64,000 nt of DNA, taken from Planctomycetota bacterium (GTDB lineage Bacteria > Planctomycetota > Planctomycetia > Pirellulales > UBA1268). The position numbers were made by a program, and so were the translations under genes. The stretch is from assembly GCA_016872555.1 (NCBI GenBank), contig VGZO01000002.1, forward strand, positions 1 through 64,000. The letters are read 5' to 3'. The first letter of the stretch is position 1. Every line of letters begins with the position of its first letter. This document shows, piece by piece, positions 1 to 64,000 of the stretch. The notes beneath the pieces were generated by a model. That model was not told the DNA's origin, ran no database searches, and worked only from the letters and a program-made list of their open reading frames with translations.

Positions 1-1950
1 GAGGCCACGGGATATCTCCGCGCCCGCCGGGGGCTCGCCGAGTGCCTCACGATCCTGGGGCGGCCCGAGGAGGCGATCGCCGAGTGCGAGGCGCTTGCGA
101 GTCTTGACGCCGAAGACCACATCGTGGCCCGGTTCATGCACCTCGACCTCCTGATCAGCCACGGCCGTTTCGCGGCGGCCAAGCAGCTCTGCTACGAGTG
201 CCGCGAGGAAGTGTTTTGCGTGTGGCCGTATGGGCGGGCGCTGATCGCGTTTGGGGAACAGGGCGACACGCCCGCCGCCCGGGAGCTGCTTGCCGAGGCC
301 GGCGTGGTCAATCCCCACGTGCCGCGGCTGTTGCTCTCGGGCCGCGAGTTCGACCCGGGCGGGATGCTCACCGTCGGTGCCGAGGACGAGGCGGCGGCGT
401 ATGTCCGCGACTTTCGGAGTTGCTGGATGGACGTGCCCGGGGCGCTGGCCTGGCTGCGGGCCTGCGGCAACGTGCCGCTCGACGATGCCGGGCGCGACCG
501 CAGCGGCTGGCGGACGTCGGCCGGTCCACGCGCTGAGCGGCGGCCGGGCTGGGCTCAGGAAAAACGGCTGCTTGCCCAGCTCCCGCTCGACGCGACCGAC
601 GCGTGGGAAGTGGACCTGTCGGAGGAGCGTGAGGGCATCTGGTCGTTCATGGTGGCATCCACCCGCGACGACAGGCAGTTGGCCCTCGACGTGCTGGAGG
701 ACCGGCCGTTGCCCGACGACCTCTGGGGGATGCTGGCCGACGCGATGCGGCGGCCGAGGCACGGCGAGCCGAGGCGGCCCGCCACGGTAGCGATGCGGCC
801 GGGGGTGTTGCCCAAGACGTGGCGCAGGAAGCTCGAGCAGATCGGTGTCCGCCAGATCCTGCGCGAGGAACTCGACACGATCGCCCGGATCTCGAGCGAC
901 GTGGCGGCACGGATCGCCGCCGCCGCGGCTGATCGCGATGCGGACGAGACCGAACCAGCCGCCGCCACCACCGCGACGATTCTCGCCGACTGCGCTCGTC
1001 TGCCCCGGGAAGCCGGCGACATCTGGGAGGCACTCGTGCGCCGGGCGCCTGCGTGGGTGACCGGCGAGGGGCAGCCCTATCTGCCCTGGCTGGCGATCGT
1101 GGCCAGTCAGACCACGGGCGCGCTGCTCAAGTTTGACATGACCCGCGAGCGAACCGATTCCGCCGCATTCGTGCGACTCGCTGGCCGGGCGATGCTCGCG
1201 ACGGGCGTGCGGCCCGAACAATTGAATGTCGTGGATCCGGCGCTCGGCGCCACGCTCTCAGCGGCATTCGCAGGCCTCGATGTCACGATCAACACGACGG
1301 AGGAGTCGTTCCCGGCGATCGACCGTGTGGTCGGTTCGCTTGCCGAATCGATGACGCCGCCGGAGGCCGTCGCCCCGCTCTCCGCGGTTCCGGGAATCAC
1401 CACCTCCATCGGGCGGGCCTTCTATGCCGCGGCGGCCGCCTTCCACCGCGACCGGCCCTGGCGGCGGCTGCCGAGCGACGCGGCGATCAACGTGCACGTG
1501 CCGGCTGCGGACGGTGGCGAGGGCCGGCTCGTGCATGCGGTGGTCATGGGGCATGTGGGCATGGTGCAGGGGCTTGCCCTCTACGAGGATGACGTGGCCC
1601 TCGAGGTGGCACGCTCGGGCGACCACGATCAGGCTGCCCGCAGCACGGGGCTTTCGGTGATGTTCGGCGAGGCCTTCGAGATCCCCGCGGTCGATTACGA
1701 CTGGATCGAACGCAGCGGATTCGAGGTGGCCGGGCCCGAGGCCTGGCCAATGCCGGTGCGGCTCAATCCCGGGATGAATCTGCGGCCGCCGTTGGCGTGG
1801 GAGCTTGAACTGCTCACCGGCTGCCTTCGGGACGTGCCCGCATTCATTGCTGCGGTGCCGAAGCCCAAACGAGGGCTGTTCGGAAGGGGTGGACCGGCCG
1901 AGCCGCCGGCATGGACATCCCCAGCCGGCTGGCGGCTGTCGTGGGAATGA
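1..1950 (+). CDS. TPR-containing protein, 5' end outside window
   Basis: The frame is open back to base 1, so the gene starts upstream; the first internal start codon here is a GTG at 124. The first ~100 visible residues are TPR-like: a GLAECLTILGRPEEAIAECE helix pair, then a second pair around ALIAFGEQGDTPAARELLAEA and an NPHVP motif. This arrangement is also seen in ST7-type TPR proteins of bacteria. The C-terminal ~350 residues form a separate globular region ending in a conserved-looking segment (RLNPGMNLRPPLAWELELL) and a basic tail. No signal peptide or catalytic motif is visible. The function is unknown; a scaffold or protein-binding role is inferred only from the TPRs. The gene is followed directly by mobile-element debris. 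Confidence 0.75.
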   Translation, partial: EATGYLRARRGLAECLTILGRPEEAIAECEALASLDAEDHIVARFMHLDLLISHGRFAAAKQLCYECREEVFCVWPYGRALIAFGEQGDTPAARELLAEAGVVNPHVPRLLLSGREFDPGGMLTVGAEDEAAAYVRDFRSCWMDVPGALAWLRACGNVPLDDAGRDRSGWRTSAGPRAERRPGWAQEKRLLAQLPLDATDAWEVDLSEEREGIWSFMVASTRDDRQLALDVLEDRPLPDDLWGMLADAMRRPRHGEPRRPATVAMRPGVLPKTWRRKLEQIGVRQILREELDTIARISSDVAARIAAAAADRDADETEPAAATTATILADCARLPREAGDIWEALVRRAPAWVTGEGQPYLPWLAIVASQTTGALLKFDMTRERTDSAAFVRLAGRAMLATGVRPEQLNVVDPALGATLSAAFAGLDVTINTTEESFPAIDRVVGSLAESMTPPEAVAPLSAVPGITTSIGRAFYAAAAAFHRDRPWRRLPSDAAINVHVPAADGGEGRLVHAVVMGHVGMVQGLALYEDDVALEVARSGDHDQAARSTGLSVMFGEAFEIPAVDYDWIERSGFEVAGPEAWPMPVRLNPGMNLRPPLAWELELLTGCLRDVPAFIAAVPKPKRGLFGRGGPAEPPAWTSPAGWRLSWE

Positions 1951-1974
1951 CTGACCTTCAATACCAGTCAGGAC

Positions 1975-1998
1975 TGATCGACATCCACAGCCTCTGAC
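1975..1998 (+). repeat. 24-bp copy of the IS91-type transposase 3' end
   Basis: These 24 bases are identical to 4019-4042, which encode the last residues (IDIHSL) and stop of the IS91-type transposase remnant. No other IS91 sequence is recognisable here. It is either the last trace of another IS91 copy or a recombination footprint. Confidence 0.7.
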
Positions 1999-2003
1999 GC
2001 TGC

Positions 2004-2220
2004 TCAAACGACGTGGAACGCATCGGCGTAGGCGGACAACGTCGACGCGGGTATTCCGAGCCGTTTGCCGATCGACCGCCATCGGGAGACCGCCTGGCGG
2101 ACTTCGTCGCAGATGCGGCGAGAGTCCTTGGTTTCGAGGCCAAATCTGGCGGCATGCCGGACCGCGTCGTCGATCGCCGCAGCCGGATCGTCGAGCAGGC
2201 GAGAATCCTCGCTCACTGGC
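2004..2220 (-). pseudogene. HipA-family toxin C-terminal remnant
   Basis: About 70 residues on the minus strand, ending in SRWRSIGKRLGIPASTLSA then YADAF, resemble the last helices of HipA-type serine/threonine kinase toxins: an EVxxAVxxWR helix followed by a helix ending in AF near the C-terminus. The kinase core, ATP site and catalytic Asp are absent. No HipB-type antitoxin is visible nearby. Upstream on the minus strand the frame runs into unrelated sequence and then the IS91 remnant, so the gene was probably truncated by mobile-element insertion. The family call rests on the C-terminal pattern alone. Confidence 0.5.
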
Positions 2221-2693
2221 GTCTTGGGCTGTCGCGCGCGGTCGATCGCCGGTGTCGGATTGATGTCCAGGACCCGGTTGCCGCGTCGATCACGTTCGAT
2301 CCGGGGGGACTGCTGGCGGGGGGCGGCATCCCGCAAGTAGTGTACGGGCGATCACTCTCCCCGTCCACTCGCCGCTCTGCCCATGGTCGCTGCATTCTGC
2401 GGATTTTCCGCGCGGCCCAGCCTCCGGCCGCATGCCGGCCCGGCACCACGCCGCCGCTACGAGCGTCGCCGCCCCGAGAAGACTCCCCTCCACAAGATCA
2501 TCTCCGAGAACCTCGCGAGCTGGCTCGGGTGGCGTGACGTGGCGGAGCGTCCCGTGCCGGGCTACGTCGAGGAGGAACTCCGCGGGTATCTCGAGTGCGG
2601 CATCCTCTGCTTTGGGTTCGGCCGTGCCCCCTGCACGGGCTGCGGCCAGGGGTTTGTGATCGCGTTCCCGTGCAAGGGGCGCGGGGTTTGTTC

Positions 2694-2793
2694 GGCCCGG
2701 CTGAGCCGGGCTCGGTAGCCATGGGAACCCTTGGCGTTCCCATCGGCTGCCAGGCAGGACGGGGCCATGGATGGCCCGCCCTGCCTGTGGCTA
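2694..2793 (+). repeat. Three-hairpin palindromic element, copy 1
   Basis: Three consecutive hairpins interrupt the IS91 transposase. Hairpin a: 7-bp stem GCCCGGC/GCCGGGC (2695-2711) with a 3-nt loop. Hairpin b: AGCC then ATGGGAAC (2717-2728), 7-nt loop CCTTGGC, GTTCCCAT (2736-2743), one bulged C, GGCT. Hairpin c: CAGGCAGG (2751-2758) pairing with CCTGCCTG (2780-2787) around the core GGGCCATGGATGGCCC. The tetramer GTTC occurs at 2690-2693 and 2794-2797 and could be a target duplication. The insert adds an in-frame TAG. Confidence 0.7.
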
Positions 2794-3432
2794 GTTCCGC
2801 CGGTGCCCGTGCGACAGTGGGTGATCTCCGTGCCGAAGCGATTGCGGGGCTTTCTCGCCGACCGGCACCGAGCCGTCGCCGCCGTCACGAAGATCTTTCT
2901 TGACGAGATCGTGCGGACTCTGATCACGGCCTCAGGCTGCTGCGCCTCCCCGGCGTTCCTGCCCGCCCACCCGATCAACCAGGCCGATCTGGCCGCGCTC
3001 ACCGAGCGGGTCCGCCGCCGCGTGATCCGCTTTCTTCAGGCTCACTCGCCTGCTCGGCACCGCTGCCGCCGCCGACATGCTCGCCTGGGAGAACAGCGGT
3101 TTTTCAGTCGATGCCGGTGTTCGGATCACGCTCAATAGACCGCGACGTGCCGAGCTATTTTCGGAGCTTGGAGCACCTGCTGCGCTCTTGCGCCCGGCCA
3201 CCCTTCGCGCTGGAGCGACTCTCCGTGAGCCGCGGTGCAGACGGCCAGATCGCCCGCATCCGCTACGTGCTGCCCAGACACTGGGTCACCATTTGGGCCG
3301 CCAACTGGGTCGGGCCGGGCCGCTCGCGCAAGTCCACGCGGCCGGGGGCCAATGGCGTCGTCGACCTCTCGCCGTTTGAGTTTCTCGACCGGCTCGCCGA
3401 TCTCGTGCCGCCGCCGCGCAAGCACCGGCACA

Positions 3433-3530
3433 GGCCAGCCGGAGGCTGGCGTTGGCGGTCGAGCCAAACCTCGGCTTTGGCTCCGACCGCCCGAGGCGGC
3501 AGGGGCCATGGATGGCCCTGCTGCCGTGAA
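3433..3530 (+). repeat. Three-hairpin palindromic element, copy 2
   Basis: It has the same plan as copy 1 with different stem bases. Hairpin a: GCCAGCC/GGCTGGC (3434-3450), 3-nt loop GGA. Hairpin b: GGTC then GAGCCAAA (3457-3468), 7-nt loop CCTCGGC, TTTGGCTC (3476-3483), one bulged C, GACC (3485-3488). Hairpin c: CGGCAG (3497-3502) with CTGCCG (3521-3526) around the same core GGGCCATGGATGGCCC. It lies between the transposase segments ending HRHR and beginning VFAPNHK, and shifts the frame. ACAGGCCAG (3430-3438) and ACAAGCCAG (3531-3539) flank it. Confidence 0.72.
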
Positions 3531-3802
3531 ACAAGCCAGGGGTGTTTGCACCCAACCACAAGCTCAGGCGGGCCGTGACGGCGCTGGCGATCGGAAACGT
3601 CGGAAACCGCCAAGAGGCGGTGACCGGCGGGCATGGGGGCGACGGTCATGCCACGGAAGGCTGCTGCGACGCAAATCCGAATCACAAGCCCCGCTCGCAC
3701 GACACGTCTCGGATTGCCTGGGCCAAGCTGATGGCCCGGGTGGGGGAGGAGTTTCCACTTGCGTGCCCCACCTGCGGCGGCGACATCCGGCTCAGAGAAG
3801 AC

Positions 3803-3876
3803 GGCCGGCAGGAGCCGGCTCACTTCGAACCGGAGGTTCGCAAGCGGGCGAAGGCCAGGATGGCTTCGCCCGCTTG
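3803..3876 (+). repeat. Three-hairpin palindromic element, copy 3 (diverged)
   Basis: Hairpin a: GCCGGC/GCCGGC (3804-3819), loop AGGA. Hairpin b: CTT then CGAAC (3823-3830), loop CGGAG, GTTCG (3836-3840), one bulged C, AAG. Hairpin c: a 13-bp stem CAAGCGGGCGAAG (3841-3853) with CTTCGCCCGCTTG (3864-3876) closing on GCC-AGGAT-GGC, close to the core of copies 1 and 2. It sits just after the C-terminal zinc motif of the IS91 transposase. GAAGAC (3797-3802) and GAAGTC (3876-3881) flank it. It is shorter than the other two. Confidence 0.6.
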
Positions 3877-4205
3877 AAGTCAGCCTCTCGCACACCTCGG
3901 CGAGCCACTCGAGCCGCCTCCCGTCTCTCCCGCCCGTGGCCCGCCGATCGACAGGGAGAGCTCGTGCAGTTCCATGACGACCGGGCAATCTTTCAGGGAC
4001 GGATAGACGAGCTGCCCGTGATCGACATCCACAGCCTCTGACCGGCGTCGGACGCGAGGCGTCGAAGCCCCGGGAACGGCCGACTGGGACGCGGTCTGCA
4101 CAGACGCCAGAAGAACGCCACCGAAGCGGGTGCGGGGCGTTTCGAGAAACCCGCTCCGGACGCCCGGGCCGCTCCTCCCGAGGCTCACGAGTCGCTCATC
4201 AGCCG

Positions 4206-4481
4206 CAAGACCGGTGCGAAGGTGCCATTGACCGGGCGATCCTTATCCTTCTTTATCCTTTCGAGGCGATGTGCAAGATCGGTCTCGTCAACAAACCGAC
4301 GGCTGATCGCGATGATGTCCGCATCGTCCTTCATGCGACTGAGATCGGCGGCGATGTCCTCGCGCAGGCGTTCCCGGCTACCTTCGCTGCGGCGGGAGTT
4401 CGGCAATCACCTGGACGATGGGTCCCGGGCCTGGGTTGGCGATCGGCGCGGTGAAGTCGAGCCGCGGCCGCCCCACCCGGC
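4206..4481. other. No confident gene between IS91 end and membrane-protein gene
   Basis: A minus-strand frame (4185-4406, 73 codons, helical and charged, with ISRRFVDETDLAHRLERIKK) reads into the IS91 3' end for its last residues. It may therefore be a host gene truncated by that insertion. No family was recognised and nothing else is supported here. Confidence 0.3.
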
Positions 4482-5432
4482 TTACCCCGCAGCCGATGTA
4501 TCCGAGGCGTCGAGCCGTGCGCGGACTTCCGCAATCTTCGCTCGCTCGACCGTCATCCAGGTGCCGAAGATCGCGCCGCAGATGCCGAGGATCGACCCGC
4601 CGATGCCGCTGATGAGTCCCCATGTGCTCCCGTCATGCGGGAACCACGTCTGGAGGACGCTGAACACACCGATGCAGAGAGGCAGCACGACACCGCTGCC
4701 CCAGAAGAGGCCGAGCACGCGCTTGCGGCGCTGCGCGGCGTACAGCTCAGCCAGTTCCGGCGAGCCCGCCGCGTCCATCGGCTCGGGTTCGGAAAGGGTG
4801 CGCCGAAGGCTGCGGGGAAGGATGGCGAGCAGGAACCCAAACACCGACCCAAAGACGACGAGCGAGAGCATCCACCGCGAACGCTCGGCTTCCGCGTAGG
4901 CGACCCGCGCGGCCTCGGGGTCGACCGCCGAGTCGCCCGGGTACGGGCCGACGCCGAAGGGCAGGAGCCCGCGCGCCGCGATGGCCGCCAGGATCACGAC
5001 GAACAGCGTGATCGGGACCGCCCACATGGCACGGGTCACGGGGCTCGCGCGTTCACGGTTCACGAGCGATGCGGTGCGCACGCCGCCCGAAGCGGATCCG
5101 CCGCCGACCGTCCATCCCCAGTGCGGGTTCTTCGCCACGATCGCGGGCATCGCGAGGAAGAACCACAGCGGGAAGAACCACGGCCACCAGAAGCCCGCGA
5201 TGACCATCGCGAAGTTGAACCGCAGTCCGGTCAGGACCAGCCCGACCCAGATCGCAAGCAGCGCGACGGTGCTCATCGCGAGGGTGAGCATCATCCCGCG
5301 CGCCTTGATGCGCGCCGAGTCGTCGGCTGTGCGGTTCGGCACGAGCGCCGCGAACACGATCGGGAAGAGCAGCATCACCGGGACGAAGGTGAGCATGAAC
5401 AGGCGGCCGAGCGGGATGATGGGATCCGCCAT
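4482..5432 (-). CDS. Multi-pass membrane protein paired with a GntR regulator
   Basis: The 316-residue protein has about seven hydrophobic segments. They lie near residues 8-30, 50-72, 75-100, 138-157, 188-207, 245-265 and 275-297, with a charged linker around 160-185 and a polar C-terminus. No transporter ATPase or catalytic motif is seen. It is the second gene of a two-gene minus-strand operon behind a YtrA-type GntR repressor, 45 nt apart, and GGAG precedes the ATG. YtrA-type regulators commonly sit first in operons for ABC or envelope-stress membrane proteins, so an envelope function under that regulator is inferred. The substrate is unknown. Confidence 0.7.
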   Translation of the reverse strand: MADPIIPLGRLFMLTFVPVMLLFPIVFAALVPNRTADDSARIKARGMMLTLAMSTVALLAIWVGLVLTGLRFNFAMVIAGFWWPWFFPLWFFLAMPAIVAKNPHWGWTVGGGSASGGVRTASLVNRERASPVTRAMWAVPITLFVVILAAIAARGLLPFGVGPYPGDSAVDPEAARVAYAEAERSRWMLSLVVFGSVFGFLLAILPRSLRRTLSEPEPMDAAGSPELAELYAAQRRKRVLGLFWGSGVVLPLCIGVFSVLQTWFPHDGSTWGLISGIGGSILGICGAIFGTWMTVERAKIAEVRARLDASDTSAAG

Positions 5433-5477
5433 GATGGGTCTCCGTGAACTGGGGTTCGAAACGGCGTGTCGTGGGTT

Positions 5478-5867
5478 CTAGGCGTGCTTCCACAGGCGCT
5501 CGATCTGGCGTGCCGCCATGGACTCCGCGGCCTCACGGGTGAGTCCCGCGAGTTTGGCATCACCGAGCGCGGCGGCGATGCCTGCCTCGATGCGCTTGCG
5601 TTCCTCGGCCTTGGGGCCCGAGGCGCGCTCGACCGTGGCGATGACGATGGTGCCGCGCCCGCGCGCGGAGGCGAGCAGCCCGGCGTCCGTCAGCTCGCGG
5701 TAGGCGCGGGCGACGGTGTTCAGGTTGATGCCGAGGTCGGCGGCGAGCTGCCGGACCGGAGGCAGTTCATCGCCCTCGGCGAGCTGCCCCGCCGCGATGA
5801 GCCCGCGCAGGCCGGCCACGAGCTGGTCGTGGATCGGGACGGGACTGGCGAGCGAGATCGTGAGCAT
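5478..5867 (-). CDS. GntR-family transcriptional regulator (YtrA-like)
   Basis: The chosen ATG gives 129 residues. An N-terminal winged helix reads PIHDQLVAGLRGLIAAGQ, then LPPVRQLAADLGINLNTVARAY, then ELTDAGLLASARGRGTIV, which is the classic GntR fold. A short helical C-terminus (~50 residues) replaces the large effector domain of FadR/HutC types, which is characteristic of the YtrA subfamily. A longer reading frame extends upstream to 5984 but would include the promoter. The ATG at 5867 sits right at the predicted transcription start. The regulator probably represses its own operon, which also holds the membrane protein at 4482-5432. Confidence 0.85.
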   Translation of the reverse strand: MLTISLASPVPIHDQLVAGLRGLIAAGQLAEGDELPPVRQLAADLGINLNTVARAYRELTDAGLLASARGRGTIVIATVERASGPKAEERKRIEAGIAAALGDAKLAGLTREAAESMAARQIERLWKHA

Positions 5868-5874
5868 GATGGCT

Positions 5875-5902
5875 ATTGTATCATACTCTGCGACAATGTC
5901 AA
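5875..5902 (-). promoter_or_regulatory. Sigma70-type promoter and candidate GntR operator
   Basis: On the minus strand TTGACA (5902-5897) and TACAAT (5880-5875) are separated by 16 nt, a near-consensus housekeeping promoter. Only 7 nt separate the -10 box from the regulator's ATG, so the transcript would be leaderless or nearly so. The inverted repeat ATTGT-N13-ACAAT (5875-5897) overlaps the -10 and spacer and is a candidate operator for the GntR protein. Confidence 0.6.
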
Positions 5903-6019
5903 GTGCGGTTGGATTGGCGCGGCGGCGCCTCCGGGAACCCCGGTGCTCCGCGAGGGACACCGGACCTGAACGGGTCTTTCGCAAGGGCTTTGGGTGAGCG
6001 CGGGCCGGCGGCCGTTATC

Positions 6020-6607
6020 ATGCCCTGCATGGACTGGACCACCTACTTCGCGAAGGGCCGTCCGGAGCGATCGCTCGCGGGAGTCGTCCTCGACGCCGAG
6101 TCGCTCGACGGCATCGACATCGCCGCGGAGCGCACGAACCGAGTGCAGATCACCGCGACCAGCGATGAAGCCCTCTCAGACGAGGACATGCCGCGCCTCG
6201 TCGAGTTCCTCGATGTGGCGGCGCGCGCACTCGGCCGGTGCGCGGCGGGGCCGTCGAAGTGGACGGCACTCGTCCTGACGGTGCGCGCGGAGTCGGGCTC
6301 CATCGGCGCGTTCCTCATCGACGAGGGCGATGCGCTCGCGCGGTCCGGTGCGCTCGTCATGCTCTCGCTCACGAGCCTCGAGGAGCAGGCTGCGGAGAGG
6401 CCGTGGGCAGACGAGGATCCAGAGGGTTTCGAGCGGGCGAACCGCGCGCTGCAGGAGCGCGTTCAAAGCGAGATCTCGCGCGCAGCCGGCACTGAACCCG
6501 CGCGCTCGAGCATCGCGGCGCTCCGGTCGCGGACACCGGTTGCGATCTTGATCGATCCCGTCGGCGAGGTGGATCCGGCGGACTTCATTCCGATGATCGT
6601 TCCGTAG
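6020..6607 (+). CDS. Hypothetical protein
   Basis: The 195-residue acidic, soluble-looking protein begins MPCMDWTTYFAKGRPERS, with no signal peptide or membrane segment. ATG 6020 is chosen because the frame further upstream overlaps the divergent regulator's promoter; MDWTTYF (6032) is an alternative start. It contains a beta-rich first half (SLAGVVLDAESLDGIDI, RVQITATSDEAL) and alternating charged helices (DPEGFERANRALQERVQSEI). No family was recognised. It is divergent from the GntR operon, and a terminator-like hairpin lies 118 nt after the stop. Confidence 0.55.
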   Translation: MPCMDWTTYFAKGRPERSLAGVVLDAESLDGIDIAAERTNRVQITATSDEALSDEDMPRLVEFLDVAARALGRCAAGPSKWTALVLTVRAESGSIGAFLIDEGDALARSGALVMLSLTSLEEQAAERPWADEDPEGFERANRALQERVQSEISRAAGTEPARSSIAALRSRTPVAILIDPVGEVDPADFIPMIVP

Positions 6608-7024
6608 ACTCACACCAGTTTCGATCGACACCCCGCTCTCCTGGTGCGAAGGAATCGGCCTTCACCCCCTCTGGGACGCTCAGAACGCCATCTCACGTTT
6701 GGATCCGTTTCGCTGGGGGAGTTCAACCGGTCGGCCTCACGCGAGGTCGACCGGTTTGTCTACAGGCTGACCCATCTGGAAGCCATGCTGAAACCCCCTG
6801 CTGCCGCGCCGTGGCGGGGGTTCGGCGCTCTCGCGTTTGTGGAGACAGCCCAATTGGGAACCACGGGCTCCGATCCGAACGGCGGCGAAACGGGCGAAAC
6901 CCCGCCTTGATCTCTCGCGCTCTCTGAACTGGTTTCCAGCCTTCCGAGATCAGGGGGTCGATCGAAACGGCAGCGAGACCTCCGCGAACCCGAGGCGCGC
7001 GCGGCAGGACTCGATGCACTGGTC
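6608..7024. other. Intergenic stretch with hairpins, no gene seen
   Basis: It contains the strong hairpin at 6725-6756 and a weaker pairing AACCCCC/GGGGGTT around 6785-6830. The frame of the following TPR gene is open through part of this stretch (QRDLREPEARAAGLDAL before 7025). This stretch may therefore hold the decayed 5' part of that gene. Confidence 0.4.
6725..6756 (+). terminator. Hairpin, possible terminator
   Basis: A 14-bp stem with one mismatch runs from 6725-6738 to 6743-6756 around an ACGC tetraloop. It is followed by TGTCT rather than a long T run. It is the best terminator candidate for the gene ending at 6607. Confidence 0.4.
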
Positions 7025-7465
7025 GTGGATGCCATCCACATGCTCGCCTTGGCCGAGACGGAACCGGCCGCGGAGTTGCGACGGAACCGGGAGGCGCTCG
7101 CGGTCGCGGTCGCGTCGTCGCAGCCCGCCGCCAGACGGTGGGAAGCATCGCTTCTCAACAACCTCGGCTGCGCGTTGCACGCCGAGGGGCGGTTCGACGA
7201 GGCGCTCGCGGAGTTCACCCGCGCCGGCGATCTGCGTGCGGCGCAGGGCGATGCTGCCGCGCATCGGATCGCACGGTGGATGATCGGATGGACGCTGCGA
7301 TCTATGGGCCGACTGGTGGACGCGCTTGAGGTACAGAATGCCCTCGAGGCCGAGTGTGCGGCGGCCGGCGCGCCCGATCCGCACGTCTTCGCAGAGCTCG
7401 CTGCGATCCACGAAGCGCTTGGGGACGCGGCGAGGGCCCTCGCGTACCGATCGCGATCGGCGTGA
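7025..7465 (+). CDS. TPR-repeat protein, possibly 5'-truncated
   Basis: The first start codon in frame is a GTG, giving 146 residues. Two to three tetratricopeptide units are visible: SLLNNLGCALHAEGRFDEAL and EFTRAGDLRAAQGD, then WMIGWTLRSMGRLVDALEVQ, then FAELAAIHEALGDAARALAY. The helical pattern continues upstream in frame to about 6975 without a start codon. The frame before that looks like junk, so an N-terminal part has probably been lost. No signal peptide is seen. A protein-binding role is inferred only from the repeats. Confidence 0.55.
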   Translation: MDAIHMLALAETEPAAELRRNREALAVAVASSQPAARRWEASLLNNLGCALHAEGRFDEALAEFTRAGDLRAAQGDAAAHRIARWMIGWTLRSMGRLVDALEVQNALEAECAAAGAPDPHVFAELAAIHEALGDAARALAYRSRSA

Positions 7466-7592
7466 ACCACGCTGGCGGGCCGAACGCATTTCCACACCAC
7501 GGCAGTGCGCCTCGCCATGAATCGTTTCCCTCAGCCGTTGACTAGAAAGCGATCGTTTCCTGGCATCACGGCCTGAGAAAGGAACGCTTCCG

Positions 7593-8759
7593 ATGCCACG
7601 CACCACCGGGAACTACCGCACTTCCACCGTCGCCGGCGAGACCGTGCGCGCGTTCGTGCCGTCTGCCCTTCCCCCCGCCGGACCGGCGCTCCGCGTCGAG
7701 GGGCCGATCGAAGCCGCATGCGCGCGCGCCATGGCGTCCATCGGCCGGCTCGAGGTGGCGGCGTGCCTCGTTCCCAGCACCGAGTGGTTCCTGTATGGCT
7801 TCGTCCGGAAGGAGGCGGTGCTGACCTCGCAGATCGAGGGCACCGAGGCCACCCTGCGCGACGTACTGGAGTTCGAGGCGACCGAGTACGCAACGCGCGA
7901 AGCCGACGTGGCGGAAGTCTGCAACTACGTCGAGGCGTTGACCTACACGCGCCGCGAGCTGGCGAAGCCCAAGGGCCTGCCGCTGAGCGCTCGCCTGCTT
8001 TGCGAGGCACACCGGCGCCTCATGCGGGATGCAGGCACCCGTCGCGGCGGCAACAAGAAGCCTGGCACGATCCGAACGAGCCAGAACTGGGTCGGCGGCA
8101 CGCGGCCCGGCAATGCGCGCTTCGTGCCTCCTCCGGCGGATGCGGTGCCGCGGCTGCTCGCCGACCTCGACCGATGGATCCACGGGCGCGATCCGCTGCC
8201 GCCGCTCGTCAAAGCCGGGCTGGCGCACGTGCAGTTCGAGACGATCCACCCCTTCCTGGACGGCAACGGCCGGATCGGGCGCCTGCTCGTCACCCTGCTC
8301 CTCGAGCACTGGGGCGTGATGCGCTCGCCCATCCTGTACCTGAGCCACTCGTTCAAGCGCCACCAGCGCGGGTACTACGACCGGCTCTCGGCCGTTCGCA
8401 CCGACGGCGACTGGGAGGGCTGGACGCAGTTCTACCTGGCGTGCGTCGAGGAGTCCGCCGAGGATGGCGTCGCCGTCGCCCAGCGCATCTTCGCGATCAC
8501 CGGCAAGGACCGCGGCCGGCTCCTGTCGCACGCGGGCGCCACCGTGGCGGCGATCCACCTGCTCGACCTGCTGCCGTCGAACCCCATCGTGACGGTGCCA
8601 AGGGCCGCGACGCTGCTGGGCACCACCGCGCCCACGGCGCGCAAGGCGGTCGAGGTGCTGGAAGAACTCGGCGTCCTCCACGAGACCAGCGGCAGGCAGC
8701 GCGACCGCGTCTACGCGCACCAGGCATACCTGCAGGCGCTCACGGCGGACGAGAATTGA
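7593..8759 (+). CDS. Fic-family protein, probable AMPylase
   Basis: The 388-residue protein has the Fic core motif HPFLDGNGRIGR at residues 219-230, with His219 as catalytic base and the DGNGR anion-binding loop. An inhibitory-helix motif TSQIEG (78-83) matches the (S/T)xxxE(G/N) pattern, placing the regulatory glutamate before the core as in class II Fic proteins. The C-terminal ~100 residues look like a winged helix (PRAATLLGTTAPTARKAVEV). Fic enzymes transfer AMP or related groups to protein hydroxyls; the target is unknown. AGGA precedes the ATG, and a TTGACT box sits at 7538-7543. No separate antitoxin is seen. It lies beside an IS3-type element in the accessory region. Confidence 0.9.
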   Translation: MPRTTGNYRTSTVAGETVRAFVPSALPPAGPALRVEGPIEAACARAMASIGRLEVAACLVPSTEWFLYGFVRKEAVLTSQIEGTEATLRDVLEFEATEYATREADVAEVCNYVEALTYTRRELAKPKGLPLSARLLCEAHRRLMRDAGTRRGGNKKPGTIRTSQNWVGGTRPGNARFVPPPADAVPRLLADLDRWIHGRDPLPPLVKAGLAHVQFETIHPFLDGNGRIGRLLVTLLLEHWGVMRSPILYLSHSFKRHQRGYYDRLSAVRTDGDWEGWTQFYLACVEESAEDGVAVAQRIFAITGKDRGRLLSHAGATVAAIHLLDLLPSNPIVTVPRAATLLGTTAPTARKAVEVLEELGVLHETSGRQRDRVYAHQAYLQALTADEN

Positions 8760-8880
8760 GTGGAGGAGCGCGGGTCGTGGCACCGGGGTTTGAAGCCGGA
8801 TCGACCTGACGGGGGTGCGCTGAACAGGTCCACCCCTCATGAGAGACTTTCGCGGCCCACGGGGCCGAGAGGAGTCTCCG

Positions 8881-9168
8881 ATGAAGCGTTCGAACAGGAA
8901 GCGGCACCGTCCCGAGGAGGTGGTCGCCAAGCTCAGGCAGGCTGACGAGGCACTGGCCAAGGGCGCGCCGATCGCCGAGGTGGCGAGGTCGCTGGGTGTT
9001 GCCGAGGTGACGCTGCACCGGTGGCGTGCCGAGTACGGCGCGGTGGACCGGGACGCGGTGAAGCGGCTGAAGGACCTCGAGAAGGAGAACGCCCGGCTGA
9101 AGCGCCTGGTGGCGGACCAGCAGCTGGACATCCAGATCCTGAAGGAGATCGCCAAGGGGGAATTCTGA
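8881..9168 (+). CDS. IS3-family transposase OrfA
   Basis: The 95-residue protein has an N-terminal helix-turn-helix (RPEEVVAKLRQADEALAKG, then EVARSLGVAEVTLHRWRAEY). A leucine-zipper-like helix follows (VKRLKDLEKENARLKRLVAD). This is typical OrfA architecture: DNA binding to the terminal repeats plus dimerisation. The ATG at 8881 is preferred over the in-frame start at 8839 because the protein then begins with the usual basic segment. OrfB lies in the -1 frame and overlaps its end, consistent with the programmed frameshift used by IS3 elements. With orfB truncated, the protein is likely a leftover. Confidence 0.85.
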   Translation: MKRSNRKRHRPEEVVAKLRQADEALAKGAPIAEVARSLGVAEVTLHRWRAEYGAVDRDAVKRLKDLEKENARLKRLVADQQLDIQILKEIAKGEF

Positions 9169-9705
9169 GCCCGGCGCGGCGGCGCCGGGCGATCGAGCAC
9201 GTGACGATGGTGATGGACGTGTCCGAGCGGCGTGTCTGCCGTGTGGCTGGCCAGCACCGGAGCACGCAGCGCCGCCCGGCGCCGCCGAACCCGTACCGGG
9301 ACAGGCTGGTCGGCAGGATGCGGGAACTGGCCGTGGCGAATCCACGCCGTGGCCGGCGCTACATCATCGATTTGCTGCGGAAGGGGCGTTGGTCGGTCGG
9401 AGCGAGGCTGATGAAGCGGCTGTGGCGCCAGGAGGGCCTGCTGGTGCCCGGGAAGCGCATGAAACGCAGGCGGATCGGCACGGGCGAGAACGGCATCGTG
9501 CGCCGAAGGGCGACGAGGAGGAACGAGGTGTGGGGCATGGACTTCGTGCAGGACTGGACCGCCGACGGCCGCCCGCTGCGGATGCTGGTGGTGCTGGACG
9601 AGTACACGCGCGAGTGCCTGGCAATCGAGGTGCGGCGGCGGCTGCGCGGGAAGGACGTGGTGGCGGTGCTCGACGAGCTGACGATGGATAGCCCGGCCAA
9701 TGCGA
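9140..9705 (+). pseudogene. IS3-family transposase OrfB, truncated
   Basis: In the -1 frame relative to orfA the sequence encodes the N-terminal HTH_21-like region (NPYRDRLVGRMRELAVANPR, then RRYIIDLLRKG) and the start of the DDE core. The core start is WGMDFVQDWTADGRPLRMLV, giving the first catalytic Asp, followed by VLDEYTRECLAIEV. Similarity ends after AVLDELT near 9690. The second Asp (SDNGPEF-type motif) and the Glu are missing, so the protein is inactive. Confidence 0.8.
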
Positions 9706-9723
9706 CGTCCGCAAGGGGCTCCC

Positions 9724-9959
9724 CGGCTGATGAGCGGCTCGTGAGCCGCGTGTTTCGTGTTTTCGTCTCCCGGCCCCGAAAAGCACTCTCCAGATTGGCC
9801 GGCTACCCGCCCCCGGAGTGGCGAGTTTCTCGCCTCGGCGCAGACCGTCTCCCGAGTCGCCCGTCCAGGGCCTTGATGCCTCACGTCCGGCATCACTCAG
9901 AGCTTGTGGATGTCGATCACGGGCAGGTCGTCTATCCGTCCCTGGAAGACGTCGCGCTC
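9724..9959 (-). mobile_element. IS91-type 3'-end fragment (second copy)
   Basis: Read on the minus strand, it encodes HERDVFQGRIDDLPVIDIH then KL and continues into ~165 nt of non-coding DNA. That DNA aligns with 4042-4205 of the first copy and ends in the same block (9747-9724 reversed). The upstream part of the transposase is missing where the IS66 terminal repeat begins. The IS91 tail also abuts the broken IS3 orfB. Confidence 0.75.
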
Positions 9960-9973
9960 GTGTGCGCACACCA
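9956..9973 (+). repeat. IS66 terminal inverted repeat, tnpC side
   Basis: Perfect 18-bp inverted copy of 12405-12422. It contains the self-complementary GTGTGCGCACAC. Confidence 0.75.
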
Positions 9974-10024
9974 CGCCCACCCCTTGCCCTGCCGGGGTGA
10001 CCGGGCGGCAATGCGCGAAGACGT

Positions 10025-11562
10025 CTACTCCCGCACCGCCCGTCGCCGTGCTCGGCGGGTCTTCTTGATGTCGGCGCGGGCGGCCCGCCCCTCCTCGCGG
10101 TAGGTGCGAATGGCCTCTGGGTGTGCCGCCCTCCAGGCATCGGGCCGAAGCGACTCGTAGTCGGTGTCGCCGGCCAGCAGGCGGTCGAGGACGTCCTGCA
10201 CGTAGGCGAAGACATCGAGATCGTTCCGCACGGCGCTGCTGAGGATCGTGAACAGGTCGGCGGCGCGATAGCCGGGCTCGACTTCCCCGACGAAGAGCCA
10301 GTTCTTGCGACCAATCGCCACCTTCTTCATCAACTGCTCGGTGAGGTTGTTGTCGATCGGCACGCGGCCATCATCGAGACAGACGAGCAGGTGATCGAAC
10401 TGATTCCGGATGTACGTCAGCGCCTGGCCGAACGTCTCCTTGGGAAGCACGTCGGCGATCGCCGCGCCCGCGACGTACTCCCGCATCCGCTCCCAGATCG
10501 GCTTCGCCTCGGCCTGCCTCAGGGCCTTTCTGTCGGCTGCGGAGAAGTCCTTGGAACGATCCTCGACGTCGTAGAGATGCTGGAACATCGAGAGCAGCAC
10601 TGCGGCGTGTCGCGGGTGGTTGTCGCGGGCGTTGAACACCTTCCGCCGGGCATGCGCCACGCAGGCCCCGCGGACGATCCGCCCGTCACTCTGCGTCTGC
10701 ACCGCGTCGTAGCCGGAGTAGCAGTCGGCCATCAGGGTGCCGGTGAAGCCGTCGAGAAACAGCTCCGCGCCGTCGCGATGGCGGCTGACAGTGAAGTCGA
10801 AGACGTCGATCGGCGCCGTGATGCTCCGGCACGCCCACATGCGCGCGGTGATGCTCTCAGGTGAAAGCCGTACTTGTGGACGACGATCTGGGCGGCCACG
10901 CTCGTGCCGTAGCGGTTGCCCTCGACCAGGCCGACCGGCCGCGGGGCCTCCTTCACGCCGCCCTCCTCGTGCTTCCGGCAGGCAAGCTTGGGAATGCCGG
11001 TGCGACGGACGACGAGCTTGGGCGGCACGATCTCGAGCGTCTCTTGCCAGTCGTAGCCGATCACCTCCCGCTCGCCGTGCTCCGGGCAGGTCTTCTGGTC
11101 TTCGGGCACCGGCAGCTTCACCTCGATCCGCGGCAGGTGCGCCGGAAGCTGCTCGTTCCGGGTCTTCTGCGGCTGCTGCTGGCGGCGCCGATAGCCTTCG
11201 ATGTTCTCGTAGGCCGCGTCGGCGAGGCCCTCGGCGGCGTCCGCCACGTCGGGTGAATCCCCGAAGTCGATCTTCAGCTGGCTCGGGTCGGCGAGGTATC
11301 GCTCGATCCGCTTCTTGAAGGCAGCCTGGAGCGCGGCCGCGAGGCGGGGTTGGTACTCCGCGAGCTTGTCCTTCTGCTCGGCCAGTTGCTGGTTCTGCTG
11401 GGCGACCAGCGCGGCCTTGGCAGCCAGCGCGGTGTCGCGTTCGGCGATCACGACATCGCGTTCGGCAATCGCCGTGTGGCACTCGGCGATCACGCCGCGC
11501 TGTTCACGGAGTAGCCTCTGGCAGGCGTCGATGTCACTCGGAAACGTCGTCGTCTCACGCAT
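10025..11562 (-). pseudogene. tnpC: IS66 transposase TnpC, internally deleted and frameshifted
   Basis: The N-terminal coiled coil (AERDTALAAKAALVAQQNQQ) is present. So are the zinc-binding region (CPEHGEREVIGYDWQETLEI), EGNRYGTSVAAQIVVHKYGFHL, and from ~10850 the C-terminal half with MADCYSGYD and VPIDNNLTEQLMKKVAIGRK. Between KYGFHL and ARMWACRSI, about 90-100 residues normally present in this family are missing. That includes the GTDDT-type segment with the first catalytic Asp. The join also shifts the frame near 10860. The protein is therefore catalytically dead. Confidence 0.85.
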
Positions 11563-11648
11563 GACCGCATCATGCACGCCGCGCCTGGCAAGAGCAGATT
11601 CACTCTCGCACCAAAAATAATCGCGTGCCAAACACGATGCGACTTCGC

Positions 11649-12002
11649 TCAGCTCGCGCGACTGAATCGCTTGCGGCGCCGCACCGTCTCGAGCCGCACG
11701 CCGCCGAGGATCATCGCGAGCTGCGTCGAGTCGATGCGCACTCGCTTCGCGCTATCGCTTGCCGCCACGACCTCGAATGTTCCCTGCTCCAGCCGCTTGT
11801 ACCAGAGCACGAAGCCGTCGCCATCCCACCAGAGCGCCTTGATGCGATCCCTCCGCTTGTTGACGAACAGGAACAGACTGCCATCGGCGGGATCGTCGCC
11901 AAAGACGCCCCGAATGAGCCCGCACAGGCCCGTGAAGCTCTTGCGCATGTCGGTGGCGTCGGTGTGCAGGAAGATCGCGGGGGCCGGGGAGACGCTTAGC
12001 AT
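11649..12002 (-). CDS. tnpB: IS66-family accessory protein TnpB
   Basis: The 117-residue protein has the hallmark IS66 Orf2 pattern: IFLHTDATDMRKSFTGLCGL near the N-terminus, then GSLFLFVNKRRDRIKALWWD, GFVLWYKRLEQG, and LEQ/MILGG-type C-terminal motifs. It is required for IS66 transposition, with unknown biochemistry. The ATG overlaps the end of tnpA by 7 nt, suggesting translational coupling. It appears intact. Confidence 0.92.
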   Translation of the reverse strand: MLSVSPAPAIFLHTDATDMRKSFTGLCGLIRGVFGDDPADGSLFLFVNKRRDRIKALWWDGDGFVLWYKRLEQGTFEVVAASDSAKRVRIDSTQLAMILGGVRLETVRRRKRFSRAS

Positions 12003-12337
12003 CGGGCCGCTTCCGCCTGCGCGGCCATGCGATCGATCACCACGCGCACGAGGTCCACGCGATCGTCCGGGATCTCCAACGTCGCACCGCCCGGAAAGCG
12101 CACGAGCACTGAACGCCTCGGGATGATCTCAACGGGCCGGAACGACTCGGCCGCACGCGGTTGAATCCGCGCCGCCGGCGATGCAGCCCGCTCGATCCTC
12201 CGCCGCCAAGACTTCCAGAGCGACACGCTCACCCGCTCCCGCCTGCAGAACTCGGCCGCAGTCAGGCCGCTCTTCGCATGTCGCGCCAGCCGTCGTCGCC
12301 ACGCCGCCAGCTTGTCCCGATCCACACTCCGTCCCAT
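11996..12337 (-). CDS. tnpA: IS66-family accessory protein TnpA
   Basis: From the ATG at 12337 the product has 113 residues. A helix-turn-helix-like segment (LARHAKSGLTAAEFCRRERV, then SVSLWKSWRRRI) is followed by a C-terminal motif VRFPGGATLEIPD, which together define the IS66 TnpA/OrfA family. An in-frame start at 12370 would add 11 residues but overlaps the terminal region. It is probably the DNA-binding accessory factor of the element. It appears intact although the partner transposase is broken. Confidence 0.88.
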   Translation of the reverse strand: MGRSVDRDKLAAWRRRLARHAKSGLTAAEFCRRERVSVSLWKSWRRRIERAASPAARIQPRAAESFRPVEIIPRRSVLVRFPGGATLEIPDDRVDLVRVVIDRMAAQAEAARC

Positions 12338-12397
12338 GCCATGCCTCCGCTGCCGATGGAAAAGGTCCACCGGCCGAGGCTATCAGGGGCTACAAGG

Positions 12398-12610
12398 GTG
12401 GCTGTGGTGTGCGCACACGAGCACGGGATCTGCCAAGATGAAGTCGAATGGGTCGTGCAGAATCCGCTGGCAGTCGGATCAAGTCGATCGTCCGGCTGTC
12501 CGGTCGCCGTCGGCCGCACGCCTGCCGGCCGCTTGCTGATCGTCGTCTACGAGCACATCGACCATGTCACCGTCTATCCCGTGACCGCATACGAGATCGA
12601 GGACGCCTGA
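12398..12610 (+). pseudogene. BrnT/DUF4258-like toxin, N-terminus replaced by IS66 end
   Basis: The residues after EHGICQDEVEWVVQNP, with GRTPAGRLLIVVYE and the C-terminal VYPVTAYEIED, match the compact RelE-fold BrnT/DUF4258 toxin pattern. This normally begins with a W-x-x-H-N-type strand and an HGI/V-EEVE helix. Here the frame upstream of AHEHGI is encoded by the IS66 terminal repeat (12405-12422). The native first ~10-15 residues are lost, and the only starts (GTG 12398 or nearby) come from the insertion sequence. A chimeric product is conceivable. The next gene overlaps closely, as expected for a toxin-antitoxin pair. Confidence 0.6.
12405..12422 (-). repeat. IS66 terminal inverted repeat, tnpA side
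   Basis: Inverted copy of 9956-9973. Its outer bases encode the first codons (AHE) of the downstream toxin-like frame. Confidence 0.75.
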
Positions 12611-12612
12611 CG

Positions 12613-12930
12613 ATGCCTCACGACGAACGCGCCGCCGGTCGCAGGATTTCCCATCACGCCTCCGCGGAGGAGCAGGCGCGTCATGCAGCGATCCGCCTCC
12701 TTGTCGCAGACGATCTCCCGGAGCTCACGGCGTGGGCGAGGCACGTGGCGGGAACCGGTTCGGGACGGATTGCAGTCGGGACCGTGTTCGCCGCCGATGA
12801 ACGCGAGGTGCTCGACACGATCGACGCCTACGCCTCCGGACATGCCTTGCCTGGCCGCGCGGCGGTCGTTCGGGAAGCGCTCGCGCGGTTGCTTGGCCTC
12901 GACATAGCGCCGGAACCGCCGACGGGTTGA
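12613..12930 (+). CDS. Small protein downstream of toxin remnant, putative antitoxin
   Basis: The 105-residue protein starts 3 nt after the toxin-like stop. It has an N-terminal helical half (SAEEQARHAAIRLLVADDLP, then ELTAWARHV) and a C-terminal half (REVLDTIDAYASGHALPGRA, then VVREALARLLGL). The C-terminal helix pair resembles ribbon-helix-helix-like DNA-binding segments of small antitoxins, but no family was identified. The antitoxin call comes from size and position only. Although its partner has lost its start, this gene looks intact. Confidence 0.5.
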   Translation: MPHDERAAGRRISHHASAEEQARHAAIRLLVADDLPELTAWARHVAGTGSGRIAVGTVFAADEREVLDTIDAYASGHALPGRAAVVREALARLLGLDIAPEPPTG

Positions 12931-13027
12931 GGGCCGCGGTAGCATCGTGCATCAGGCGCTGTGCCTCGAGGCAATGCCAGGGGATCGTGATCCCGCGTGC
13001 ATGAATCAGCCGCGGCTCGCGAAGACC

Positions 13028-14872
13028 TCACCCGGCGCTTCGCTGGCCGCGGCGCGATCCCCGGTCGAGAGCCATCCGGCGGCGCAGGCGGATGCCGGCA
13101 CAAGCCAGCGCCGCCGCTGCGAGGACGACCGTCGAGGGCTCCGGCACCGCCACCACGCTGCCGCGGAGCGTGACGAACAGCGACCGGCTCGTCGCGCCGG
13201 GAAGATCGATGTCGGAGACGTCGAGCCGGTACTGCGTGCTGAAGTCACCGAGCGCGTCGGTCGCCAGGCGGACGTCGAAACTCCGCGACGCGCCGGCCGA
13301 CAGGCTCGTGAACGTCGACAGGGTCGTGGAAAACATCGCCGCCGGCTGCGTGGCCACGACTCCGTCGAGATCGAGCGCGGCCGTCCACGCCGCCCCCGCC
13401 GCACCCGAGCGGTTGAACAGCGACAGCGTCCGCGCTCCGGCCGCGGCCCCCTGCTCGAGCGTGCCGAAGTCGATGTCGAGCGTGGTCACGTCGGTCGTCC
13501 CGGCGAACGACGCCCGCGCGGGGTCGAGGACCGACAGCGCGAGCGTCCGGGCGAAGCTCGCCGCATCGGTCCCGGGCGTCGTCGCCGCCACGGCGATCGT
13601 GCCCGACACGCTCCCGGCGAGCGTCGTGTCGAAGGTCAGCGCATGCCCCGTGGCCCCCGCCAGCGGCTGCGCCAATCCGGTGCCGCTGCCGAGCAGTCCG
13701 CCGGAACCGGCGAACGTGTAGTCGAGCCGCTCGCTCCCGGCGGCGACGCGCACCGGGGCGGTATTGGCGACGGCGAGCGTGCCGCTGACCACCGCGCCGC
13801 GGATCACGGTCGACGGCAGCGTGCCCACCGCGACGTCCATCTTCGCCGGGAGGCGATAGTCGGCCACGACGGGGAGATGGTCGGTGACGCGGGCGAGGTC
13901 GGAGAGCACGCCCTGCGCCTGCGTCAGCGAGTAGCCGGGCAACAGCCCCTGGAGCGTCGCCGCGGAGCCGGTCGTGATCGCGCCGTTGAGGGCATGGGTG
14001 GCGGTGTTGCCGAACGCCCAGTAGGAGCCGGGGACGTAGTCGAGGCCGTGGCCGTCGAGCCACTCGCCCGAGACGAGCTGGAAGTCGAACCGGCTGTCCA
14101 TCCCGCCGGTCACCTGGCCGGGAAAGGCGGCCGTCGTCGCCGGCGACTGCGTGTGGACGTCCTTGAACGACGTGGCGCCGTTCCAGGCGCCGACGCGATT
14201 GACCGGATCGAACGCCTGGCCGGGCCCGGCCGCGGTGAGCGTCTGGAAGGCCGACTCGCTCGAGGTGGAGATGTTGAGGTCGCCGGCGTAGATCACGTGG
14301 GCGCCCTGGCCGAGGGCATCGGCGTCGGCGCGGAGCGTCTGGGCTTCGACGTTGCGCCGGGCGGCGTTGGTCGACCCGGTCGACGCCTTCATGTGGCTGA
14401 CGTACACGGTGAAGTCGGCTGCCGTCGAATACCCGGCGGGCGCGAACGTGTAGCGCAGCGCCTGCCGGGCCAGCCCCGACGTGCTCGTCGTCCCGATCGC
14501 CTGCTCGCCGCGGAGCGTCACGGTCGCCGAGTCGTAGACCGCCATCGGCCGACCGGAGCCGGTCGTCGCCCCGTCGAGGAGCGTGTGGACATAGCTCGTC
14601 CGGCCGGTCACCTGGTTGAGCAGCGCGGCGAACGACGAGCCGGTGGTCGCCACCTGCTCCCCTTCCTCGAGGAGGAGGATGTCGATCGGGCCGCTGAAGC
14701 CCGCTTTCGTCGACGCACCGATCGCGCCGAAGACGTTGGCCATGCCGTCGCGCGGGCCGGAGGACGCCGCCGCACTAGCGGTGACGTTGTATTGCACGAT
14801 CCGCAACTGAGCCGCCGCCGGCAGCGCGCCCGCCAGCCAGACCATCGCCGCCACGAGCGTGATTCGCCCCAT
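13028..14872 (-). CDS. Exported endonuclease/exonuclease/phosphatase-like protein with PEP-CTERM
   Basis: The ATG at 14872 follows GAGGGGAC and gives 614 residues. It has a signal peptide (MGRITLVAAMVWLAGALPAA, then AQ). Residues ~20-350 form an EEP-superfamily domain: LRIVQYNV near the start, a DILLLEEGEQ acidic strand, YVSHMKAS, VIYAGDLNIS, and DHLPVVADYRL at the end, all matching the conserved N, E, H, D-x-N and D-H positions. Residues ~350-580 are beta-rich repeats with choice-of-anchor character. The C-terminus has VPEPST, a hydrophobic helix and RLRRR, a PEP-CTERM sorting signal. A secreted, anchored phosphodiesterase or nuclease is inferred. Confidence 0.85.
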   Translation of the reverse strand: MGRITLVAAMVWLAGALPAAAQLRIVQYNVTASAAASSGPRDGMANVFGAIGASTKAGFSGPIDILLLEEGEQVATTGSSFAALLNQVTGRTSYVHTLLDGATTGSGRPMAVYDSATVTLRGEQAIGTTSTSGLARQALRYTFAPAGYSTAADFTVYVSHMKASTGSTNAARRNVEAQTLRADADALGQGAHVIYAGDLNISTSSESAFQTLTAAGPGQAFDPVNRVGAWNGATSFKDVHTQSPATTAAFPGQVTGGMDSRFDFQLVSGEWLDGHGLDYVPGSYWAFGNTATHALNGAITTGSAATLQGLLPGYSLTQAQGVLSDLARVTDHLPVVADYRLPAKMDVAVGTLPSTVIRGAVVSGTLAVANTAPVRVAAGSERLDYTFAGSGGLLGSGTGLAQPLAGATGHALTFDTTLAGSVSGTIAVAATTPGTDAASFARTLALSVLDPARASFAGTTDVTTLDIDFGTLEQGAAAGARTLSLFNRSGAAGAAWTAALDLDGVVATQPAAMFSTTLSTFTSLSAGASRSFDVRLATDALGDFSTQYRLDVSDIDLPGATSRSLFVTLRGSVVAVPEPSTVVLAAAALACAGIRLRRRMALDRGSRRGQRSAG

Positions 14873-14907
14873 CGTCCCCTCCCTGGTCGCGTGCCGTTGT
14901 TCCCCGC

Positions 14908-14927
14908 GCGGCCCGTCGACGGGCCGC
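14908..14927 (-). terminator. Perfect GC palindrome downstream of the nucleotidase gene
   Basis: GCGGCCCGTCGACGGGCCGC is a 20-nt perfect palindrome 10 nt after the stop of the gene at 14938-16491. It is a likely transcript-end hairpin, although no U-run follows. Confidence 0.4.
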
Positions 14928-14937
14928 CGAACGCCCG

Positions 14938-16491
14938 TCAACCGATCGTCTTCATGTCGAGCAGGCCGTCGATCAGCGCCGAGCGCGTGTCGATCGCAGA
15001 CAGCGTGCGCTTCGCCTCCGGTCGGGAGACGATCTCGCGCAGCTTGAACATCCGCCGCCCACCCGACTGGGCGTCGTAGCTGTTGAAGGCGATCGTGTAG
15101 CGCCGCGACGGATCGACCGGCTTGCCGTCGAGGAGAAATTTCCCCGGCCGGCCGTCGGACGTGAGCACGAGGTCGAACGGCCACAGTGTCCGGTCGCTGC
15201 GCTTGTCGCCGGCATCCTCACGGACGATCTCGACGAGCTCTTCGGGCGTGAGGGCGGCGGTGACGAGGAGATTCTCGTAGGGGATCAGCTTCCAGCAGTC
15301 GGCGACCGTGAGCTTCCCGGGGGAAAGGTCGCCGGTGTCGAACGTGCCGTGAAACACGCCGTCGACCGAGTTGCCGCGCTTCGCCAGGGCGCGCTGGAAC
15401 GACTTGCACAGCAGCTGGACGACGCCGCTGCCCCTCCCCTTGCCACCGATCGACGCGGTGACCGTCGCCACCTCGCGGGCGAGCTGCTCGTCGGAGGTCG
15501 CCAGGTCGGGCCGGGCCCGGTCCATGACCGCCGGGTCGAGGGCGTAGCGGTCGTCCATCAGCAGCGTGAACGCCCGCTTGGCGACGAGCTTCCGAGAGTC
15601 GAGGTCGAACGTCAGGTCGACGCGGCCGCAGTGGATCCCGTGGTAGCTGGCCTGCGAGCAGAGGACGTCGTGGAGCGTCCAGCTCGGCTGGTCCTGGTGC
15701 GAGTGGCCGGCGAGGTAGACGTCGACCTTGCGCCCCTTGGAATCGGCCGCGGCACGGAGCACCTCGCGGACGGGGTTGGCGTAGTCGTCCTGGAACTTCC
15801 AGCCCATGTGGCCGAGGACGACGATCGCGTCGGGCCGCTCGGCGTCGATCTCGGCGAGCGACCGGACGAGCGTCGCCGCCGGATCGGCCGCCTCGATGCC
15901 GTCGAGCGTCTCGGGGGCGAGCCAGAACGGGAGCCCGGGGGTGATCAGGCCGATGAGACCGATGCGGAAGCCTCCCACTTCGCGCACCACCCACGGCCGG
16001 ACCTTCTCCCACGCACCGTCGAGCGCCCCGGCCGCCTTGCCGCCGCGCCCGACGTTGGCGGTGAGCACCGGAGCGGTCGAAGCGGCGAGGTTCGCCTGGA
16101 GGGCGTCGGGGCCCCAGTCGAAGTCGTGGTTGCCGAGCGTCCAGGCGTCGTAGCCGAGGAGGTTGAACAGTTCGAGCATCAGCTTTCCCTCGCGCTCGAG
16201 GCTCACCGCCGTGCCCTGCCAGACGTCGCCGACATCGACGGTGAGCGAGTGCGGCGACTCGCGCCGCCAGTCGCGCAGGCAACTGGCGCAGCGTGCGAAC
16301 CCGCCGACGTCGTCGAGACCGTCGTACGTGCTCGTCGGCAGGATCCGGCCGTGGAGGTCGGTGGTGTGGAACAGCGACACCGTCCGCGCCTTCCCCTGGT
16401 CGGCGAGCGCGACAGTCGTGCCCGCGGCGGAGAGCGCCGCGGCGCCGAGCAGGCGACGGCGCGGAAACGACGTGAGATTGTCGGCGGGCAT
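14938..16491 (-). CDS. Tat-exported bifunctional metallophosphatase/5'-nucleotidase
   Basis: The 517-residue protein follows an AGGTCC ribosome site. The N-terminus carries a twin-arginine signal (FPRRRLLGAAALSAAG). The metallophosphatase domain shows FHTTDLHGR, VDVGDVWQG, LGNHDFDWGPD, VLGHMGWK and LAGHSHQD. These are the Asp, Asn and His ligands of the di-metal centre. The C-terminal 5'-nucleotidase domain (from ~380) has NSVDGVFHGTFDTGDLSPGK, LIPYENLLV, and the substrate-stacking RYTIAFNSYDAQSGG. Enzymes of this family hydrolyse nucleotides or UDP-sugars in the periplasm. It is transcribed divergently from the large repeat protein, 770 nt away. Confidence 0.9.
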   Translation of the reverse strand: MPADNLTSFPRRRLLGAAALSAAGTTVALADQGKARTVSLFHTTDLHGRILPTSTYDGLDDVGGFARCASCLRDWRRESPHSLTVDVGDVWQGTAVSLEREGKLMLELFNLLGYDAWTLGNHDFDWGPDALQANLAASTAPVLTANVGRGGKAAGALDGAWEKVRPWVVREVGGFRIGLIGLITPGLPFWLAPETLDGIEAADPAATLVRSLAEIDAERPDAIVVLGHMGWKFQDDYANPVREVLRAAADSKGRKVDVYLAGHSHQDQPSWTLHDVLCSQASYHGIHCGRVDLTFDLDSRKLVAKRAFTLLMDDRYALDPAVMDRARPDLATSDEQLAREVATVTASIGGKGRGSGVVQLLCKSFQRALAKRGNSVDGVFHGTFDTGDLSPGKLTVADCWKLIPYENLLVTAALTPEELVEIVREDAGDKRSDRTLWPFDLVLTSDGRPGKFLLDGKPVDPSRRYTIAFNSYDAQSGGRRMFKLREIVSRPEAKRTLSAIDTRSALIDGLLDMKTIG

Positions 16492-17261
16492 GGTGGACCT
16501 CCGGGGGCGGCCGGCAGTGGAAAGCGGAGAGGGCAACTCGCGGACGTGGTCGCTTCGGGCCTGCGGTGGCGGCTGAGCGATTCGCGCCGCGAGCGACCGA
16601 CGTTGTAAGCCACCGGACGGCTGCCGTGCAGGGGGGAGCGCGCGACAATCACGAGCCATCGCTCGGGCGGACGTGTCGATCGCCTTCGTTGAACCGAGTG
16701 GAGCCTCGGCTCGGGCTCTGCAGAGGGGACGCCCCTCGCGCCTTTGCCCTCGCATCGACCCGCACACAGTTGCGACGGGCCGATGCGAGGGCGACGGCGG
16801 AGGGGATTCGCGGGTCCCTGGAATCGGGGAGGGATTCTGCAGGGCGCGGCGATCGCGTGCGGCAGCGCGGTGCGCCGCACGCGGCAGTCGCCGCACCGTA
16901 GCGCCGCGCGTGCGACGATTCGCCCCACCGACCTGGGGCGGATCGCTCCGCTCCCTGCGGTCGGTCAGCCCGCCGCGCGGCGCTCACGAAAGACTCACGT
17001 TCGCTCTGAAGCAGGGAAAAACAACGGTCAGCGGCCTCTCACCCGGCCGTTTCCCGTCCTTCGACCTCGATTGCTAGCAATGCTGGCACCGGAATTGCCC
17101 TGGTCGAGGGGCGTCAGTGGCGGAACGCCCCGGGCCCCGGCTCCCGGTGCGCGGATGGTCCAGGCCGGCTGATGAGGTTTCCACCGTCGCGCCCCACCGC
17201 GGAAGCGCGGTTGGTTATCGCGCCCATTCCCTGTCACGCCCACTTCCTGCACGGAGGCACC
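16492..17261. other. 770-nt divergent intergenic region with a long hairpin
   Basis: No convincing gene is seen; small frames here have no matching motif or ribosome site. It contains a strong hairpin at 16747-16791 and a 12-nt palindrome ATTGCTAGCAAT near 17073-17084. It ends with GGAGG ahead of the repeat-protein ATG. It must hold the promoters of both divergent genes. Confidence 0.5.
16747..16791. other. 45-nt hairpin
   Basis: An 11-bp perfect stem CCCTCGCATCG (16747-16757) pairs with CGATGCGAGGG (16781-16791). A second short pairing CCCG/CGGG lies just inside. It could be a regulatory or small-RNA structure. Confidence 0.45.
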
Positions 17262-20200
17262 ATGCCTTTGCCCCAGCCGCGCCCCCGGTCCATCGATCGG
17301 ACCGTCCACACCTCGCTCGACCGCGATCGCGACGCTGGACGCTCGGACGCTCGGCTTCATCGGGGCTTCGCCTCGAGGGTTCGGCATTTTCCCTCTCGAC
17401 ACACCCTCCGGCGGCTCAGGGCTGCGGCTACCGCCCGGCTCCGCGGCGCGGTCGCCGTGGCCACGAGCGTCGCGCTGGCGGTCGGCCCCGGGCCGGCCGG
17501 AATGATGGCGTCACGCGCCGTCGCGGCACCGATCTCGTTCGACGGCTCGGCAGCGTACACACAAAACTTTCAGTCGATGACCGGGGCCAACGTGGCACCG
17601 GTCACGCTCTCGGGCACGACGATGCTCGAGATCTCCACGCTCGCCCTCTCGGGATCGAGTGCCTCCGTCGCCGGCTGGTACGGCTATGGCCTCGGCACGA
17701 CGCGCGGGGGAATCACCAACGGCACGCAGACGACCGGTGCCCTCTACCAACTCGTCGACACGCAAGCGGTGCCCAACCGAGCCTTCGGGTCGCAGATGAG
17801 CGGTGGATCGACCGCGTTTTTCGGGGCCGTATTCCGCAACACGTCCGGTGCGACGATCAACAACGTCACGATCAGCTACGACGCGGTGATGAACCGCAAT
17901 CCGTCGACGACCCCAAATACCTTTCCCCTCGCGTACAGGGTGACGATGCAAAACGTCGTCACCACTGTCAATCAGTCCGGTGATGGCACGTTCAACAACT
18001 CCGCCGGCACATGGTCACCGACGACGCTCGGATTCTCGACACCGTCGGCCGGGGCCGGCACGGGCGCTCCGGGAACGCAGGCCGCGATCAACCCGCTGTT
18101 CACGATCGGAACGCGGACCGGGAACCTCACGGGACTGAACTGGGCCGCCGACTCGTACCTCTACCTCCGCTGGACCGATAGCGACGAGGGGGGCAATGAT
18201 GCCAGTGCAGGCGTTGACAACTTCTCGCTTTCCCTCCTCCAGGCGCAGTCACTGACCTGGAACATCGCCGGGGGGGGCACCTGGGACACGACGACCGCCA
18301 ACTTCACCAACGGCTCGACGAGCGTGCCTTTCTCGAATGGCGACCAGGTGACGTTTGCCAACGCGGCCGGGGGTACGATCGCGCTCGCCGGAGCGCTCGC
18401 CCCCAGCACGGTCACCGTCTCGGCCACCGCCGGCACCTACACGTTCAGCGGCCCGACCGCCGCCGACAAGATCACCGGGGCGACTGGGCTTACCAAGAGC
18501 GGCGGCGGCACGCTCGTGCTTACCAGTGCCAACGATTATGCCGGTGGGACGACGATCGCCGGCGGCGTCGTGCAGATCTCGGCCGCTGACCAACTCGGCA
18601 GCGGCGCCGTCACGCTCGGGGGAGGCACGCTGCGCTCGGGAGCCGCGACGGCGCTGACGCTCACAAGCGCGATCACCGTCGGCAGCGCGGGGGGCACGAT
18701 CGACACCGGTGCGCAGAATCTTCAGATCGGTGCGTTGACCAGTTCCGGCGTCCTGACGAAGACCGGGGCCGGCACGCTGACCGTGGCCGGTGCGATCACC
18801 AGCGGCGCGGGCACAGGATTCATGGTGGCCGAGAGCGACCTCGTTCTCGGGTCGGGGCCGACGGCCAGCGGGGTCTACAACATCGGTGCCAACTCGGCGC
18901 TCACCGGCAACCTCGTCCTCTCCGGCACGCAGCGGCTCAATGTCAATGACGGGGCCACGATCTCGGGCTCCGGAAAGATCCAGCTCCCGACGTCGGGCGC
19001 GCTGATTTCAAACCTCAGCGGCAACGTCGGCGGCACGGTCTCCGCCGGGATCGCGGCGAACTCCACCGGGCAGGCCTTCACCCCCGGCGCGTGGACCGGG
19101 GCGACCTACACGGCGGGATCGTTCCAGACCACGGTCGGCGCCACCGCCGGCGGATCGCTCACCGTCACCGGCATCATCAGCGGTGACACCGACGTCGACC
19201 TGTCCAATAGCTCGGCCAGCGGCGGCGGCACCGGCCTGCTCGTGCTCGGCGCCCCGAACACCTACACCGGCAACACCACGGTCAACGCCAACACGCCGGC
19301 GTTCTCCACCGCCAGCATCCGCCTCGGCGTCGCCAACGCCCTGCCGACGGCGACGGGAATCGTCGTCGGCACGAAGACTGGCCTCGGGGCGGCCGTCCTC
19401 GACCTCAACGGCTTCGGCCAGCAGGTGGCCTATCTCGCTGACGGCCCGACTGCGACGGTCGGCGCGACAAAGAACCTCACGATCCGCAACGACGGCGCGT
19501 CCGATGCGACGCTGCGGATCGGTGGCTCGGTCACGCCCGGCGCGGCGTTCGGCGGCGTGATCGGCACCGGCGTGACCAACAAGATCAACGTCGTCAAGTC
19601 GGGCGGGAACACCCAGACGCTCTCCGGGGCGAACACCTACACCGGCAGCACGACGGTCGAAGCGGGCACGCTGGCCCTGACAGGAGCCGGGGCGATCAAC
19701 GCCTCGCCGACGATCACCGTCGCCGCCGGCGCCACGTTCGACGTGGCGGCCGTCGCCAGTGGCTACGCCGTCGCCAATGGCCAGTCGCTCGGCGGCAGCG
19801 GCACGGTCGTCGGCGCGACGACGATCACCGCTGGCGCGCGCGTCGCCCCTGGACCGGGAATCGCGACATTCACGATGGGCGATCTCACGCTCGGTGCCGG
19901 TGGTGCCTACGACTTCCAATTGTTCGACGCCACCGGCGGCGCCGGCACCGGCTGGGATCTGATCACGGCGGGCACGGTCGGCCTTCCGTCGGCGCCGGCG
20001 TTCACGATCAATCTCGCGAGTGCGGCGTCGGCCGGCGGCGCGGCGGGCAGCGCGATCAACTTCAATAGCGCCGTGACGTCGTCGTGGCGGATTCTCGCCG
20101 CCTCGGCCCTCTCCGGGGTGTTCAACGCCGCGAATTTCTCGGTCAACACGGCAGGCTTCGCCAACGCCCTCGGCGGCGGCACGTTCTCCGTCAGTGACAC

Positions 20201-22634
20201 CGGTGCCGACGGCACCGGTCTGTACCTCGTGTTCAATCCGGGGGCAGGCCTGGAATGGGTCGGCGGAGATGGCACTTGGTCGTCCTCCGGCGGTACCAAC
20301 TGGTCCGGGGGAGGCTGGGATCCGGCGAAGACCGCGGTTTTCAATTCCCCGGCGGGAACCGTGACGGTCGACGGCGGCGGTGTGAACGCGGACAAGGGGA
20401 TCTCGTTCAACGCCAATGGCTATACCGTCACGGGTGGGGCCCTCACGCTCGGTGGCCCGACGTCTGTCGCCAACACGATCACCGTCGCCAGCGGTTCGGC
20501 GACCGTGCTGTCCGACGTGACGGCGGTGAACGGCATCACGAAGTCCGGTGCCGGGACGCTCGTCATCGGTGGCGTCATCGAGGCGGCCGGCGGGATCGTG
20601 GTGTCGTCCGGCGCTGTGCAGGTCGGCAATGGCGGCAGCGGCGGCGGGCTCGGCGCGACGACCGCGGTCACGCTCGGTGACGGTACGGCGCTTACGGTCA
20701 ACCGCACGGTCGCGACGGCGCTCGACGGTGCGCTCGGCGGCGGTAGCGGCACGGTCTCCACGGTGGGTGCCGACCTGACGCTCAGCGGCCCGATCGACGG
20801 CGGACTCACGCTGCTCAACCCTGGGGCGGCGACGCTCACCGCTGCCGGGACTGTCGCCGGCTCCGTGAAGATCACCAACTCGGGACCGGGCACGATCGCC
20901 CTCACCGGCCCGAGCGTGACCACGACAGGCGCCGTCACCGCCAGCGGCGGCACGATCCGGTTCGGTGATGCCGGGCTCGGATCCGGGGCGGTGGCCGTGT
21001 CGAACAACGCCGCGCTGCTGTTCGACGGGACGGCGCCGAAGTCGATCTCCAATCCGATCACGATCGACGCCAGCGGCGGCACGGTCGCCGTCACCGCCGG
21101 AGATACCCTCGCGCTGGCGGGGACCGTGACCCGCAATGGCCTGCTCACCAAGGCGGGCGACGGTACGCTCTCGCTACCGACGCTGCCGACGACGAACCTT
21201 TCGATCGCCGCCGGCACGCTCGCCGTCTCGGCGACGGCGACGCAGACGTTCAACGCCGACCTCGGCGACCTGTTCGACGGCGGCAAGCTCGCGTTCACCG
21301 GCGCCGGCACGCGTGTCAATCTCAACGTGTCGCAGACGGGGTCGGGGGCGATCGTGTTCACGCAGCCGGGCCAGTCGCTCGCCCAGACCGGCTCAGGGCT
21401 CAACGCGACGGTCAGCAATCCGATCGAGCTGGCCCTCGCCAGCGGTGCGCTCAACGTCGGCACCACCAGCGGCAACACGCTGGTGCTCAATGGCCCGATC
21501 ACCGGCTCCGGAAACGTCAACCTCGCCGTCGGCAGTGCCGGTGGCGCCGGGACCACGGTTCTCGCCGCGAAGAGCACGTTCACCGGCAACGTCACGGTCA
21601 ACAGTTCCGTCTCGACCGGCGTCCACCGCCTCGGGGTCGACGACGCCCTGCCGGCGACCGCCACCGTCACCTTCGGGTCGACCGCGGGCGCGATCGATCT
21701 GGCCGGTTTCGACCAGACGATCGCCGGTTTGGCAGGGACGGCCGCCGGCGTCGCCGGGATCGTCAACTCGTCGTCCGCGGACGTGTCGCGGCTGACGATC
21801 AACGGCGCCGGCAACACCTCCTACGCCGGCCCGATCGGCACCGTCGGCAAGGCGGCGATGGAGCTGGTGAAGAATGGAGCCGGGATCCAGACTCTGTCCG
21901 GCTCCAACGGCTACACCGGTCCGACGCGGATCCTCGGCGGCACGCTCGCGCTGGCCGGGGGCGGGTCGATCGCGGGCTCGCCGTTGATCGACGTCCGGTC
22001 GGGAGCGACGTTCGACGTGGCGGGGCTGACGGCACCCTTCGCACTCGCCGCCGGTCAGACGCTCGCCGGCAACGGTGCGGTGACCGGCGCCGCCCTGCTC
22101 GGCGGCGGGACCGTGTCGCCCGGTGTGGCGGGCAGCTCCGGCGGCATCGGCAGCCTGTCGATGGCGGAGACCACGCTCGGCAACGGCACGTTCGCCCTGC
22201 AGATGACCAGCGCGACGGCGGGCGCCGGCATCGGCTGGGATCTGCTCCAGACGACTTCGCTCACGCTGCCCGGTGACGGGCAGTCGTTCGCGATCGACCT
22301 GTCGAGTGTCCTCGGCGACGGCACGGCTGGTCCGGCAGCCGGCTTCGATCCGGCGACCGCCGGTTCGTGGCGAATCATCGCCGCCACGTCGCTGTCGGGG
22401 GCGTTCGTGCCCACACGATTCACGGTGAACAGCGGCGGTTTCGCCAATTCGCTCGCCGGCGGAAGTTTCTCGGTCTCCGACTCCGGGACCGACGGCACGG
22501 GGCTCTACCTGACGTTCACGCCGGTGCCCGAACCGTCGACACTCGCGCTGCTCGCGATCGGTGCCGGTCTGGCCGGATGGCGGATCCGGCGGAGGAAGCG
22601 GGCCACGGGGCCCGAGGGCCGTCGTTCCGCCTGA
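17262..22634 (+). CDS. Giant autotransporter-type beta-strand-repeat protein with PEP-CTERM
   Basis: The ATG at 17262 has GGAGG upstream and gives 1790 residues. A long basic leader (~75 residues) precedes a hydrophobic stretch (AVAVATSVALAVGPGPAG) and an AVAA cleavage-like site. After ~260 residues of a PEP-CTERM-type jelly-roll domain come many autotransporter-associated beta-strand repeats (GTLVLTSANDYAGGTTIAGG, QTLSGANTYTGSTTVEAG, TLSGSNGYTGPTRILGG). They are arranged in two tandem modules, each starting LTW/LEW..GGGTW and ending FSVSDxGxDGTGLYL. There is no beta-barrel translocator; instead the C-terminus is VPEPSTLALLAIG plus RRRKR, a PEP-CTERM sorting signal. It is a probable surface adhesin or structural protein. 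Confidence 0.88.
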   Translation: MPLPQPRPRSIDRTVHTSLDRDRDAGRSDARLHRGFASRVRHFPSRHTLRRLRAAATARLRGAVAVATSVALAVGPGPAGMMASRAVAAPISFDGSAAYTQNFQSMTGANVAPVTLSGTTMLEISTLALSGSSASVAGWYGYGLGTTRGGITNGTQTTGALYQLVDTQAVPNRAFGSQMSGGSTAFFGAVFRNTSGATINNVTISYDAVMNRNPSTTPNTFPLAYRVTMQNVVTTVNQSGDGTFNNSAGTWSPTTLGFSTPSAGAGTGAPGTQAAINPLFTIGTRTGNLTGLNWAADSYLYLRWTDSDEGGNDASAGVDNFSLSLLQAQSLTWNIAGGGTWDTTTANFTNGSTSVPFSNGDQVTFANAAGGTIALAGALAPSTVTVSATAGTYTFSGPTAADKITGATGLTKSGGGTLVLTSANDYAGGTTIAGGVVQISAADQLGSGAVTLGGGTLRSGAATALTLTSAITVGSAGGTIDTGAQNLQIGALTSSGVLTKTGAGTLTVAGAITSGAGTGFMVAESDLVLGSGPTASGVYNIGANSALTGNLVLSGTQRLNVNDGATISGSGKIQLPTSGALISNLSGNVGGTVSAGIAANSTGQAFTPGAWTGATYTAGSFQTTVGATAGGSLTVTGIISGDTDVDLSNSSASGGGTGLLVLGAPNTYTGNTTVNANTPAFSTASIRLGVANALPTATGIVVGTKTGLGAAVLDLNGFGQQVAYLADGPTATVGATKNLTIRNDGASDATLRIGGSVTPGAAFGGVIGTGVTNKINVVKSGGNTQTLSGANTYTGSTTVEAGTLALTGAGAINASPTITVAAGATFDVAAVASGYAVANGQSLGGSGTVVGATTITAGARVAPGPGIATFTMGDLTLGAGGAYDFQLFDATGGAGTGWDLITAGTVGLPSAPAFTINLASAASAGGAAGSAINFNSAVTSSWRILAASALSGVFNAANFSVNTAGFANALGGGTFSVSDTGADGTGLYLVFNPGAGLEWVGGDGTWSSSGGTNWSGGGWDPAKTAVFNSPAGTVTVDGGGVNADKGISFNANGYTVTGGALTLGGPTSVANTITVASGSATVLSDVTAVNGITKSGAGTLVIGGVIEAAGGIVVSSGAVQVGNGGSGGGLGATTAVTLGDGTALTVNRTVATALDGALGGGSGTVSTVGADLTLSGPIDGGLTLLNPGAATLTAAGTVAGSVKITNSGPGTIALTGPSVTTTGAVTASGGTIRFGDAGLGSGAVAVSNNAALLFDGTAPKSISNPITIDASGGTVAVTAGDTLALAGTVTRNGLLTKAGDGTLSLPTLPTTNLSIAAGTLAVSATATQTFNADLGDLFDGGKLAFTGAGTRVNLNVSQTGSGAIVFTQPGQSLAQTGSGLNATVSNPIELALASGALNVGTTSGNTLVLNGPITGSGNVNLAVGSAGGAGTTVLAAKSTFTGNVTVNSSVSTGVHRLGVDDALPATATVTFGSTAGAIDLAGFDQTIAGLAGTAAGVAGIVNSSSADVSRLTINGAGNTSYAGPIGTVGKAAMELVKNGAGIQTLSGSNGYTGPTRILGGTLALAGGGSIAGSPLIDVRSGATFDVAGLTAPFALAAGQTLAGNGAVTGAALLGGGTVSPGVAGSSGGIGSLSMAETTLGNGTFALQMTSATAGAGIGWDLLQTTSLTLPGDGQSFAIDLSSVLGDGTAGPAAGFDPATAGSWRIIAATSLSGAFVPTRFTVNSGGFANSLAGGSFSVSDSGTDGTGLYLTFTPVPEPSTLALLAIGAGLAGWRIRRRKRATGPEGRRSA

Positions 22635-22810
22635 CCTTGCGGCGTCGTGCCGGTTGATTGATTCCCTTGGCAACCCTCATAGATTGAGTGGACTGCCGGA
22701 AGACTGGGCGTCCCCCCCGACAAGGCTTTCCTACTGGAGCGGCTCAGACCCGTTTTCCGTCGTTCCTCCGTTCAGTCGCTCATCCCGATCATCTATCCCG
22801 GAGATTGGTC

Positions 22811-23818
22811 ATGTCCCGCCGCCGCGGCTTCACGCTGGTGGAACTGCTCGTCGTCATCGCGATCATCGGCACGCTCGTCGGACTGCTCCTGCCTGCGGTC
22901 CAGGCGGCCCGTGAGGCGGCCCGGCGCAGCTCGTGCCAGAACAGCATCAAGCAACTCGCCCTCGGGACGATCAATTTCGAGAACAGCCGACGCAAGCTGC
23001 CCCCGGGATACACGCAGGAACGGATTCCCGCCCCGAGCGGTGCGTTTCAGGGACACTCGGTCTTCTACTACCTGCTGCCGTACATCGAGGAGAGCAACCT
23101 GTTCAGTTCGATGGACGCGAAGGTCCCGCTCAACAACCGGGCGACGACTCCGACGGCAGGCAAGGCAGCCGCCGTCGTGCCGACGTTTCTCTGCCCCAGT
23201 GACCTGCTCCCCAACGTCCCGATCCCTTACCCCTCCTCCGGCACGCCCACCCAGTACGACGGCGGCGTGAGCTACAAGGCCAACGGTGGCTCGCGGCCGA
23301 TCTTCGCGACGTCGAGCACCAACGACGGCGTCTTCATGTGCTTCGGCGGTGCCGCGCGGAAGGCAACCTCGGCTCCAGGAGGCATCGAGGTCCGGCTCAA
23401 GGACATCACCGACGGCACGTCGAAGACGGTGATGTTCGGTGAACGATTCCACAAGGATGCCAATTTCGACACGTTCACCACCGCCGGATGGAACAGCGGG
23501 AGCACGATCGTCAGCTGGGCGCGGTGGTACCCGGCCGGCGGCGACAACGGCCTCGGCAACCTCATGGGAGGCGCTTTCGCTCCGATCGGCTACGTGACGC
23601 CGTGGCTACACGGCGGCGCGGGTGCTCCGAGCTCGCAGGGCGCCTGGTTCACGTTCCAGGACCAGCGGCTGTCGGCGTTCGGCAGCGGTCATCCCGGCGG
23701 TGCCAACTTCGCCCAGTGCGACGGGTCGGTCCGGTTCATGAGCAACGACATGGCCCAGTCTCTCCTCGCGCTGTGGTGCCAGCGCGCCGACGGCCAGGTT
23801 TTTTCCAACGACCAATGA
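22811..23818 (+). CDS. DUF1559 type-IV-pilin-like protein
   Basis: The 335-residue protein begins MSRRRGFTLVELLVVIAIIG, the prepilin N-methylation and cleavage site after Gly6-Phe7 with its hydrophobic helix. A PAVQAAREAARRSSCQNSIK segment follows, diagnostic of planctomycete DUF1559 proteins. The C-terminus has the family's H-X9-DG motif (GHPGGANFAQCDGSVRFM). Many paralogues of this family typically occur per planctomycete genome; the role is unknown, probably pseudopilin-like at the envelope. GGAGATT precedes the ATG. It overlaps the start of a lipoprotein gene. Confidence 0.95.
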   Translation: MSRRRGFTLVELLVVIAIIGTLVGLLLPAVQAAREAARRSSCQNSIKQLALGTINFENSRRKLPPGYTQERIPAPSGAFQGHSVFYYLLPYIEESNLFSSMDAKVPLNNRATTPTAGKAAAVVPTFLCPSDLLPNVPIPYPSSGTPTQYDGGVSYKANGGSRPIFATSSTNDGVFMCFGGAARKATSAPGGIEVRLKDITDGTSKTVMFGERFHKDANFDTFTTAGWNSGSTIVSWARWYPAGGDNGLGNLMGGAFAPIGYVTPWLHGGAGAPSSQGAWFTFQDQRLSAFGSGHPGGANFAQCDGSVRFMSNDMAQSLLALWCQRADGQVFSNDQ

Positions 23819-24252
23819 GAAGTCCGATGGCGTGCTTCCGCCCCGTGCCGCGCGTGGTCGCCCTGTGCGCCATCGCGCTGGCCGGCTGCAAGCCCCAGGT
23901 CAAGCTCGTGCCGGCGACCGGCACGTTCACGATCGGCGGCAAGCCGGCCGGCAACATCACCCTCCAGTTCATGCCCGACACGATGCAGGGCAACGCCGGG
24001 CCGACGAGCTACGCGACGACCGACGCGGAGGGGAAGTTCACGCTGCACACCTATGACAACCGCGAGGGGGCGGTGCCCGGCGCCCACGTGGTGACGCTCG
24101 TCGACCTCGACGAGGAACGCCCCGCCCAGGGGAGCGCACCGACCCGGGCACCCCGGCTCGACGCCAAGTATTCGATGGCCGCGTCGGCGCCACGGGTCAC
24201 CGTCGGGGAAGGACAGCCGCTGGCCATCGACGTGCCACCACCGGGGCGCTGA
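23815..24252 (+). CDS. Lipoprotein downstream of DUF1559 gene
   Basis: From the ATG at 23815 (overlapping the previous stop as ATGA) the product has 145 residues; ATG 23827 is an alternative. Its signal peptide ends in a lipobox LAGC. The mature part is a single beta-sandwich: VPATGTFTIGGKPAGNITLQ, then DAEGKFTLHTYDNREGAVPG and AHVVTLVDLD. It resembles the transthyretin-like or carboxypeptidase-regulatory lipoproteins that regularly follow DUF1559 genes in planctomycetes. No enzymatic motif is seen. Its last 56 nt overlap the convergent lipase-like gene. Confidence 0.82.
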   Translation: MRSPMACFRPVPRVVALCAIALAGCKPQVKLVPATGTFTIGGKPAGNITLQFMPDTMQGNAGPTSYATTDAEGKFTLHTYDNREGAVPGAHVVTLVDLDEERPAQGSAPTRAPRLDAKYSMAASAPRVTVGEGQPLAIDVPPPGR

Positions 24253-26170
24253 CGGCGGGGTGGAGGTCGTTCTCCGCCGGGATGGCGCCGTCGCCAGCGG
24301 TGTTCACGGGGCCGATCCGCGACACCGGATCGAAGCAGGCATCGGGAATCTCCGGAGCCCCCGGCGGTTCCGCGACTGCCGTGGCCGTCTCGGTGGCCGC
24401 GACGAGGTGCCCGCTCTCCGCAAGGTGGCATTCGAGGATCCTGCGCATCTCGAGCACCGCGCGTGGGTGGTGGTGGACGCGGGTGTGGATCGCCGGCACC
24501 GCCAGCTCACTGACCACGTCGGGGTGTCGTGCGCTGCCGACGCTGACGACGGCGTCGCCCGGCCCCTCCAGTGGCGAGACGGCGCCATCGCCGAGGATCG
24601 TGTGCAGTGAGACCCACGGCGACGGCCGCAGCGCCCGGACGGCCTGGAGGATCGACGACTGCGGTTCGAGGATGTCGACGGTCGTCGGTGGTGCGGCCCG
24701 GTACTCCGGTCGGATGGCATCGGGGTTGGCGTCGCGGAGCATGGCGTGGGCGCGGAGGCTCTCGGGGGGCTGCCGGACGGTGACGCTCGCCAGCCGTCCT
24801 CCCGCCCGCGCTGCCAGCGACGACCCGGCGTGCGGCGTGGCGACGAATACCACGCGGCGGACGAACGGCGCCGGCTTGAAGAAGTAGTTCGGAGCCGTCT
24901 CACGGCGCGAGGACGGCGGCATCCGCACCGTGGCGAACGGCTGCGTGCTCACCGCGGACCACAGCGACGAGCCCGGATCGACGACCTGGAGCTTGGCGTG
25001 CAGCCCCCCCATGCTGTGGCCGACGAGCACGATCCTGTCGAGCGCGGGGTCGGTGCCGCCGGGATCGACCGCCGCCCGGGCGGCGGCGAGCTCGGCCCGG
25101 AGGACGGCCGAGGAGCGGAGGAACGTCGCGCCGGTCGGATACTGGAACAGCCAGGGCTCGAAACGGCGGTGGAACTCGGGCCACGCGCGGAGCTCGTTGA
25201 GGAGATCGAACCAGGTGCCCGGGTCGCTGGCCAGGCCGTGGATGAAGACGACCGGGATCCGCCCGCGGCGGTGCGGCTCGAGCAGTTCGAGCCGGGCGGC
25301 CGTGTCGCCGCGGCCGTAGGGCTGGAGGAACCCCTCGATCCCGGCCGATGGCGTCGCCTCCAGCATGTCGAGGAGCGGCGCGGTGAGATCGGCGGCCACA
25401 TGCGGACGCGCCGGACCGATGCGGACCGCCGCGACCTCCACTGGATCGACCAGATCGAGCACCGCCGGCGGTGGATCGTCGCCGAGGGGCCCGACGAAAT
25501 CACGGCAGAAGTTGGCCTCGCGGGGCAGCGGGAAGCGGAGGACCGCGGTCGCGGCGATCGACCGCCGCGGCGGGGCGAAACGGACGTCGTCGGTGGCGAG
25601 GCGGACGCTCACCGGGACGCCGAATCCCTGCCGCACGAGCGATCGGCCGATCCGATGGTCGGAGGGGGATGGCCCCACGACCACGCCCTGGATCGTGGCC
25701 GGTTCGATCGCCAGCCCGTGGAGAGCGATCGGGATCCGCCGGGGTGTGGCACGCGGCCCGATGTCGATCCCCGCGCCGTCGGCACAGCCGACCAGGGCAG
25801 CGGAGGTGAGCAGGCCGGTCAGCGCCTCGTCATACAGTGGGAGCGCGGCGACGACGACGTCGGCGGCCCCCGGGCAGGTCCACAGCGCGTTCCACGCCTC
25901 GGCGGCACCGGCGTGCCAGGCTTCGAGCGCCCGCGGCGGACACTCCTCCGCCAACGTCCGGGCGCCGGCGACGATTCGCCGCGCCGCGTCGAGGTGCCGC
26001 CGCGCCCGCGCTGCCGGCGTTTCGACGGGAAACAGCCCGGTCGCTTCGGCGGCCGGTGCCCCGGGAGCGGTGACCACGATCGGCGGCGCGGCGGAAGCGC
26101 TCCCCGGCCCCGCCCACCACGCCGTCGCCAACACCAGCGCGCGAACCGACGTTCGGCTGACCGCGTGCAT
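24197..26170 (-). CDS. Secreted alpha/beta-hydrolase (lipase-like)
   Basis: The ATG at 26170 gives 657 residues with an N-terminal signal (SVRALVLATAWWAGPGSASA). An N-terminal ~300-residue region of unknown type (helical, then beta-rich) precedes the hydrolase core. The core has VVFIHGLASDPGTWFDLLNE (oxyanion HG), VLVGHSMGGLHAKL (nucleophile Ser in GxSxG), and VVFVATPHAGSS. A catalytic His is plausible in the IHTRVHHHPRAVL segment. The region GDGAVSPLEGPGDAVVSV resembles the Asp-bearing loop of PGAP1/esterase-type lipases. Substrate is unknown; location is periplasm or outside. Its 3' end overlaps the convergent lipoprotein gene. Confidence 0.82.
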   Translation of the reverse strand: MHAVSRTSVRALVLATAWWAGPGSASAAPPIVVTAPGAPAAEATGLFPVETPAARARRHLDAARRIVAGARTLAEECPPRALEAWHAGAAEAWNALWTCPGAADVVVAALPLYDEALTGLLTSAALVGCADGAGIDIGPRATPRRIPIALHGLAIEPATIQGVVVGPSPSDHRIGRSLVRQGFGVPVSVRLATDDVRFAPPRRSIAATAVLRFPLPREANFCRDFVGPLGDDPPPAVLDLVDPVEVAAVRIGPARPHVAADLTAPLLDMLEATPSAGIEGFLQPYGRGDTAARLELLEPHRRGRIPVVFIHGLASDPGTWFDLLNELRAWPEFHRRFEPWLFQYPTGATFLRSSAVLRAELAAARAAVDPGGTDPALDRIVLVGHSMGGLHAKLQVVDPGSSLWSAVSTQPFATVRMPPSSRRETAPNYFFKPAPFVRRVVFVATPHAGSSLAARAGGRLASVTVRQPPESLRAHAMLRDANPDAIRPEYRAAPPTTVDILEPQSSILQAVRALRPSPWVSLHTILGDGAVSPLEGPGDAVVSVGSARHPDVVSELAVPAIHTRVHHHPRAVLEMRRILECHLAESGHLVAATETATAVAEPPGAPEIPDACFDPVSRIGPVNTAGDGAIPAENDLHPAVSAPVVARRWPAAVLPRR

Positions 26171-26463
26171 CGACGCTCCCCGCCGCCAGCATGGCATCGG
26201 GTCGATCCGGCACGGCACGTGTGCACCGCCCTGTCGCCCGAACGTTGGCCCATCCGCCCACCGGTTGATTCGGCGGGCGGCCGCCGCGGGTGGGCGTCGT
26301 CGACGAGCCGGGGTCACGCGTCACCCCACTTGCCCCCCCGGGGGGAACGGCGGGGAAACCAGGGAAAGCGGCGTTGGCTTTTCGGGCCGGCACCGGAGGG
26401 GAGGTGCCCGCGGCTGAGCGTTGGCCGGTGCCAGTCAGACCGCGGGTCAGAATTTGCCGGGGG

Positions 26464-26955
26464 TCAGAACTTGGCGTGTTCCTCGGCGACCAGCTCGAGG
26501 TCGCCACCGAGATACTTCACCGTCGCCGACGGCTGGAGGTTGAAGTACACGCGCCCCTCGGTGCGCCACCGGCCACCGTCGAAGAGGAACTCCGCCGTGG
26601 CGGCACGGACGTTGGAAACCGCCTCGACCCCTTCCATCCCCCCGCCGGCGATCGCCTCGAAGCTGATGTCGACGGCGACCAGCGCCTTGAGGAGGCCGGT
26701 CCGTCGGTCGCGGGCGTAGACCACCGAGTCTTCGAACGACACGTTGGTCCAACGGAGCCCACGCGGCTTGCCAGACGCCGCTGCCTTGTCGATGAACTTG
26801 GCTTCGAGCTGCTCGCGCTGCCGATGGAAGTCGCGCTGGGCGCGCGCGAGCCGCTCCGCTTCGCGTGCCAACCGGATCGGGCGGAGGATCATCGCCACCA
26901 TCAGAGCCGACAGGCCCGCCAGGCCCACGGTCACCACCATCCACAGCGCGGTCAC
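26464..26955 (-). CDS. Hypothetical membrane-anchored protein
   Basis: The 163-residue protein has an N-terminal transmembrane segment (VVTVGLAGLSALMVAMIL), a charged coiled-coil-like stretch (REAERLARAQRDFHRQREQL) and a C-terminal beta-rich domain of ~95 residues (VDISFEAIAGGG, TAEFLFDGGRWRTEGRVYFN). No known catalytic motif is seen. It is divergent from the endonuclease IV gene with 145 nt between them. Confidence 0.7.
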   Translation of the reverse strand: MTALWMVVTVGLAGLSALMVAMILRPIRLAREAERLARAQRDFHRQREQLEAKFIDKAAASGKPRGLRWTNVSFEDSVVYARDRRTGLLKALVAVDISFEAIAGGGMEGVEAVSNVRAATAEFLFDGGRWRTEGRVYFNLQPSATVKYLGGDLELVAEEHAKF

Positions 26956-26993
26956 GGTTCGGCCTCCGGCAGACTACGGCCTCGCACACCCTC

Positions 26994-27074
26994 AAGTGTA
27001 CGAGGGACCCTCGCAGCGTCAAAAGACGGATCGCCCCGACCATGGTTTCGTTTGCCCGCGACTGCCGTACACTT
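26994..27074. promoter_or_regulatory. Inverted repeat in divergent promoter region
   Basis: AAGTGTACG (26994-27002) and CGTACACTT (27066-27074) are perfect 9-bp inverted repeats in the space between two divergent genes. A smaller palindrome CGAGGGACCCTCG begins at 27001. It could be a pair of binding sites for one regulator. Confidence 0.35.
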
Positions 27075-27100
27075 CCCGGGTTTTCCCGGAGGTGTCGCCG

Positions 27101-28057
27101 ATGCCGCGCCGCAGCCAGACCACTCCCCACCCCACCGGGCGGCTCCTTGGAGCCCACCAGTCGATCGCCGGGGGACATGCCCGGGCGGTCGAGCGGGCGG
27201 TCGAAACAGGCTGTACGTGTCTCCAGATCTTCACCGGCAACGTCAACCGGTGGGACAACGCGGCCCTGGCCCCGGAAGCCGTGGCTGCCTTCCGCGCGGC
27301 GGTGTCCGCCGCCGGGCTCGGGCTGGTGGTCGCCCACGACTCCTACCTCATCAATCCGGCGGCGGCCGACGACCGGCTCCGCAACCGGTCGATCGACGCC
27401 CTCGTCGAAGAGCTGGGCCGTGCCGAGCAGCTCGGGATCCCCTGGGTGGTGATCCATCCCGGCGCCGCCGGCGAGCAGGCCGCGGAGGCGGCCGTCGCCC
27501 GGGCGGCCGACGGGATCGTCGCGGCACTCGAGCGCACCGCGGCGGCGGCGTGCGGGATCCTCGTCGAGACGACCGCCGGCCAGGGCACCTGCCTCGGAGC
27601 GAGCTTCGCCGAGATCGGCGCGATCCTCGCGCGCGTCGACGACGCCGGCTTGGCGCGGCGGATCGGCGTCTGCCTCGACACCTGCCACGTCTTCGCCGCC
27701 GGCTACGCGCTGGCACCGGCGGCGGAGCTGGCGGCGACGCTCGGGGAATTCGACGACCACATCGGCCTCGAACGGCTGGTCGTGATCCACGCCAACGATT
27801 CGAAGAAACCGCGCGGCTCACGTGTCGACCGCCATGAGGCGATCGGCGACGGGTGCATCGGCGCCGAAGGATTCCGGTCGCTGCTCGCCGAGCCGCGTTT
27901 GGCGCGGATCCCGCTGATCCTCGAGACGCCCAAGGAGGGACCCGACGGCAAGCCCGATCCGGCAGTCGATCGCCGCAACCTCGACGCGCTGCGTGCGCTC
28001 GACGGTGGCCCGGCGCCGCGGCGCCGGGCCGCGGGCAGACCGCGCCGCCGCGCGTGA
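27101..28057 (+). CDS. nfo: Endonuclease IV
   Basis: The 318-residue protein is an AP-endonuclease-2-type TIM barrel of normal length. Visible family signatures are LLGAHQSIAGGHARAVERAV and CLQIFTGNVNRW at the start, VVAHDSYLIN, VVIHPGA, ILVETTAGQGT (Glu ligand), GVCLDTCHVFAAGY, VVIHANDSKKPRGSRVDRHE and LILETPKE. The His, Glu and Asp residues in these are the trinuclear zinc ligands. It cuts DNA 5' to abasic sites in base excision repair. GGAGGTG precedes the ATG. Its stop lies one base from the stop of the convergent transporter operon. Confidence 0.95.
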   Translation: MPRRSQTTPHPTGRLLGAHQSIAGGHARAVERAVETGCTCLQIFTGNVNRWDNAALAPEAVAAFRAAVSAAGLGLVVAHDSYLINPAAADDRLRNRSIDALVEELGRAEQLGIPWVVIHPGAAGEQAAEAAVARAADGIVAALERTAAAACGILVETTAGQGTCLGASFAEIGAILARVDDAGLARRIGVCLDTCHVFAAGYALAPAAELAATLGEFDDHIGLERLVVIHANDSKKPRGSRVDRHEAIGDGCIGAEGFRSLLAEPRLARIPLILETPKEGPDGKPDPAVDRRNLDALRALDGGPAPRRRAAGRPRRRA

Positions 28058-28058
28058 A

Positions 28059-29351
28059 TCACCGCGCCCGGCCGGCCGGCGGCGGTACTTCCGGCGGAAT
28101 CGAGCGGCCATGAGGATCGGCGACCGAGTCACCGACCTCGGCAGCGAGGATCGCCCGGACGGCACTGCCGATGTGGTGCTCGACCCATTCGGCGGGCGGG
28201 TGAAGGTGATCGAGCGGAAGGTCGACGTTGCGGCCGAGCCACGCCTCCCAGAGCCGGTGGGACCGGACGATCGTCTCGGCCCGCGCCCGCCCCGTGGGCG
28301 TGAGCCGCCACCCCGTCGCGGTCCATTCGACAGCCCCCTCGGCCGCGAGCCAGCGCGCCACCGGCCAGGCGGCCCAGCCGCGTGGGACGGTGGCCGTGCC
28401 CCCCTCCGCCGCCCGCCAGGCGGCGGCGAGGTAATCCTCGCGCGCCACCCGCCAACGCAGCGCCACCGCCCCGAGCGCCCGGGCGAGGAGGCCGTGGTCA
28501 GGAGCGACCAGCGCCGCCACGGCGTACACGGCCCCGAGCACGACGGCGATCATTCCGGCAGCACCGGTGTCGAGGCGCCACGCGGCAAGGTAGCCGATCG
28601 CGCCGGCCGCCATGCCGATCGCCACCGCCACGGCGGCGACATGGTGGAGCCGGGCGACGAGCAGCTCGGCCGCCGCCGCCGGGGCGACGAGCATCGTGAC
28701 GACGAGCACGCCCCCGACCGCGTCGAAGCCGGCGACGGTCGTCAATGCCGTGCCGACCAACAGCGCGACCGACAGCCCCGCCACGGGGAGGCCGAGGGCG
28801 CGGGCCGCCGCCGGATCGAAGGCCGCCAGGACCTGTTCCTTCCACGTCAGGCACAGCGCCAGACCCACCCCGGCGAACAACAGACATCCGGTGATGAAGC
28901 CGCGCGGGATCTCGAGGCCGGCGACCGGCACCGTGTCGAACGCCGACAACTCAAGTTCTCCGTACAGCACGCACGCCGTGTCGAGGTCGACACGTGACGC
29001 CGCGACGCTGACGAGGATCACGCCGAGGGCGAACATCGTCGTGAACCCCACGCCGGTCGCGGCATCCTCGCCGACGCCGACCGAGTTCGAGGCGACGGCC
29101 GTGGCGATCGAGGCGGTGACGATCGCGGCGGCGACCGCGCCGATCATCGTCAGCCAGCCCCCCGGCCGGCCCCCGGCGAGAACCGCGATCACGATCCCCG
29201 GGAGCACCGCATGGGCGATCGCGTCGCCGAGAAGGCTCAGCCGCCGGGCGACCAGCAGCGTGCCGACCAGCGCGCACGGTGCCGCCACCGCCATCGCCGT
29301 GGCGATGTTCCAAAGATGGAACGGCTCGGTGCCGGCGACGACCGGGCTCAT
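28059..29351 (-). CDS. Metal ABC transporter permease fused to a DtxR/MntR-like domain
   Basis: The 430-residue protein has an N-terminal ~285-residue ABC-3 permease with eight or nine membrane spans (LLGDAIAHAVLPGIVIAVLA signature). The C-terminal ~130 residues are soluble. A winged helix (WLAAEGAVEWTATGWRLTPT, then GRARAETIVRSHRLWEAWLG) is followed by an MntR/DtxR-type dimerisation and metal-binding segment (HLHPPAEWVEHHIG and DPHGRSIP). The His and Glu residues there match metal-ligand positions of MntR. The fusion could sense cytosolic metal at the transporter. It is the last gene of a four-gene operon and overlaps the preceding permease gene by 4 nt. Confidence 0.88.
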   Translation of the reverse strand: MSPVVAGTEPFHLWNIATAMAVAAPCALVGTLLVARRLSLLGDAIAHAVLPGIVIAVLAGGRPGGWLTMIGAVAAAIVTASIATAVASNSVGVGEDAATGVGFTTMFALGVILVSVAASRVDLDTACVLYGELELSAFDTVPVAGLEIPRGFITGCLLFAGVGLALCLTWKEQVLAAFDPAAARALGLPVAGLSVALLVGTALTTVAGFDAVGGVLVVTMLVAPAAAAELLVARLHHVAAVAVAIGMAAGAIGYLAAWRLDTGAAGMIAVVLGAVYAVAALVAPDHGLLARALGAVALRWRVAREDYLAAAWRAAEGGTATVPRGWAAWPVARWLAAEGAVEWTATGWRLTPTGRARAETIVRSHRLWEAWLGRNVDLPLDHLHPPAEWVEHHIGSAVRAILAAEVGDSVADPHGRSIPPEVPPPAGRAR

Positions 29352-30529
29352 CGGCGGCGCTCCGCGGCCGCGCGGATCTCGGCGAGCCTGGCGCCGTCGA
29401 TCACCGCCGCCGGATCGGGGAGGTCGACGGTGAGAAACGCCCGGGCGTCGTCCGGGGCCGTGGCGAGGATCCGCGCCCATGCCTCGCGGCGGCGTGCCAG
29501 GTCCGCGGCCCGCGCGGTGCCGGTCGCCGTCAGCGCGAAGCCGCCGGCTCCACGGGCCACCAGCCCATCGGCCAGCGCCCGCCGGAGGGCGTCGTCGGCC
29601 CCGGCAGGTGGCCCGTCCCCACGGGCCAGGGACGCGAGCAGATCCCCCTCGTGCCACGCCACCAGCGCGCGCCGCGCGGCGGCCCGCCGTGACCACCATC
29701 CCCGGCCGGGTGCCGCCACCGCCGACACCGCGGCGAGTGCGGCCGCCGCCAACACGACGACCGGCCCGGTCGGCAGCCGCGGCACCAGGGCACTGCCGAC
29801 CACGCCGACGAGCGCCGACAGCGTTCCCAACAGGCCGGCGAGCAGCACCATCGTGCCGACCCGGTCCGTCCACTGCCGCGCGGCCACCGGTGGGATCACC
29901 AGCAGCGCCGTCACGAGCACCGCACCCGCCGCGGGCAGGCCGACCACGACCATCACCGCGATCAGTCCGACCAGGCCCAAGTCCACCAGTCCGACAGGCC
30001 AGCCGGCCGCCGCGGCAAACGCCTCGTCGAAGGCGACGAGCGTCAACTCCTTGAGGCCCAGCGCCACCAGCGCCGCGGCTCCGAGGGCGCACGAGGCCAG
30101 CAGCGCTGCATCGCCCGCGGTGACGCCGGCGGTGTGGCCGAGGAGGAATTGCTCGAGGCCCGCGCTGTCGGGCAGGCCGCGGGCCGTGATCCCGGTGACG
30201 AGTGCCACGCCGGCGCCGAACGACACCCCGAGGACCAGCGCCATCGCGGCGTCGTCTCGTGTCCGCGTCCAGCGGCGGATCGCCACCAGCGCTGCCAGAG
30301 TCGCCAGCGCCGTGACGAGGCCGCCGACGAGCAGCCAACCGAGGTCGCGCCGCCCGGTGGCGAGGAACGCCGTCGCCACCCCGGCGAGGCTGCCGTGGGC
30401 GGCGGCGTCGCCGGCCAGCGCCCGGCGGCGCAGCACGGCAAGCGCGCCCACCATCCCCGCCGCCAACCCCACGGCGGCGACCGCCGCCGCGACGATGAGC
30501 GTGTTGTACGGCACCAGCGCGGCGATCAC
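29348..30529 (-). CDS. Metal ABC transporter permease with C-terminal winged-helix region
   Basis: A GTG start overlaps the ATPase stop as GTGA and gives 393 residues. The first ~285 residues are a second ABC-3 family permease (LRRRALAGDAAAHGSLAGVA, GLKELTLVAFDEAFAAAAGW, LPAAGAVLVTALLVIPP). The C-terminal ~105 residues resemble a winged helix (DDALRRALADGLVARGAGGF, then ALTATGTARAADLARRREAW). The histidine and glutamate metal ligands seen in the sister permease are absent. It probably forms a heterodimeric channel with that permease. Confidence 0.85.
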   Translation of the reverse strand: MIAALVPYNTLIVAAAVAAVGLAAGMVGALAVLRRRALAGDAAAHGSLAGVATAFLATGRRDLGWLLVGGLVTALATLAALVAIRRWTRTRDDAAMALVLGVSFGAGVALVTGITARGLPDSAGLEQFLLGHTAGVTAGDAALLASCALGAAALVALGLKELTLVAFDEAFAAAAGWPVGLVDLGLVGLIAVMVVVGLPAAGAVLVTALLVIPPVAARQWTDRVGTMVLLAGLLGTLSALVGVVGSALVPRLPTGPVVVLAAAALAAVSAVAAPGRGWWSRRAAARRALVAWHEGDLLASLARGDGPPAGADDALRRALADGLVARGAGGFALTATGTARAADLARRREAWARILATAPDDARAFLTVDLPDPAAVIDGARLAEIRAAAERRR

Positions 30530-31314
30530 GGTGTCCGTCCCCCGGCGGCGACCGCCCGGGCGAGCTCCTCGAGCACCGCGGGCTGGCCGGCGTAGGTGCG
30601 CCGGAGGTTCTCGGTGGTGAGCACGGCGGCGGTCGGTCCGGCGGCGACGACGCGCATGTCGACCAGCGCCACGCCGTCGAACCACCCGGCGGCGCTGCGC
30701 AGGTCGTGGTGGACGACGATCACCAGCCGACCGGCGGCGCGAAGCGAATCGAGGACGCCGAAAATCAGTTCTTGTGAGCCGGCGTCGACGCCCGCCATCG
30801 GCTCGTCGAGGAGGTAGATCACCGCTTCCTGGGCGAGGGCCCGGGCGAGGAACACGCGCTGCTGCTGACCCCCCGACAGCCGGCCGATCTGCCGCCCCGC
30901 CAGATCCGCCAGGCCGACGCGGCGCAGGCACTCCCCTGCCACGTCGCGCTCGCGCCGGCCGGGGCGCCGGAACCATCCGAGCCGGCCGTACGTGCCCATC
31001 AACACGACGTCCATGACGTTGACCGGGAATCCCCAGTCGACCGTCTCCCGCTGCGGCACGTAGCCGACGCGGGCCCGTGAATCCGCCAGCGCGGCGCCGT
31101 CGAACGTGACCCGGCCGCCGGCCAGCGGCACCAGCCCCAGCGCCGCCTTGAGCAGGGTGCTCTTGCCGGCCCCATTGGGGCCGACGATGCCGTACAGGGC
31201 CGGCCCGCGGATCACCAGGTCGACGTGCCACAGCACCGGCCGGCCGGAATAGGCCACCGTGACATCGTGGAACTCGACGACCGGCGCCATGGCCTCGCCC
31301 CCGGCGCCGTCCAT
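30526..31314 (-). CDS. Metal ABC transporter ATP-binding protein
   Basis: The 262-residue protein has a Walker A GPNGAGKST, Q-loop VGYVPQRETVDWGFP, ABC signature LSGGQQQR, Walker B VIYLLDEP and H-loop VVHHDL. The QRETVDWGFPV-type Q-loop is typical of ATPases of the manganese/zinc/iron ABC-3 family. The ATG at 31314 overlaps the binding-protein stop (TGATG); ATG 31290 (MAPVVEF) is a possible later start. It energises the two permeases encoded downstream. Confidence 0.93.
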   Translation of the reverse strand: MDGAGGEAMAPVVEFHDVTVAYSGRPVLWHVDLVIRGPALYGIVGPNGAGKSTLLKAALGLVPLAGGRVTFDGAALADSRARVGYVPQRETVDWGFPVNVMDVVLMGTYGRLGWFRRPGRRERDVAGECLRRVGLADLAGRQIGRLSGGQQQRVFLARALAQEAVIYLLDEPMAGVDAGSQELIFGVLDSLRAAGRLVIVVHHDLRSAAGWFDGVALVDMRVVAAGPTAAVLTTENLRRTYAGQPAVLEELARAVAAGGRTP

Positions 31315-32255
31315 CAGCGCTCCGCCCCGCCGGCGAGGCCGGCGACGATCGCGGCGACGTTGGCCGACAGTGCCTCCTCGAGCGTCTCGGCGCCGCTGCC
31401 CGGGGCGCCGAGCGAATCGGAGAACAACCGGCCCCCGAGCGCCACGGCATGGCCGCGTGCCCGGGCACCCTCGCGCAGCGCCGCGACATTGCGGTCGGAG
31501 ATACTCGTCTCGACGAACACGGCGGGGATCCGCTTCGTCACCAGCAGCTCGACGAGCCGGTTGATGTCGGCCAGGCCGGCCTCCGCCTCGGTGCTCGTTC
31601 CCTGCACACCCACCACCTCGACGTCGTAGGCCCGGCCAAAATAGCGGAACGCATCGTGGGCGGTGACGAGGACACGCCGTTCCCGCGGCACCTCTTCCAA
31701 CCGGCGCCGGGCCTCGTCGTCGGCCGCGCGGAGCCGCTCGGCTCGGGCACCGGCGCGCTGCCGGTAGCCGGCGGCCGCGGCCGGCTCGATCTCCGCGAGC
31801 CGCTCGGCGACGACCCCCGGCGCGAGCGACCACAGGCCGGCGTCGAACCACACGTGCGGATCGGGGATGCCGGCGGCGGCTTCGAGGAGACGTTCGGGGG
31901 GAAGCGCCTCGCCGATGCTGACCACGGGCACCCGCCGCGCCAGCCTCCCGAGCAGGTCGGCGAGCTTTCCCTCGAGCCTCAACCCCGAGGCGACGACGAC
32001 GTCGGCCCGTGCCAGCCGGTCGGCATCACGGGGGGTCGGGCGGTAGCTGTGGGGGTCGATGCCCGGGGCGAGCAGGCAATCGACACTTCCGTCCGGGCCG
32101 ACGACGCTGCGGGCGACGTCGGCGGCCATCGTCGTCGTCGCCATCACCCGCGGTCCGCCGCCGCGGGCGTGCCCGGTCGAGGCGAGCGCCAGCCCGGCGG
32201 CGACCCCCACCAGGGCGGCGACCTTCGGCCACGTTTTCGGACGGTCAAAAATCAC
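31314..32255 (-). CDS. Metal ABC transporter substrate-binding protein (Mn/Fe type)
   Basis: A GTG start gives 313 residues with a hydrophobic signal (VAALVGVAAGLALASTGHA). It belongs to the ZnuA/PsaA/TroA family. Likely ligands are His in GIDPHSYRPTP, His in DPHVWFDAGLW, Glu in GTSTEAEAGLAD and Asp in VETSISDRNV. His-His-Glu-Asp plus the lack of a His-rich loop favours manganese or iron over zinc, as in PsaA-type proteins. The start could instead be TTG 32270. First gene of the four-gene importer operon. Confidence 0.88.
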   Translation of the reverse strand: MIFDRPKTWPKVAALVGVAAGLALASTGHARGGGPRVMATTTMAADVARSVVGPDGSVDCLLAPGIDPHSYRPTPRDADRLARADVVVASGLRLEGKLADLLGRLARRVPVVSIGEALPPERLLEAAAGIPDPHVWFDAGLWSLAPGVVAERLAEIEPAAAAGYRQRAGARAERLRAADDEARRRLEEVPRERRVLVTAHDAFRYFGRAYDVEVVGVQGTSTEAEAGLADINRLVELLVTKRIPAVFVETSISDRNVAALREGARARGHAVALGGRLFSDSLGAPGSGAETLEEALSANVAAIVAGLAGGAER

Positions 32256-32273
32256 TTTTCGAAGCCTCAAAAA
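32245..32273 (-). promoter_or_regulatory. AT-rich repeat at the start of the metal importer operon
   Basis: TCAAAAA occurs at 32245-32251 and 32267-32273, exactly 22 nt apart, in an unusually AT-rich patch spanning the start of the binding-protein gene. Two-turn spacing suggests a regulator site, possibly for a metal-responsive repressor. This is pattern-based only. Confidence 0.3.
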
Positions 32274-32360
32274 CGATTCTAGCCGGCCGCGGCGCAGGCA
32301 CAATTGGCGAGGGCGTCGGCCGGGCGGCACGGTGCAATGGTCCTGACCCCTCCCCGTTCG

Positions 32361-32389
32361 TTGACCGTCCACGAGGACCGCCGTATCGT
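32361..32389 (+). promoter_or_regulatory. Candidate promoter of the GNAT gene
   Basis: TTGACC (32361-32366), a 17-nt spacer and TATCGT (32384-32389) sit 25 nt before the ATG. This is a reasonable housekeeping promoter for the acetyltransferase gene. Confidence 0.4.
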
Positions 32390-32414
32390 CTCGGCAGTGA
32401 CAGGGAGGTGGGGC

Positions 32415-33035
32415 ATGGCATCGGGCTATTTCAAACGGTTCCGGATGGCGGCGGATCTCCTCCGGCCGCGGTGCCCCGCGTCGCTGCAGACCGGATACCG
32501 TTTCGTCCCCTGGAACGAAGCCCTCATCGAGACCCACGCCCGCACCAAGTTCAGGTCGTTTCGCGACGAGATCGACGCCATCGTCTTCCCCTGCCTGGGG
32601 GATCTCGACGGGTGCCGGCGGCTGATGCGCGAGATCCGCGAGAAGCCGGGATTCCTGCCGATCGCCACCTGGCTGATCGTCCGTGGTGACGTCCGCGGGG
32701 GGCTGCAGTCGCTCGACTGGTGCGGGACGATCCAGGGCGTGATCGACGACAGTGGCTGTGGCTCGATCCAGAACATCGGGATCGTGCCCGGTCACCGCGG
32801 GCTCGGCCTCGGCACCGCGCTGATCGAACGCGCGTTGGCGGGATTCCGCGACTGGGGGATCGGCCGCGCGACGCTCGAGGTCACCGCCGACAACGGCGGG
32901 GCGGTGCGGCTCTACGAGCGGCTGGGTTTCCGCCGGCAGCGGACCGTGTACAAAGTCGTCGACCACGTCGGCGACCGGTCCGGATTCGCCGCGACGGTTC
33001 CACTGGCCGCGGGGCCGGCAGCGGGTGCGTGGTGA
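32415..33035 (+). CDS. GNAT-family N-acetyltransferase
   Basis: The 206-residue protein follows GGGAGGTGGGGC. The acetyl-CoA-binding motif A is clear: IQNIGIVPGHRGLGLGTALI, with the R/Q-x-x-G-x-G/A loop. ATLEVTADNGGAVRLYERLG, then FRRQRTVYKVV, forms motif B and the C-terminal strand. An N-terminal extension of ~75 residues (FRSFRDEIDAIVFPCLGDLD) is less conserved. The substrate is unknown. It lies directly upstream of an M16 peptidase pair, possibly in one transcript, and is divergent from the metal importer. Confidence 0.88.
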   Translation: MASGYFKRFRMAADLLRPRCPASLQTGYRFVPWNEALIETHARTKFRSFRDEIDAIVFPCLGDLDGCRRLMREIREKPGFLPIATWLIVRGDVRGGLQSLDWCGTIQGVIDDSGCGSIQNIGIVPGHRGLGLGTALIERALAGFRDWGIGRATLEVTADNGGAVRLYERLGFRRQRTVYKVVDHVGDRSGFAATVPLAAGPAAGAW

Positions 33036-33048
33036 GGATCGGTATCCC

Positions 33049-34296
33049 TTGAAGCAGCAGCTGTTCTCGACGACGCTTGCCAACGGGATCGTGCTCCTCG
33101 GCGAGTCGCTGCCGGCGCTGGAATCGGCCGCCGTCGCCTTCCACCTCCCCGCCGGTGCCGTCCACGATGGCGCCGGACGCTGCGGCTTGGCGACGCTGTC
33201 CGGCGAGATGATGCTCCGCGGCGCCGGCGACCGCAGCAGCCGCGAAGTGATCGAGTCGCTCGAAGGGGCCGGCGTACAGTGGGCCCATTCGGTGTCGACG
33301 AGCCACGCCAGCTTCGCGGGGGCGATGGTCGCACGCCAGCTCGTCGCGGCGCTGCCGATCTACGCCGACATCATCCGCCGACCGCGGCTCCCCGAGGACG
33401 AGCTCGATCCGGCCCGCCAGATGGTTCTCCGCAACCTCGCCGGCACCGAGGACGATCCCGCCCACCGGGCGATGTCGGCGCTCCGTCAACTCCACTACCC
33501 GGCGCCCTGGGGGATGCCGGCCGAAGGGATCTCCGCCGAGGTCGCCGCCCTGGGGATCGACGAGGTGCGCGACTACGTCGCCCGCCGGGTGATCCCCCGG
33601 GGAACGATCATCGCCGTCGCCGGTCGGATCGACTGGCCGCTGGTCGTCGAACGGATGGCGGAACTGTTCGGCGACTGGGCAACTGCCGCCGACGCCCCGC
33701 CGGCCAGCGGACCGCGTGGATCGCGGATCCGCCACGTCCATCACGATTCGCAGCAGACCCACATCGCACTCGGCTGGTCGGCGCCCCCGTATGCCGCCGA
33801 CGCCTCCTACGAGGCGTCGGCGGCCCTGGCGATCCTCGGCGGGGGCTCGAGCTCGCGTCTGTTCACCGAGGTCCGCGAGCGGCGCGGTCTGTGCTACAGC
33901 GTCTCAGCCGGGTACCACACCCTCCGCGATCACGCCATGGCGGTGTGCTACTCCGGCGCGAGCACTGCCCGCGCCCAGGAGACGCTCGACGTCATGCTGG
34001 CGGAGATCCGGCGGCTTCCGGGCACGCTCGAAAGTGCCGAGCTGGAGCGTGTCAAGGCACGGGCGAAGAGCGCGCTGGTGATGCAGCAGGAGTCGAGCGC
34101 CGCCCGCGCCGGCGACATCGCGCGGCGTTGGTACCACCTCCGGGCGATGCGTTCGCTGGCCGAGGAACTGGATCGTTACGACCGGCTCAGCGTCGACTCG
34201 ATCGAGGCCTGGCTGGCGGACCATCCGCCGGCCGGGCTGACGGTGGTGTCGCTCGGCCGCGAGCCGCTGGAGGTGCCCGATGACATTCAGGCATGA
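33049..34296 (+). CDS. M16-family peptidase subunit lacking the zinc motif
   Basis: The start is taken as TTG 33049 (KQQLFSTTLANGIVLLGESL), preceded by GAGGA; GTG 33025 is an alternative that overlaps the upstream gene. The 415-residue fold matches M16 peptidases, with ERRGLCYSVSAGYHTLRDHA in the second half. The usual HxxEH is replaced by LATLSGEMML, so zinc cannot be bound. In heterodimeric M16B peptidases one subunit carries the zinc and the other supplies an R/Y-containing substrate-binding half; this is the latter. Its 3' end overlaps the active partner by 17 nt. Confidence 0.88.
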   Translation: MKQQLFSTTLANGIVLLGESLPALESAAVAFHLPAGAVHDGAGRCGLATLSGEMMLRGAGDRSSREVIESLEGAGVQWAHSVSTSHASFAGAMVARQLVAALPIYADIIRRPRLPEDELDPARQMVLRNLAGTEDDPAHRAMSALRQLHYPAPWGMPAEGISAEVAALGIDEVRDYVARRVIPRGTIIAVAGRIDWPLVVERMAELFGDWATAADAPPASGPRGSRIRHVHHDSQQTHIALGWSAPPYAADASYEASAALAILGGGSSSRLFTEVRERRGLCYSVSAGYHTLRDHAMAVCYSGASTARAQETLDVMLAEIRRLPGTLESAELERVKARAKSALVMQQESSAARAGDIARRWYHLRAMRSLAEELDRYDRLSVDSIEAWLADHPPAGLTVVSLGREPLEVPDDIQA

Positions 34297-35572
34297 GCGG
34301 CTCCCCAACGGCCTGGAGATCGTCGCCGAGGTCACCGACGACGCGCTGTCGACGAGCGTCGGATTCTTCGTCAAGACCGGGGCCCGTGACGAGACCGACG
34401 CCACCTGGGGCGTGAGCCACTTCCTCGAGCACATGGTCTTCAAGGGGACGACCGAACTGTCGGCCGACGAGATCAACCGTCGTTTCGATTGGATGGGGGC
34501 CAGCGCCAACGCGTTCACCAGCGAAGAAGACACCGTCTACCACGCGGCCGTCCTCCCCGCGCAGCAGCACGAGGCCACCGCCCTGCTGGCGGCGATGATG
34601 CGGCCGGCTTTGCGCGCGGAGGACTTCGCCACCGAGAAGCTCGTCATCCTGGAGGAGATCCGGATGTACGACGACCAGCCGCCGTTCGGCGCCGACGAGC
34701 GCTGCCGCGCGGCGTTCTTCGCGGAGCACCCGCTGGGGCGCAGCGTTCTCGGGACGGTCGAATCGATCGAGAGCCTCCCCGTCGAGGCGATGCGCGAGTA
34801 CCACGTCCGCCGTTACGCTCCTGGCAACATCGTGCTGGCGGCGACCGGCGCGGTCGACTTCACGGCGCTGGTGGAGACCGCCCGGCGTTATTGCGGCGAG
34901 TGGGAGGCGCTCCCCCCCTCCGCGCGCGACACCTGGCGCGCCGGACGCGGCCCGACCGGTGACGTGCGCGAGACGATCGTCCGGCCGGCCGCAACCCTGG
35001 CCTACGGCGTGCGGATGTCGGCCGGTCCGGCCGGCGACGATCCGGAACGATTCGCAGCGAAACTGCTGGCGACGGTCCTCGGCGACGATTCCGGCAGTCG
35101 TCTCTACTGGGCTCTCGTCGATCCGGGAACGGCCGAGCAGGCTTCGTGCCACCACCAAGACTTCCGCGACGCCGGGCTGTTCGCGACCCAACTGGCCTGC
35201 GAGGCCGGCGACGCGCCCGCCCTTCTCGACGAGGTGACGGGGATCTACGCCGAGGCCGCCCGCAGCGGGATCACCGCCGCCGAGTTGGAACAGGCACGCA
35301 ACAAACTCGCCGGCCGCGTCGTGCTCGTCGGCGAGCGGCCGCGGCGGAGGCTGTTCAGCGTCGGCCTCGAATGGGCCCGGTCGGGCCGGTACCGGTCGGT
35401 GGCCGACGATCTGGCGATCGTCGAGGGGCTGTCGCTCGACGACCTTCACCGGGTGATGGACTCCTGGCCGCTGCACGGGCCCGCGGCGACCGTCCTCGCC
35501 GGCCCGTCCGCGATCCCGGAAACGTCCGGGGCAGGCGACCCGCAGGGCGCCGGCGGCGCCGAACCGGTGTAA
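34280..35572 (+). CDS. M16-family zinc peptidase, catalytic subunit
   Basis: The 430-residue protein carries the inverted zinc motif HFLEH (HxxEH) around residue 50 (GVSHFLEHMVFKGT) and the downstream Glu in EKLVILEEIRMYDD. It is the active half of an M16B pair with the gene immediately upstream. Such pairs process peptides or prepro-sequences; the substrate is unknown. No signal peptide is visible, so a cytosolic location is likely. A GC-rich hairpin lies 10 nt after the stop. Confidence 0.92.
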   Translation: MTFRHERLPNGLEIVAEVTDDALSTSVGFFVKTGARDETDATWGVSHFLEHMVFKGTTELSADEINRRFDWMGASANAFTSEEDTVYHAAVLPAQQHEATALLAAMMRPALRAEDFATEKLVILEEIRMYDDQPPFGADERCRAAFFAEHPLGRSVLGTVESIESLPVEAMREYHVRRYAPGNIVLAATGAVDFTALVETARRYCGEWEALPPSARDTWRAGRGPTGDVRETIVRPAATLAYGVRMSAGPAGDDPERFAAKLLATVLGDDSGSRLYWALVDPGTAEQASCHHQDFRDAGLFATQLACEAGDAPALLDEVTGIYAEAARSGITAAELEQARNKLAGRVVLVGERPRRRLFSVGLEWARSGRYRSVADDLAIVEGLSLDDLHRVMDSWPLHGPAATVLAGPSAIPETSGAGDPQGAGGAEPV

Positions 35573-35582
35573 ACTCCTCGGC

Positions 35583-35608
35583 GGCCCGGCCGGCGGACCG
35601 GCCGGGCC
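35583..35608 (+). terminator. Perfect 11-bp GC hairpin
   Basis: GGCCCGGCCGG (35583-35593), loop CGGA, CCGGCCGGGCC (35598-35608). It lies between the peptidase stop and the next ATG and is followed by CGTT and a C run, not a T run. It may attenuate or end the peptidase transcript. Confidence 0.45.
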
Positions 35609-35638
35609 CGTTCCCCCCCCGATCGCCCCCTGCCGATC

Positions 35639-37129
35639 ATGACACCGCTCTTCGCGAATCGCTGGTCCGTCGCCCTTCCCCCGATCTGGCTGGTCGCCAC
35701 CGGAGCACTGGTGGCGACGCTCGTCATCCTCGCGGCCTGGGGGTTGCTGCAGCTGGTCCGCCCGCGGCTCGCCGCGGAGGCCAGGACGAGCCTCGGCGAC
35801 GGTTTCGCCGGGCCGATGGCCTGGCTGCTGCTGGCGCTGTCGGCCGTGGCGGTGGCGCTGACGCCACTTGTGCCGGTGGCGTCGATCGCCCGCTCGCTCG
35901 CTCGATACGCCACCATGAACGCCATCGAGCGGACGGTGTCGATCCCGGCGAACGCCACGCTCGCGCCGGTACCGATCGACATCCGTCCCCAGGAATTGGC
36001 GTTCTTCGAAATCGAGGCGCCGGCCCAGCTGCTCGTCCGCACGCAGCAGCCGATCGAGGGCTTCGCCCTGTCGAAGGTTCCGGAGATCGATCTGCAGCCG
36101 AACAAAGCGTGGCGCTGGGAGCGCGGTGCGGCCGAGACGACGCCGTTCGTCGGCGCCCGCGCACAGCTCGAGGTGACCAACGCCGGAACCGCGGCGGTGC
36201 CGCTGACGATCCGCACCGGGCTCGTGCCCGAGTTCCCCGAGGCGGCGATCCTTCCCTGGACGGTCGTGTCTCTCCTCACCCTGGCGGCCCTGTACTACCT
36301 GTTCCGGCTCGTGCCGCGGCGCGTGGCCGCCGTCGCCTCGGCGACCACGAAGGAGGCGATCGGACAGCCGGTGTTCGCCGTCGCGCTGATCCTCGGTGCC
36401 GTGCTCCTGCTGGCGTTCATCGTCGTCCCGTACAACACGTTCGGCGAGGACGTGAAGATGCTCAAAGACAGCGGTCTGACGCTGATCAAGGTGCTCGCGC
36501 TGTTGGTCGTGGTCTGGACGGCGAGCGTGTCGGTTGCCGAGGAGATCGAGGGGCGGACGGCATTGACCGTACTCTCCAAACCACTGACCCGCGTCCAATT
36601 CGTGCTCGGCAAGTTCGCCGGCCTCGTGCTCGTGGCCCTGCTGGTGTTCCTGATCCTCGGCACGATCCTGATGGCGACCACCAGCCTGAAGGTCGTGTAC
36701 GACGCCCGCGAAGGGTCGAAGCTCGACCCCGTGTGGCGCGACTGTGCCCAGGAGATGATCACCGTGGTGCCCGGGCTGGCGCTGTCGCTGCTGGAGACGA
36801 TCCTCCTCGGCGCGGTCAGCTTGGCTGTCTCCACGCGGTTGGGGATGGTCCCGAACCTGGTGATCTGCTTCACGGTCTACGCGCTCGGTCACCTCGTGCC
36901 GCTGATCGTGCAGTCGAGCGTCGGCAAGCTCCCGATCGTGCGCTTCGTCGGCAAGCTGTTCGCGACGATCCTGCCGGTGCTCGAGCACTTCACGATCGAA
37001 GCGGCAGTCGTCGGCGGTGTGCCCGTGCCGTGGAGCTACCTCGGCTGGGCGGCGCTGTACGCCGGGCTGTATTCGGCGGTCGCGTTGCTGATCGCCCTGG
37101 TCCTGTTCCAGGACCGCGATCTCGCCTGA
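35639..37129 (+). CDS. ABC-2-type permease-like membrane protein
   Basis: The 496-residue protein has two membrane spans in the first ~90 residues, a soluble insert of ~115 residues (IERTVSIPANATLAPVPIDI, RAQLEVTNAGTAAVPLTIRT), and six or more spans after residue 200. A cytoplasmic TALTVLSKPLTRVQFVLGK segment matches the L-S-K/R-P-V/L-S-R motif of ABC-2 permeases that receive their ATPase. No ATPase gene lies next to it, so the partner must be elsewhere. The substrate is unknown; export of an envelope component is a guess. Confidence 0.75.
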   Translation: MTPLFANRWSVALPPIWLVATGALVATLVILAAWGLLQLVRPRLAAEARTSLGDGFAGPMAWLLLALSAVAVALTPLVPVASIARSLARYATMNAIERTVSIPANATLAPVPIDIRPQELAFFEIEAPAQLLVRTQQPIEGFALSKVPEIDLQPNKAWRWERGAAETTPFVGARAQLEVTNAGTAAVPLTIRTGLVPEFPEAAILPWTVVSLLTLAALYYLFRLVPRRVAAVASATTKEAIGQPVFAVALILGAVLLLAFIVVPYNTFGEDVKMLKDSGLTLIKVLALLVVVWTASVSVAEEIEGRTALTVLSKPLTRVQFVLGKFAGLVLVALLVFLILGTILMATTSLKVVYDAREGSKLDPVWRDCAQEMITVVPGLALSLLETILLGAVSLAVSTRLGMVPNLVICFTVYALGHLVPLIVQSSVGKLPIVRFVGKLFATILPVLEHFTIEAAVVGGVPVPWSYLGWAALYAGLYSAVALLIALVLFQDRDLA

Positions 37130-37154
37130 CGGCCCGCCGGAACCAGCGGGGGGC

Positions 37155-37802
37155 TCAGCGCTGCAATCCGGCGCGGCCGGTAAGGCCGATGAGTCCCATT
37201 CGCTCGAAGGTCGGGCTGGCGAGCCCGCCACCGGAGCGCTGGTCCTCACGGAGCGACTGTGCCACGGCTTTGCCGTCGAGAAACAGGAGCACGCCGCGCC
37301 GGAGGCGACGCTCGATCCGGGGACCGACCTCGACGGTCAGCCGCGGCGCCCGGTCCCCCTGGCCGACGGCCGTCTTCAGCTCGAGCGACTGCCTCCCGCG
37401 CTCGTGCGAGGCGGCGATCCCGACGGTGCCGAGAACGCGATTGGGTCCCTCGGCCACCATCCACCTGTCGGCCTGCACACCGGCGGCGACATCGATCCCC
37501 TGGACCCGGCTGCGGATCTCGGCGACCACCGGCGCGGCGATCGACTCCACCCCCGTGGGACCGCGGACACGCAGGTCGAGCGAGCGCGACGGCACCGTCG
37601 GCCTGACGTCGCTGTGCCGCAGGGCGCAGACGATCGATTCCGCCCCCTCGAACTCCTCGAGCCCGAAGCCTTCGAAGAGGATCGGCGTCAGGGCCGGCTT
37701 GGCGGGGTGGCCTGGTGCATCGGCTGCACGGAGCGCGCCGACCGCCGCCAGGCTGGAGAGCACGGCCAGTGCGATCGGCGCGACGCTGACGGCTCGGATC
37801 AT
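37155..37802 (-). CDS. Exported hypothetical protein
   Basis: The 215-residue protein has a signal peptide (SVAPIALAVLSSLAAVGALR, then AADA). The mature protein is beta-rich (SLDLRVRGPTGVESIA, SLELKTAVGQGDRAPRLTVE) with a conserved-looking RRGVLLFLDGKAVAQSL segment. No family was recognised. It is convergent with the permease gene, 25 nt between the stops, and shares its orientation with the lipid A cluster. Confidence 0.65.
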   Translation of the reverse strand: MIRAVSVAPIALAVLSSLAAVGALRAADAPGHPAKPALTPILFEGFGLEEFEGAESIVCALRHSDVRPTVPSRSLDLRVRGPTGVESIAAPVVAEIRSRVQGIDVAAGVQADRWMVAEGPNRVLGTVGIAASHERGRQSLELKTAVGQGDRAPRLTVEVGPRIERRLRRGVLLFLDGKAVAQSLREDQRSGGGLASPTFERMGLIGLTGRAGLQR

Positions 37803-37889
37803 CGGGAGCTCCGGGAAAACGAACGATGGCTCGCCCCCGGACGGTGGAACGGGGGGGTCCGGGCGGCTTCGCCCGGCCAGACAGACCGC

Positions 37890-38957
37890 TCAGGCGGTGC
37901 GCCGCACCGGCCAGCGCGGCACCGGCACGGGCAGCGGCCCGGACCGTTCACGTCGAAACGACGTGGTGTGGAGTACGTCGAGGACGCGGTGGGCGATCTC
38001 GACCGCCGCCGCGCCGTCGGCGGCACTCACACGCGGCTCGGTCCGCTCGCGCACCGCAGCGAGGAAGTCGCCCTGCTCCTCGACCAGCGCGTTGGCATCG
38101 GCCGCGGCTTCGAATCGCTCGCGCACGATGACCGTGCCGAAGAACGCCTCGCGTGCGGCCGAGCGCTCGGCCGGGGGTACGGCCTCCGCCGACCAGGAGC
38201 CGTCGCGGACGCCCGTCGCCGGGAGGAGGCAGTCGGCGGTCCGGGCGTGCATGTCGACCGTGAACATTCCCTCGCTGGTCCACAGCGTCGCCCGGCGCTC
38301 GGCCTCGGGGTGGATCCGCGAGGCGACGAGGTCGGCGACCAGACCCGATGCGAACTCGAGCCGCGCACGGACCGCATCCTCGTGACCGCCGGTGGCCGTC
38401 AACCCCCGGGCGTCGACCCCGACCAGCCGCCCGGGGCGCAGCGACAGCACCAGGTCGATGTCGTGGATCAGCAGGTCGTGGACCACGCCGACGTCGAGTG
38501 ACCGATAGCTGAACGGCGCCAGGCGGCGCGTCTCGATCGCGCCGACCGTGCCGAGACGGTCGGCGACGAGATTCCAGGCCGGATTGAAACGCTCGACGTG
38601 CCCGACGGCGACGATCCGCCCGAGCCGCCGCGCCGCGGTGACGATCGACCGCGCCGATTCGACGTCGGCCGCCAGTGGCTTCTCGACGAGCAGATCGATC
38701 CCCCCGGTCAGCAGCGGCAGGCTGACGGCGGCGTGGAGCGCGGTCGGCGCGGCGACGACGGCCGCCGACACGATGCCGACGAGCTCCCCCGGCTCCGCCA
38801 GGGCGCGGCACCCGTGGGCCACGGCGACGCGCTCCCGCGCCGTCGGGTCGGGATCGACGACGGCCACGAGCTCCGCATCGGCACGGGCCGCCAGCAAGCG
38901 GGCGTGGATCGTTCCCAGGTGGCCGCACCCGATCACGGCGACGGTCGTCCGACTCAT
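37890..38957 (-). CDS. Gfo/Idh/MocA oxidoreductase linked to lpxA (GnnA-like)
   Basis: The 355-residue protein has a Rossmann motif GCGHLGTIHA (10-19) and the family's EKPLA motif (92-96, with the catalytic-region Lys93). FSYRSLDVGVVHDLLIHDID carries the conserved H-D that precedes the substrate pocket. It overlaps lpxA by 4 nt (ATGA). Oxidoreductases in this position correspond to GnnA, which oxidises UDP-GlcNAc C3 before the aminotransferase GnnB, for lipid A with diaminoglucose. GnnB is not in the window, so the role is inferred from family and position. Confidence 0.82.
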   Translation of the reverse strand: MSRTTVAVIGCGHLGTIHARLLAARADAELVAVVDPDPTARERVAVAHGCRALAEPGELVGIVSAAVVAAPTALHAAVSLPLLTGGIDLLVEKPLAADVESARSIVTAARRLGRIVAVGHVERFNPAWNLVADRLGTVGAIETRRLAPFSYRSLDVGVVHDLLIHDIDLVLSLRPGRLVGVDARGLTATGGHEDAVRARLEFASGLVADLVASRIHPEAERRATLWTSEGMFTVDMHARTADCLLPATGVRDGSWSAEAVPPAERSAAREAFFGTVIVRERFEAAADANALVEEQGDFLAAVRERTEPRVSAADGAAAVEIAHRVLDVLHTTSFRRERSGPLPVPVPRWPVRRTA

Positions 38958-39808
38958 GCGGCCCTCCTCCCTTCGCGTGCCCGGCCGTGGCGCCCCGCCA
39001 GCTGCCGGGCGAAGAACTCGAGGACGCCGTCGACTTCCGTGCCGACCAGTTGCCGCGCCCGGAGGCTTTCGCGCGCGGCGTCGAGGCCGACGCAGGCGCG
39101 GTACAGGAGCCGATGCGTCTCGACGAGGGCGGCCACCGACTCGGCTGGGAAGCCACCGCGGCGCAGGGCCACGAGGTTGATGCAGCGGGGCCGGGCGGGT
39201 GACCCTTCGACGAGCATGTACGGCGGCACGTCGTGGAGCACGCGCGACAGCCCGGCGACGAACGACCAGCCGCCGATCGTCACCCAGTGGTGGACCGCCA
39301 CGCCCCCCGACAGCGAGGCGTGGGAATGGACGCGGACGTGGCCACCGAGGAGCGTGCCGTTGGCGATGATCACGTGGTCACCGATCCGACAGTCGTGGGC
39401 GACGTGGCAGCAGGCCATCAGGTAGTTGTGGCTCCCGACCACGGTCAGCCCTTGCTCCTTCTCCGTGCCACGGTTGATCGTCACCCCTTCGCGGATCACG
39501 TTGTCGTCGCCAATCTCGACCCGGGCCGGGCTCCCCCGGTAGCTGACGTCCTGCGGGTCGCCGCCGAGCACCGCGCCGGGGAAGATCCGGTTGCGGGCGC
39601 CGATGCGGACGTCGCCCATGATCGTGACGCCGCTCTCGAGAACCGTGCCGGTGCCGATCACCGCCTCGGCGGAGACCACGCACAGCGCCCCGACGCGCAC
39701 GCCGGGCCCGAGGCGCGCGCCGGCGGCGACGACGGCCGTGGGGTGCACGATCGTCTCGCCCGTGGCGGGCGACGGATCGGCGGCGGGTTGGCTGGGCAGC
39801 ACCGTCAT
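38954..39808 (-). CDS. lpxA: Acyl-ACP--UDP-N-acetylglucosamine O-acyltransferase
   Basis: The 284-residue protein is a left-handed beta-helix of hexapeptide repeats (VHPTAVVAAGARLGPGVRVG, VIGTGTVLESGVTIMG). It has the LpxA signatures GGDPQD (82-87), EIGDDNVIREGVTINRGT and the catalytic His138 in CCHVAHDC. The C-terminal helical part is VPPYMLVEGSPARPRCINLV, then ALRRGGF. It catalyses the first step of lipid A synthesis in the cytosol. ATG 39808 is chosen because homology begins there. Downstream of lpxC by 26 nt. Confidence 0.93.
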   Translation of the reverse strand: MTVLPSQPAADPSPATGETIVHPTAVVAAGARLGPGVRVGALCVVSAEAVIGTGTVLESGVTIMGDVRIGARNRIFPGAVLGGDPQDVSYRGSPARVEIGDDNVIREGVTINRGTEKEQGLTVVGSHNYLMACCHVAHDCRIGDHVIIANGTLLGGHVRVHSHASLSGGVAVHHWVTIGGWSFVAGLSRVLHDVPPYMLVEGSPARPRCINLVALRRGGFPAESVAALVETHRLLYRACVGLDAARESLRARQLVGTEVDGVLEFFARQLAGRHGRAREGRRAA

Positions 39809-39834
39809 CGGTCGTACGGAGTCGGAGGAATAAG

Positions 39835-40710
39835 TCAGGCGGCCGCCGGGGGTGCGACCGTCGCGAGGAGTGTCTCGACGAGCGCCGCGTTGAGGCGGTG
39901 GCCGCTGCGATGGGCACGGATGTGGCCGACGATTGGCCGGCCGGCCAGCGCCAGATCCCCGACGGCGTCGAGCACCTTGTGCCGGACGCACTCGTCGGGC
40001 CAGCGCAGGGCGTTGTCCACCGGACCGTCGGGGCCGAAGATCACCAGATCACTCGTCGACACCGCGCGGCCGAGCCCCGACGCCTGCAGCCGCCGGGCCT
40101 CGTCGATACCGAGGAACGTCCGCGCCCCGGCCAATTCGCGCCGGTAGCTGTCGGACGTGACGAGGATCTCGAGCCGCTGCCGCCCGATCGGGCCCGGGCC
40201 GTAGTCGAGCTCGTAGTCGATCGACAGGCCATCGTGGCCATGGCGTGGCGGACCGGCCTCGATCCATCCCGCCTCGGACTCGACACGCACCGGCTCGCCG
40301 ACCACGAGCGGCGCCACCGTGGCTCCGCTGTCGACACTGCCTGCCTCGTCGAGGGCCGCCACGAACGCGGCCGCCGACCCATCGAGCCCCGGCAGTTCGG
40401 CGGCATCGACGATCACACGGCAATTGTCGATGCACAGCGCCGCAAGGGCGCTGAGGACGTGTTCCACCATCTGCACCTCTGCCGGCCCGGCCGCGAGCAC
40501 GGTCCGCTGGGTGGCCTCGACCCGATGCCCGATCCGGGCGGGGATCACGGCGACGGCACCGAGGTCCGACCGGACGAACACCACGCCCGCGTCCGCCGCG
40601 GCGGGCTCGAACGCCACCCGGACCGGAGTCCCCGACCAGTAACCACGCCCCGAGACGGCCACCGATCGGCCGATGGTCCGCTGGGGGCGCGGACGCGACA
40701 GGTGCGTCAT
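39835..40710 (-). CDS. lpxC: UDP-3-O-acyl-N-acetylglucosamine deacetylase
   Basis: The 291-residue protein carries the LpxC zinc ligands: His84 in QMVEHVLSALA, then His244 and Asp248 in RHKVLDAVGDLAL. The catalytic His271 lies in HRSGHRLN, and ARTF (196-199) is conserved. The inserts of the two domains are shorter than in E. coli, in line with a minimal version. It catalyses the committed step of lipid A synthesis. It precedes lpxA, as in planctomycete clusters with ompH upstream. Confidence 0.93.
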   Translation of the reverse strand: MTHLSRPRPQRTIGRSVAVSGRGYWSGTPVRVAFEPAAADAGVVFVRSDLGAVAVIPARIGHRVEATQRTVLAAGPAEVQMVEHVLSALAALCIDNCRVIVDAAELPGLDGSAAAFVAALDEAGSVDSGATVAPLVVGEPVRVESEAGWIEAGPPRHGHDGLSIDYELDYGPGPIGRQRLEILVTSDSYRRELAGARTFLGIDEARRLQASGLGRAVSTSDLVIFGPDGPVDNALRWPDECVRHKVLDAVGDLALAGRPIVGHIRAHRSGHRLNAALVETLLATVAPPAAA

Positions 40711-40746
40711 GGTGGTCGCGGGGCCCTCCGCCGCCGGGAAAGGAAC

Positions 40747-41385
40747 TCAGCGGGGCCGGGCGCCCGTGGCCGGAGCCGCCGCGACCGGTGTCGCATTGAG
40801 CATCTTGAGGACGTCAGGGGTGATGTCGATGCCCGCCTCGAGGTACACGATCGGCTTGGTGATTCCGCGGAGGATCGCGTTGCGATCGCTGCCGTCGAGC
40901 GGCTCGCCGTCGAAACGGTGGACGATCGCGATCCGGTGCTCGCGGGCGAACTGCTCGACCGCCTTTTCGACCTCGGTGTAGACCTGGAGGTAGACCTTCG
41001 CCTCGCGGTCCATGAAGTCCTTCTTCTGCAACTGGGCGTTGACGTTGAAGTCACCCTGGGCCTTGGCGATGTCGGCCTCGAGCTTCTTGTATTCCGGGGT
41101 GCCGACGTTGTAGCCCTTGATCTGCTCCATCATGCCGTTGATCCGGTCGCGCTCGGCCTTGAGGAGGTTCTCGGCGGCCATCACCTCGTCCTTCATCCGA
41201 TCCATCGCCGCCTTGAAGCGGACGTGGTTCTTGAAGACGTAGCCGACGTCGATGACGGCGACGTGGCTGGCGGGGGAGGCCGCCGCCTGCGGCTGCACCG
41301 GGGCCACGCCACCGGGAACCTGCGCCGTCGCCACGACCTGCATCGCGCTCGCCGCGGCCAGGAAGCCTGCCAAATGCCACTTCAC
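40747..41385 (-). CDS. OmpH/Skp-family periplasmic chaperone
   Basis: A GTG start with AGGAGTG just upstream gives 212 residues. A signal peptide (LAGFLAAASAMQVVATAQ) is followed by HVAVIDVGYVFKNHVRFKAA and a long coiled coil (MMEQIKGYNVGTPEYKKLEA, then DIAKAQGD) with the QLQKKDFMDREAKVYLQVYT segment typical of the Skp fold. Its strand returns at AIVHRFDGEPLDGSD. Skp-like chaperones carry outer-membrane proteins across the periplasm. It sits at the head of the lpxC-lpxA-oxidoreductase cluster. Confidence 0.88.
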   Translation of the reverse strand: MKWHLAGFLAAASAMQVVATAQVPGGVAPVQPQAAASPASHVAVIDVGYVFKNHVRFKAAMDRMKDEVMAAENLLKAERDRINGMMEQIKGYNVGTPEYKKLEADIAKAQGDFNVNAQLQKKDFMDREAKVYLQVYTEVEKAVEQFAREHRIAIVHRFDGEPLDGSDRNAILRGITKPIVYLEAGIDITPDVLKMLNATPVAAAPATGARPR

Positions 41386-41577
41386 GGATCGCACTCCTTG
41401 CTGGGGTTCGTCGGGCACGACGTCGGGCCGCGGCACCGACGGGCCGTCCTTGGCCCACCGGTCGACGGGGGCGGGATCATGGCAAGGGGCGGAGCGCGAA
41501 ACAAGGCCAAAAAGGCGGCTCGTTTCGCGCTCGGCGGAGAGGCTGGCCTGCGGCGGACGGGGGCCGCTCCGGGAAGG

Positions 41578-43551
41578 TCAGCGCGGATCGCCGAGGGTCA
41601 CCGGGAGGGAGACTTCGGCGCCGTCGCGCTCGACCACCACGGTCACGGTGTCGCCGCCCTTGTACTTCCGCAGCGCGCTGTCGAAGTCGTCGAGGCCGGT
41701 CACGGCGCTGTCACCGATGCGGACGACCAGATCGCCCCCCTGGAGGCCCCCCTTGGCGGCGGGCGAATCCTTGGCGACACCGGAGAGCGCGTACCCCTTC
41801 GCGGTCCGGCCGAAATCGGGAATGCTGCCGAAATAGGGTCGATCACCGCCGCGTGCGAACGTCCGCGAGGCGACCTCGATATACGCCGGGCGCTCCGCCC
41901 CCGTCGCCAGTTCGCGAACCGCGTCGGTCACCATCCGGGCGATCCGCACCATCCCGTCGTAGTTGATCTTCTCGGCGGTATCGGTGGGGCGGTGGTAGTC
42001 GCCGTGCGTGCCGCTGAACACGTGGAGCACCGGGATCTTCTTCGCGTAGAAGCTGGCGTGGTCGCTCGGCCCGAATCCCCCCGGGTCCTTGGTGACGGAG
42101 AAACCGTGGGCGGCGGTGAGCCGGTCGACGAGGGCGTCGAGGCCGCTGCCCGTGCCGGTGCCGTGGATGATGAGCTTGTCGCCTTCCATCCGCCCCACCA
42201 TGTCGAGGTTGACCATCGCCACCGTGTCGGCCAGCGCGATCACGGGATTGGCGGCATAGTGCGCGCTGCCGAGGAGACCGCGCTCCTCGCCGCTGAAGGC
42301 GACGAACAGCACCCGCCGAGGGAGGCGGCCACCGGCCGCGAGTTGGCGGGCAACCTCGATCAGCAATGCCGTGCCGCTGGCGTTGTCGTCGGCCCCGTGG
42401 TGGATCGCCTCCACGCCGGGAGCCGCCGACTCACTGCCGCCGAAGCCGAGATGGTCGTAGTGGGCACCGACGACGACCGTCTCCGTCGGGGCGATCCCCT
42501 CGGCGCCGGTCCCCTCGAGGACCGCCAGGACGTTTCGGGCCTGGGTCTCGCGCCGCTCGACGAGAATCTCGCCGCGGATCCGCCAGCCGTCGAGCAGGCC
42601 GCTCTGCGGCGTGAGACTCTCGTCGATCGCCTTTTCGGCCGCTGCCAGCCCCGTGCCGCGGACGGCGGTGAGGATCGTGTCGACGGGCTGCCGCTTGATC
42701 TGCAGGATCGGGATCGTCCGTCCGTCGCTGCCGTTGCCGGCGCGGTTGAAGCGCATCATCGCGTCGTCGGACGCCGAGGCGTCGTTGCAAAACACGACCG
42801 CCCCGACCTCGTGCTCCGAGGCGTTGGCGATCTTGCGTGTCAGGGCCGCGTATTGCGACGCCTGGTTGCCGTTGAACACGCTGTGCGGGTCGTCCTTCTG
42901 CGGCTCCTGACGGAGGACGATCACCGCCGCGCCCTTCGCGAACCCCGCCGGCACCGCCGCCGGAGCGGCACCGTCGGCAGCCGGGGGGAGCGGCGCGTAG
43001 TCGTCGTATTTCTCCGCCGGGGCGCTGATCCCGTAGCCGGCGAACACCAACGGCAGGTCGAACGCCCCCGAGCCGCCGGCCGCCAGCGGAGTGAAATCGG
43101 TGTTCAGTGCCAGGGGGACGACGCGCGGCTGGCCGTCGGGGCCGGGAGGGCCGACCAGCTCGACGTGGTTGCGCTCGTCGGGGCCGGGCTTGGCATCGAG
43201 TGTGATCGGGAACTTCTGGAACGGCTCGTCGGCGACGACCCGGGTCTCGAGGCCGATTTCCGCCAATTCGCCCGCCACCCAGATCGCCGCCCGGTCGATG
43301 CCACCGGTCCCGGGGCCGCGCCCCTCGCGCTGCGGGCTGGCCAGCCACTCGACCATCGTCCGCAGCCGGTCGCGGGACGGCCCCTCGACCGGGACGGCGA
43401 CGGCGGCCGGTGCGGCCGGCACCGCGACCGGAAAGCTGTCTTCCGCCACCACGCCGGTGGTCAGGAGCGCCCCGGCGAGGAGCCAGGCTCTGCCACGCAC
43501 CCCGTGGCCGACGACTCCCCCCACCATCCGACCGTTCACGATGCCGTGCAT
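41578..43551 (-). CDS. Exported M28 aminopeptidase with PA and PDZ domains
   Basis: The 657-residue protein starts with a signal (RAWLLAGALLTTGVVAEDSF). A protease-associated domain (~150-330) includes AAVIVLRQEPQKDDPHSVFN and HEVGAVVFCNDA. The M28 zinc-peptidase core follows with VVVGAHYDHLGFGG, IHHGADDNASGTALLIEVAR, FVAFSGEERGLLGSAHY, VNLDMVGR and FGPSDHASFYAKKIP, giving the His-Asp-Glu-Glu-Asp-His co-catalytic zinc set. The C-terminal PDZ domain has YALSGVAKDSPAAKGGLQGG, then DLVVRIGDSAV. It is probably periplasmic and degrades peptides. It is divergent from the FHA kinase gene. Confidence 0.92.
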   Translation of the reverse strand: MHGIVNGRMVGGVVGHGVRGRAWLLAGALLTTGVVAEDSFPVAVPAAPAAVAVPVEGPSRDRLRTMVEWLASPQREGRGPGTGGIDRAAIWVAGELAEIGLETRVVADEPFQKFPITLDAKPGPDERNHVELVGPPGPDGQPRVVPLALNTDFTPLAAGGSGAFDLPLVFAGYGISAPAEKYDDYAPLPPAADGAAPAAVPAGFAKGAAVIVLRQEPQKDDPHSVFNGNQASQYAALTRKIANASEHEVGAVVFCNDASASDDAMMRFNRAGNGSDGRTIPILQIKRQPVDTILTAVRGTGLAAAEKAIDESLTPQSGLLDGWRIRGEILVERRETQARNVLAVLEGTGAEGIAPTETVVVGAHYDHLGFGGSESAAPGVEAIHHGADDNASGTALLIEVARQLAAGGRLPRRVLFVAFSGEERGLLGSAHYAANPVIALADTVAMVNLDMVGRMEGDKLIIHGTGTGSGLDALVDRLTAAHGFSVTKDPGGFGPSDHASFYAKKIPVLHVFSGTHGDYHRPTDTAEKINYDGMVRIARMVTDAVRELATGAERPAYIEVASRTFARGGDRPYFGSIPDFGRTAKGYALSGVAKDSPAAKGGLQGGDLVVRIGDSAVTGLDDFDSALRKYKGGDTVTVVVERDGAEVSLPVTLGDPR

Positions 43552-43801
43552 GGCCAAGACTCCGAGTGCCCGAACGTGCCGGCACGGCCGCGGATCTCCC
43601 CGCGTCTGCCGACGACCCTTCCGATTGTAGTCAGGACGGCAGTGCCGCCTCCGCGTCACCTCCCCACGGCCCCCTGCCCCGGTCAACCGGGGAATCACGG
43701 ACGGGGGAGACACTCGGATATGCTGGAAGAGTGTCCCGGGCCGACCCGGGGAAGCCGGCGCCGGGCCGGATACCCTTCGGCGAATCCTCCGAGGCGAGGC
43801 G

Positions 43802-45559
43802 GTGGCGTCGCTGTTCGTGATCCAAGGGCCCGATCGCGGAGCTCGGTTCCCATTGCCGGGGGCCGCGCCGATCGGAATCGGCCGGGAGACGGGGAATGCC
43901 GTGCAGCTCCAGGACGGGGAGGTGTCGCGCCGGCACGCCGAAGTCCGCCCCGCGGGCGCCGGCTACGTCGTCGCCGACCTGAAGAGTTCCAACGGCACGT
44001 TCGTCAACGGCCGGCGCGTTGAACGGTCGGAGCTGACCGGCGGCGACCAGATTCAGGTCGGCCGCACGCTGCTGTTGTTCGCGATGGACCGAGACGCGGA
44101 TTCCGCGCCCGGTATGGTGGACATCGTCGGACCGGCGGGTCCCGACAACGGCTCGCGGATCGTGCGGACGCTCCGCGAAGAGGGCCCCTCGGCCGGCGGT
44201 CCGCCACCCGGCGACACCGACGACCGCTGGCTCGCCCGGGCGCGTAGCAACCTCCAGGTGATGTACCGGACGGCCCTCGCCGTCAGCCACACGCTCGACA
44301 TCGACGAGCTGCTGGCGCGGATCCTGAACCTCGTGTTCGAATGGGTCGAGGCCGACCGGGGCTGCATCATGCTCCTCGATCCGGCGACGGGCGCGCTGCG
44401 TCCCACGGCGCGCCGCGACCGCCGGCCGGGAACCACCGGCTCGATGGCCATCAGCCGCACGATCCTCGACTACGTGATCGAGCGCACCGAAGGGGTGCTG
44501 ACCAGCGACGCCCAGGACGACGAGCGCTTCAGCGGCGGCAACAGCGTGCTCCGGACCGGCGTCCACGAAGCGATCTGCGTGCCGATGCAGGGGCGTTACG
44601 GGACCGTCGGCGTGTTGTATGTCGACACCACCGTACCCCTGGCGGAGGTGGCGAAGAGCGGCCCACGGCGCTTCACCGACGAGCACCTCAAGCTGATGGT
44701 CGCGATCGGCCATCAGGCGGCGCTCGCCGTCGAGGACACCACCTACTACTCGGCGATGGTCCAGGCCGAGCGCCTCGCCGGCGTCGGGCAGACGATCGCC
44801 ACCCTCTCGCACCACATCAAGAACATCCTCCAGGGGATCCGCGGCGGGAGTTATCTGGTGGAGACGGGGCTCGAAAACGGCGACGATGCCCTGGTGCGCA
44901 AGGGCTGGGAGATCGTCGCCCGCAACCAGGGCAAGATCTCGTCGCTGGTCATGGACATGCTCTCCTACAGCAAGGAGCGCGAGCCCGACGCCGTGCCCGG
45001 CGATCTCGTGGCCGTCGTCACCGACGTCGTCGACACGGTCCGTCACCGCGCCACCGACGCGGGAACCGTCCTCGAGTGGCGGCCGCCGGCCGACGTCCCG
45101 CGGATGAGCTTCGATCCCGAGGGGATCTCCCGCGCGGTGCTGAACGTCGTCACCAACGCCCTCGACGCGGTCGAGGGGCGGCCCGACGGACGCGTCTCGA
45201 TCACCGTCGCCGTCGATGCCCGTCAGCAGGCGCGGATCACGGTCCGCGACACCGGCCCCGGCATCCCCGCCGACCAGCTCGACAGGATCTTCACGCTGTT
45301 CGTCTCCACGAAGGGCTCACGGGGTACCGGCCTGGGATTGACCGTGAGCCGCAAGATCCTCCGCGAGCACGACGGCGATATCGTCGTCTCGAGCCGTGTC
45401 GGCGACGGGGCGGAGTTCGTGCTCACCTTCCCGATGCGCCCCGCCGACGACGGCCACGAGCCGGGTGCCGCTCCGCCGGACATCGGCGCCACCGGCCTCC
45501 ACACGCCGTCGGCCGGTGGCCCGGCCGCCGATCGCCCCGCCCCGTTCCCCCGTCGGTGA
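43802..45559 (+). CDS. FHA-GAF-histidine kinase
   Basis: A GTG start gives 585 residues, all cytosolic. The N-terminal FHA domain (1-95) has GREtgN-type GIGRETGNAVQLQDGEVSRR, then HAEVRP and LKSSNGTFVNGRRV, so it binds phosphothreonine. A GAF domain (~150-310) runs from LEWVEADRG-like FEWVEADRGCIMLLD to GTVGVLYVDTTVPL. The kinase H-box is ATLSHHIKNILQGIRGGSYL, and the ATPase has NALDAVEG, DTGPGIP and GTGLGL. No response regulator is adjacent. It may link Ser/Thr kinase signalling to a two-component output. Confidence 0.92.
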   Translation: MASLFVIQGPDRGARFPLPGAAPIGIGRETGNAVQLQDGEVSRRHAEVRPAGAGYVVADLKSSNGTFVNGRRVERSELTGGDQIQVGRTLLLFAMDRDADSAPGMVDIVGPAGPDNGSRIVRTLREEGPSAGGPPPGDTDDRWLARARSNLQVMYRTALAVSHTLDIDELLARILNLVFEWVEADRGCIMLLDPATGALRPTARRDRRPGTTGSMAISRTILDYVIERTEGVLTSDAQDDERFSGGNSVLRTGVHEAICVPMQGRYGTVGVLYVDTTVPLAEVAKSGPRRFTDEHLKLMVAIGHQAALAVEDTTYYSAMVQAERLAGVGQTIATLSHHIKNILQGIRGGSYLVETGLENGDDALVRKGWEIVARNQGKISSLVMDMLSYSKEREPDAVPGDLVAVVTDVVDTVRHRATDAGTVLEWRPPADVPRMSFDPEGISRAVLNVVTNALDAVEGRPDGRVSITVAVDARQQARITVRDTGPGIPADQLDRIFTLFVSTKGSRGTGLGLTVSRKILREHDGDIVVSSRVGDGAEFVLTFPMRPADDGHEPGAAPPDIGATGLHTPSAGGPAADRPAPFPRR

Positions 45560-45566
45560 CCCCGCC

Positions 45567-46415
45567 ATGCCCGCGCCGGAACCGATCTCGGCGGTGATCA
45601 TCTGCCGGGACGGCGGTAGTGAACTGCGGGCGGCGCTCGAGAGCGTGGCGTTCTGCAGCGAGCGGCTGGTGCTCGATTCCGGATCGACCGACGGCAGCCC
45701 CGAACTGGCCCGTGCCGCCGGCGCACGCGTCGAGCACCAGCCGTTCCTCGGCTACGGTCCCCAGAAGCGCCGCGCGGTCGAGCTCGCCCGCCACGACTGG
45801 ATCCTGTCGCTCGACGCCGACGAACGGCTCGACGACGGGGCGGCAGCCGCGGTCCGCCTCCTCGCGCTCGACGACCCCACCGCCAGCTATGCCTTCCGCC
45901 GGCGGACGTTCGTCGGCCGACGGGAGATCCACCACGGTCCCTGGGGGGGCGAACAGGTGGTGCGGCTCTTCAACCGGCGGACCGGTGAGATCACGGCGCT
46001 CGCCGTTCACGAGCGTGTCGTGGCACCCGGCCAGCCGCGGCTCCTCGCCGGGTCGATCCTCCACCACGGCTTTCCGACGGCCGCCGACATCATCCTCCGC
46101 GCGGTCCGCTACGCGCACCCGAAAGCCGGGCTGATCCGTGCCGCGGGCGAGCGGCCGCGGGTGTGGGCCCTGCCCTGGCGGGCCGCCGGCGCGTTCGCCA
46201 AGGCCTACGTGCTGCAGTCGGGGTGGCGTGACGGTGCGGCGGGATTCGTGATCGCCCTGTCGCGCGTCGTCGATTCGACGCTGCCGCGGGCGCTCCTCCT
46301 GCTCGGCGACGACCCCGCGACTCCCGATCAAACCCCGCGCACGGCCGCCAGCAAGGCCGCCATGTCGGCGGGCAGCGGCGCCTCGAACGCCAGCCGCTCG
46401 CCGGACGCCGGGTGA
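45567..46415 (+). CDS. Family 2 glycosyltransferase (LPS-core type)
   Basis: The 282-residue protein has the GT-A nucleotide-binding start (ISAVIICRDGGSELRAALES), the LVLDSGSTDGSPELARAAGA motif, and the metal-binding LSLDADERLDDG. Y/F-GYGPQKRRAVELARHDW and the IHHGPWGGEQVVRLFNRR region are typical of the WaaE/KdtX branch, which adds glucose or heptose units to the LPS inner core. Envelope glycolipid assembly is inferred, in keeping with the lpx genes nearby. It begins 7 nt after the kinase gene; its last 88 nt overlap the convergent pseudouridine synthase gene. Confidence 0.87.
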   Translation: MPAPEPISAVIICRDGGSELRAALESVAFCSERLVLDSGSTDGSPELARAAGARVEHQPFLGYGPQKRRAVELARHDWILSLDADERLDDGAAAAVRLLALDDPTASYAFRRRTFVGRREIHHGPWGGEQVVRLFNRRTGEITALAVHERVVAPGQPRLLAGSILHHGFPTAADIILRAVRYAHPKAGLIRAAGERPRVWALPWRAAGAFAKAYVLQSGWRDGAAGFVIALSRVVDSTLPRALLLLGDDPATPDQTPRTAASKAAMSAGSGASNASRSPDAG

Positions 46416-47302
46416 TCGATCTCGAGGTGGGCGGCATGGAGCGCCTGCCGCGACAGCAGCGGCGGGCCTTCCGGGAGGCCGAGCCACGCCGGGTCGATCG
46501 ATGCCCGGCCCGAGTAGAGCACGTCGGCGAGCACCGGACAGCCGATCGCGGCGAGGTGGACGCGGATCTGGTGCGTCCGCCCGGTGCGGGGCGAGACGCG
46601 CACCAACGCCAGCCGGCCGAAGCGTTCGAGCACCTCGTACCGTGTCTGGGCCGGCCGGCTCGTGGAGTGGTCGGCGCGGACGGCCATCTTCTCGCGCTGG
46701 TAGGGGTGGATCCCGATCGGCAGGTCGATCTCGTCGCGGTCGAAGCGCGGCTCCCCGTGGACGATCGCCAGGTAGGTCTTCGCCACCGTTCGGCGCTCGA
46801 ACTGTTTCGCCAGCCGGTGATGGGCCTGCTCCGTCCGGGCGACGACGATCACGCCGCTGGTGTCGCGGTCGAGGCGGTGGACGATCCCCGGGCGCGTCGG
46901 CCCGCCGACGGTCGACAATCCTCCGGCACCGTCGGCGGCGAGATGCCAGCGGAGCGCACCGGCGAGGGTCCCGCGCCAGTTGCCCTTGGCGGGATGGACG
47001 ACCATCCCCGCCGGCTTGTCGACGGCGGCGATGTCGTCGTCGCGGTGAAGGAACACGAGGGGGATGTCCTCCGCCTCCGGCCCCCGCGGCGGCGGTTCCG
47101 GGACGGCGAACGTGACGGTGCTCCCCGCCTTGACCAACTGCGCCGGCCGCGCCGGCACGCCGTCGATGGTCGCCGCGCCGGCGGCGATCGCGCGCGTGAT
47201 CGCCGAGCGGCTGGTTTCCGGGAGAAGCCGGGCCAGCCAGGCATCGAGCCGCTGTCCGGCGGCGTCGGCCGTCACGGCGAACGAGCGCGGTTCCGAGGCC
47301 AC
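46328..47302 (-). CDS. RluD-family pseudouridine synthase
   Basis: The 324-residue protein has an N-terminal S4 RNA-binding domain (QRLDAWLARLLPETSRSAIT, then RAIAAGAATIDG). It continues with KPAGMVVHPAKGNWRGTLA and the catalytic motif GIVHRLDRDTSG, with its catalytic Asp. C-terminal signatures are GRTHQIRVHLAAIGCPVLAD and LSRQALHAAHLEIDHP. It isomerises uridine in rRNA (RluD acts on 23S helix 69); which paralogue this is cannot be told. It is convergent and overlapping with the glycosyltransferase gene. Confidence 0.93.
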   Translation of the reverse strand: MASEPRSFAVTADAAGQRLDAWLARLLPETSRSAITRAIAAGAATIDGVPARPAQLVKAGSTVTFAVPEPPPRGPEAEDIPLVFLHRDDDIAAVDKPAGMVVHPAKGNWRGTLAGALRWHLAADGAGGLSTVGGPTRPGIVHRLDRDTSGVIVVARTEQAHHRLAKQFERRTVAKTYLAIVHGEPRFDRDEIDLPIGIHPYQREKMAVRADHSTSRPAQTRYEVLERFGRLALVRVSPRTGRTHQIRVHLAAIGCPVLADVLYSGRASIDPAWLGLPEGPPLLSRQALHAAHLEIDHPASGERLAFEAPLPADMAALLAAVRGV

Positions 47303-47383
47303 GACCTCGGGGCCGTCATGCGCGGCGGCGGCGCCGCTGTCGTCGGAGCGTTCGTCGTCGCCTGGCGAAGCGGCGTCCAGCGC

Positions 47384-48295
47384 TCACTCCCCGCGCGGCG
47401 GATCCGCGCCGGTGGCGGGAGCCCCACCCGAGGCATCGGGTCCCGTGGCCGCCGGCGCCGCGACCGGCGCGGCACCGGCCGGGGCAGTCGTGCCGGCATC
47501 CGTCGGGGTGACGGCGGGCGGATTCCACGAGGTGAACCAGGAATAAAAGTCGCGCGTCCGGGCGGCGTCGAGTGCGGTCGCATGGGCGGCGGCGATGTCG
47601 GCCAGCGGCGATGACGGATGATCCTTCGCCAGGGCCTGGTAGCCGTCGCGGGCGGCATCGAGTTGACCGAGGGTTTCGTTCGCCTTGGCGAGCCCGAGCG
47701 TCGCCCGTTCGGCGAGCAGGTCGCCAGGACGCTGGCCAAGGATCGTCCGGTACTCGTTGGCCGCCGCCTCGAGCCGCTGCCGCGACCCTTCCTTGTCGAC
47801 GAACGCCAGTTCGGCCCCCTCGGCGAGCGATCGCTCGGCGACGGCCAGTTTCGCCCAGGCCGCCGCCGGCATTCCCGGGAACTGCTTCTCGATCTCGGTG
47901 AGGGCGTCGACCCGTTGCGAGTTGATCGCGTCCAGATAGGCATCCCAGCTCTGCCGCTTGGTCACCGCCTGCTGGGCGGAAGCGAAGCTCCACGCCGCAG
48001 CCACCGCGACCAGGCCGAGCAGCGTCAGGCCGATGGCGCGCAGATGGGGCCGCACGCGCTCGGTGAGCTCGGCGACCTGCGATCCGAACAGCGGCTCGTC
48101 CCCGAGCCCGTCGTCGCCGTCCGTGGAGACGTCGAGGGCAGCGGCGGCGTCGAAGTCGGCGTCGTCGTCGGCATCGTCGCGCCGGCCTTCGGGTTGGCGA
48201 CGCGGACGCGACCCGCGATCACGGCGTTCGGGCCGCCGCCCGCCGCGTTCCCGTCGCGAACCGTCGGCCGAACCCTGCCCTCCCGTGTGTCTCAT
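47384..48295 (-). CDS. Membrane-anchored TPR protein (YfgM-like)
   Basis: The 303-residue protein has a basic and acidic disordered N-terminus (ERGGRRPERRDRGSRPRRQP, DDADDDADFDAAAALD). One transmembrane segment (AIGLTLLGLVAVAAAWSFAS, ~86-105) precedes TPR-like helices (AAAWAKLAVAERSLAEGAEL, RATLGLAKANETLGQLDAAR, then DGYQALAKDHPSSPLA). An Ala/Pro-rich tail ends the protein. The layout resembles YfgM/PpiD-associated TPR proteins at the Sec translocon, but this is only architectural. It lies 81 nt downstream of nothing on its strand and 82 nt from the pseudouridine synthase gene, so they may be cotranscribed. Confidence 0.75.
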   Translation of the reverse strand: MRHTGGQGSADGSRRERGGRRPERRDRGSRPRRQPEGRRDDADDDADFDAAAALDVSTDGDDGLGDEPLFGSQVAELTERVRPHLRAIGLTLLGLVAVAAAWSFASAQQAVTKRQSWDAYLDAINSQRVDALTEIEKQFPGMPAAAWAKLAVAERSLAEGAELAFVDKEGSRQRLEAAANEYRTILGQRPGDLLAERATLGLAKANETLGQLDAARDGYQALAKDHPSSPLADIAAAHATALDAARTRDFYSWFTSWNPPAVTPTDAGTTAPAGAAPVAAPAATGPDASGGAPATGADPPRGE

Positions 48296-48476
48296 GCCGT
48301 CGCCCTTCCCGCAACCGCGCTGCCTGTAGACCGCGGCGGGGACCACCCGCGCCGGAACTCTTCGTGAAAATAGAAACTGCCCCGTCCGCAGCGTCAAGGC
48401 GACCCATGACCGCGGCGTGGTGCTCGGTTCGCGCGTCACCTGCTACATTCCCGCCTCCGTCCCGACCGGTCAGCCG

Positions 48477-50585
48477 ATGTCCTCGACCACCTCGTCCATC
48501 CCCGCCGGACAGCCGCGCCCCGGCTCGTTCAATGCCGCGCAGCGGATCGCCGTCGAGACGCCGCCGGGGCCATTGCTCGTCCTCGCCGGTGCCGGCACGG
48601 GCAAGACGCGCGTCGTGATCGGACGGATCGCGCGGCTGATCCGCGCCGGGGCCGCGCCGGACCGGATCCTCGCGGTCACGTTCACGACCAAAGCCGCCCG
48701 GGAGATGCTCGCCCGGGCCGGCAAGGGACGGACCGCCGCCCGCCCGGAGATCTCCACGATCCATTCGCTGTGCGCGCGGATCCTCCGCCGCCGCGCCCGG
48801 CAACTGGGGTATCCCGAGCGCTTCGCGATCCTCGACCGCGGCGAGCAGGAGACCATCGCCCGGCGCGTGCTCAAGGAGCTGCGCGTCCCCGAGGCGACGC
48901 TCGCGCCCGCGCAACTCCTCGACCGCATCGGGCGGTGGAAGTGCACGGCCGTCCGTCCCGGCGACGCCTTCGACACGATCCCCGTCGACGCGCCCGAAGC
49001 CTGGACCCTGGCGGCGGCGGGATACCGGCGGTACCAAGACGCCCTGCGGACCGCGGGCGCGGTCGATTTCGACGACCTCCTCCTGCTCGTCGACGAACTT
49101 CTCGGAGGCGACGAGACGGCGCGCCGCGCCGAGGCCGCCCGCTACGACCACCTCCTCGTCGACGAGTACCAGGATACGAGCGTCATCCAGGAGCGGATCC
49201 TCACGGCGCTGGCCCGCGACCATCGCAGCCTGTGCGTGGTCGGAGACGACGACCAGTCGATCTACGCCTGGCGCGGCGCCCAGGTGAGCAACATCCTCGA
49301 CTTCCCCGCCCGTTGGCCGGGGACCGTCACGGTGCGCCTCGAGGAGAACTACCGCTCGTCGCCGCAGATCGTCGCCGCCGCCAACCGCCTGATCGCCTGC
49401 AACACCCGCCGGCACGGCAAGACGCTGTCGGCGACCCTTGCCGACGGCCCAGACCCGATCATCATCCAGGCCCAGGACGAGGCCGACGAAGCGCGGACGG
49501 TGGTCGGCGATCTCGAGGGTCGGCTCCGTGCCGCGGAGATGCCCCCGCACGAGGCGGCGATCCTCGTCCGCACCGCCGAGCAGACGCGCGGGCCCGAGCA
49601 GGAGCTGCGCCGCCGTGGCATTCCCTACGAGGTCGTGGGCAGCCGGTCGTTCTTCGACCGCCGTGAGGTCAAGGACGTGCTCGCCTTCCTCCGTCTCGCG
49701 GTCGATCCCGACGACGACCTGGCGATCGCCCGGATCGCCAACGTTCCCCCGCGCGGGCTCTCCGGCCAGACGGTGCAGAAGGCGCGGACCGCCGCCACGG
49801 TCGCCGGCCGCAGCCTGTGGCAGGAGCTGCGCCACGCCCGCGCCGAGGCGCGGCTGTCGCCGCCGGCGGCGGCCGGCGTCGAGGCCCTCGAGGCGATCGT
49901 GGACGGCGCGGCCACGCTGCCCCGCGGCGGGGCAGCGGCCTGGCTGCGGACCCTCCTCGAGCAGATCGACTACCGGAAGTACCTCCTCGGCGAGAGCACC
50001 GATGCCGACGAGGCGACGACGCGCTGGGCCTGCGTCGGCGAGATCGCCGACGCCCTCGATGCCCACCAGCGCGCCCTGCCGCCGTCGGTCGCACCCGCCG
50101 ACGCGGTCCGCCGGTTCCTCGACGACCTGCTCCTCGAGATCCGCGAGACGGAGCGGTTCGCCGAATCGGGCAAGCAGCGCAGCCAGGTGCGGCTGATGAC
50201 GCTCCATGCCGCCAAGGGGCTGGAGTTCGACTGCGTGTGGATGATGGGGATGGAGGAGGGGCTGCTTCCCCACCACCGGGCCCTCGCCGACGGACTGGCC
50301 GCCCTCGACGAGGAACGGCGCCTGTGCTACGTGGGCGTGACGCGGGCCCGGCGCCAGCTGACGCTGTCGCTGTGCCTGACGCGGACGAAGTGGGGGCGGA
50401 AGCGCCCCGGCCGGCCGAGCCGCTTCCTTTACGAGCTCACCGGTCAGGCCGACAAATTCGTCGCCGCGCCCCCCGAGGAGCGATCCGAGAGCGCCGCAGC
50501 GCCGCCGGGCCGGGGACGCGGGCCGGCGGGCAGCGCCCGCGCCGCCCGGCGCGACGGCGGCACGCGACGGGGACGACCGCGCTGA
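48477..50585 (+). CDS. UvrD/Rep-type DNA helicase
   Basis: The ATG at 48477 gives 702 residues; an in-frame GTG at 48417 is less likely. Superfamily 1A motifs in order are FNAAQRIAVE (Q motif), AGAGTGKTR (Walker A, 37-45), AVTFTTKAAREM (Ia), LLVDEYQDTSVIQ (II), VVGDDDQSIYAWRGA (III), LEENYRSS (IV), MTLHAAKGLEFDCVWM (V), and YVGVTRARRQL (VI). The tail is disordered and basic. It unwinds DNA 3' to 5' in repair or replication restart. It is closer to PcrA/Rep than to RecB because the nuclease domain is absent. Confidence 0.94.
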   Translation: MSSTTSSIPAGQPRPGSFNAAQRIAVETPPGPLLVLAGAGTGKTRVVIGRIARLIRAGAAPDRILAVTFTTKAAREMLARAGKGRTAARPEISTIHSLCARILRRRARQLGYPERFAILDRGEQETIARRVLKELRVPEATLAPAQLLDRIGRWKCTAVRPGDAFDTIPVDAPEAWTLAAAGYRRYQDALRTAGAVDFDDLLLLVDELLGGDETARRAEAARYDHLLVDEYQDTSVIQERILTALARDHRSLCVVGDDDQSIYAWRGAQVSNILDFPARWPGTVTVRLEENYRSSPQIVAAANRLIACNTRRHGKTLSATLADGPDPIIIQAQDEADEARTVVGDLEGRLRAAEMPPHEAAILVRTAEQTRGPEQELRRRGIPYEVVGSRSFFDRREVKDVLAFLRLAVDPDDDLAIARIANVPPRGLSGQTVQKARTAATVAGRSLWQELRHARAEARLSPPAAAGVEALEAIVDGAATLPRGGAAAWLRTLLEQIDYRKYLLGESTDADEATTRWACVGEIADALDAHQRALPPSVAPADAVRRFLDDLLLEIRETERFAESGKQRSQVRLMTLHAAKGLEFDCVWMMGMEEGLLPHHRALADGLAALDEERRLCYVGVTRARRQLTLSLCLTRTKWGRKRPGRPSRFLYELTGQADKFVAAPPEERSESAAAPPGRGRGPAGSARAARRDGGTRRGRPR

Positions 50586-50602
50586 CCGGTCCCACCCGGC
50601 GC

Positions 50603-52003
50603 CTATTTTCCGATGCAGTGCCGCGCGAAGATCCGTTCGATCAACTCGGCGGGAGTGTCGACACCCGTGACCTCGCCCAGGGCGGCCACGGCGCGGCCGA
50701 CGGCGCTGGCGACGACGACCTCGTCGGCGGGGCCGCCGCCCGCCCCCGCCGCCGCGATCGGCCGCGCCGCGGCGATCGCCCGCCGCGCCGACTCGATCCC
50801 GGCCCCGAGGCGGACCGTGGCCGATGACTCCCCGGGCGGCAGCGAAGCGACCGCCGCCCCGATCGTGGCGGCGAGCGCGGCCACCCCCGCGCCGGTCGCC
50901 GCGCTGGTCGCGAGCCCCGCCGCGGCGCGGACGATTCCACGGTCGCAGCGGGTCGCGACCACGATCCGCCGCCGGCCGTCGGGCAGCGCCGGGTGCGGGC
51001 CCGGACCCGTGGCGGCATCGTGGCACTCGACGAGCACGTCGGCCGACGCGGCCTGCGCCGCCGCCACCTCCCGGGCCACGGCCGTGAGCCGATCGTCGCC
51101 GTCGTCCGCGCCGCCGTCGCCGGCCACGTCGACGAGCAGGCAGGCCGGACGGCCGTCGCGCGACAGCACGCCGTCGACGTAGTCCCGTGTCGTTCCCGGC
51201 TCGTCGGCGACCAGCGCTGCCGGGCGCCCGAGCAGGGCGTTGAACAGACTGCTCTTGCCGACGTTGGGAGGACCGACGAGCACCACGCGCGGGAGACGGT
51301 GCCTTCCCCCCGCCCCGCGTGCCGCGAGGCGCTCGGCGAGTGTCGCCAGCGCGGCGGTGGCGGCGTCGAGCCGTTCGACGACAGCCGCCCAGGCAGCCCG
51401 CGTATCGACCGGCAGCGCGTCGGGGGAGCGCTCGTCGCCAAAATCGATGAGCGCTTCGAGGTCGGCCGCCAGGTCGAGGAGCCCGTTGCGGATGTCTCCC
51501 AGCACCCGTCCGCTCCCCCCCGCCAGCGCGTCGAGCGCCGCGTCCAACTCCGTCGCGTCGCGGGCGTCGACCACGGCGAGCAGGGCCTCGGCGCTCGCCA
51601 GATCGCTGCGGCCGGCGAGGAATCCACGGAGGCTGAACTCACCGCCCCGCGCCGGCCGCGCACCGGCCCGGCAGGCGGCGGCGATCACCGCCTCGACGAG
51701 GTGCGGCGACGCGACGAGATGAAACTCCGCGAGCGCTCCTCCCGTCGGGCCGCCGGGGCCGGGCCACCAGACAAGCGACGCCGGAAGCCCCTCCCAGTCG
51801 GCGCCGCACGCCGCCGCGAGCCGAACCGGTTCGAGCCGTGGTCCTGGGGCGCGCGTCGGATCGGTCCACCGAGTCCCGTCGGGCCGATCGAGCAGCGTCC
51901 CCACGAGTCGCTCGAGTCCGGCGCCGGAGAAGCGGACGATCGCCCGGGCGCCGGAACCGGCGGGGGTCGCCGCGGCGACGATCAATTCATCCGGATCGTG
52001 CAT
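50603..52003 (-). CDS. mnmE: tRNA modification GTPase MnmE (atypical G domain)
   Basis: The 466-residue protein begins with the N-terminal tetrahydrofolate-binding domain ([40 protein letters not shown]). The G domain has P-loop GPPNVGKSS (244-252), EPGTTRDYV with the switch threonines, and DVAG as G3. The G4 motif is TRCD (351-354) instead of NKxD. It ends with the C-terminal CIGK, whose Cys is conserved in MnmE. With MnmG it installs the cmnm5 group on wobble uridines; MnmG is not in the window. It lies 13 nt after yidC in the same direction. Confidence 0.92.
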
Positions 52004-52016
52004 CGACCCGTCGGGC

Positions 52017-54410
52017 TCAGCGCTTCTTGCGCGACTGGCGGCGGCGCGGCCCGCCCCCGGACTCACGACCGCCGCCCTCGTCGGCGCGGGTCGCCCCGGG
52101 GCTGCCCGGCGGCCGGTGGTCCGCCGCCGCGACCGCCTTGTCGAACGTCTTCTTGAGCGTGTCGAGGAACCCCGGTTGATTCGCCGCACCGCGTTCCGAG
52201 GGCCCCTGCCGGCGCGCTGCCGGGGGCGCCGCGGCGGTCCCGGCGCTCGCCGTGACGCCCGCCGCCGGGGCGAGCTTCGGCGCCGGCAGCAGGAGGCGCT
52301 CGCCGATGCCCCACAGGGTCGAGGCGATGAAGTACAGGCACAAACCGCACGGCACCTTGAAGAACATCAGCGCCATGAACAGCGTCATGTACTTCATCAC
52401 CTGCTGCTGCATCTCCGACTGCTCGTCGACCGCCGGCGGCATGAACAGCTGCTGCTGCCAGAGGAACAGGCCGATGGTCAGCAACGGGAAGATGTTGAGG
52501 AACGGCCCCAGCCAGCCCTCCGGGGCACCGAGGAACGCCGGCAGGTAGCTCGACCAGTCCCAGGCCATGTCGGGGGCGGCGAGATTCGAGCACCAGCGGA
52601 TCGCCTCGGAGAACAACGGTGCCTGGCGGAGTTCGACGTCGGTCGCCAGCGACCGGTACAGACCCATCAACACGGGAATCTGCACGAACACCGGCAGGCA
52701 GCCGCTGGCGGGGTTGTAGCCGTGGGCCCGCCACAGCTCCTGGGTCGCCCGTGTGCGTTTTTCGGGATCGTCCTTGTACTTCTCGGCGATCGCCTTCATC
52801 TCCGGCTGCAGCGCCTGCATCTTCTGCGCCGACAGCGCTTGCCGCCTGCTCATCGGCAGCATCGCCCCCCGGACGAGGACGGTGAGGAGGAGGATCGCGA
52901 TCCCGTAGTTGCCGATCAGCGCGTACAGGCCGTGGAGGATCGCGATCATCGGCCGCGCGACCCAGCCGAACCACCCGAAGTAGACGAGGTCGTCCATCGT
53001 GCCGCCGGGCGGGCCGAACCGCGCCAGCAACTCGGGTTTCTTCGGGCCGGCGAACACGAGGTAGCGGTGGGCGGTCCGTGTGCCCGGATCGAGATCGACC
53101 GTCCGCGACACGAGCCGCGGCGTGACGTTCACCAGTTTCTTCCGCGCCGCCGGCAGGAACCCTCCCACCGCGAGCGGCCGTACCTCGGCGAGCGGCGGCC
53201 GCTCCGGCCCCTCGGCATGCGGGATGAGGGCCGCGGCGAAATACAGCGCGTCGACTCCCGCATAGGCCAGCGGCTTGCCGTCGGGCACGGCCGAGGCGGG
53301 GTGCTCGAGTGCGCCGTCGACGATCTTCAGACCGCTCTCGATCGTCGTCGGTGCGCCCGCGAACCGCAGGGCGACGTCACGGACAGCGAGCGATCCCCAA
53401 TCGCGCGCGATCCGCGAGGCATACCACCAGCCCTCGGTCGGCAGGCCGGTCGGGCCGTCGAGCGCGTAGGCGATCCGCGCCGCGCGCTCGCCCGCCGCGA
53501 GCTCGACGCGCAGCTGCAGCGCGTACCCGCCTTCGTCGCCGGGCACGAGCGCGTATTCCTTCACGATGGTCGTGCCGTCGACGAGCGTGGTCGCGAAGCG
53601 GACGGTGTCGGGGGCGGCCGCCGGCTCCAGCCGCCAGTCACGCTCGGCGATTTCCAGGCCGGGGAGTTCGGAGAGCGGCTCGGAACGCGTCCGCTCGCCG
53701 AGCGATTCGACCGAGACGCGGAACGAGAGCGGGTCGCACCGACCGGGAGCCACCTCCGCGACCGGCACCGCATCGCGCTCGGGCCGCACCACCTCGAGCG
53801 GCCGGCGGTCGAGCGTCACGGCGACATCCTCGGCCCCTCCGGCGCGACGGACGGCGACGCGGACGCTCCTCCCCGGAGCGTGCGTGGCGAGCGCACGGAC
53901 CAGGTCCTTCGGATCGGCCACGGCGACCCCGTCGATCGCGGTGATCACGTCGTCGGGACGCAGCCCCGCGGCCGCAGCTGGCGTGCCGGGACCGACGACG
54001 CCGACGCGGCACCCTCCCTCGTCAGCCCGCAACGACAGGTGCCCGAGGTAGCCCCCGCGATCGTCCTGGTCGTGGAACCGATCACCCGAGAGCTCGATCC
54101 GTTCGACCGCGCCTCCGAGGCTGGTTAGCGTGACGAGCATCCGCGCCGGATGCGAAGGATCGAGCGAGCCGAGGGTGATCACGGCCCGCGGTGCCGCGGC
54201 GGCGGCCGGCGCGGACGCCGTTCCAGGGACAGGCTCACCCTCCGCGTTGGCCACCTCCGCGCCGCCCGGAGCAGGATCGGCGGGGGCATTGGCAGCCGCG
54301 GGACGCGGCGGTGCCTTGGCCGGCTGGGGGAAGAGACGGGCCTGGATCAACTGGCTGGCGAACAGGATCGCCACCGAGATGATCAAGAACTGGGTGAGAC
54401 GTCGTTCCAC
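52017..54410 (-). CDS. yidC: Membrane protein insertase YidC with PDZ domain
   Basis: GTG 54410 gives [13 protein letters not shown], matching the usual YidC start; GTG 54428 would add six residues. The 797-residue protein has one N-terminal span and a large periplasmic domain. Into that domain a PDZ-like module is inserted (~120-205: [20 protein letters not shown], then TAIDGVAV). The insertase core follows ([40 protein letters not shown] with the conserved Arg, [20 protein letters not shown]), then a basic ribosome-binding tail. Inserts proteins into the inner membrane with or without Sec. Confidence 0.95.
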
Positions 54411-54642
54411 GGTCGCACAATCCGCCACACCCGGAAATCAGTCCGGCGGGACGACCCGGCGCGGGGCCGTCCGCGGGGGCCGGAGCGGACACCGGGATCT
54501 CGCCGCACCTCGCCGGAGTATAGCTGATCCCCACCCGTTGCCGCCGCCCGGTCGCCACGTGCGGTCCACGCGCCGTGGCCCGCGGTAGACTGCCACTCGT
54601 TGCCTGCTCGCCTCCGCGTGGCGGCCGGGCCGCCGGCAGACG

Positions 54643-55419
54643 TCACTTGCCGAGCAGCAGCCTGTCGCCGAGGTAGTTGTCGAGGTCGGCGATCGCGTGG
54701 ATCTTCCGGCTGGTCTGATCGGCGGGATAGGCAACGCGACGAAACCGGAGCCGGGCCTCGTCTTCGTGGATCACGTAGCACGCCCGCGGGTCGTGGTCGC
54801 GGGGTTGGCCGACCGACCCGACGTTGACCATCGCCTTGCCTTCCGGGAGATCGACCGACCAGTCCTCCTGACCCCCGGGGAGGTTGTCCTTGACGTAGCG
54901 GAAGTCGGGGTCGGGGGTGAAAACACCACCGATGTGGGTGTGGCCCTGGAAACAGTAGCGCGGCACCAACTCGAAGATGTGTTCCATCTTCAAGGGGTTG
55001 TAGATGTCCTCCGGAAACACGTATTCGTCGATCGGCCGGCGCGCCGAGCCGTGGACGTAGAGGAGCCCTTCGTCGGCGTGGCTGCGCCGCAGCTCACCGA
55101 GCCAGTCGTGGAGGCGGTCGGCACGGTTGCGCGGCAGGCTGTCGTGGTGGTCGATCTGCCGGCGCGTCCAGAAGATCGCGCGCTCGGCGCCGACGTTGAA
55201 GCCGTCCGGGTCGATGAGCGCGGCCTGATCGTGATTGCCGAGGAGGACGACCCGGCAGTGCTCGCGGACGAGCTTCACGCACTCGCAGGGATTGGGACCG
55301 TAGCCGACGATGTCACCGAGGCAGAACACCTCGTCGACGCGCTGCCGATCGATGTCGCGGAGAACGGCCTGGAGTGCCTCGAGGTTGCCGTGGATGTCAC
55401 TGATGACGGCGCGTTTCAC
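54643..55419 (-). CDS. Metallophosphoesterase (YfcE/MJ0936-like)
   Basis: The 258-residue protein starts MKRAVISDIHGN, with the DxH ligands. It continues with FCLGDIVGYGPNPCECVKLV, LLGNHDQAAL, LYVHGSARR and FQGHTHIGG; together these give the two-metal site of calcineurin-like phosphoesterases. VNVGSVGQPRDHDPRACYVI is typical of the small phosphodiesterase branch related to YfcE. The substrate is unknown. The first gene on this strand after a 56-nt divergent gap with tsaB. Confidence 0.88.
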   Translation of the reverse strand: MKRAVISDIHGNLEALQAVLRDIDRQRVDEVFCLGDIVGYGPNPCECVKLVREHCRVVLLGNHDQAALIDPDGFNVGAERAIFWTRRQIDHHDSLPRNRADRLHDWLGELRRSHADEGLLYVHGSARRPIDEYVFPEDIYNPLKMEHIFELVPRYCFQGHTHIGGVFTPDPDFRYVKDNLPGGQEDWSVDLPEGKAMVNVGSVGQPRDHDPRACYVIHEDEARLRFRRVAYPADQTSRKIHAIADLDNYLGDRLLLGK

Positions 55420-55475
55420 GCGGATCGCTTTCGTTGGTTCCGGGCCCCCGTCGACCGGTCAGGGTGAGACTACGG

Positions 55476-56183
55476 ATGGCTGAAACACGGGTCAAGCGAC
55501 CGCCGGAGCGGGTGGTCGCGATCGAGACCGGCTCGCCACGTGGCACCGTCGCGGCGGCCGGCGCTGCCGGGGTGTGCGAGCAGTCGCTCGACGACGGTGG
55601 CCGGCACGGACAACTCCTCTCCGCGGCGCTGGATGCGGTCGCGACCGCGGCCGGATTTCGTGCCGCGGAGACCGACCTCGTCGTGGTCGTCTGCGGTCCG
55701 GGGTCGTTCACCGGGCTGCGGGTCGGCGTCACCCTGGCGAAATCGCTGGCCTGGGCCGTGGGCGCGCGGCTGGTCGGCGTCCGTGGCGAGGAGCTCGTGG
55801 CGCGGCGCGTCGCGCGCCAGGGGGTAGAGACGGTGTGGGTGGTGTTCGCCGCGGGGCGAGGGGAAGTCGCGGTGACGCGGGTCGCTCCGGCCCCGGAGAC
55901 GCCGACCGGCTGGTGCTGCGGGCCGCGCGAGCTGTGGGTCCCGGAGGCGCTGGTCGCCGCGCTTCCACCCGGAGCGCGGCTGGCTGGCCCGGGCGCCGCC
56001 GGGCTCGGCAGCCTGCGGCCCGGCCACGACCAGCCGGCCGACGACGACTTCGGCTGGCCGACCGCGGTGGAGGCCCTCGACGCCGGCAGCGGGCTGGCGG
56101 CCGCCGGGGTCGAGGAGGATCCGGCCGGGCTCGTGCCCGACTATCTCCGCCCGTCGTACGCCGAGGAACCGCGCCGCGGCTGA
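55476..56183 (+). CDS. tsaB: tRNA threonylcarbamoyladenosine biosynthesis protein TsaB
   Basis: ATG 55476 follows GGGTGAG and gives 235 residues. The N-terminal ASKHA fold has VVAIETGSPRGTVAAA, then GGRHGQLLSAALDAV and the hallmark VVVCGPGSFTGLRVGVTLAK. The C-terminal part is degenerate, as usual in TsaB, and ends LVPDYLRPSYAEEP. TsaB is the non-catalytic partner of TsaD in making t6A37 of ANN-reading tRNAs. TsaC, TsaD and TsaE are not in this window. Confidence 0.92.
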   Translation: MAETRVKRPPERVVAIETGSPRGTVAAAGAAGVCEQSLDDGGRHGQLLSAALDAVATAAGFRAAETDLVVVVCGPGSFTGLRVGVTLAKSLAWAVGARLVGVRGEELVARRVARQGVETVWVVFAAGRGEVAVTRVAPAPETPTGWCCGPRELWVPEALVAALPPGARLAGPGAAGLGSLRPGHDQPADDDFGWPTAVEALDAGSGLAAAGVEEDPAGLVPDYLRPSYAEEPRRG

Positions 56184-56270
56184 CCGTGGTGCGGCCCCGC
56201 ACGCCCCGTGTCGCCGGGTACGATGGGCCGCCGTCGCACCGTCGCCCCCGGGTTTTGCAGGAAGCCCCGC

Positions 56271-59200
56271 ATGCCACGCCCGATCCGCAAGCTGCTGGTC
56301 GCCAATCGCAGCGAGATCGCCATCCGCGTGTTCCGCTCGGCACACGAATTGGGGATCCGCACCGTCGCGATCTACGCGCATGAAGACCGCTTCGCCCTCC
56401 ACCGCTTCAAGGCCGACGAGGCCTACCCGGTCGGCCGACCGGGTGAACCGCTCCGCTCCTACCTCGACGTCGACGCGATCGTCGCCGTCGCCCGTGAGCA
56501 CGGCGTCGATGCGATCCATCCCGGCTACGGCTTCCTTTCCGAGAATCCCGAGTTCGCCGCCGCCTGCCGGGCCGCCGGGATCACGTTCGTCGGGCCGCGC
56601 GTCGAGCTGCTCGAGACGCTCGGCGACAAGACCGCCGCCCGCGACCTCGCCCGCCGTGCCGGAGTGCCGATCCTCGCCGGCTCGTCGCGGCCCGTGACGA
56701 GCCTCGCCGACGCCCGCGCGATCGCCGTCGACCTCGGTTGGCCGGTGATCCTCAAGGCGGCCCACGGCGGCGGTGGCCGCGGGATGCGGGTCGTGCGCGG
56801 CGACGACGAGCTGGCCGTGGCCCTGGAGAGCGCCCAGCGCGAGAGTAAGACCGCGTTCGGCAGCGCCAGCGTGTTCGTCGAGAAGTTCATCCAGCGCGCC
56901 CGCCACATCGAGGTCCAGCTCCTCGGCGACGAGCACGGCAACCTCGTCCATCTCTTCGAGCGCGACTGCTCGGTGCAGCGCCGCCACCAGAAGGTGGTCG
57001 AGCTCGCCCCCGCCCCCGACCTGCCGGCGGCGACCCGCGAGGCGATCTGCAACGCGGCGCTGGCGATCGGAAAGTTGGCGCGCTACGAGAACGCCGGGAC
57101 GGTCGAGTTTCTCGTCGATGCCGACACGGGGCGGTTCTACTTCATCGAGGTCAACCCGCGGATCCAGGTCGAGCACACCGTCACCGAGGAGATCACCGGG
57201 ATCGACATCGTGCGCCGGCAATTGCTCCTCGCCGAGGGACGGCCGTTGTCCGACGCGCTGGTCGGTCTGGCCGATCAGGCGGCGGTGCGGGCGATCGGGT
57301 GCGCGATCCAGTGCCGGGTGACGACGGAGGACCCGGAGAACCGCTTCCTGCCCGACTACGGTCGGATCACCGCCTACCGCTCCGCCAGCGGGATGGGGAT
57401 CCGGCTCGACGCCGGGACCGCTTTCTCCGGCGCCGTCGTGACGCCCTACTTCGACTCGCTCCTCGTCAAGGTCACCGCCCGTGGGCTGACCCACGCCGAG
57501 GCGGCGGCACGGATCGAGCGCTGCCTGCAGGAGTTCCGCGTCCGCGGCGTGAAGACCAACATCCCGTTCCTCGTCAACCTCGTCACCCATCCCGAGTTTC
57601 TCGGCGGGCGCTGCACGACGCGGTTCATCGACGAGACACCGGCGCTGTTCGACTTCCCGATCCGCCGCGACCGGGCCACGAAGCTGCTGGAATACCTCGC
57701 CGACGTGGTCGTCAACGGCAATCCGTTGGTCCGGGGGCGACCCGCCGTCGCCCGCCGAATCCCGGCGCCGCTGCCGGCGCCGGAGACGACCGCGCCCCGA
57801 TCACCCTGGACACGCGACCGGCTCCGCGCCCTCGGGCCGGATGCGTTCGCCCGCGAGCTCCGCGGCGAGCGCGCCCTGCTCGTCACCGACACGACGATGC
57901 GCGACGCCCATCAGTCGCTCCTCGCCACCCGGATGCGGACCTACGACATGCTGTCGATGGCCGACGCCTACGCACGGCTCGCCGGCGGCCTGTTCTCCCT
58001 GGAGATGTGGGGCGGGGCGACGTTCGACACCGCCCTCCGCTTCCTCCGCGAGTGCCCGTGGGACCGGCTGGCCCGGCTCCGCGAACGGATCCCCGGCGTG
58101 CTGTTCCAGATGCTGCTCCGCGCGAGCAACGCCGTCGGCTACACCAACTACCCCGACAACGTCGTCGAGGGGTTCGTCCGCGAGTCGGCGGCCGCCGGGA
58201 TCGACCTGTTCCGGGTCTTCGATCCGCTCAACTGGGTTCCCAACATGCGGGTCGCGATCGACGCCGTGCTCGCCTCCGGCGGGCTCTGCGAGGCGGCGAT
58301 CTGCTACACCGGCGACATCCTCGATCCGGCACGGACGAAGTACTCGCTCGCCTACTACGTCGATCTGGCCCGCGAGCTGGAGCGGGCCGGGGCGCATCTG
58401 CTGGCGATCAAGGACATGGCCGGCCTGTGCAAGCCGGCGGCGGCGGCGCGGCTGGTGGAGGCGCTCCGCGACGCGGTCGCCCTGCCGATCCACTTCCACA
58501 CCCACGACACCTCCGGCGCCGGTCTGGCGACGGTGCTCGAAGCGGCCCGCGCGGGTGCCACGGCCGTCGATGGCGCCTTCGCCCCGTTCGCCGGACTCAC
58601 CAGCCAGCCGAGCCTCAACGCCCTCGCCGAGGCCCTGAGGAACACGCCGCGCGACACCGGCCTCGATCCCGACGGCCTCCGCCGGTTGGCACGGAGTTGG
58701 GGTGCGATCCGCGAGCACTACACGCCGTTCGAGTGCGGGATGAAGGCTCCCGACGCCGACCTGTACCTCCACGAGATGCCCGGCGGTCAGTTCACCAACC
58801 TTCTCGAGCAGGCGCGGGCGCTGGGGCTCGCCGACCGCTGGGACGAGGTCTGCCGCGCCTACGCCGACGTCAATCGCCTCCTCGGCGACATCGTCAAGGT
58901 GACGCCGACGAGCAAGGCCGTCGGTGACCTGGCCCTGATGCTCGTGACCAACGGATTACAGGCGGCCGATCTCCTCAGCCCCGGTCGCGAACTGGCCTTC
59001 CCCGAGTCGGCGATCGATCTCCTCTCGGGGCGGATGGGTCAGCCGCCGGGAGGCTTCCCGCCGGAGGTCGTCCGGCGCGTCGTGCGGTCGGGCGACCTGG
59101 TGACGGGCCGGCCCGGGGCGTCGCTGCCCCCGGCCGACTTCGAAGCCGCCCGTGGGCGGGCCAACGCGGTGCTCGGTCACGGGGCCTCGCAGCGCGACGT

Positions 59201-59723
59201 GCTCTCGTGGCTCCTCTACCCGCGCGTCTTCGAGGACTACGCCCGCCACGTCGCGCGCTACGGCGACGTCAGCGTGCTCCCCACGCCGTTCTTCCTCGAG
59301 GGCCCGAAGCCAGGGGAGGAGTTGGCGGTCGACATCGAGCCGGGCAAGACGCTCGTGATCCGCCTGCTGACCGTCGGTGAGCCGCACGCCGACGGCACGC
59401 GGACGGTGTTCTTCGAGCTCAACGGCCAGCCGCGGAGTGTGTCGATCGCCGACCGGAGCCTCGAGGGCACGGTCCAGCGCCGGCCGAAGGCGGTGGCGGG
59501 CGACGTGCGCGAGGTCGGCGCGCCGATGCCGGGGCTGGTCGTGACCGTGGCGGTGCAGCCCGGAGACCCGGTCACGCGGGGCCAGAAGTTGCTGTCGCTC
59601 GAGGCAATGAAGATGGAGACGACCGTCTACGCCGAGCGCGACGGCACGATCGCCGAGGTCCTCGTCGCCCCCGGGACGGCGGTCGAACCGGGGGAGTTGC
59701 TCCTGCGCTACGGCGACGCCTGA
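56271..59723 (+). CDS. pyc: Pyruvate carboxylase
   Basis: The 1150-residue single-chain enzyme is of standard length. The biotin carboxylase domain (1-~450) has KLLVANRSEIAIRVFRSAHE, the ATP-grasp loop KAAHGGGGRGMRVV and EVNPRIQVEHTVTEEITG. The carboxyltransferase domain (~535-800) has TDTTMRDAHQSLLATRMRTY, WGGATFDTALRFL and HFHTHDTSGAGLATVLEAAR, with metal ligands in DAH and HTHD. The C-terminal biotinyl domain carries the attachment Lys in EAMKMET. It makes oxaloacetate from pyruvate and bicarbonate to refill the TCA cycle or feed gluconeogenesis. Start at ATG 56271, GGA upstream. Confidence 0.96.
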   Translation: MPRPIRKLLVANRSEIAIRVFRSAHELGIRTVAIYAHEDRFALHRFKADEAYPVGRPGEPLRSYLDVDAIVAVAREHGVDAIHPGYGFLSENPEFAAACRAAGITFVGPRVELLETLGDKTAARDLARRAGVPILAGSSRPVTSLADARAIAVDLGWPVILKAAHGGGGRGMRVVRGDDELAVALESAQRESKTAFGSASVFVEKFIQRARHIEVQLLGDEHGNLVHLFERDCSVQRRHQKVVELAPAPDLPAATREAICNAALAIGKLARYENAGTVEFLVDADTGRFYFIEVNPRIQVEHTVTEEITGIDIVRRQLLLAEGRPLSDALVGLADQAAVRAIGCAIQCRVTTEDPENRFLPDYGRITAYRSASGMGIRLDAGTAFSGAVVTPYFDSLLVKVTARGLTHAEAAARIERCLQEFRVRGVKTNIPFLVNLVTHPEFLGGRCTTRFIDETPALFDFPIRRDRATKLLEYLADVVVNGNPLVRGRPAVARRIPAPLPAPETTAPRSPWTRDRLRALGPDAFARELRGERALLVTDTTMRDAHQSLLATRMRTYDMLSMADAYARLAGGLFSLEMWGGATFDTALRFLRECPWDRLARLRERIPGVLFQMLLRASNAVGYTNYPDNVVEGFVRESAAAGIDLFRVFDPLNWVPNMRVAIDAVLASGGLCEAAICYTGDILDPARTKYSLAYYVDLARELERAGAHLLAIKDMAGLCKPAAAARLVEALRDAVALPIHFHTHDTSGAGLATVLEAARAGATAVDGAFAPFAGLTSQPSLNALAEALRNTPRDTGLDPDGLRRLARSWGAIREHYTPFECGMKAPDADLYLHEMPGGQFTNLLEQARALGLADRWDEVCRAYADVNRLLGDIVKVTPTSKAVGDLALMLVTNGLQAADLLSPGRELAFPESAIDLLSGRMGQPPGGFPPEVVRRVVRSGDLVTGRPGASLPPADFEAARGRANAVLGHGASQRDVLSWLLYPRVFEDYARHVARYGDVSVLPTPFFLEGPKPGEELAVDIEPGKTLVIRLLTVGEPHADGTRTVFFELNGQPRSVSIADRSLEGTVQRRPKAVAGDVREVGAPMPGLVVTVAVQPGDPVTRGQKLLSLEAMKMETTVYAERDGTIAEVLVAPGTAVEPGELLLRYGDA

Positions 59724-59757
59724 AGGCGGCGACGGTGGATGCCGCCGGGTGCCCGCA

Positions 59758-60945
59758 TCATTTCCCCGCCAGCGCCGCGGCGGCCTCGCGCCACACCCGG
59801 GCCAGATCGGGGCGCCCGAGCGACTCGGCGACTTCCGCGAGCCGGAGGCGGACGGCGGGGTCGCGCGGCGCGTCCCACGCCTGCTGGTGGAGCTCGGCGA
59901 ACTCGGCGCGGACCCGGCGGATCCGCTCCGCCTCCGCCTGTGCACGGGCGGCGTCGGCGTCGCGACCGAGTGTCGCCAGAGCGCGCGCCTGCGTGAGCCG
60001 CGCCTGGTAGTCGTGCGGTGCGAGGCGGACCGCTTCGTCGAGCGGGCCGAGCGCCGCCGGGGCGTCGCCATCCTCGAGGCGGATCGTGGCGGCCAGCACG
60101 AGTGCCGCGGGATCGTCGGGACGTTCGGCCAGGATGCCGTCGACGAGGGCCCGCGCCGCGGCGGTCTCCCCGAGCGCGAGCCGGCATTCCGCCTCGAGCA
60201 GCCGCTCGCGGGTGCCACCGGCGTTACGCGCCAGCGTCGCCAGCGCCTCCTCGTGGCGGCGGAGCTGCACCTGGCAGGCGGCCATCTCGGCGAGGAGATC
60301 GTCGCGGTCAGGCTGGTCCGGATCGCGCTCGAGCGACTCCTCGTAATAGGCCACCGCGTCGGCGTAGCGCTCGTAGTCGGAGTGGATCAGGGCCAACAAT
60401 CGGACCGGGCGCGGATCCGACGGGACGAGTCGGCGCACCGCCTCGAGGTGCCCGAGCGCCTCGGGGATGGCGCCCGTGTCGTAAGCGATCGTGGCCAGCA
60501 GACGGTGGGGGGAGACCGCTGCCGGATCGGCAGCCACGGCACCGGCGAGCAACGTCCGGGCCTCGGCAACCTGGCCGGCGCGCAGCGCCGCTTCGCCGGC
60601 CACCAGCGCGCGGAGCGACCTCAGGCCGCGTGGTTCCCCGTCGCGGGCCGGAGCCAGCGCGCCGAGCGCGTCGAGGGCCGGCTGCACGTAGCCGCGGGCG
60701 AGCAGGAGACGGATCCGGATGAGGTCGGCAGCCCCGGCGGCGCCACGGCCGTCGAGGCTCCGGATCGTGGCGCGCACCGCCGGCAGGTCTGTCCGGTCGA
60801 GGGCCTCGTTCGCCGTGGCGATGAGCTTCGTCGGCGGCAGGCCCGGCCGGCGCGCGAAGCCGACCGCCAGAGCGGTCGTCGCCGCCACCAGCGCGGCGAC
60901 GGCGAACCACGGCCGGCGACGTCTCCTCCCCACCACCGCGCTCAC
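59758..60945 (-). CDS. TPR protein, third gene of FG-GAP operon
   Basis: A GTG start overlaps the previous stop (GTGA) and gives 395 residues. A membrane anchor (WFAVAALVAATTALAVGFA) is followed by about eight TPR-like helix pairs (LIRIRLLLARGYVQPALDAL, RLLALIHSDYERYADAVAYY, then EESLERDPD, ALVLAATIRLEDGDAPAALG). The TPRs face the periplasm if the N-terminus is cytosolic. TPR genes next to ASPIC/UnbV-type FG-GAP genes are a common planctomycete arrangement, often called CRTAC1 modules. The function is unknown. Confidence 0.8.
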   Translation of the reverse strand: MSAVVGRRRRRPWFAVAALVAATTALAVGFARRPGLPPTKLIATANEALDRTDLPAVRATIRSLDGRGAAGAADLIRIRLLLARGYVQPALDALGALAPARDGEPRGLRSLRALVAGEAALRAGQVAEARTLLAGAVAADPAAVSPHRLLATIAYDTGAIPEALGHLEAVRRLVPSDPRPVRLLALIHSDYERYADAVAYYEESLERDPDQPDRDDLLAEMAACQVQLRRHEEALATLARNAGGTRERLLEAECRLALGETAAARALVDGILAERPDDPAALVLAATIRLEDGDAPAALGPLDEAVRLAPHDYQARLTQARALATLGRDADAARAQAEAERIRRVRAEFAELHQQAWDAPRDPAVRLRLAEVAESLGRPDLARVWREAAAALAGK

Positions 60946-62693
60946 GGCGCGGCTCCATCCGGACCAACCGCCGCGGCCCCCACCATCGGCTCCACGACGC
61001 GCACCACGGCGACGCTCTCGTCCACGACCACCTCCTCGCGGCCACCGGCCGGCCAGACGACGACGAGCGTCAACGGACCACGGGCCGCCGGCTTGGTCAA
61101 GCGCAGCCGGCGCTCCGAGTGCGACAGGTAACTGCCCCCCCCGGTGACCTGCGCCGTCACGATATCGGCCCCCGCGCCCAGGCTGACACGCGCGCCGACG
61201 GCGTCGCGATTCCCGATCGTGCCGACCAGTTCCACCGTCAGCGACGGACCGACCGCGGCGAAGGTGTTTTCCAGCACCGCCAGCGGCTCGTTGAGGTGCG
61301 ACACTGCCAGGTCGCCGTCGCCGTCGCCGTCGAAGTCGCCGACGGCCAGCCCGCGTCCTTCGTGGACGGCGGCGAAGTAGCTGCCCGGCACGGCCACCGC
61401 GCGGCGGAACCGTGCGCCGTCGTAACGCAGCAGCAGCGGCAGCTGTTTGCGCGGCGAGACGTCGGGGTATTTGATCACGTGACCGTCGGCGACCGCGATG
61501 TCGGTGCGGCCGTCGCGGTCGAAATCGTCGCAGGCCGTGCCGAATCCGACGAACAGCCCGCCGAGATCGCTGATCCCGTGGCGGCGGCTGACGTGGAGGA
61601 ACTGGCAGCGCCCCTCGTTGCGGTACAGCGCGAACGACTCCTGCTCGTAGTTGGCGACCCACAGGTCGGGCCGGCCGTCACGGTTGAAGTCGCAGACATC
61701 GACCCCCATGCTGCCGTTGGGGAGGCCGCGGTCGTCGAGGGCCACACCAGCCAGCAGGCCGCGCTCCTCGAAGCGGCCGTGGCCGTCGTTGACGTAGAGG
61801 AAGTTGTCGGTCGTGTCGTTGGCGACGTAGATGTCGACGTCACCGTCGACGTCGACGTCGGCGAGCAGCACGCCCAGCCCCTTGCCGTCGGCGCGCAGGC
61901 CGACCTCCGTAGCGGCGTCGTGGAACCCCCCCGCACCGTCCGACAGGTAGAGCGAGTCAGGCAGCCCGGCGAACATCCGCGGCGGGCAGATCTCGCGCCG
62001 CTTCGGATCGAAGCCGCAGGGGGGATGATTGGCAAACGACCAGTCGACGTACCGCGCCAGGTAGAGGTCGAGGGCGCCGTCGCCGTCGACGTCGGCCCAG
62101 CCGGCGCTCGAACTCCACCGCGCGTCTTCCCCCCCCGGCGCGGCCAAACGGGCGAACGTGCCGTCGCCGCGGTTGTGCCACCACTGAGGCACGCCATAGC
62201 CGGTGACGAGCAGATCGGGGAAGCCGTCGTTGTCGTGGTCGCCGATCGCCACGCCGTGGCTGTAAAGATCGTCGGCCACCAGGCCGGCCGGTCGCGCGAC
62301 CGCGCTGAACGACCGACCGGCCTGGTTGCGGAACAGACCGGTGGGGAGCCCCGTGATACGCTCGGCGGGGGCGAAGCCGCCCCCACCGGTGGCGACGAGG
62401 TCGACCCACCCGTCGCGGTCGAAGTCGAACCAGCCCACGCCCCCACCGAGTGATTCGAGGATCGTCGAATGGTCCGCCTGGTCACCGTTGCGGTGCGTGA
62501 ACGTGACCCCGAGGTCCGCGGCGCGGTCGACGAATCGCTCAGCCCCCGCGCTGCCGTCTTCCAGGGCGGCCGCCGGGCCCGCCCCCCCGCCCGGCGGCAT
62601 TGGTGCCGGCCGCGTGCAGCCGAGGACCCCGACGAGTAGCAGCGGGAGACCGTGGCGGGCGAGCCACGCCGCCGTCCGCGACAGCTCACTCAT
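60942..62693 (-). CDS. FG-GAP/VCBS-repeat lipoprotein with ASPIC/UnbV domain (CRTAC1-like)
   Basis: The 583-residue protein has a lipobox signal (LVGVLGC). Repeated calcium-binding FG-GAP blades are seen: GWFDFDRDGWVDLVATGGGG, GDHDNDGFPDLLVTGYG, ADVDGDGALDLYLARY, ADVDVDGDVDIYVANDTTDN, CDFNRDGRPDLWVANYEQES, DDFDRDGRTDIAVADG, GDFDGDGDGDLAVSHLNEP. These form a seven-bladed propeller of D-x-D-x-D-G type. The C-terminus has the ASPIC/UnbV motif GARVSLGAGADIVTAQVTGG, then GSYLSHSERRL. Family members are surface proteins of unknown role. Between two TPR genes in one operon, overlaps of 4 nt on both sides. Confidence 0.92.
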   Translation of the reverse strand: MSELSRTAAWLARHGLPLLLVGVLGCTRPAPMPPGGGAGPAAALEDGSAGAERFVDRAADLGVTFTHRNGDQADHSTILESLGGGVGWFDFDRDGWVDLVATGGGGFAPAERITGLPTGLFRNQAGRSFSAVARPAGLVADDLYSHGVAIGDHDNDGFPDLLVTGYGVPQWWHNRGDGTFARLAAPGGEDARWSSSAGWADVDGDGALDLYLARYVDWSFANHPPCGFDPKRREICPPRMFAGLPDSLYLSDGAGGFHDAATEVGLRADGKGLGVLLADVDVDGDVDIYVANDTTDNFLYVNDGHGRFEERGLLAGVALDDRGLPNGSMGVDVCDFNRDGRPDLWVANYEQESFALYRNEGRCQFLHVSRRHGISDLGGLFVGFGTACDDFDRDGRTDIAVADGHVIKYPDVSPRKQLPLLLRYDGARFRRAVAVPGSYFAAVHEGRGLAVGDFDGDGDGDLAVSHLNEPLAVLENTFAAVGPSLTVELVGTIGNRDAVGARVSLGAGADIVTAQVTGGGSYLSHSERRLRLTKPAARGPLTLVVVWPAGGREEVVVDESVAVVRVVEPMVGAAAVGPDGAAP

Positions 62694-63991
62694 GGGGCGG
62701 CCCCGTCACCGGTGGCTTCGATCCAGCGCCGCTGCTCGGCGGCACGACGTTCGTCGCCGACCGACTCATACCATTCGGCGAGCCGCTTCCGGGCCCGCTG
62801 GTGGCGGGGATCGACCTGGACGGCGGTCTCGAGCCAACGGATTCCGTCAGGGCCGAAGCCGTTCTGGAGAAGGATCTCGCCGGCATCGGCGCGGAGATCG
62901 GCGTCGTCGGGGCGCGTGCCGAGAAGCATCAGGGTGCTGCTCAGGCGGCGGCGACCATCCGCCAGCGTCCGTGCCCGGGCCTGGGCCTCGGCCGCCGCGG
63001 CTGCCGCGCCGACCCGTGACAGCCCGGCGGCATGGGCGAGATGGCAGCGTTCGTTGCGCGGATCGAGGGCGACCGCCTGCCCAGCCAGCGCGATCGCCCG
63101 TCGTGGTTCACCCTCCTCGAGCGCGATCTGGGCCAACTCGGCCAGCGCCACCGCGGCTTCCGGTGGGGTGAGGTCCAGCGTCAGCGCCTCGCGGATCAGC
63201 CGCTCCCCTCCGGCGACGTCACCGGCGCGGAGACGGCACTGGGCCAGGCCCACGAGCGCACTGCCGTCGTCCGGACGGGCGGCATGGACCGCGGCAAACT
63301 CGGCGGCGGCTGCCGGAAGCCGCGCCGCCTCCAATTCGAGGCGCGCGACGGCGCGGCGGAGATCGACCCGACCCGGGGCGAGCGCCAGCCCGCGCCGGTA
63401 GGCGTCGAGGGCCGCTCCGGCCTGCCCGAGGCGCTCTTCGAGCCGGCCGTGCAGGGCGTGGAGTTGGGGGTCGTCGTCGCGCCACCGCTCCCAATAGTCG
63501 AGGCAGCGGTCGGCATCGACGAACCGGAAGGCGTTGAGGAACCCCTCCGCCATCGCCGCATAGCACTCGGCGGCGAAGGCGTCGTCTCCCCCGTCACTGA
63601 TCAGCCTCCGCACGTCCGGCTCGACCTCGAGGATGTCGCCACACTGCGCCTCGGCGAGGAGTCGCTCCCGCGACACGCGCGACGGCTCGTGGCCGGCGGC
63701 CAGCGCGGTGCGAAACCATCCCTCGGCCTCGAGCAGGTCTCCGCGCCGGCGCAGCAAACGGCCCCGCTCGAACGCGCCGTCGGCGTCGGGCGCGCGGCCG
63801 CGGTCGAGCCGATCGCGGAACGCGAGGGCCAAATCGTAGTCGCCACCCGTTTCGGCGGCGTCGAGACGACGCGTTACGAGCGCGCGGTACCAGCGATCAC
63901 CGCGGGCGGCTACGAGCACGATCAGGGCGACGATCGCCAGCAGCGTCGCGACGCGCCACTCGCGGCCGGTCAGATGGCGGGCCGGTGGCAT
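62690..63991 (-). CDS. TPR protein, first visible gene of FG-GAP operon
   Basis: The 433-residue protein has an N-terminal membrane anchor (WRVATLLAIVALIVLVAARG). About nine TPR-like pairs follow (AFERGRLLRRRGDLLEAEGW, ALHGRLEERLGQAGAALDAY, RRGLALAPGRVDLRRAVARL, LVGLAQCRLRAGDVAGGERL, ELAQIALEEGEPRRAIALAG). The gene ends in ATGA with the FG-GAP lipoprotein. The ATG at 63991 is 9 bases from the window edge, so an earlier operon member cannot be excluded. Confidence 0.82.
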   Translation of the reverse strand: MPPARHLTGREWRVATLLAIVALIVLVAARGDRWYRALVTRRLDAAETGGDYDLALAFRDRLDRGRAPDADGAFERGRLLRRRGDLLEAEGWFRTALAAGHEPSRVSRERLLAEAQCGDILEVEPDVRRLISDGGDDAFAAECYAAMAEGFLNAFRFVDADRCLDYWERWRDDDPQLHALHGRLEERLGQAGAALDAYRRGLALAPGRVDLRRAVARLELEAARLPAAAAEFAAVHAARPDDGSALVGLAQCRLRAGDVAGGERLIREALTLDLTPPEAAVALAELAQIALEEGEPRRAIALAGQAVALDPRNERCHLAHAAGLSRVGAAAAAAEAQARARTLADGRRRLSSTLMLLGTRPDDADLRADAGEILLQNGFGPDGIRWLETAVQVDPRHQRARKRLAEWYESVGDERRAAEQRRWIEATGDGAAP

Positions 63992-64000
63992 CGGACAGTG

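Follow-up and report, generated by a model that had tools for sequence, protein, structure and literature searches.

A hairpin repeat family of lake planctomycetes and its three probable old insertions in an IS91 transposase relic

What are the three strongly palindromic blocks that interrupt a decayed IS91 transposase gene in a planctomycete genome, and how did they come to lie there? The window (the whole 64-kb stretch of DNA that was analysed) carries them at positions 2694-2793, 3433-3530 and 3803-3876, where the initial annotation had described three copies of a single three-hairpin plan. At these positions, we indeed found blocks that fold far better than their shuffles, both as DNA (z = -4.9, -4.3, and -6.7 for copies 1 to 3) and as RNA (z = -4.1, -4.8, and -4.9). 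Copies 1 and 2 have three hairpins in common: hairpin a; hairpin b, which has two stems, a single bulged C, and the loop CCTYGGC; and hairpin c, in which a G is bulged and the apex reads GCCATGGATGGC. The single plan thus holds for these two copies but not for copy 3, in which a short GAACCGGAGGTTC hairpin takes the place of the bulged hairpin b. Similarly, the bulged C and the loop of hairpin b were as described, but its stems, at 7 to 8 bp each, are longer than had been reported. The shared sequence is far beyond chance, as CCATGGATGG occurs twice in the 64-kb window against an expectation of 0.09.

Table 1. Positions of the hairpin elements and their host gene in the window.
Feature	Positions	Strand	Evidence
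IS91-family (Y2 HUH) transposase relic hosting the three inserts	2341..4038	+	tblastn, intact 547-aa relative L286
Copy 1, hairpin a (GGCCCGGC-TGA-GCCGGGCT)	2694..2712	+	folds
Copy 1, hairpin b (two stems, bulged C, loop CCTTGGC)	2714..2751	+	folds; R2
Copy 1, hairpin c (bulged G, apex GCCATGGATGGC)	2752..2786	+	folds; R2
Copy 1, right-end CTAG, as in other family members	2791..2794	+	sequence; family right ends
Copy 2, hairpin a (GCCAGCC-GGA-GGCTGGC)	3434..3450	+	folds
Copy 2, hairpin b (bulged C, loop CCTCGGC)	3454..3491	+	R2
Copy 2, hairpin c (apex GCCATGGATGGC)	3495..3525	+	fold; R2; same insert at same IS91 site in L141
Copy 3, hairpin a (GGCCGGC-AGGA-GCCGGC)	3803..3820	+	folds
Copy 3, short second hairpin (CGAACCGGAGGTTCG) replacing hairpin b	3826..3840	+	fold; R2
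Copy 3, hairpin c (apex GGCCAGGATGGC)	3841..3876	+	fold; R2; similar insert in L149
Copy 3, right-end TCAG (family NYAG)	3880..3883	+	sequence; family ends

The blocks were also recovered with a covariance model, R2, that was built from 20 sequences of other genomes and contained none from the source genome; because these 20 had been gathered via a first model that included copies 1 and 2, the test is not fully independent. R2 matched copy 2 (3454-3536, E = 3.1e-21), copy 1 (2714-2795, E = 1.8e-15), and copy 3 (3826-3884, E = 1.7e-7), and nothing else in the 64-kb window was significant, the next-best match having E = 0.08. A plain blastn search from an unrelated locus likewise returned copies 1 and 2 (E = 4.8e-8 and 1.3e-5). 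The short words GTTC, ACA, and GAAG that flank the three copies, which had been proposed as target duplications, turned out to be nothing of the kind, since CTAGCCCC, and not the CTAGTTCC of the window, comes after an identical copy 1 on contig 118, and the GAAG to the right of copy 3 belongs to the end of the element itself. Family members have NYAG/CTAG as the tetranucleotide at their ends.

Even apart from the three inserts, the host gene is a decayed relic. Aligned by tblastn to its intact relative L286, the relic falls into pieces covering residues 1-271, 269-302, 303-422, 401-534, and 521-547 in three frames, with further frameshifts near 3035 and 3134 that are independent of the inserts. 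Intact IS91 homologues of 545 to 548 aa exist in the family (L286-L289, L312) and carry no hairpins. Compared with these, the relic lacks host sequence at each insert (by our count from the alignment, about 58 nt at copy 1, 10 at copy 2, and 37 at copy 3), a gap that may reflect later decay or a different mode of insertion, and no clean target duplication is seen. We can also dismiss the proposal that splicing or bypass of the inserts at the RNA level lets the host gene be read, a reading to which we leave practically no probability. The frame is indeed unchanged across copy 1 (ORFs 2383-2718 and 2731-3138), but the gap at that copy takes out the final Cys of the CPSC motif, insert 1 contains a stop, copy 2 shifts the frame, and the intact relatives have no insert; with host codons missing and independent frameshifts present, removing the inserts cannot restore an intact frame.

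Copies 1 and 2 appear to have a history in common with their host. Because copy 1 recurs, identical, in the second IS91 relic on contig 118, and the copy 2 insert occupies the same position of IS91 in a different genus (L141), we conclude that both travelled with IS91. At the copy 3 site, three other genomes carry a different, reversed three-hairpin insert (L293:1200-1290, L310:330-420, and L298:1186-1260), and this site in IS91 is a repeatedly hit target. Across the family, matches to the IS91 profile PF04986 break recurrently at about 32, 103-105, and 142-145, which suggests repeated sites of insertion or deletion in relics across genera.

A covariance-model search, as advised by the initial annotation, revealed many further copies in the source genome and its relatives. 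Model R1 gave at least 113 matches in the source genome at E <= 10 and at least 93 at E <= 0.01, and at least 85, 74, and 135 matches in the relatives G001, G006, and G008, respectively; all these copy numbers are lower bounds, as the search scores 150 candidates per genome. The exact 14-mer GGCCATGGATGGCC matched the source genome 8 times, against 0 control matches. Among the 30 genomes searched, matches occurred in 16 of the 19 that belong to one planctomycete family and in none of the 11 from other families of the same order, while a class-wide sample of 118 genomes (117 besides the source) gave a single match outside the source genome. An exact-pattern scan of a genome collection returned mostly lake planctomycete metagenome-assembled genomes (MAGs) labelled Planctomycetaceae or Planctomycetota. 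Several element-bearing MAGs carry the label Candidatus Kuenenia stuttgartiensis, and the repeats that they have in common suggest that these labels are wrong. Six loci compared with 4227 Rfam families gave no match other than an implausible mir-598 at E = 0.18, and our literature search on such planctomycete repeats found only a survey of GTAG REPs (PMC3733652). This is an undescribed hairpin repeat family that is confined to one family of lake planctomycetes and present in about a hundred copies per genome.

Many of the matches in the source genome form tandem arrays with a period of 102-152 at contig ends (C1:211142-211433; C3:1-300 and 154146-154350; C9:32-217; C23:61-265; C52:24413-24686; C58:50-238; C70:14186-14392; C82:57-253). 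Such arrays are not merely assembly artefacts, since they are also found inside contigs of relatives (e.g., G006:C11 72769-73166, period 105). The contig-end arrays probably break the assembly.

The main subtype of the family, in its cleaner copies, measures 119 bp and runs from NYAG and CAGNCYGTGGANAAAG through hairpins 0, a, b, and c to CTTTTTCCACGGACAG and a second NYAG, where CAGNCYGTGGANAAAG and CTTTTTCCACGGACAG are 16-bp terminal inverted repeats that were not found in the IS91 copies. Like a MITE, it is short, has no coding capacity, and reaches high copy number. Among 62 full elements, 20 have the same 4-mer on both sides, where 8.1 would be expected and shuffles reached at most 17, and in the source genome alone the first flanking base matches in 22 of 35 cases, compared to 9.1 expected. 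Filled and empty sites, a comparison that had been suggested at the outset, could be contrasted directly by searching the sister species G001 with queries made of the joined flanks. At one site (L095), the source genome reads TCAG-element-TCAG where the empty G001 allele has one TCAG; at another (L108), the empty allele has one CTAG; and at a third (L092), it has one GTAG at the stop codon of a gene, with diverged sequence on the right-hand side. Two further sites (L082 and L074) are occupied in both species. The main subtype thus inserts with a 4-bp duplication of CTAG/NYAG.

The elements are modular, as BOX elements are: in G008, either hairpin b or hairpin c can be exchanged whole for another, and the number and combination of modules vary. 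In L329, L340, and L351, as compared to L323 and L315, part of the hairpin b loop is swapped (CCCTCGGC for GCCAGCCGG...CCCTCGACGGGGGC) in elements that otherwise match, which points to module exchange. A minimal derivative at L344 (G008:C230, about 59650), TTAG-CAGGCTGTGGATAAAGTGCATGGAGGACTTTTTCCACGGGCAG-CTAG, retains only both ends and what is left of hairpin c.

The stems behave differently between lineages and within one genome. In the alignment from other genomes, 21 of 27 pairs show two-sided changes, with 139 two-sided cells against 4 one-sided cells that keep a standard pair, and the covariation score is 0.674, compared to at most 0.19 when the partner is slid by one column; alignment A2 gives the same picture. 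Both G-T and A-C are rare between lineages (5 and 4 among 537 cells). By contrast, 35 main-subtype copies within the source genome display 40 one-sided changes and a single two-sided one. The G-T (16) and A-C (1) changes among the one-sided ones are concentrated in few columns, and the G-T excess could hint at some RNA role. The compensatory change that had been taken as selection on structure is therefore present between lineages but nearly absent among the genome's own main-subtype copies. A plain reading is that palindromy is selected in source elements, or restored via whole-hairpin swapping, while landed copies decay freely. Since changes are two-sided between lineages and one-sided within copies, folding appears to be selected in the source copies only, and the whole-hairpin swaps in G008 imply that part of the compensation is replacement rather than stepwise point change.

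A second subtype, which is closest to the IS91 copies, has no left inverted end and terminates in GAAA-NYAG. In 44 of 87 right flanks, a coding-like ORF running on the opposite strand has its stop codon exactly at the end of the element, compared to 3 of 75 left flanks, a rough control only, as the left boundary is not defined; the main subtype adjoins stop codons in 22 of 97 right and 6 of 87 left flanks. Of the 44 stop-adjoining genes, 25 encode a protein that ends in F or Y, giving a preferred site TWC-TGA/TAG. An association with outer-membrane proteins, considered on account of this C-terminal F/Y, was rejected because these ordinary-looking genes include some that, on our reading of the sequences, encode a PfkB-type kinase, DnaB, MutS, YchF, and topoisomerase VI-like proteins. 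A target preference for TWCTGA/TWCTAG is the simpler account of the C-terminal residue, and as the strand opposite NYAG reads CTRN and stop codons are TRN, target preference suffices to explain the placement. Copies of this subtype can also sit at the ends of longer mosaic blocks. In different genera, it lies 3' of the same gene families, namely, a porin-like protein ending IWQF/IVQF (L156, L154, L146, L152, L045), a Cys-rich small protein ending TYVGF/TYIGF (L139, L054, L183), a protein ending FIDVEVAF (L240, L052), and a topoisomerase VI-like protein ending DWLD (L155, L057).

Which machinery could move such an element? One candidate account is that these are REP/REPIN sequences, hairpins moved by an IS200-like RAYT (Y1 HUH) enzyme that recognises GTAG and a bulged hairpin. 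The bulged hairpins, the NTAG beside the ends, and the tandem clusters fit this account, and GTAG REPs have been reported from planctomycetes (PMC3733652). However, a search for a RAYT-type partner, as advised by the initial annotation, found none: the source genome, its element-rich sister G001, and six other genomes with matches contain no Y1_Tnp, whereas G004 has four Y1_Tnp but one element. Moreover, the unit has inverted ends and a length of 119 bp, compared to 20-40 bp for a REP, and its tetranucleotide is variable and duplicated on both sides instead of being a fixed GTAG (or CGTC) tag; IS200-type insertion is not known to give a two-sided target duplication. By the two features tested, a RAYT gene and a fixed tag without duplication, the family is not a REP, and we regard this origin as very unlikely. 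Other partners were sought as well, and as all the genomes are draft metagenome assemblies, these absences, that of Y1_Tnp included, are weak negatives: a DUF772/IS1182-like transposase is absent from the element-rich genomes, and 40 loci around matching ends in G008 showed no clear IS-length element, only MITE-size elements, deletion derivatives, and unresolved ends (drafts lose repeats). Pairs of terminal inverted repeats listed by pattern were mostly of MITE size, with two pairs lying 570-723 bp apart, and no IS partner emerged.

The elements might instead serve the host as RNA, that is, as 3' untranslated structures (terminators or mRNA stabilisers) selected beside gene ends. The placement of the second subtype directly behind stops in one orientation, its recurrence at the same gene families in different genera, and the high stability of the hairpins speak for such a role. 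Yet, the near absence of G-U pairs between lineages is unlike typical RNA covariation, individual main-subtype copies decay without compensation, insertions are polymorphic between species, many copies lie away from gene ends, and the NYAG (CTRN) target preference already accounts for the stop codons, which together leave this account improbable. The same placement behind stops, along with the tandem arrays and a conserved structure of variable stems and conserved bulges, would also suit integron-like attC sites acted on by a tyrosine recombinase. We hold this to be extremely unlikely, as the elements are dispersed rather than set in cassette arrays, make a 4-bp duplication, and display no RYYYAAC core at their consensus ends as far as can be read from the sequence.

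We conclude that the three blocks are very probably old insertions of a non-autonomous, MITE-like multi-hairpin mobile element. A small mobile palindromic family had been suspected from the blocks themselves, and the numerous further copies in this and related genomes, together with the empty sites in a relative, bear this out. The main subtype of the element lands at CTAG or NYAG, duplicating those 4 bp, and would be moved in trans by an enzyme yet to be found. During transposition, the hairpins might be recognised in folded DNA, either single-stranded or cruciform, a notion to which we give about even credence. The IS91 copies would belong to a variant without the left inverted end and would occupy a multicopy dead transposase gene, where insertion does no harm, copies 1 and 2 having later spread together with IS91. 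A bolder and rather doubtful version is that this is a new type of transposition, in which the enzyme reads folded DNA by several bulged hairpins that covary and yet duplicates its target with a 4-base stagger, the NYAG/CTRN targets steer it to stop codons that the duplication keeps intact, and one branch has settled in several genera as a fixed module at gene ends.

These results add a family of hairpin transposons that has about a hundred copies in each genome, with recent insertions for which empty sites exist. With structure kept between source lineages and lost in individual copies, the family offers a natural experiment on repeat folding, and this pattern tells selection for transposition apart from selection for a role in the host, a question long disputed for REP-like repeats. 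The 4-base target and the inverted ends provide a handle for hunting the missing enzyme, and the arrays serve as a warning that these repeats disrupt planctomycete assemblies.

Among known systems, the element is MITE-like by its structure, duplication, and empty sites, BOX-like by its modularity, and RUP-like in hitting transposase genes. The pneumococcal RUP is 107 bp long, occurs in about 100 copies per genome, has inverted ends and a TA-containing target, and often lies within IS transposase genes (PMC2229807), and thus resembles the 119-bp lake element in size, copy number, ends, the TA in its target, and insertion into an IS transposase. RUP ends match IS630-Spn1, whereas the lake element is without a known partner, is GC-rich, and is built of separate hairpins with conserved bulges. 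The BOX elements of streptococci also consist of modular hairpin units whose number varies in tandem arrays, with a mobiliser that is not proven (PMC3049150); we claim no sequence relationship; sequence and host phylum differ, and the lake element swaps whole hairpins, which covary. REP/REPIN sequences share with it the short bulged palindromes, the NTAG motif, the clusters, and the occurrence in planctomycetes (PMC3733652) but differ from its 119-bp compound unit with a four-base duplication and no RAYT in this genus's element-rich genomes. Rickettsia palindromic elements are palindromic repeats of similar size (105-146 bp) that also lie inside genes (PMC2229807), in frame in living genes, however, while the IS91 host is dead and frameshifted and its inserts carry stops. 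Last, Correia and other TA-ended bacterial MITEs have inverted ends, a hairpin, a duplication, and intergenic spread in common with the lake element, which is set apart from them by its four-base NYAG/CTAG target and its multi-hairpin interior.
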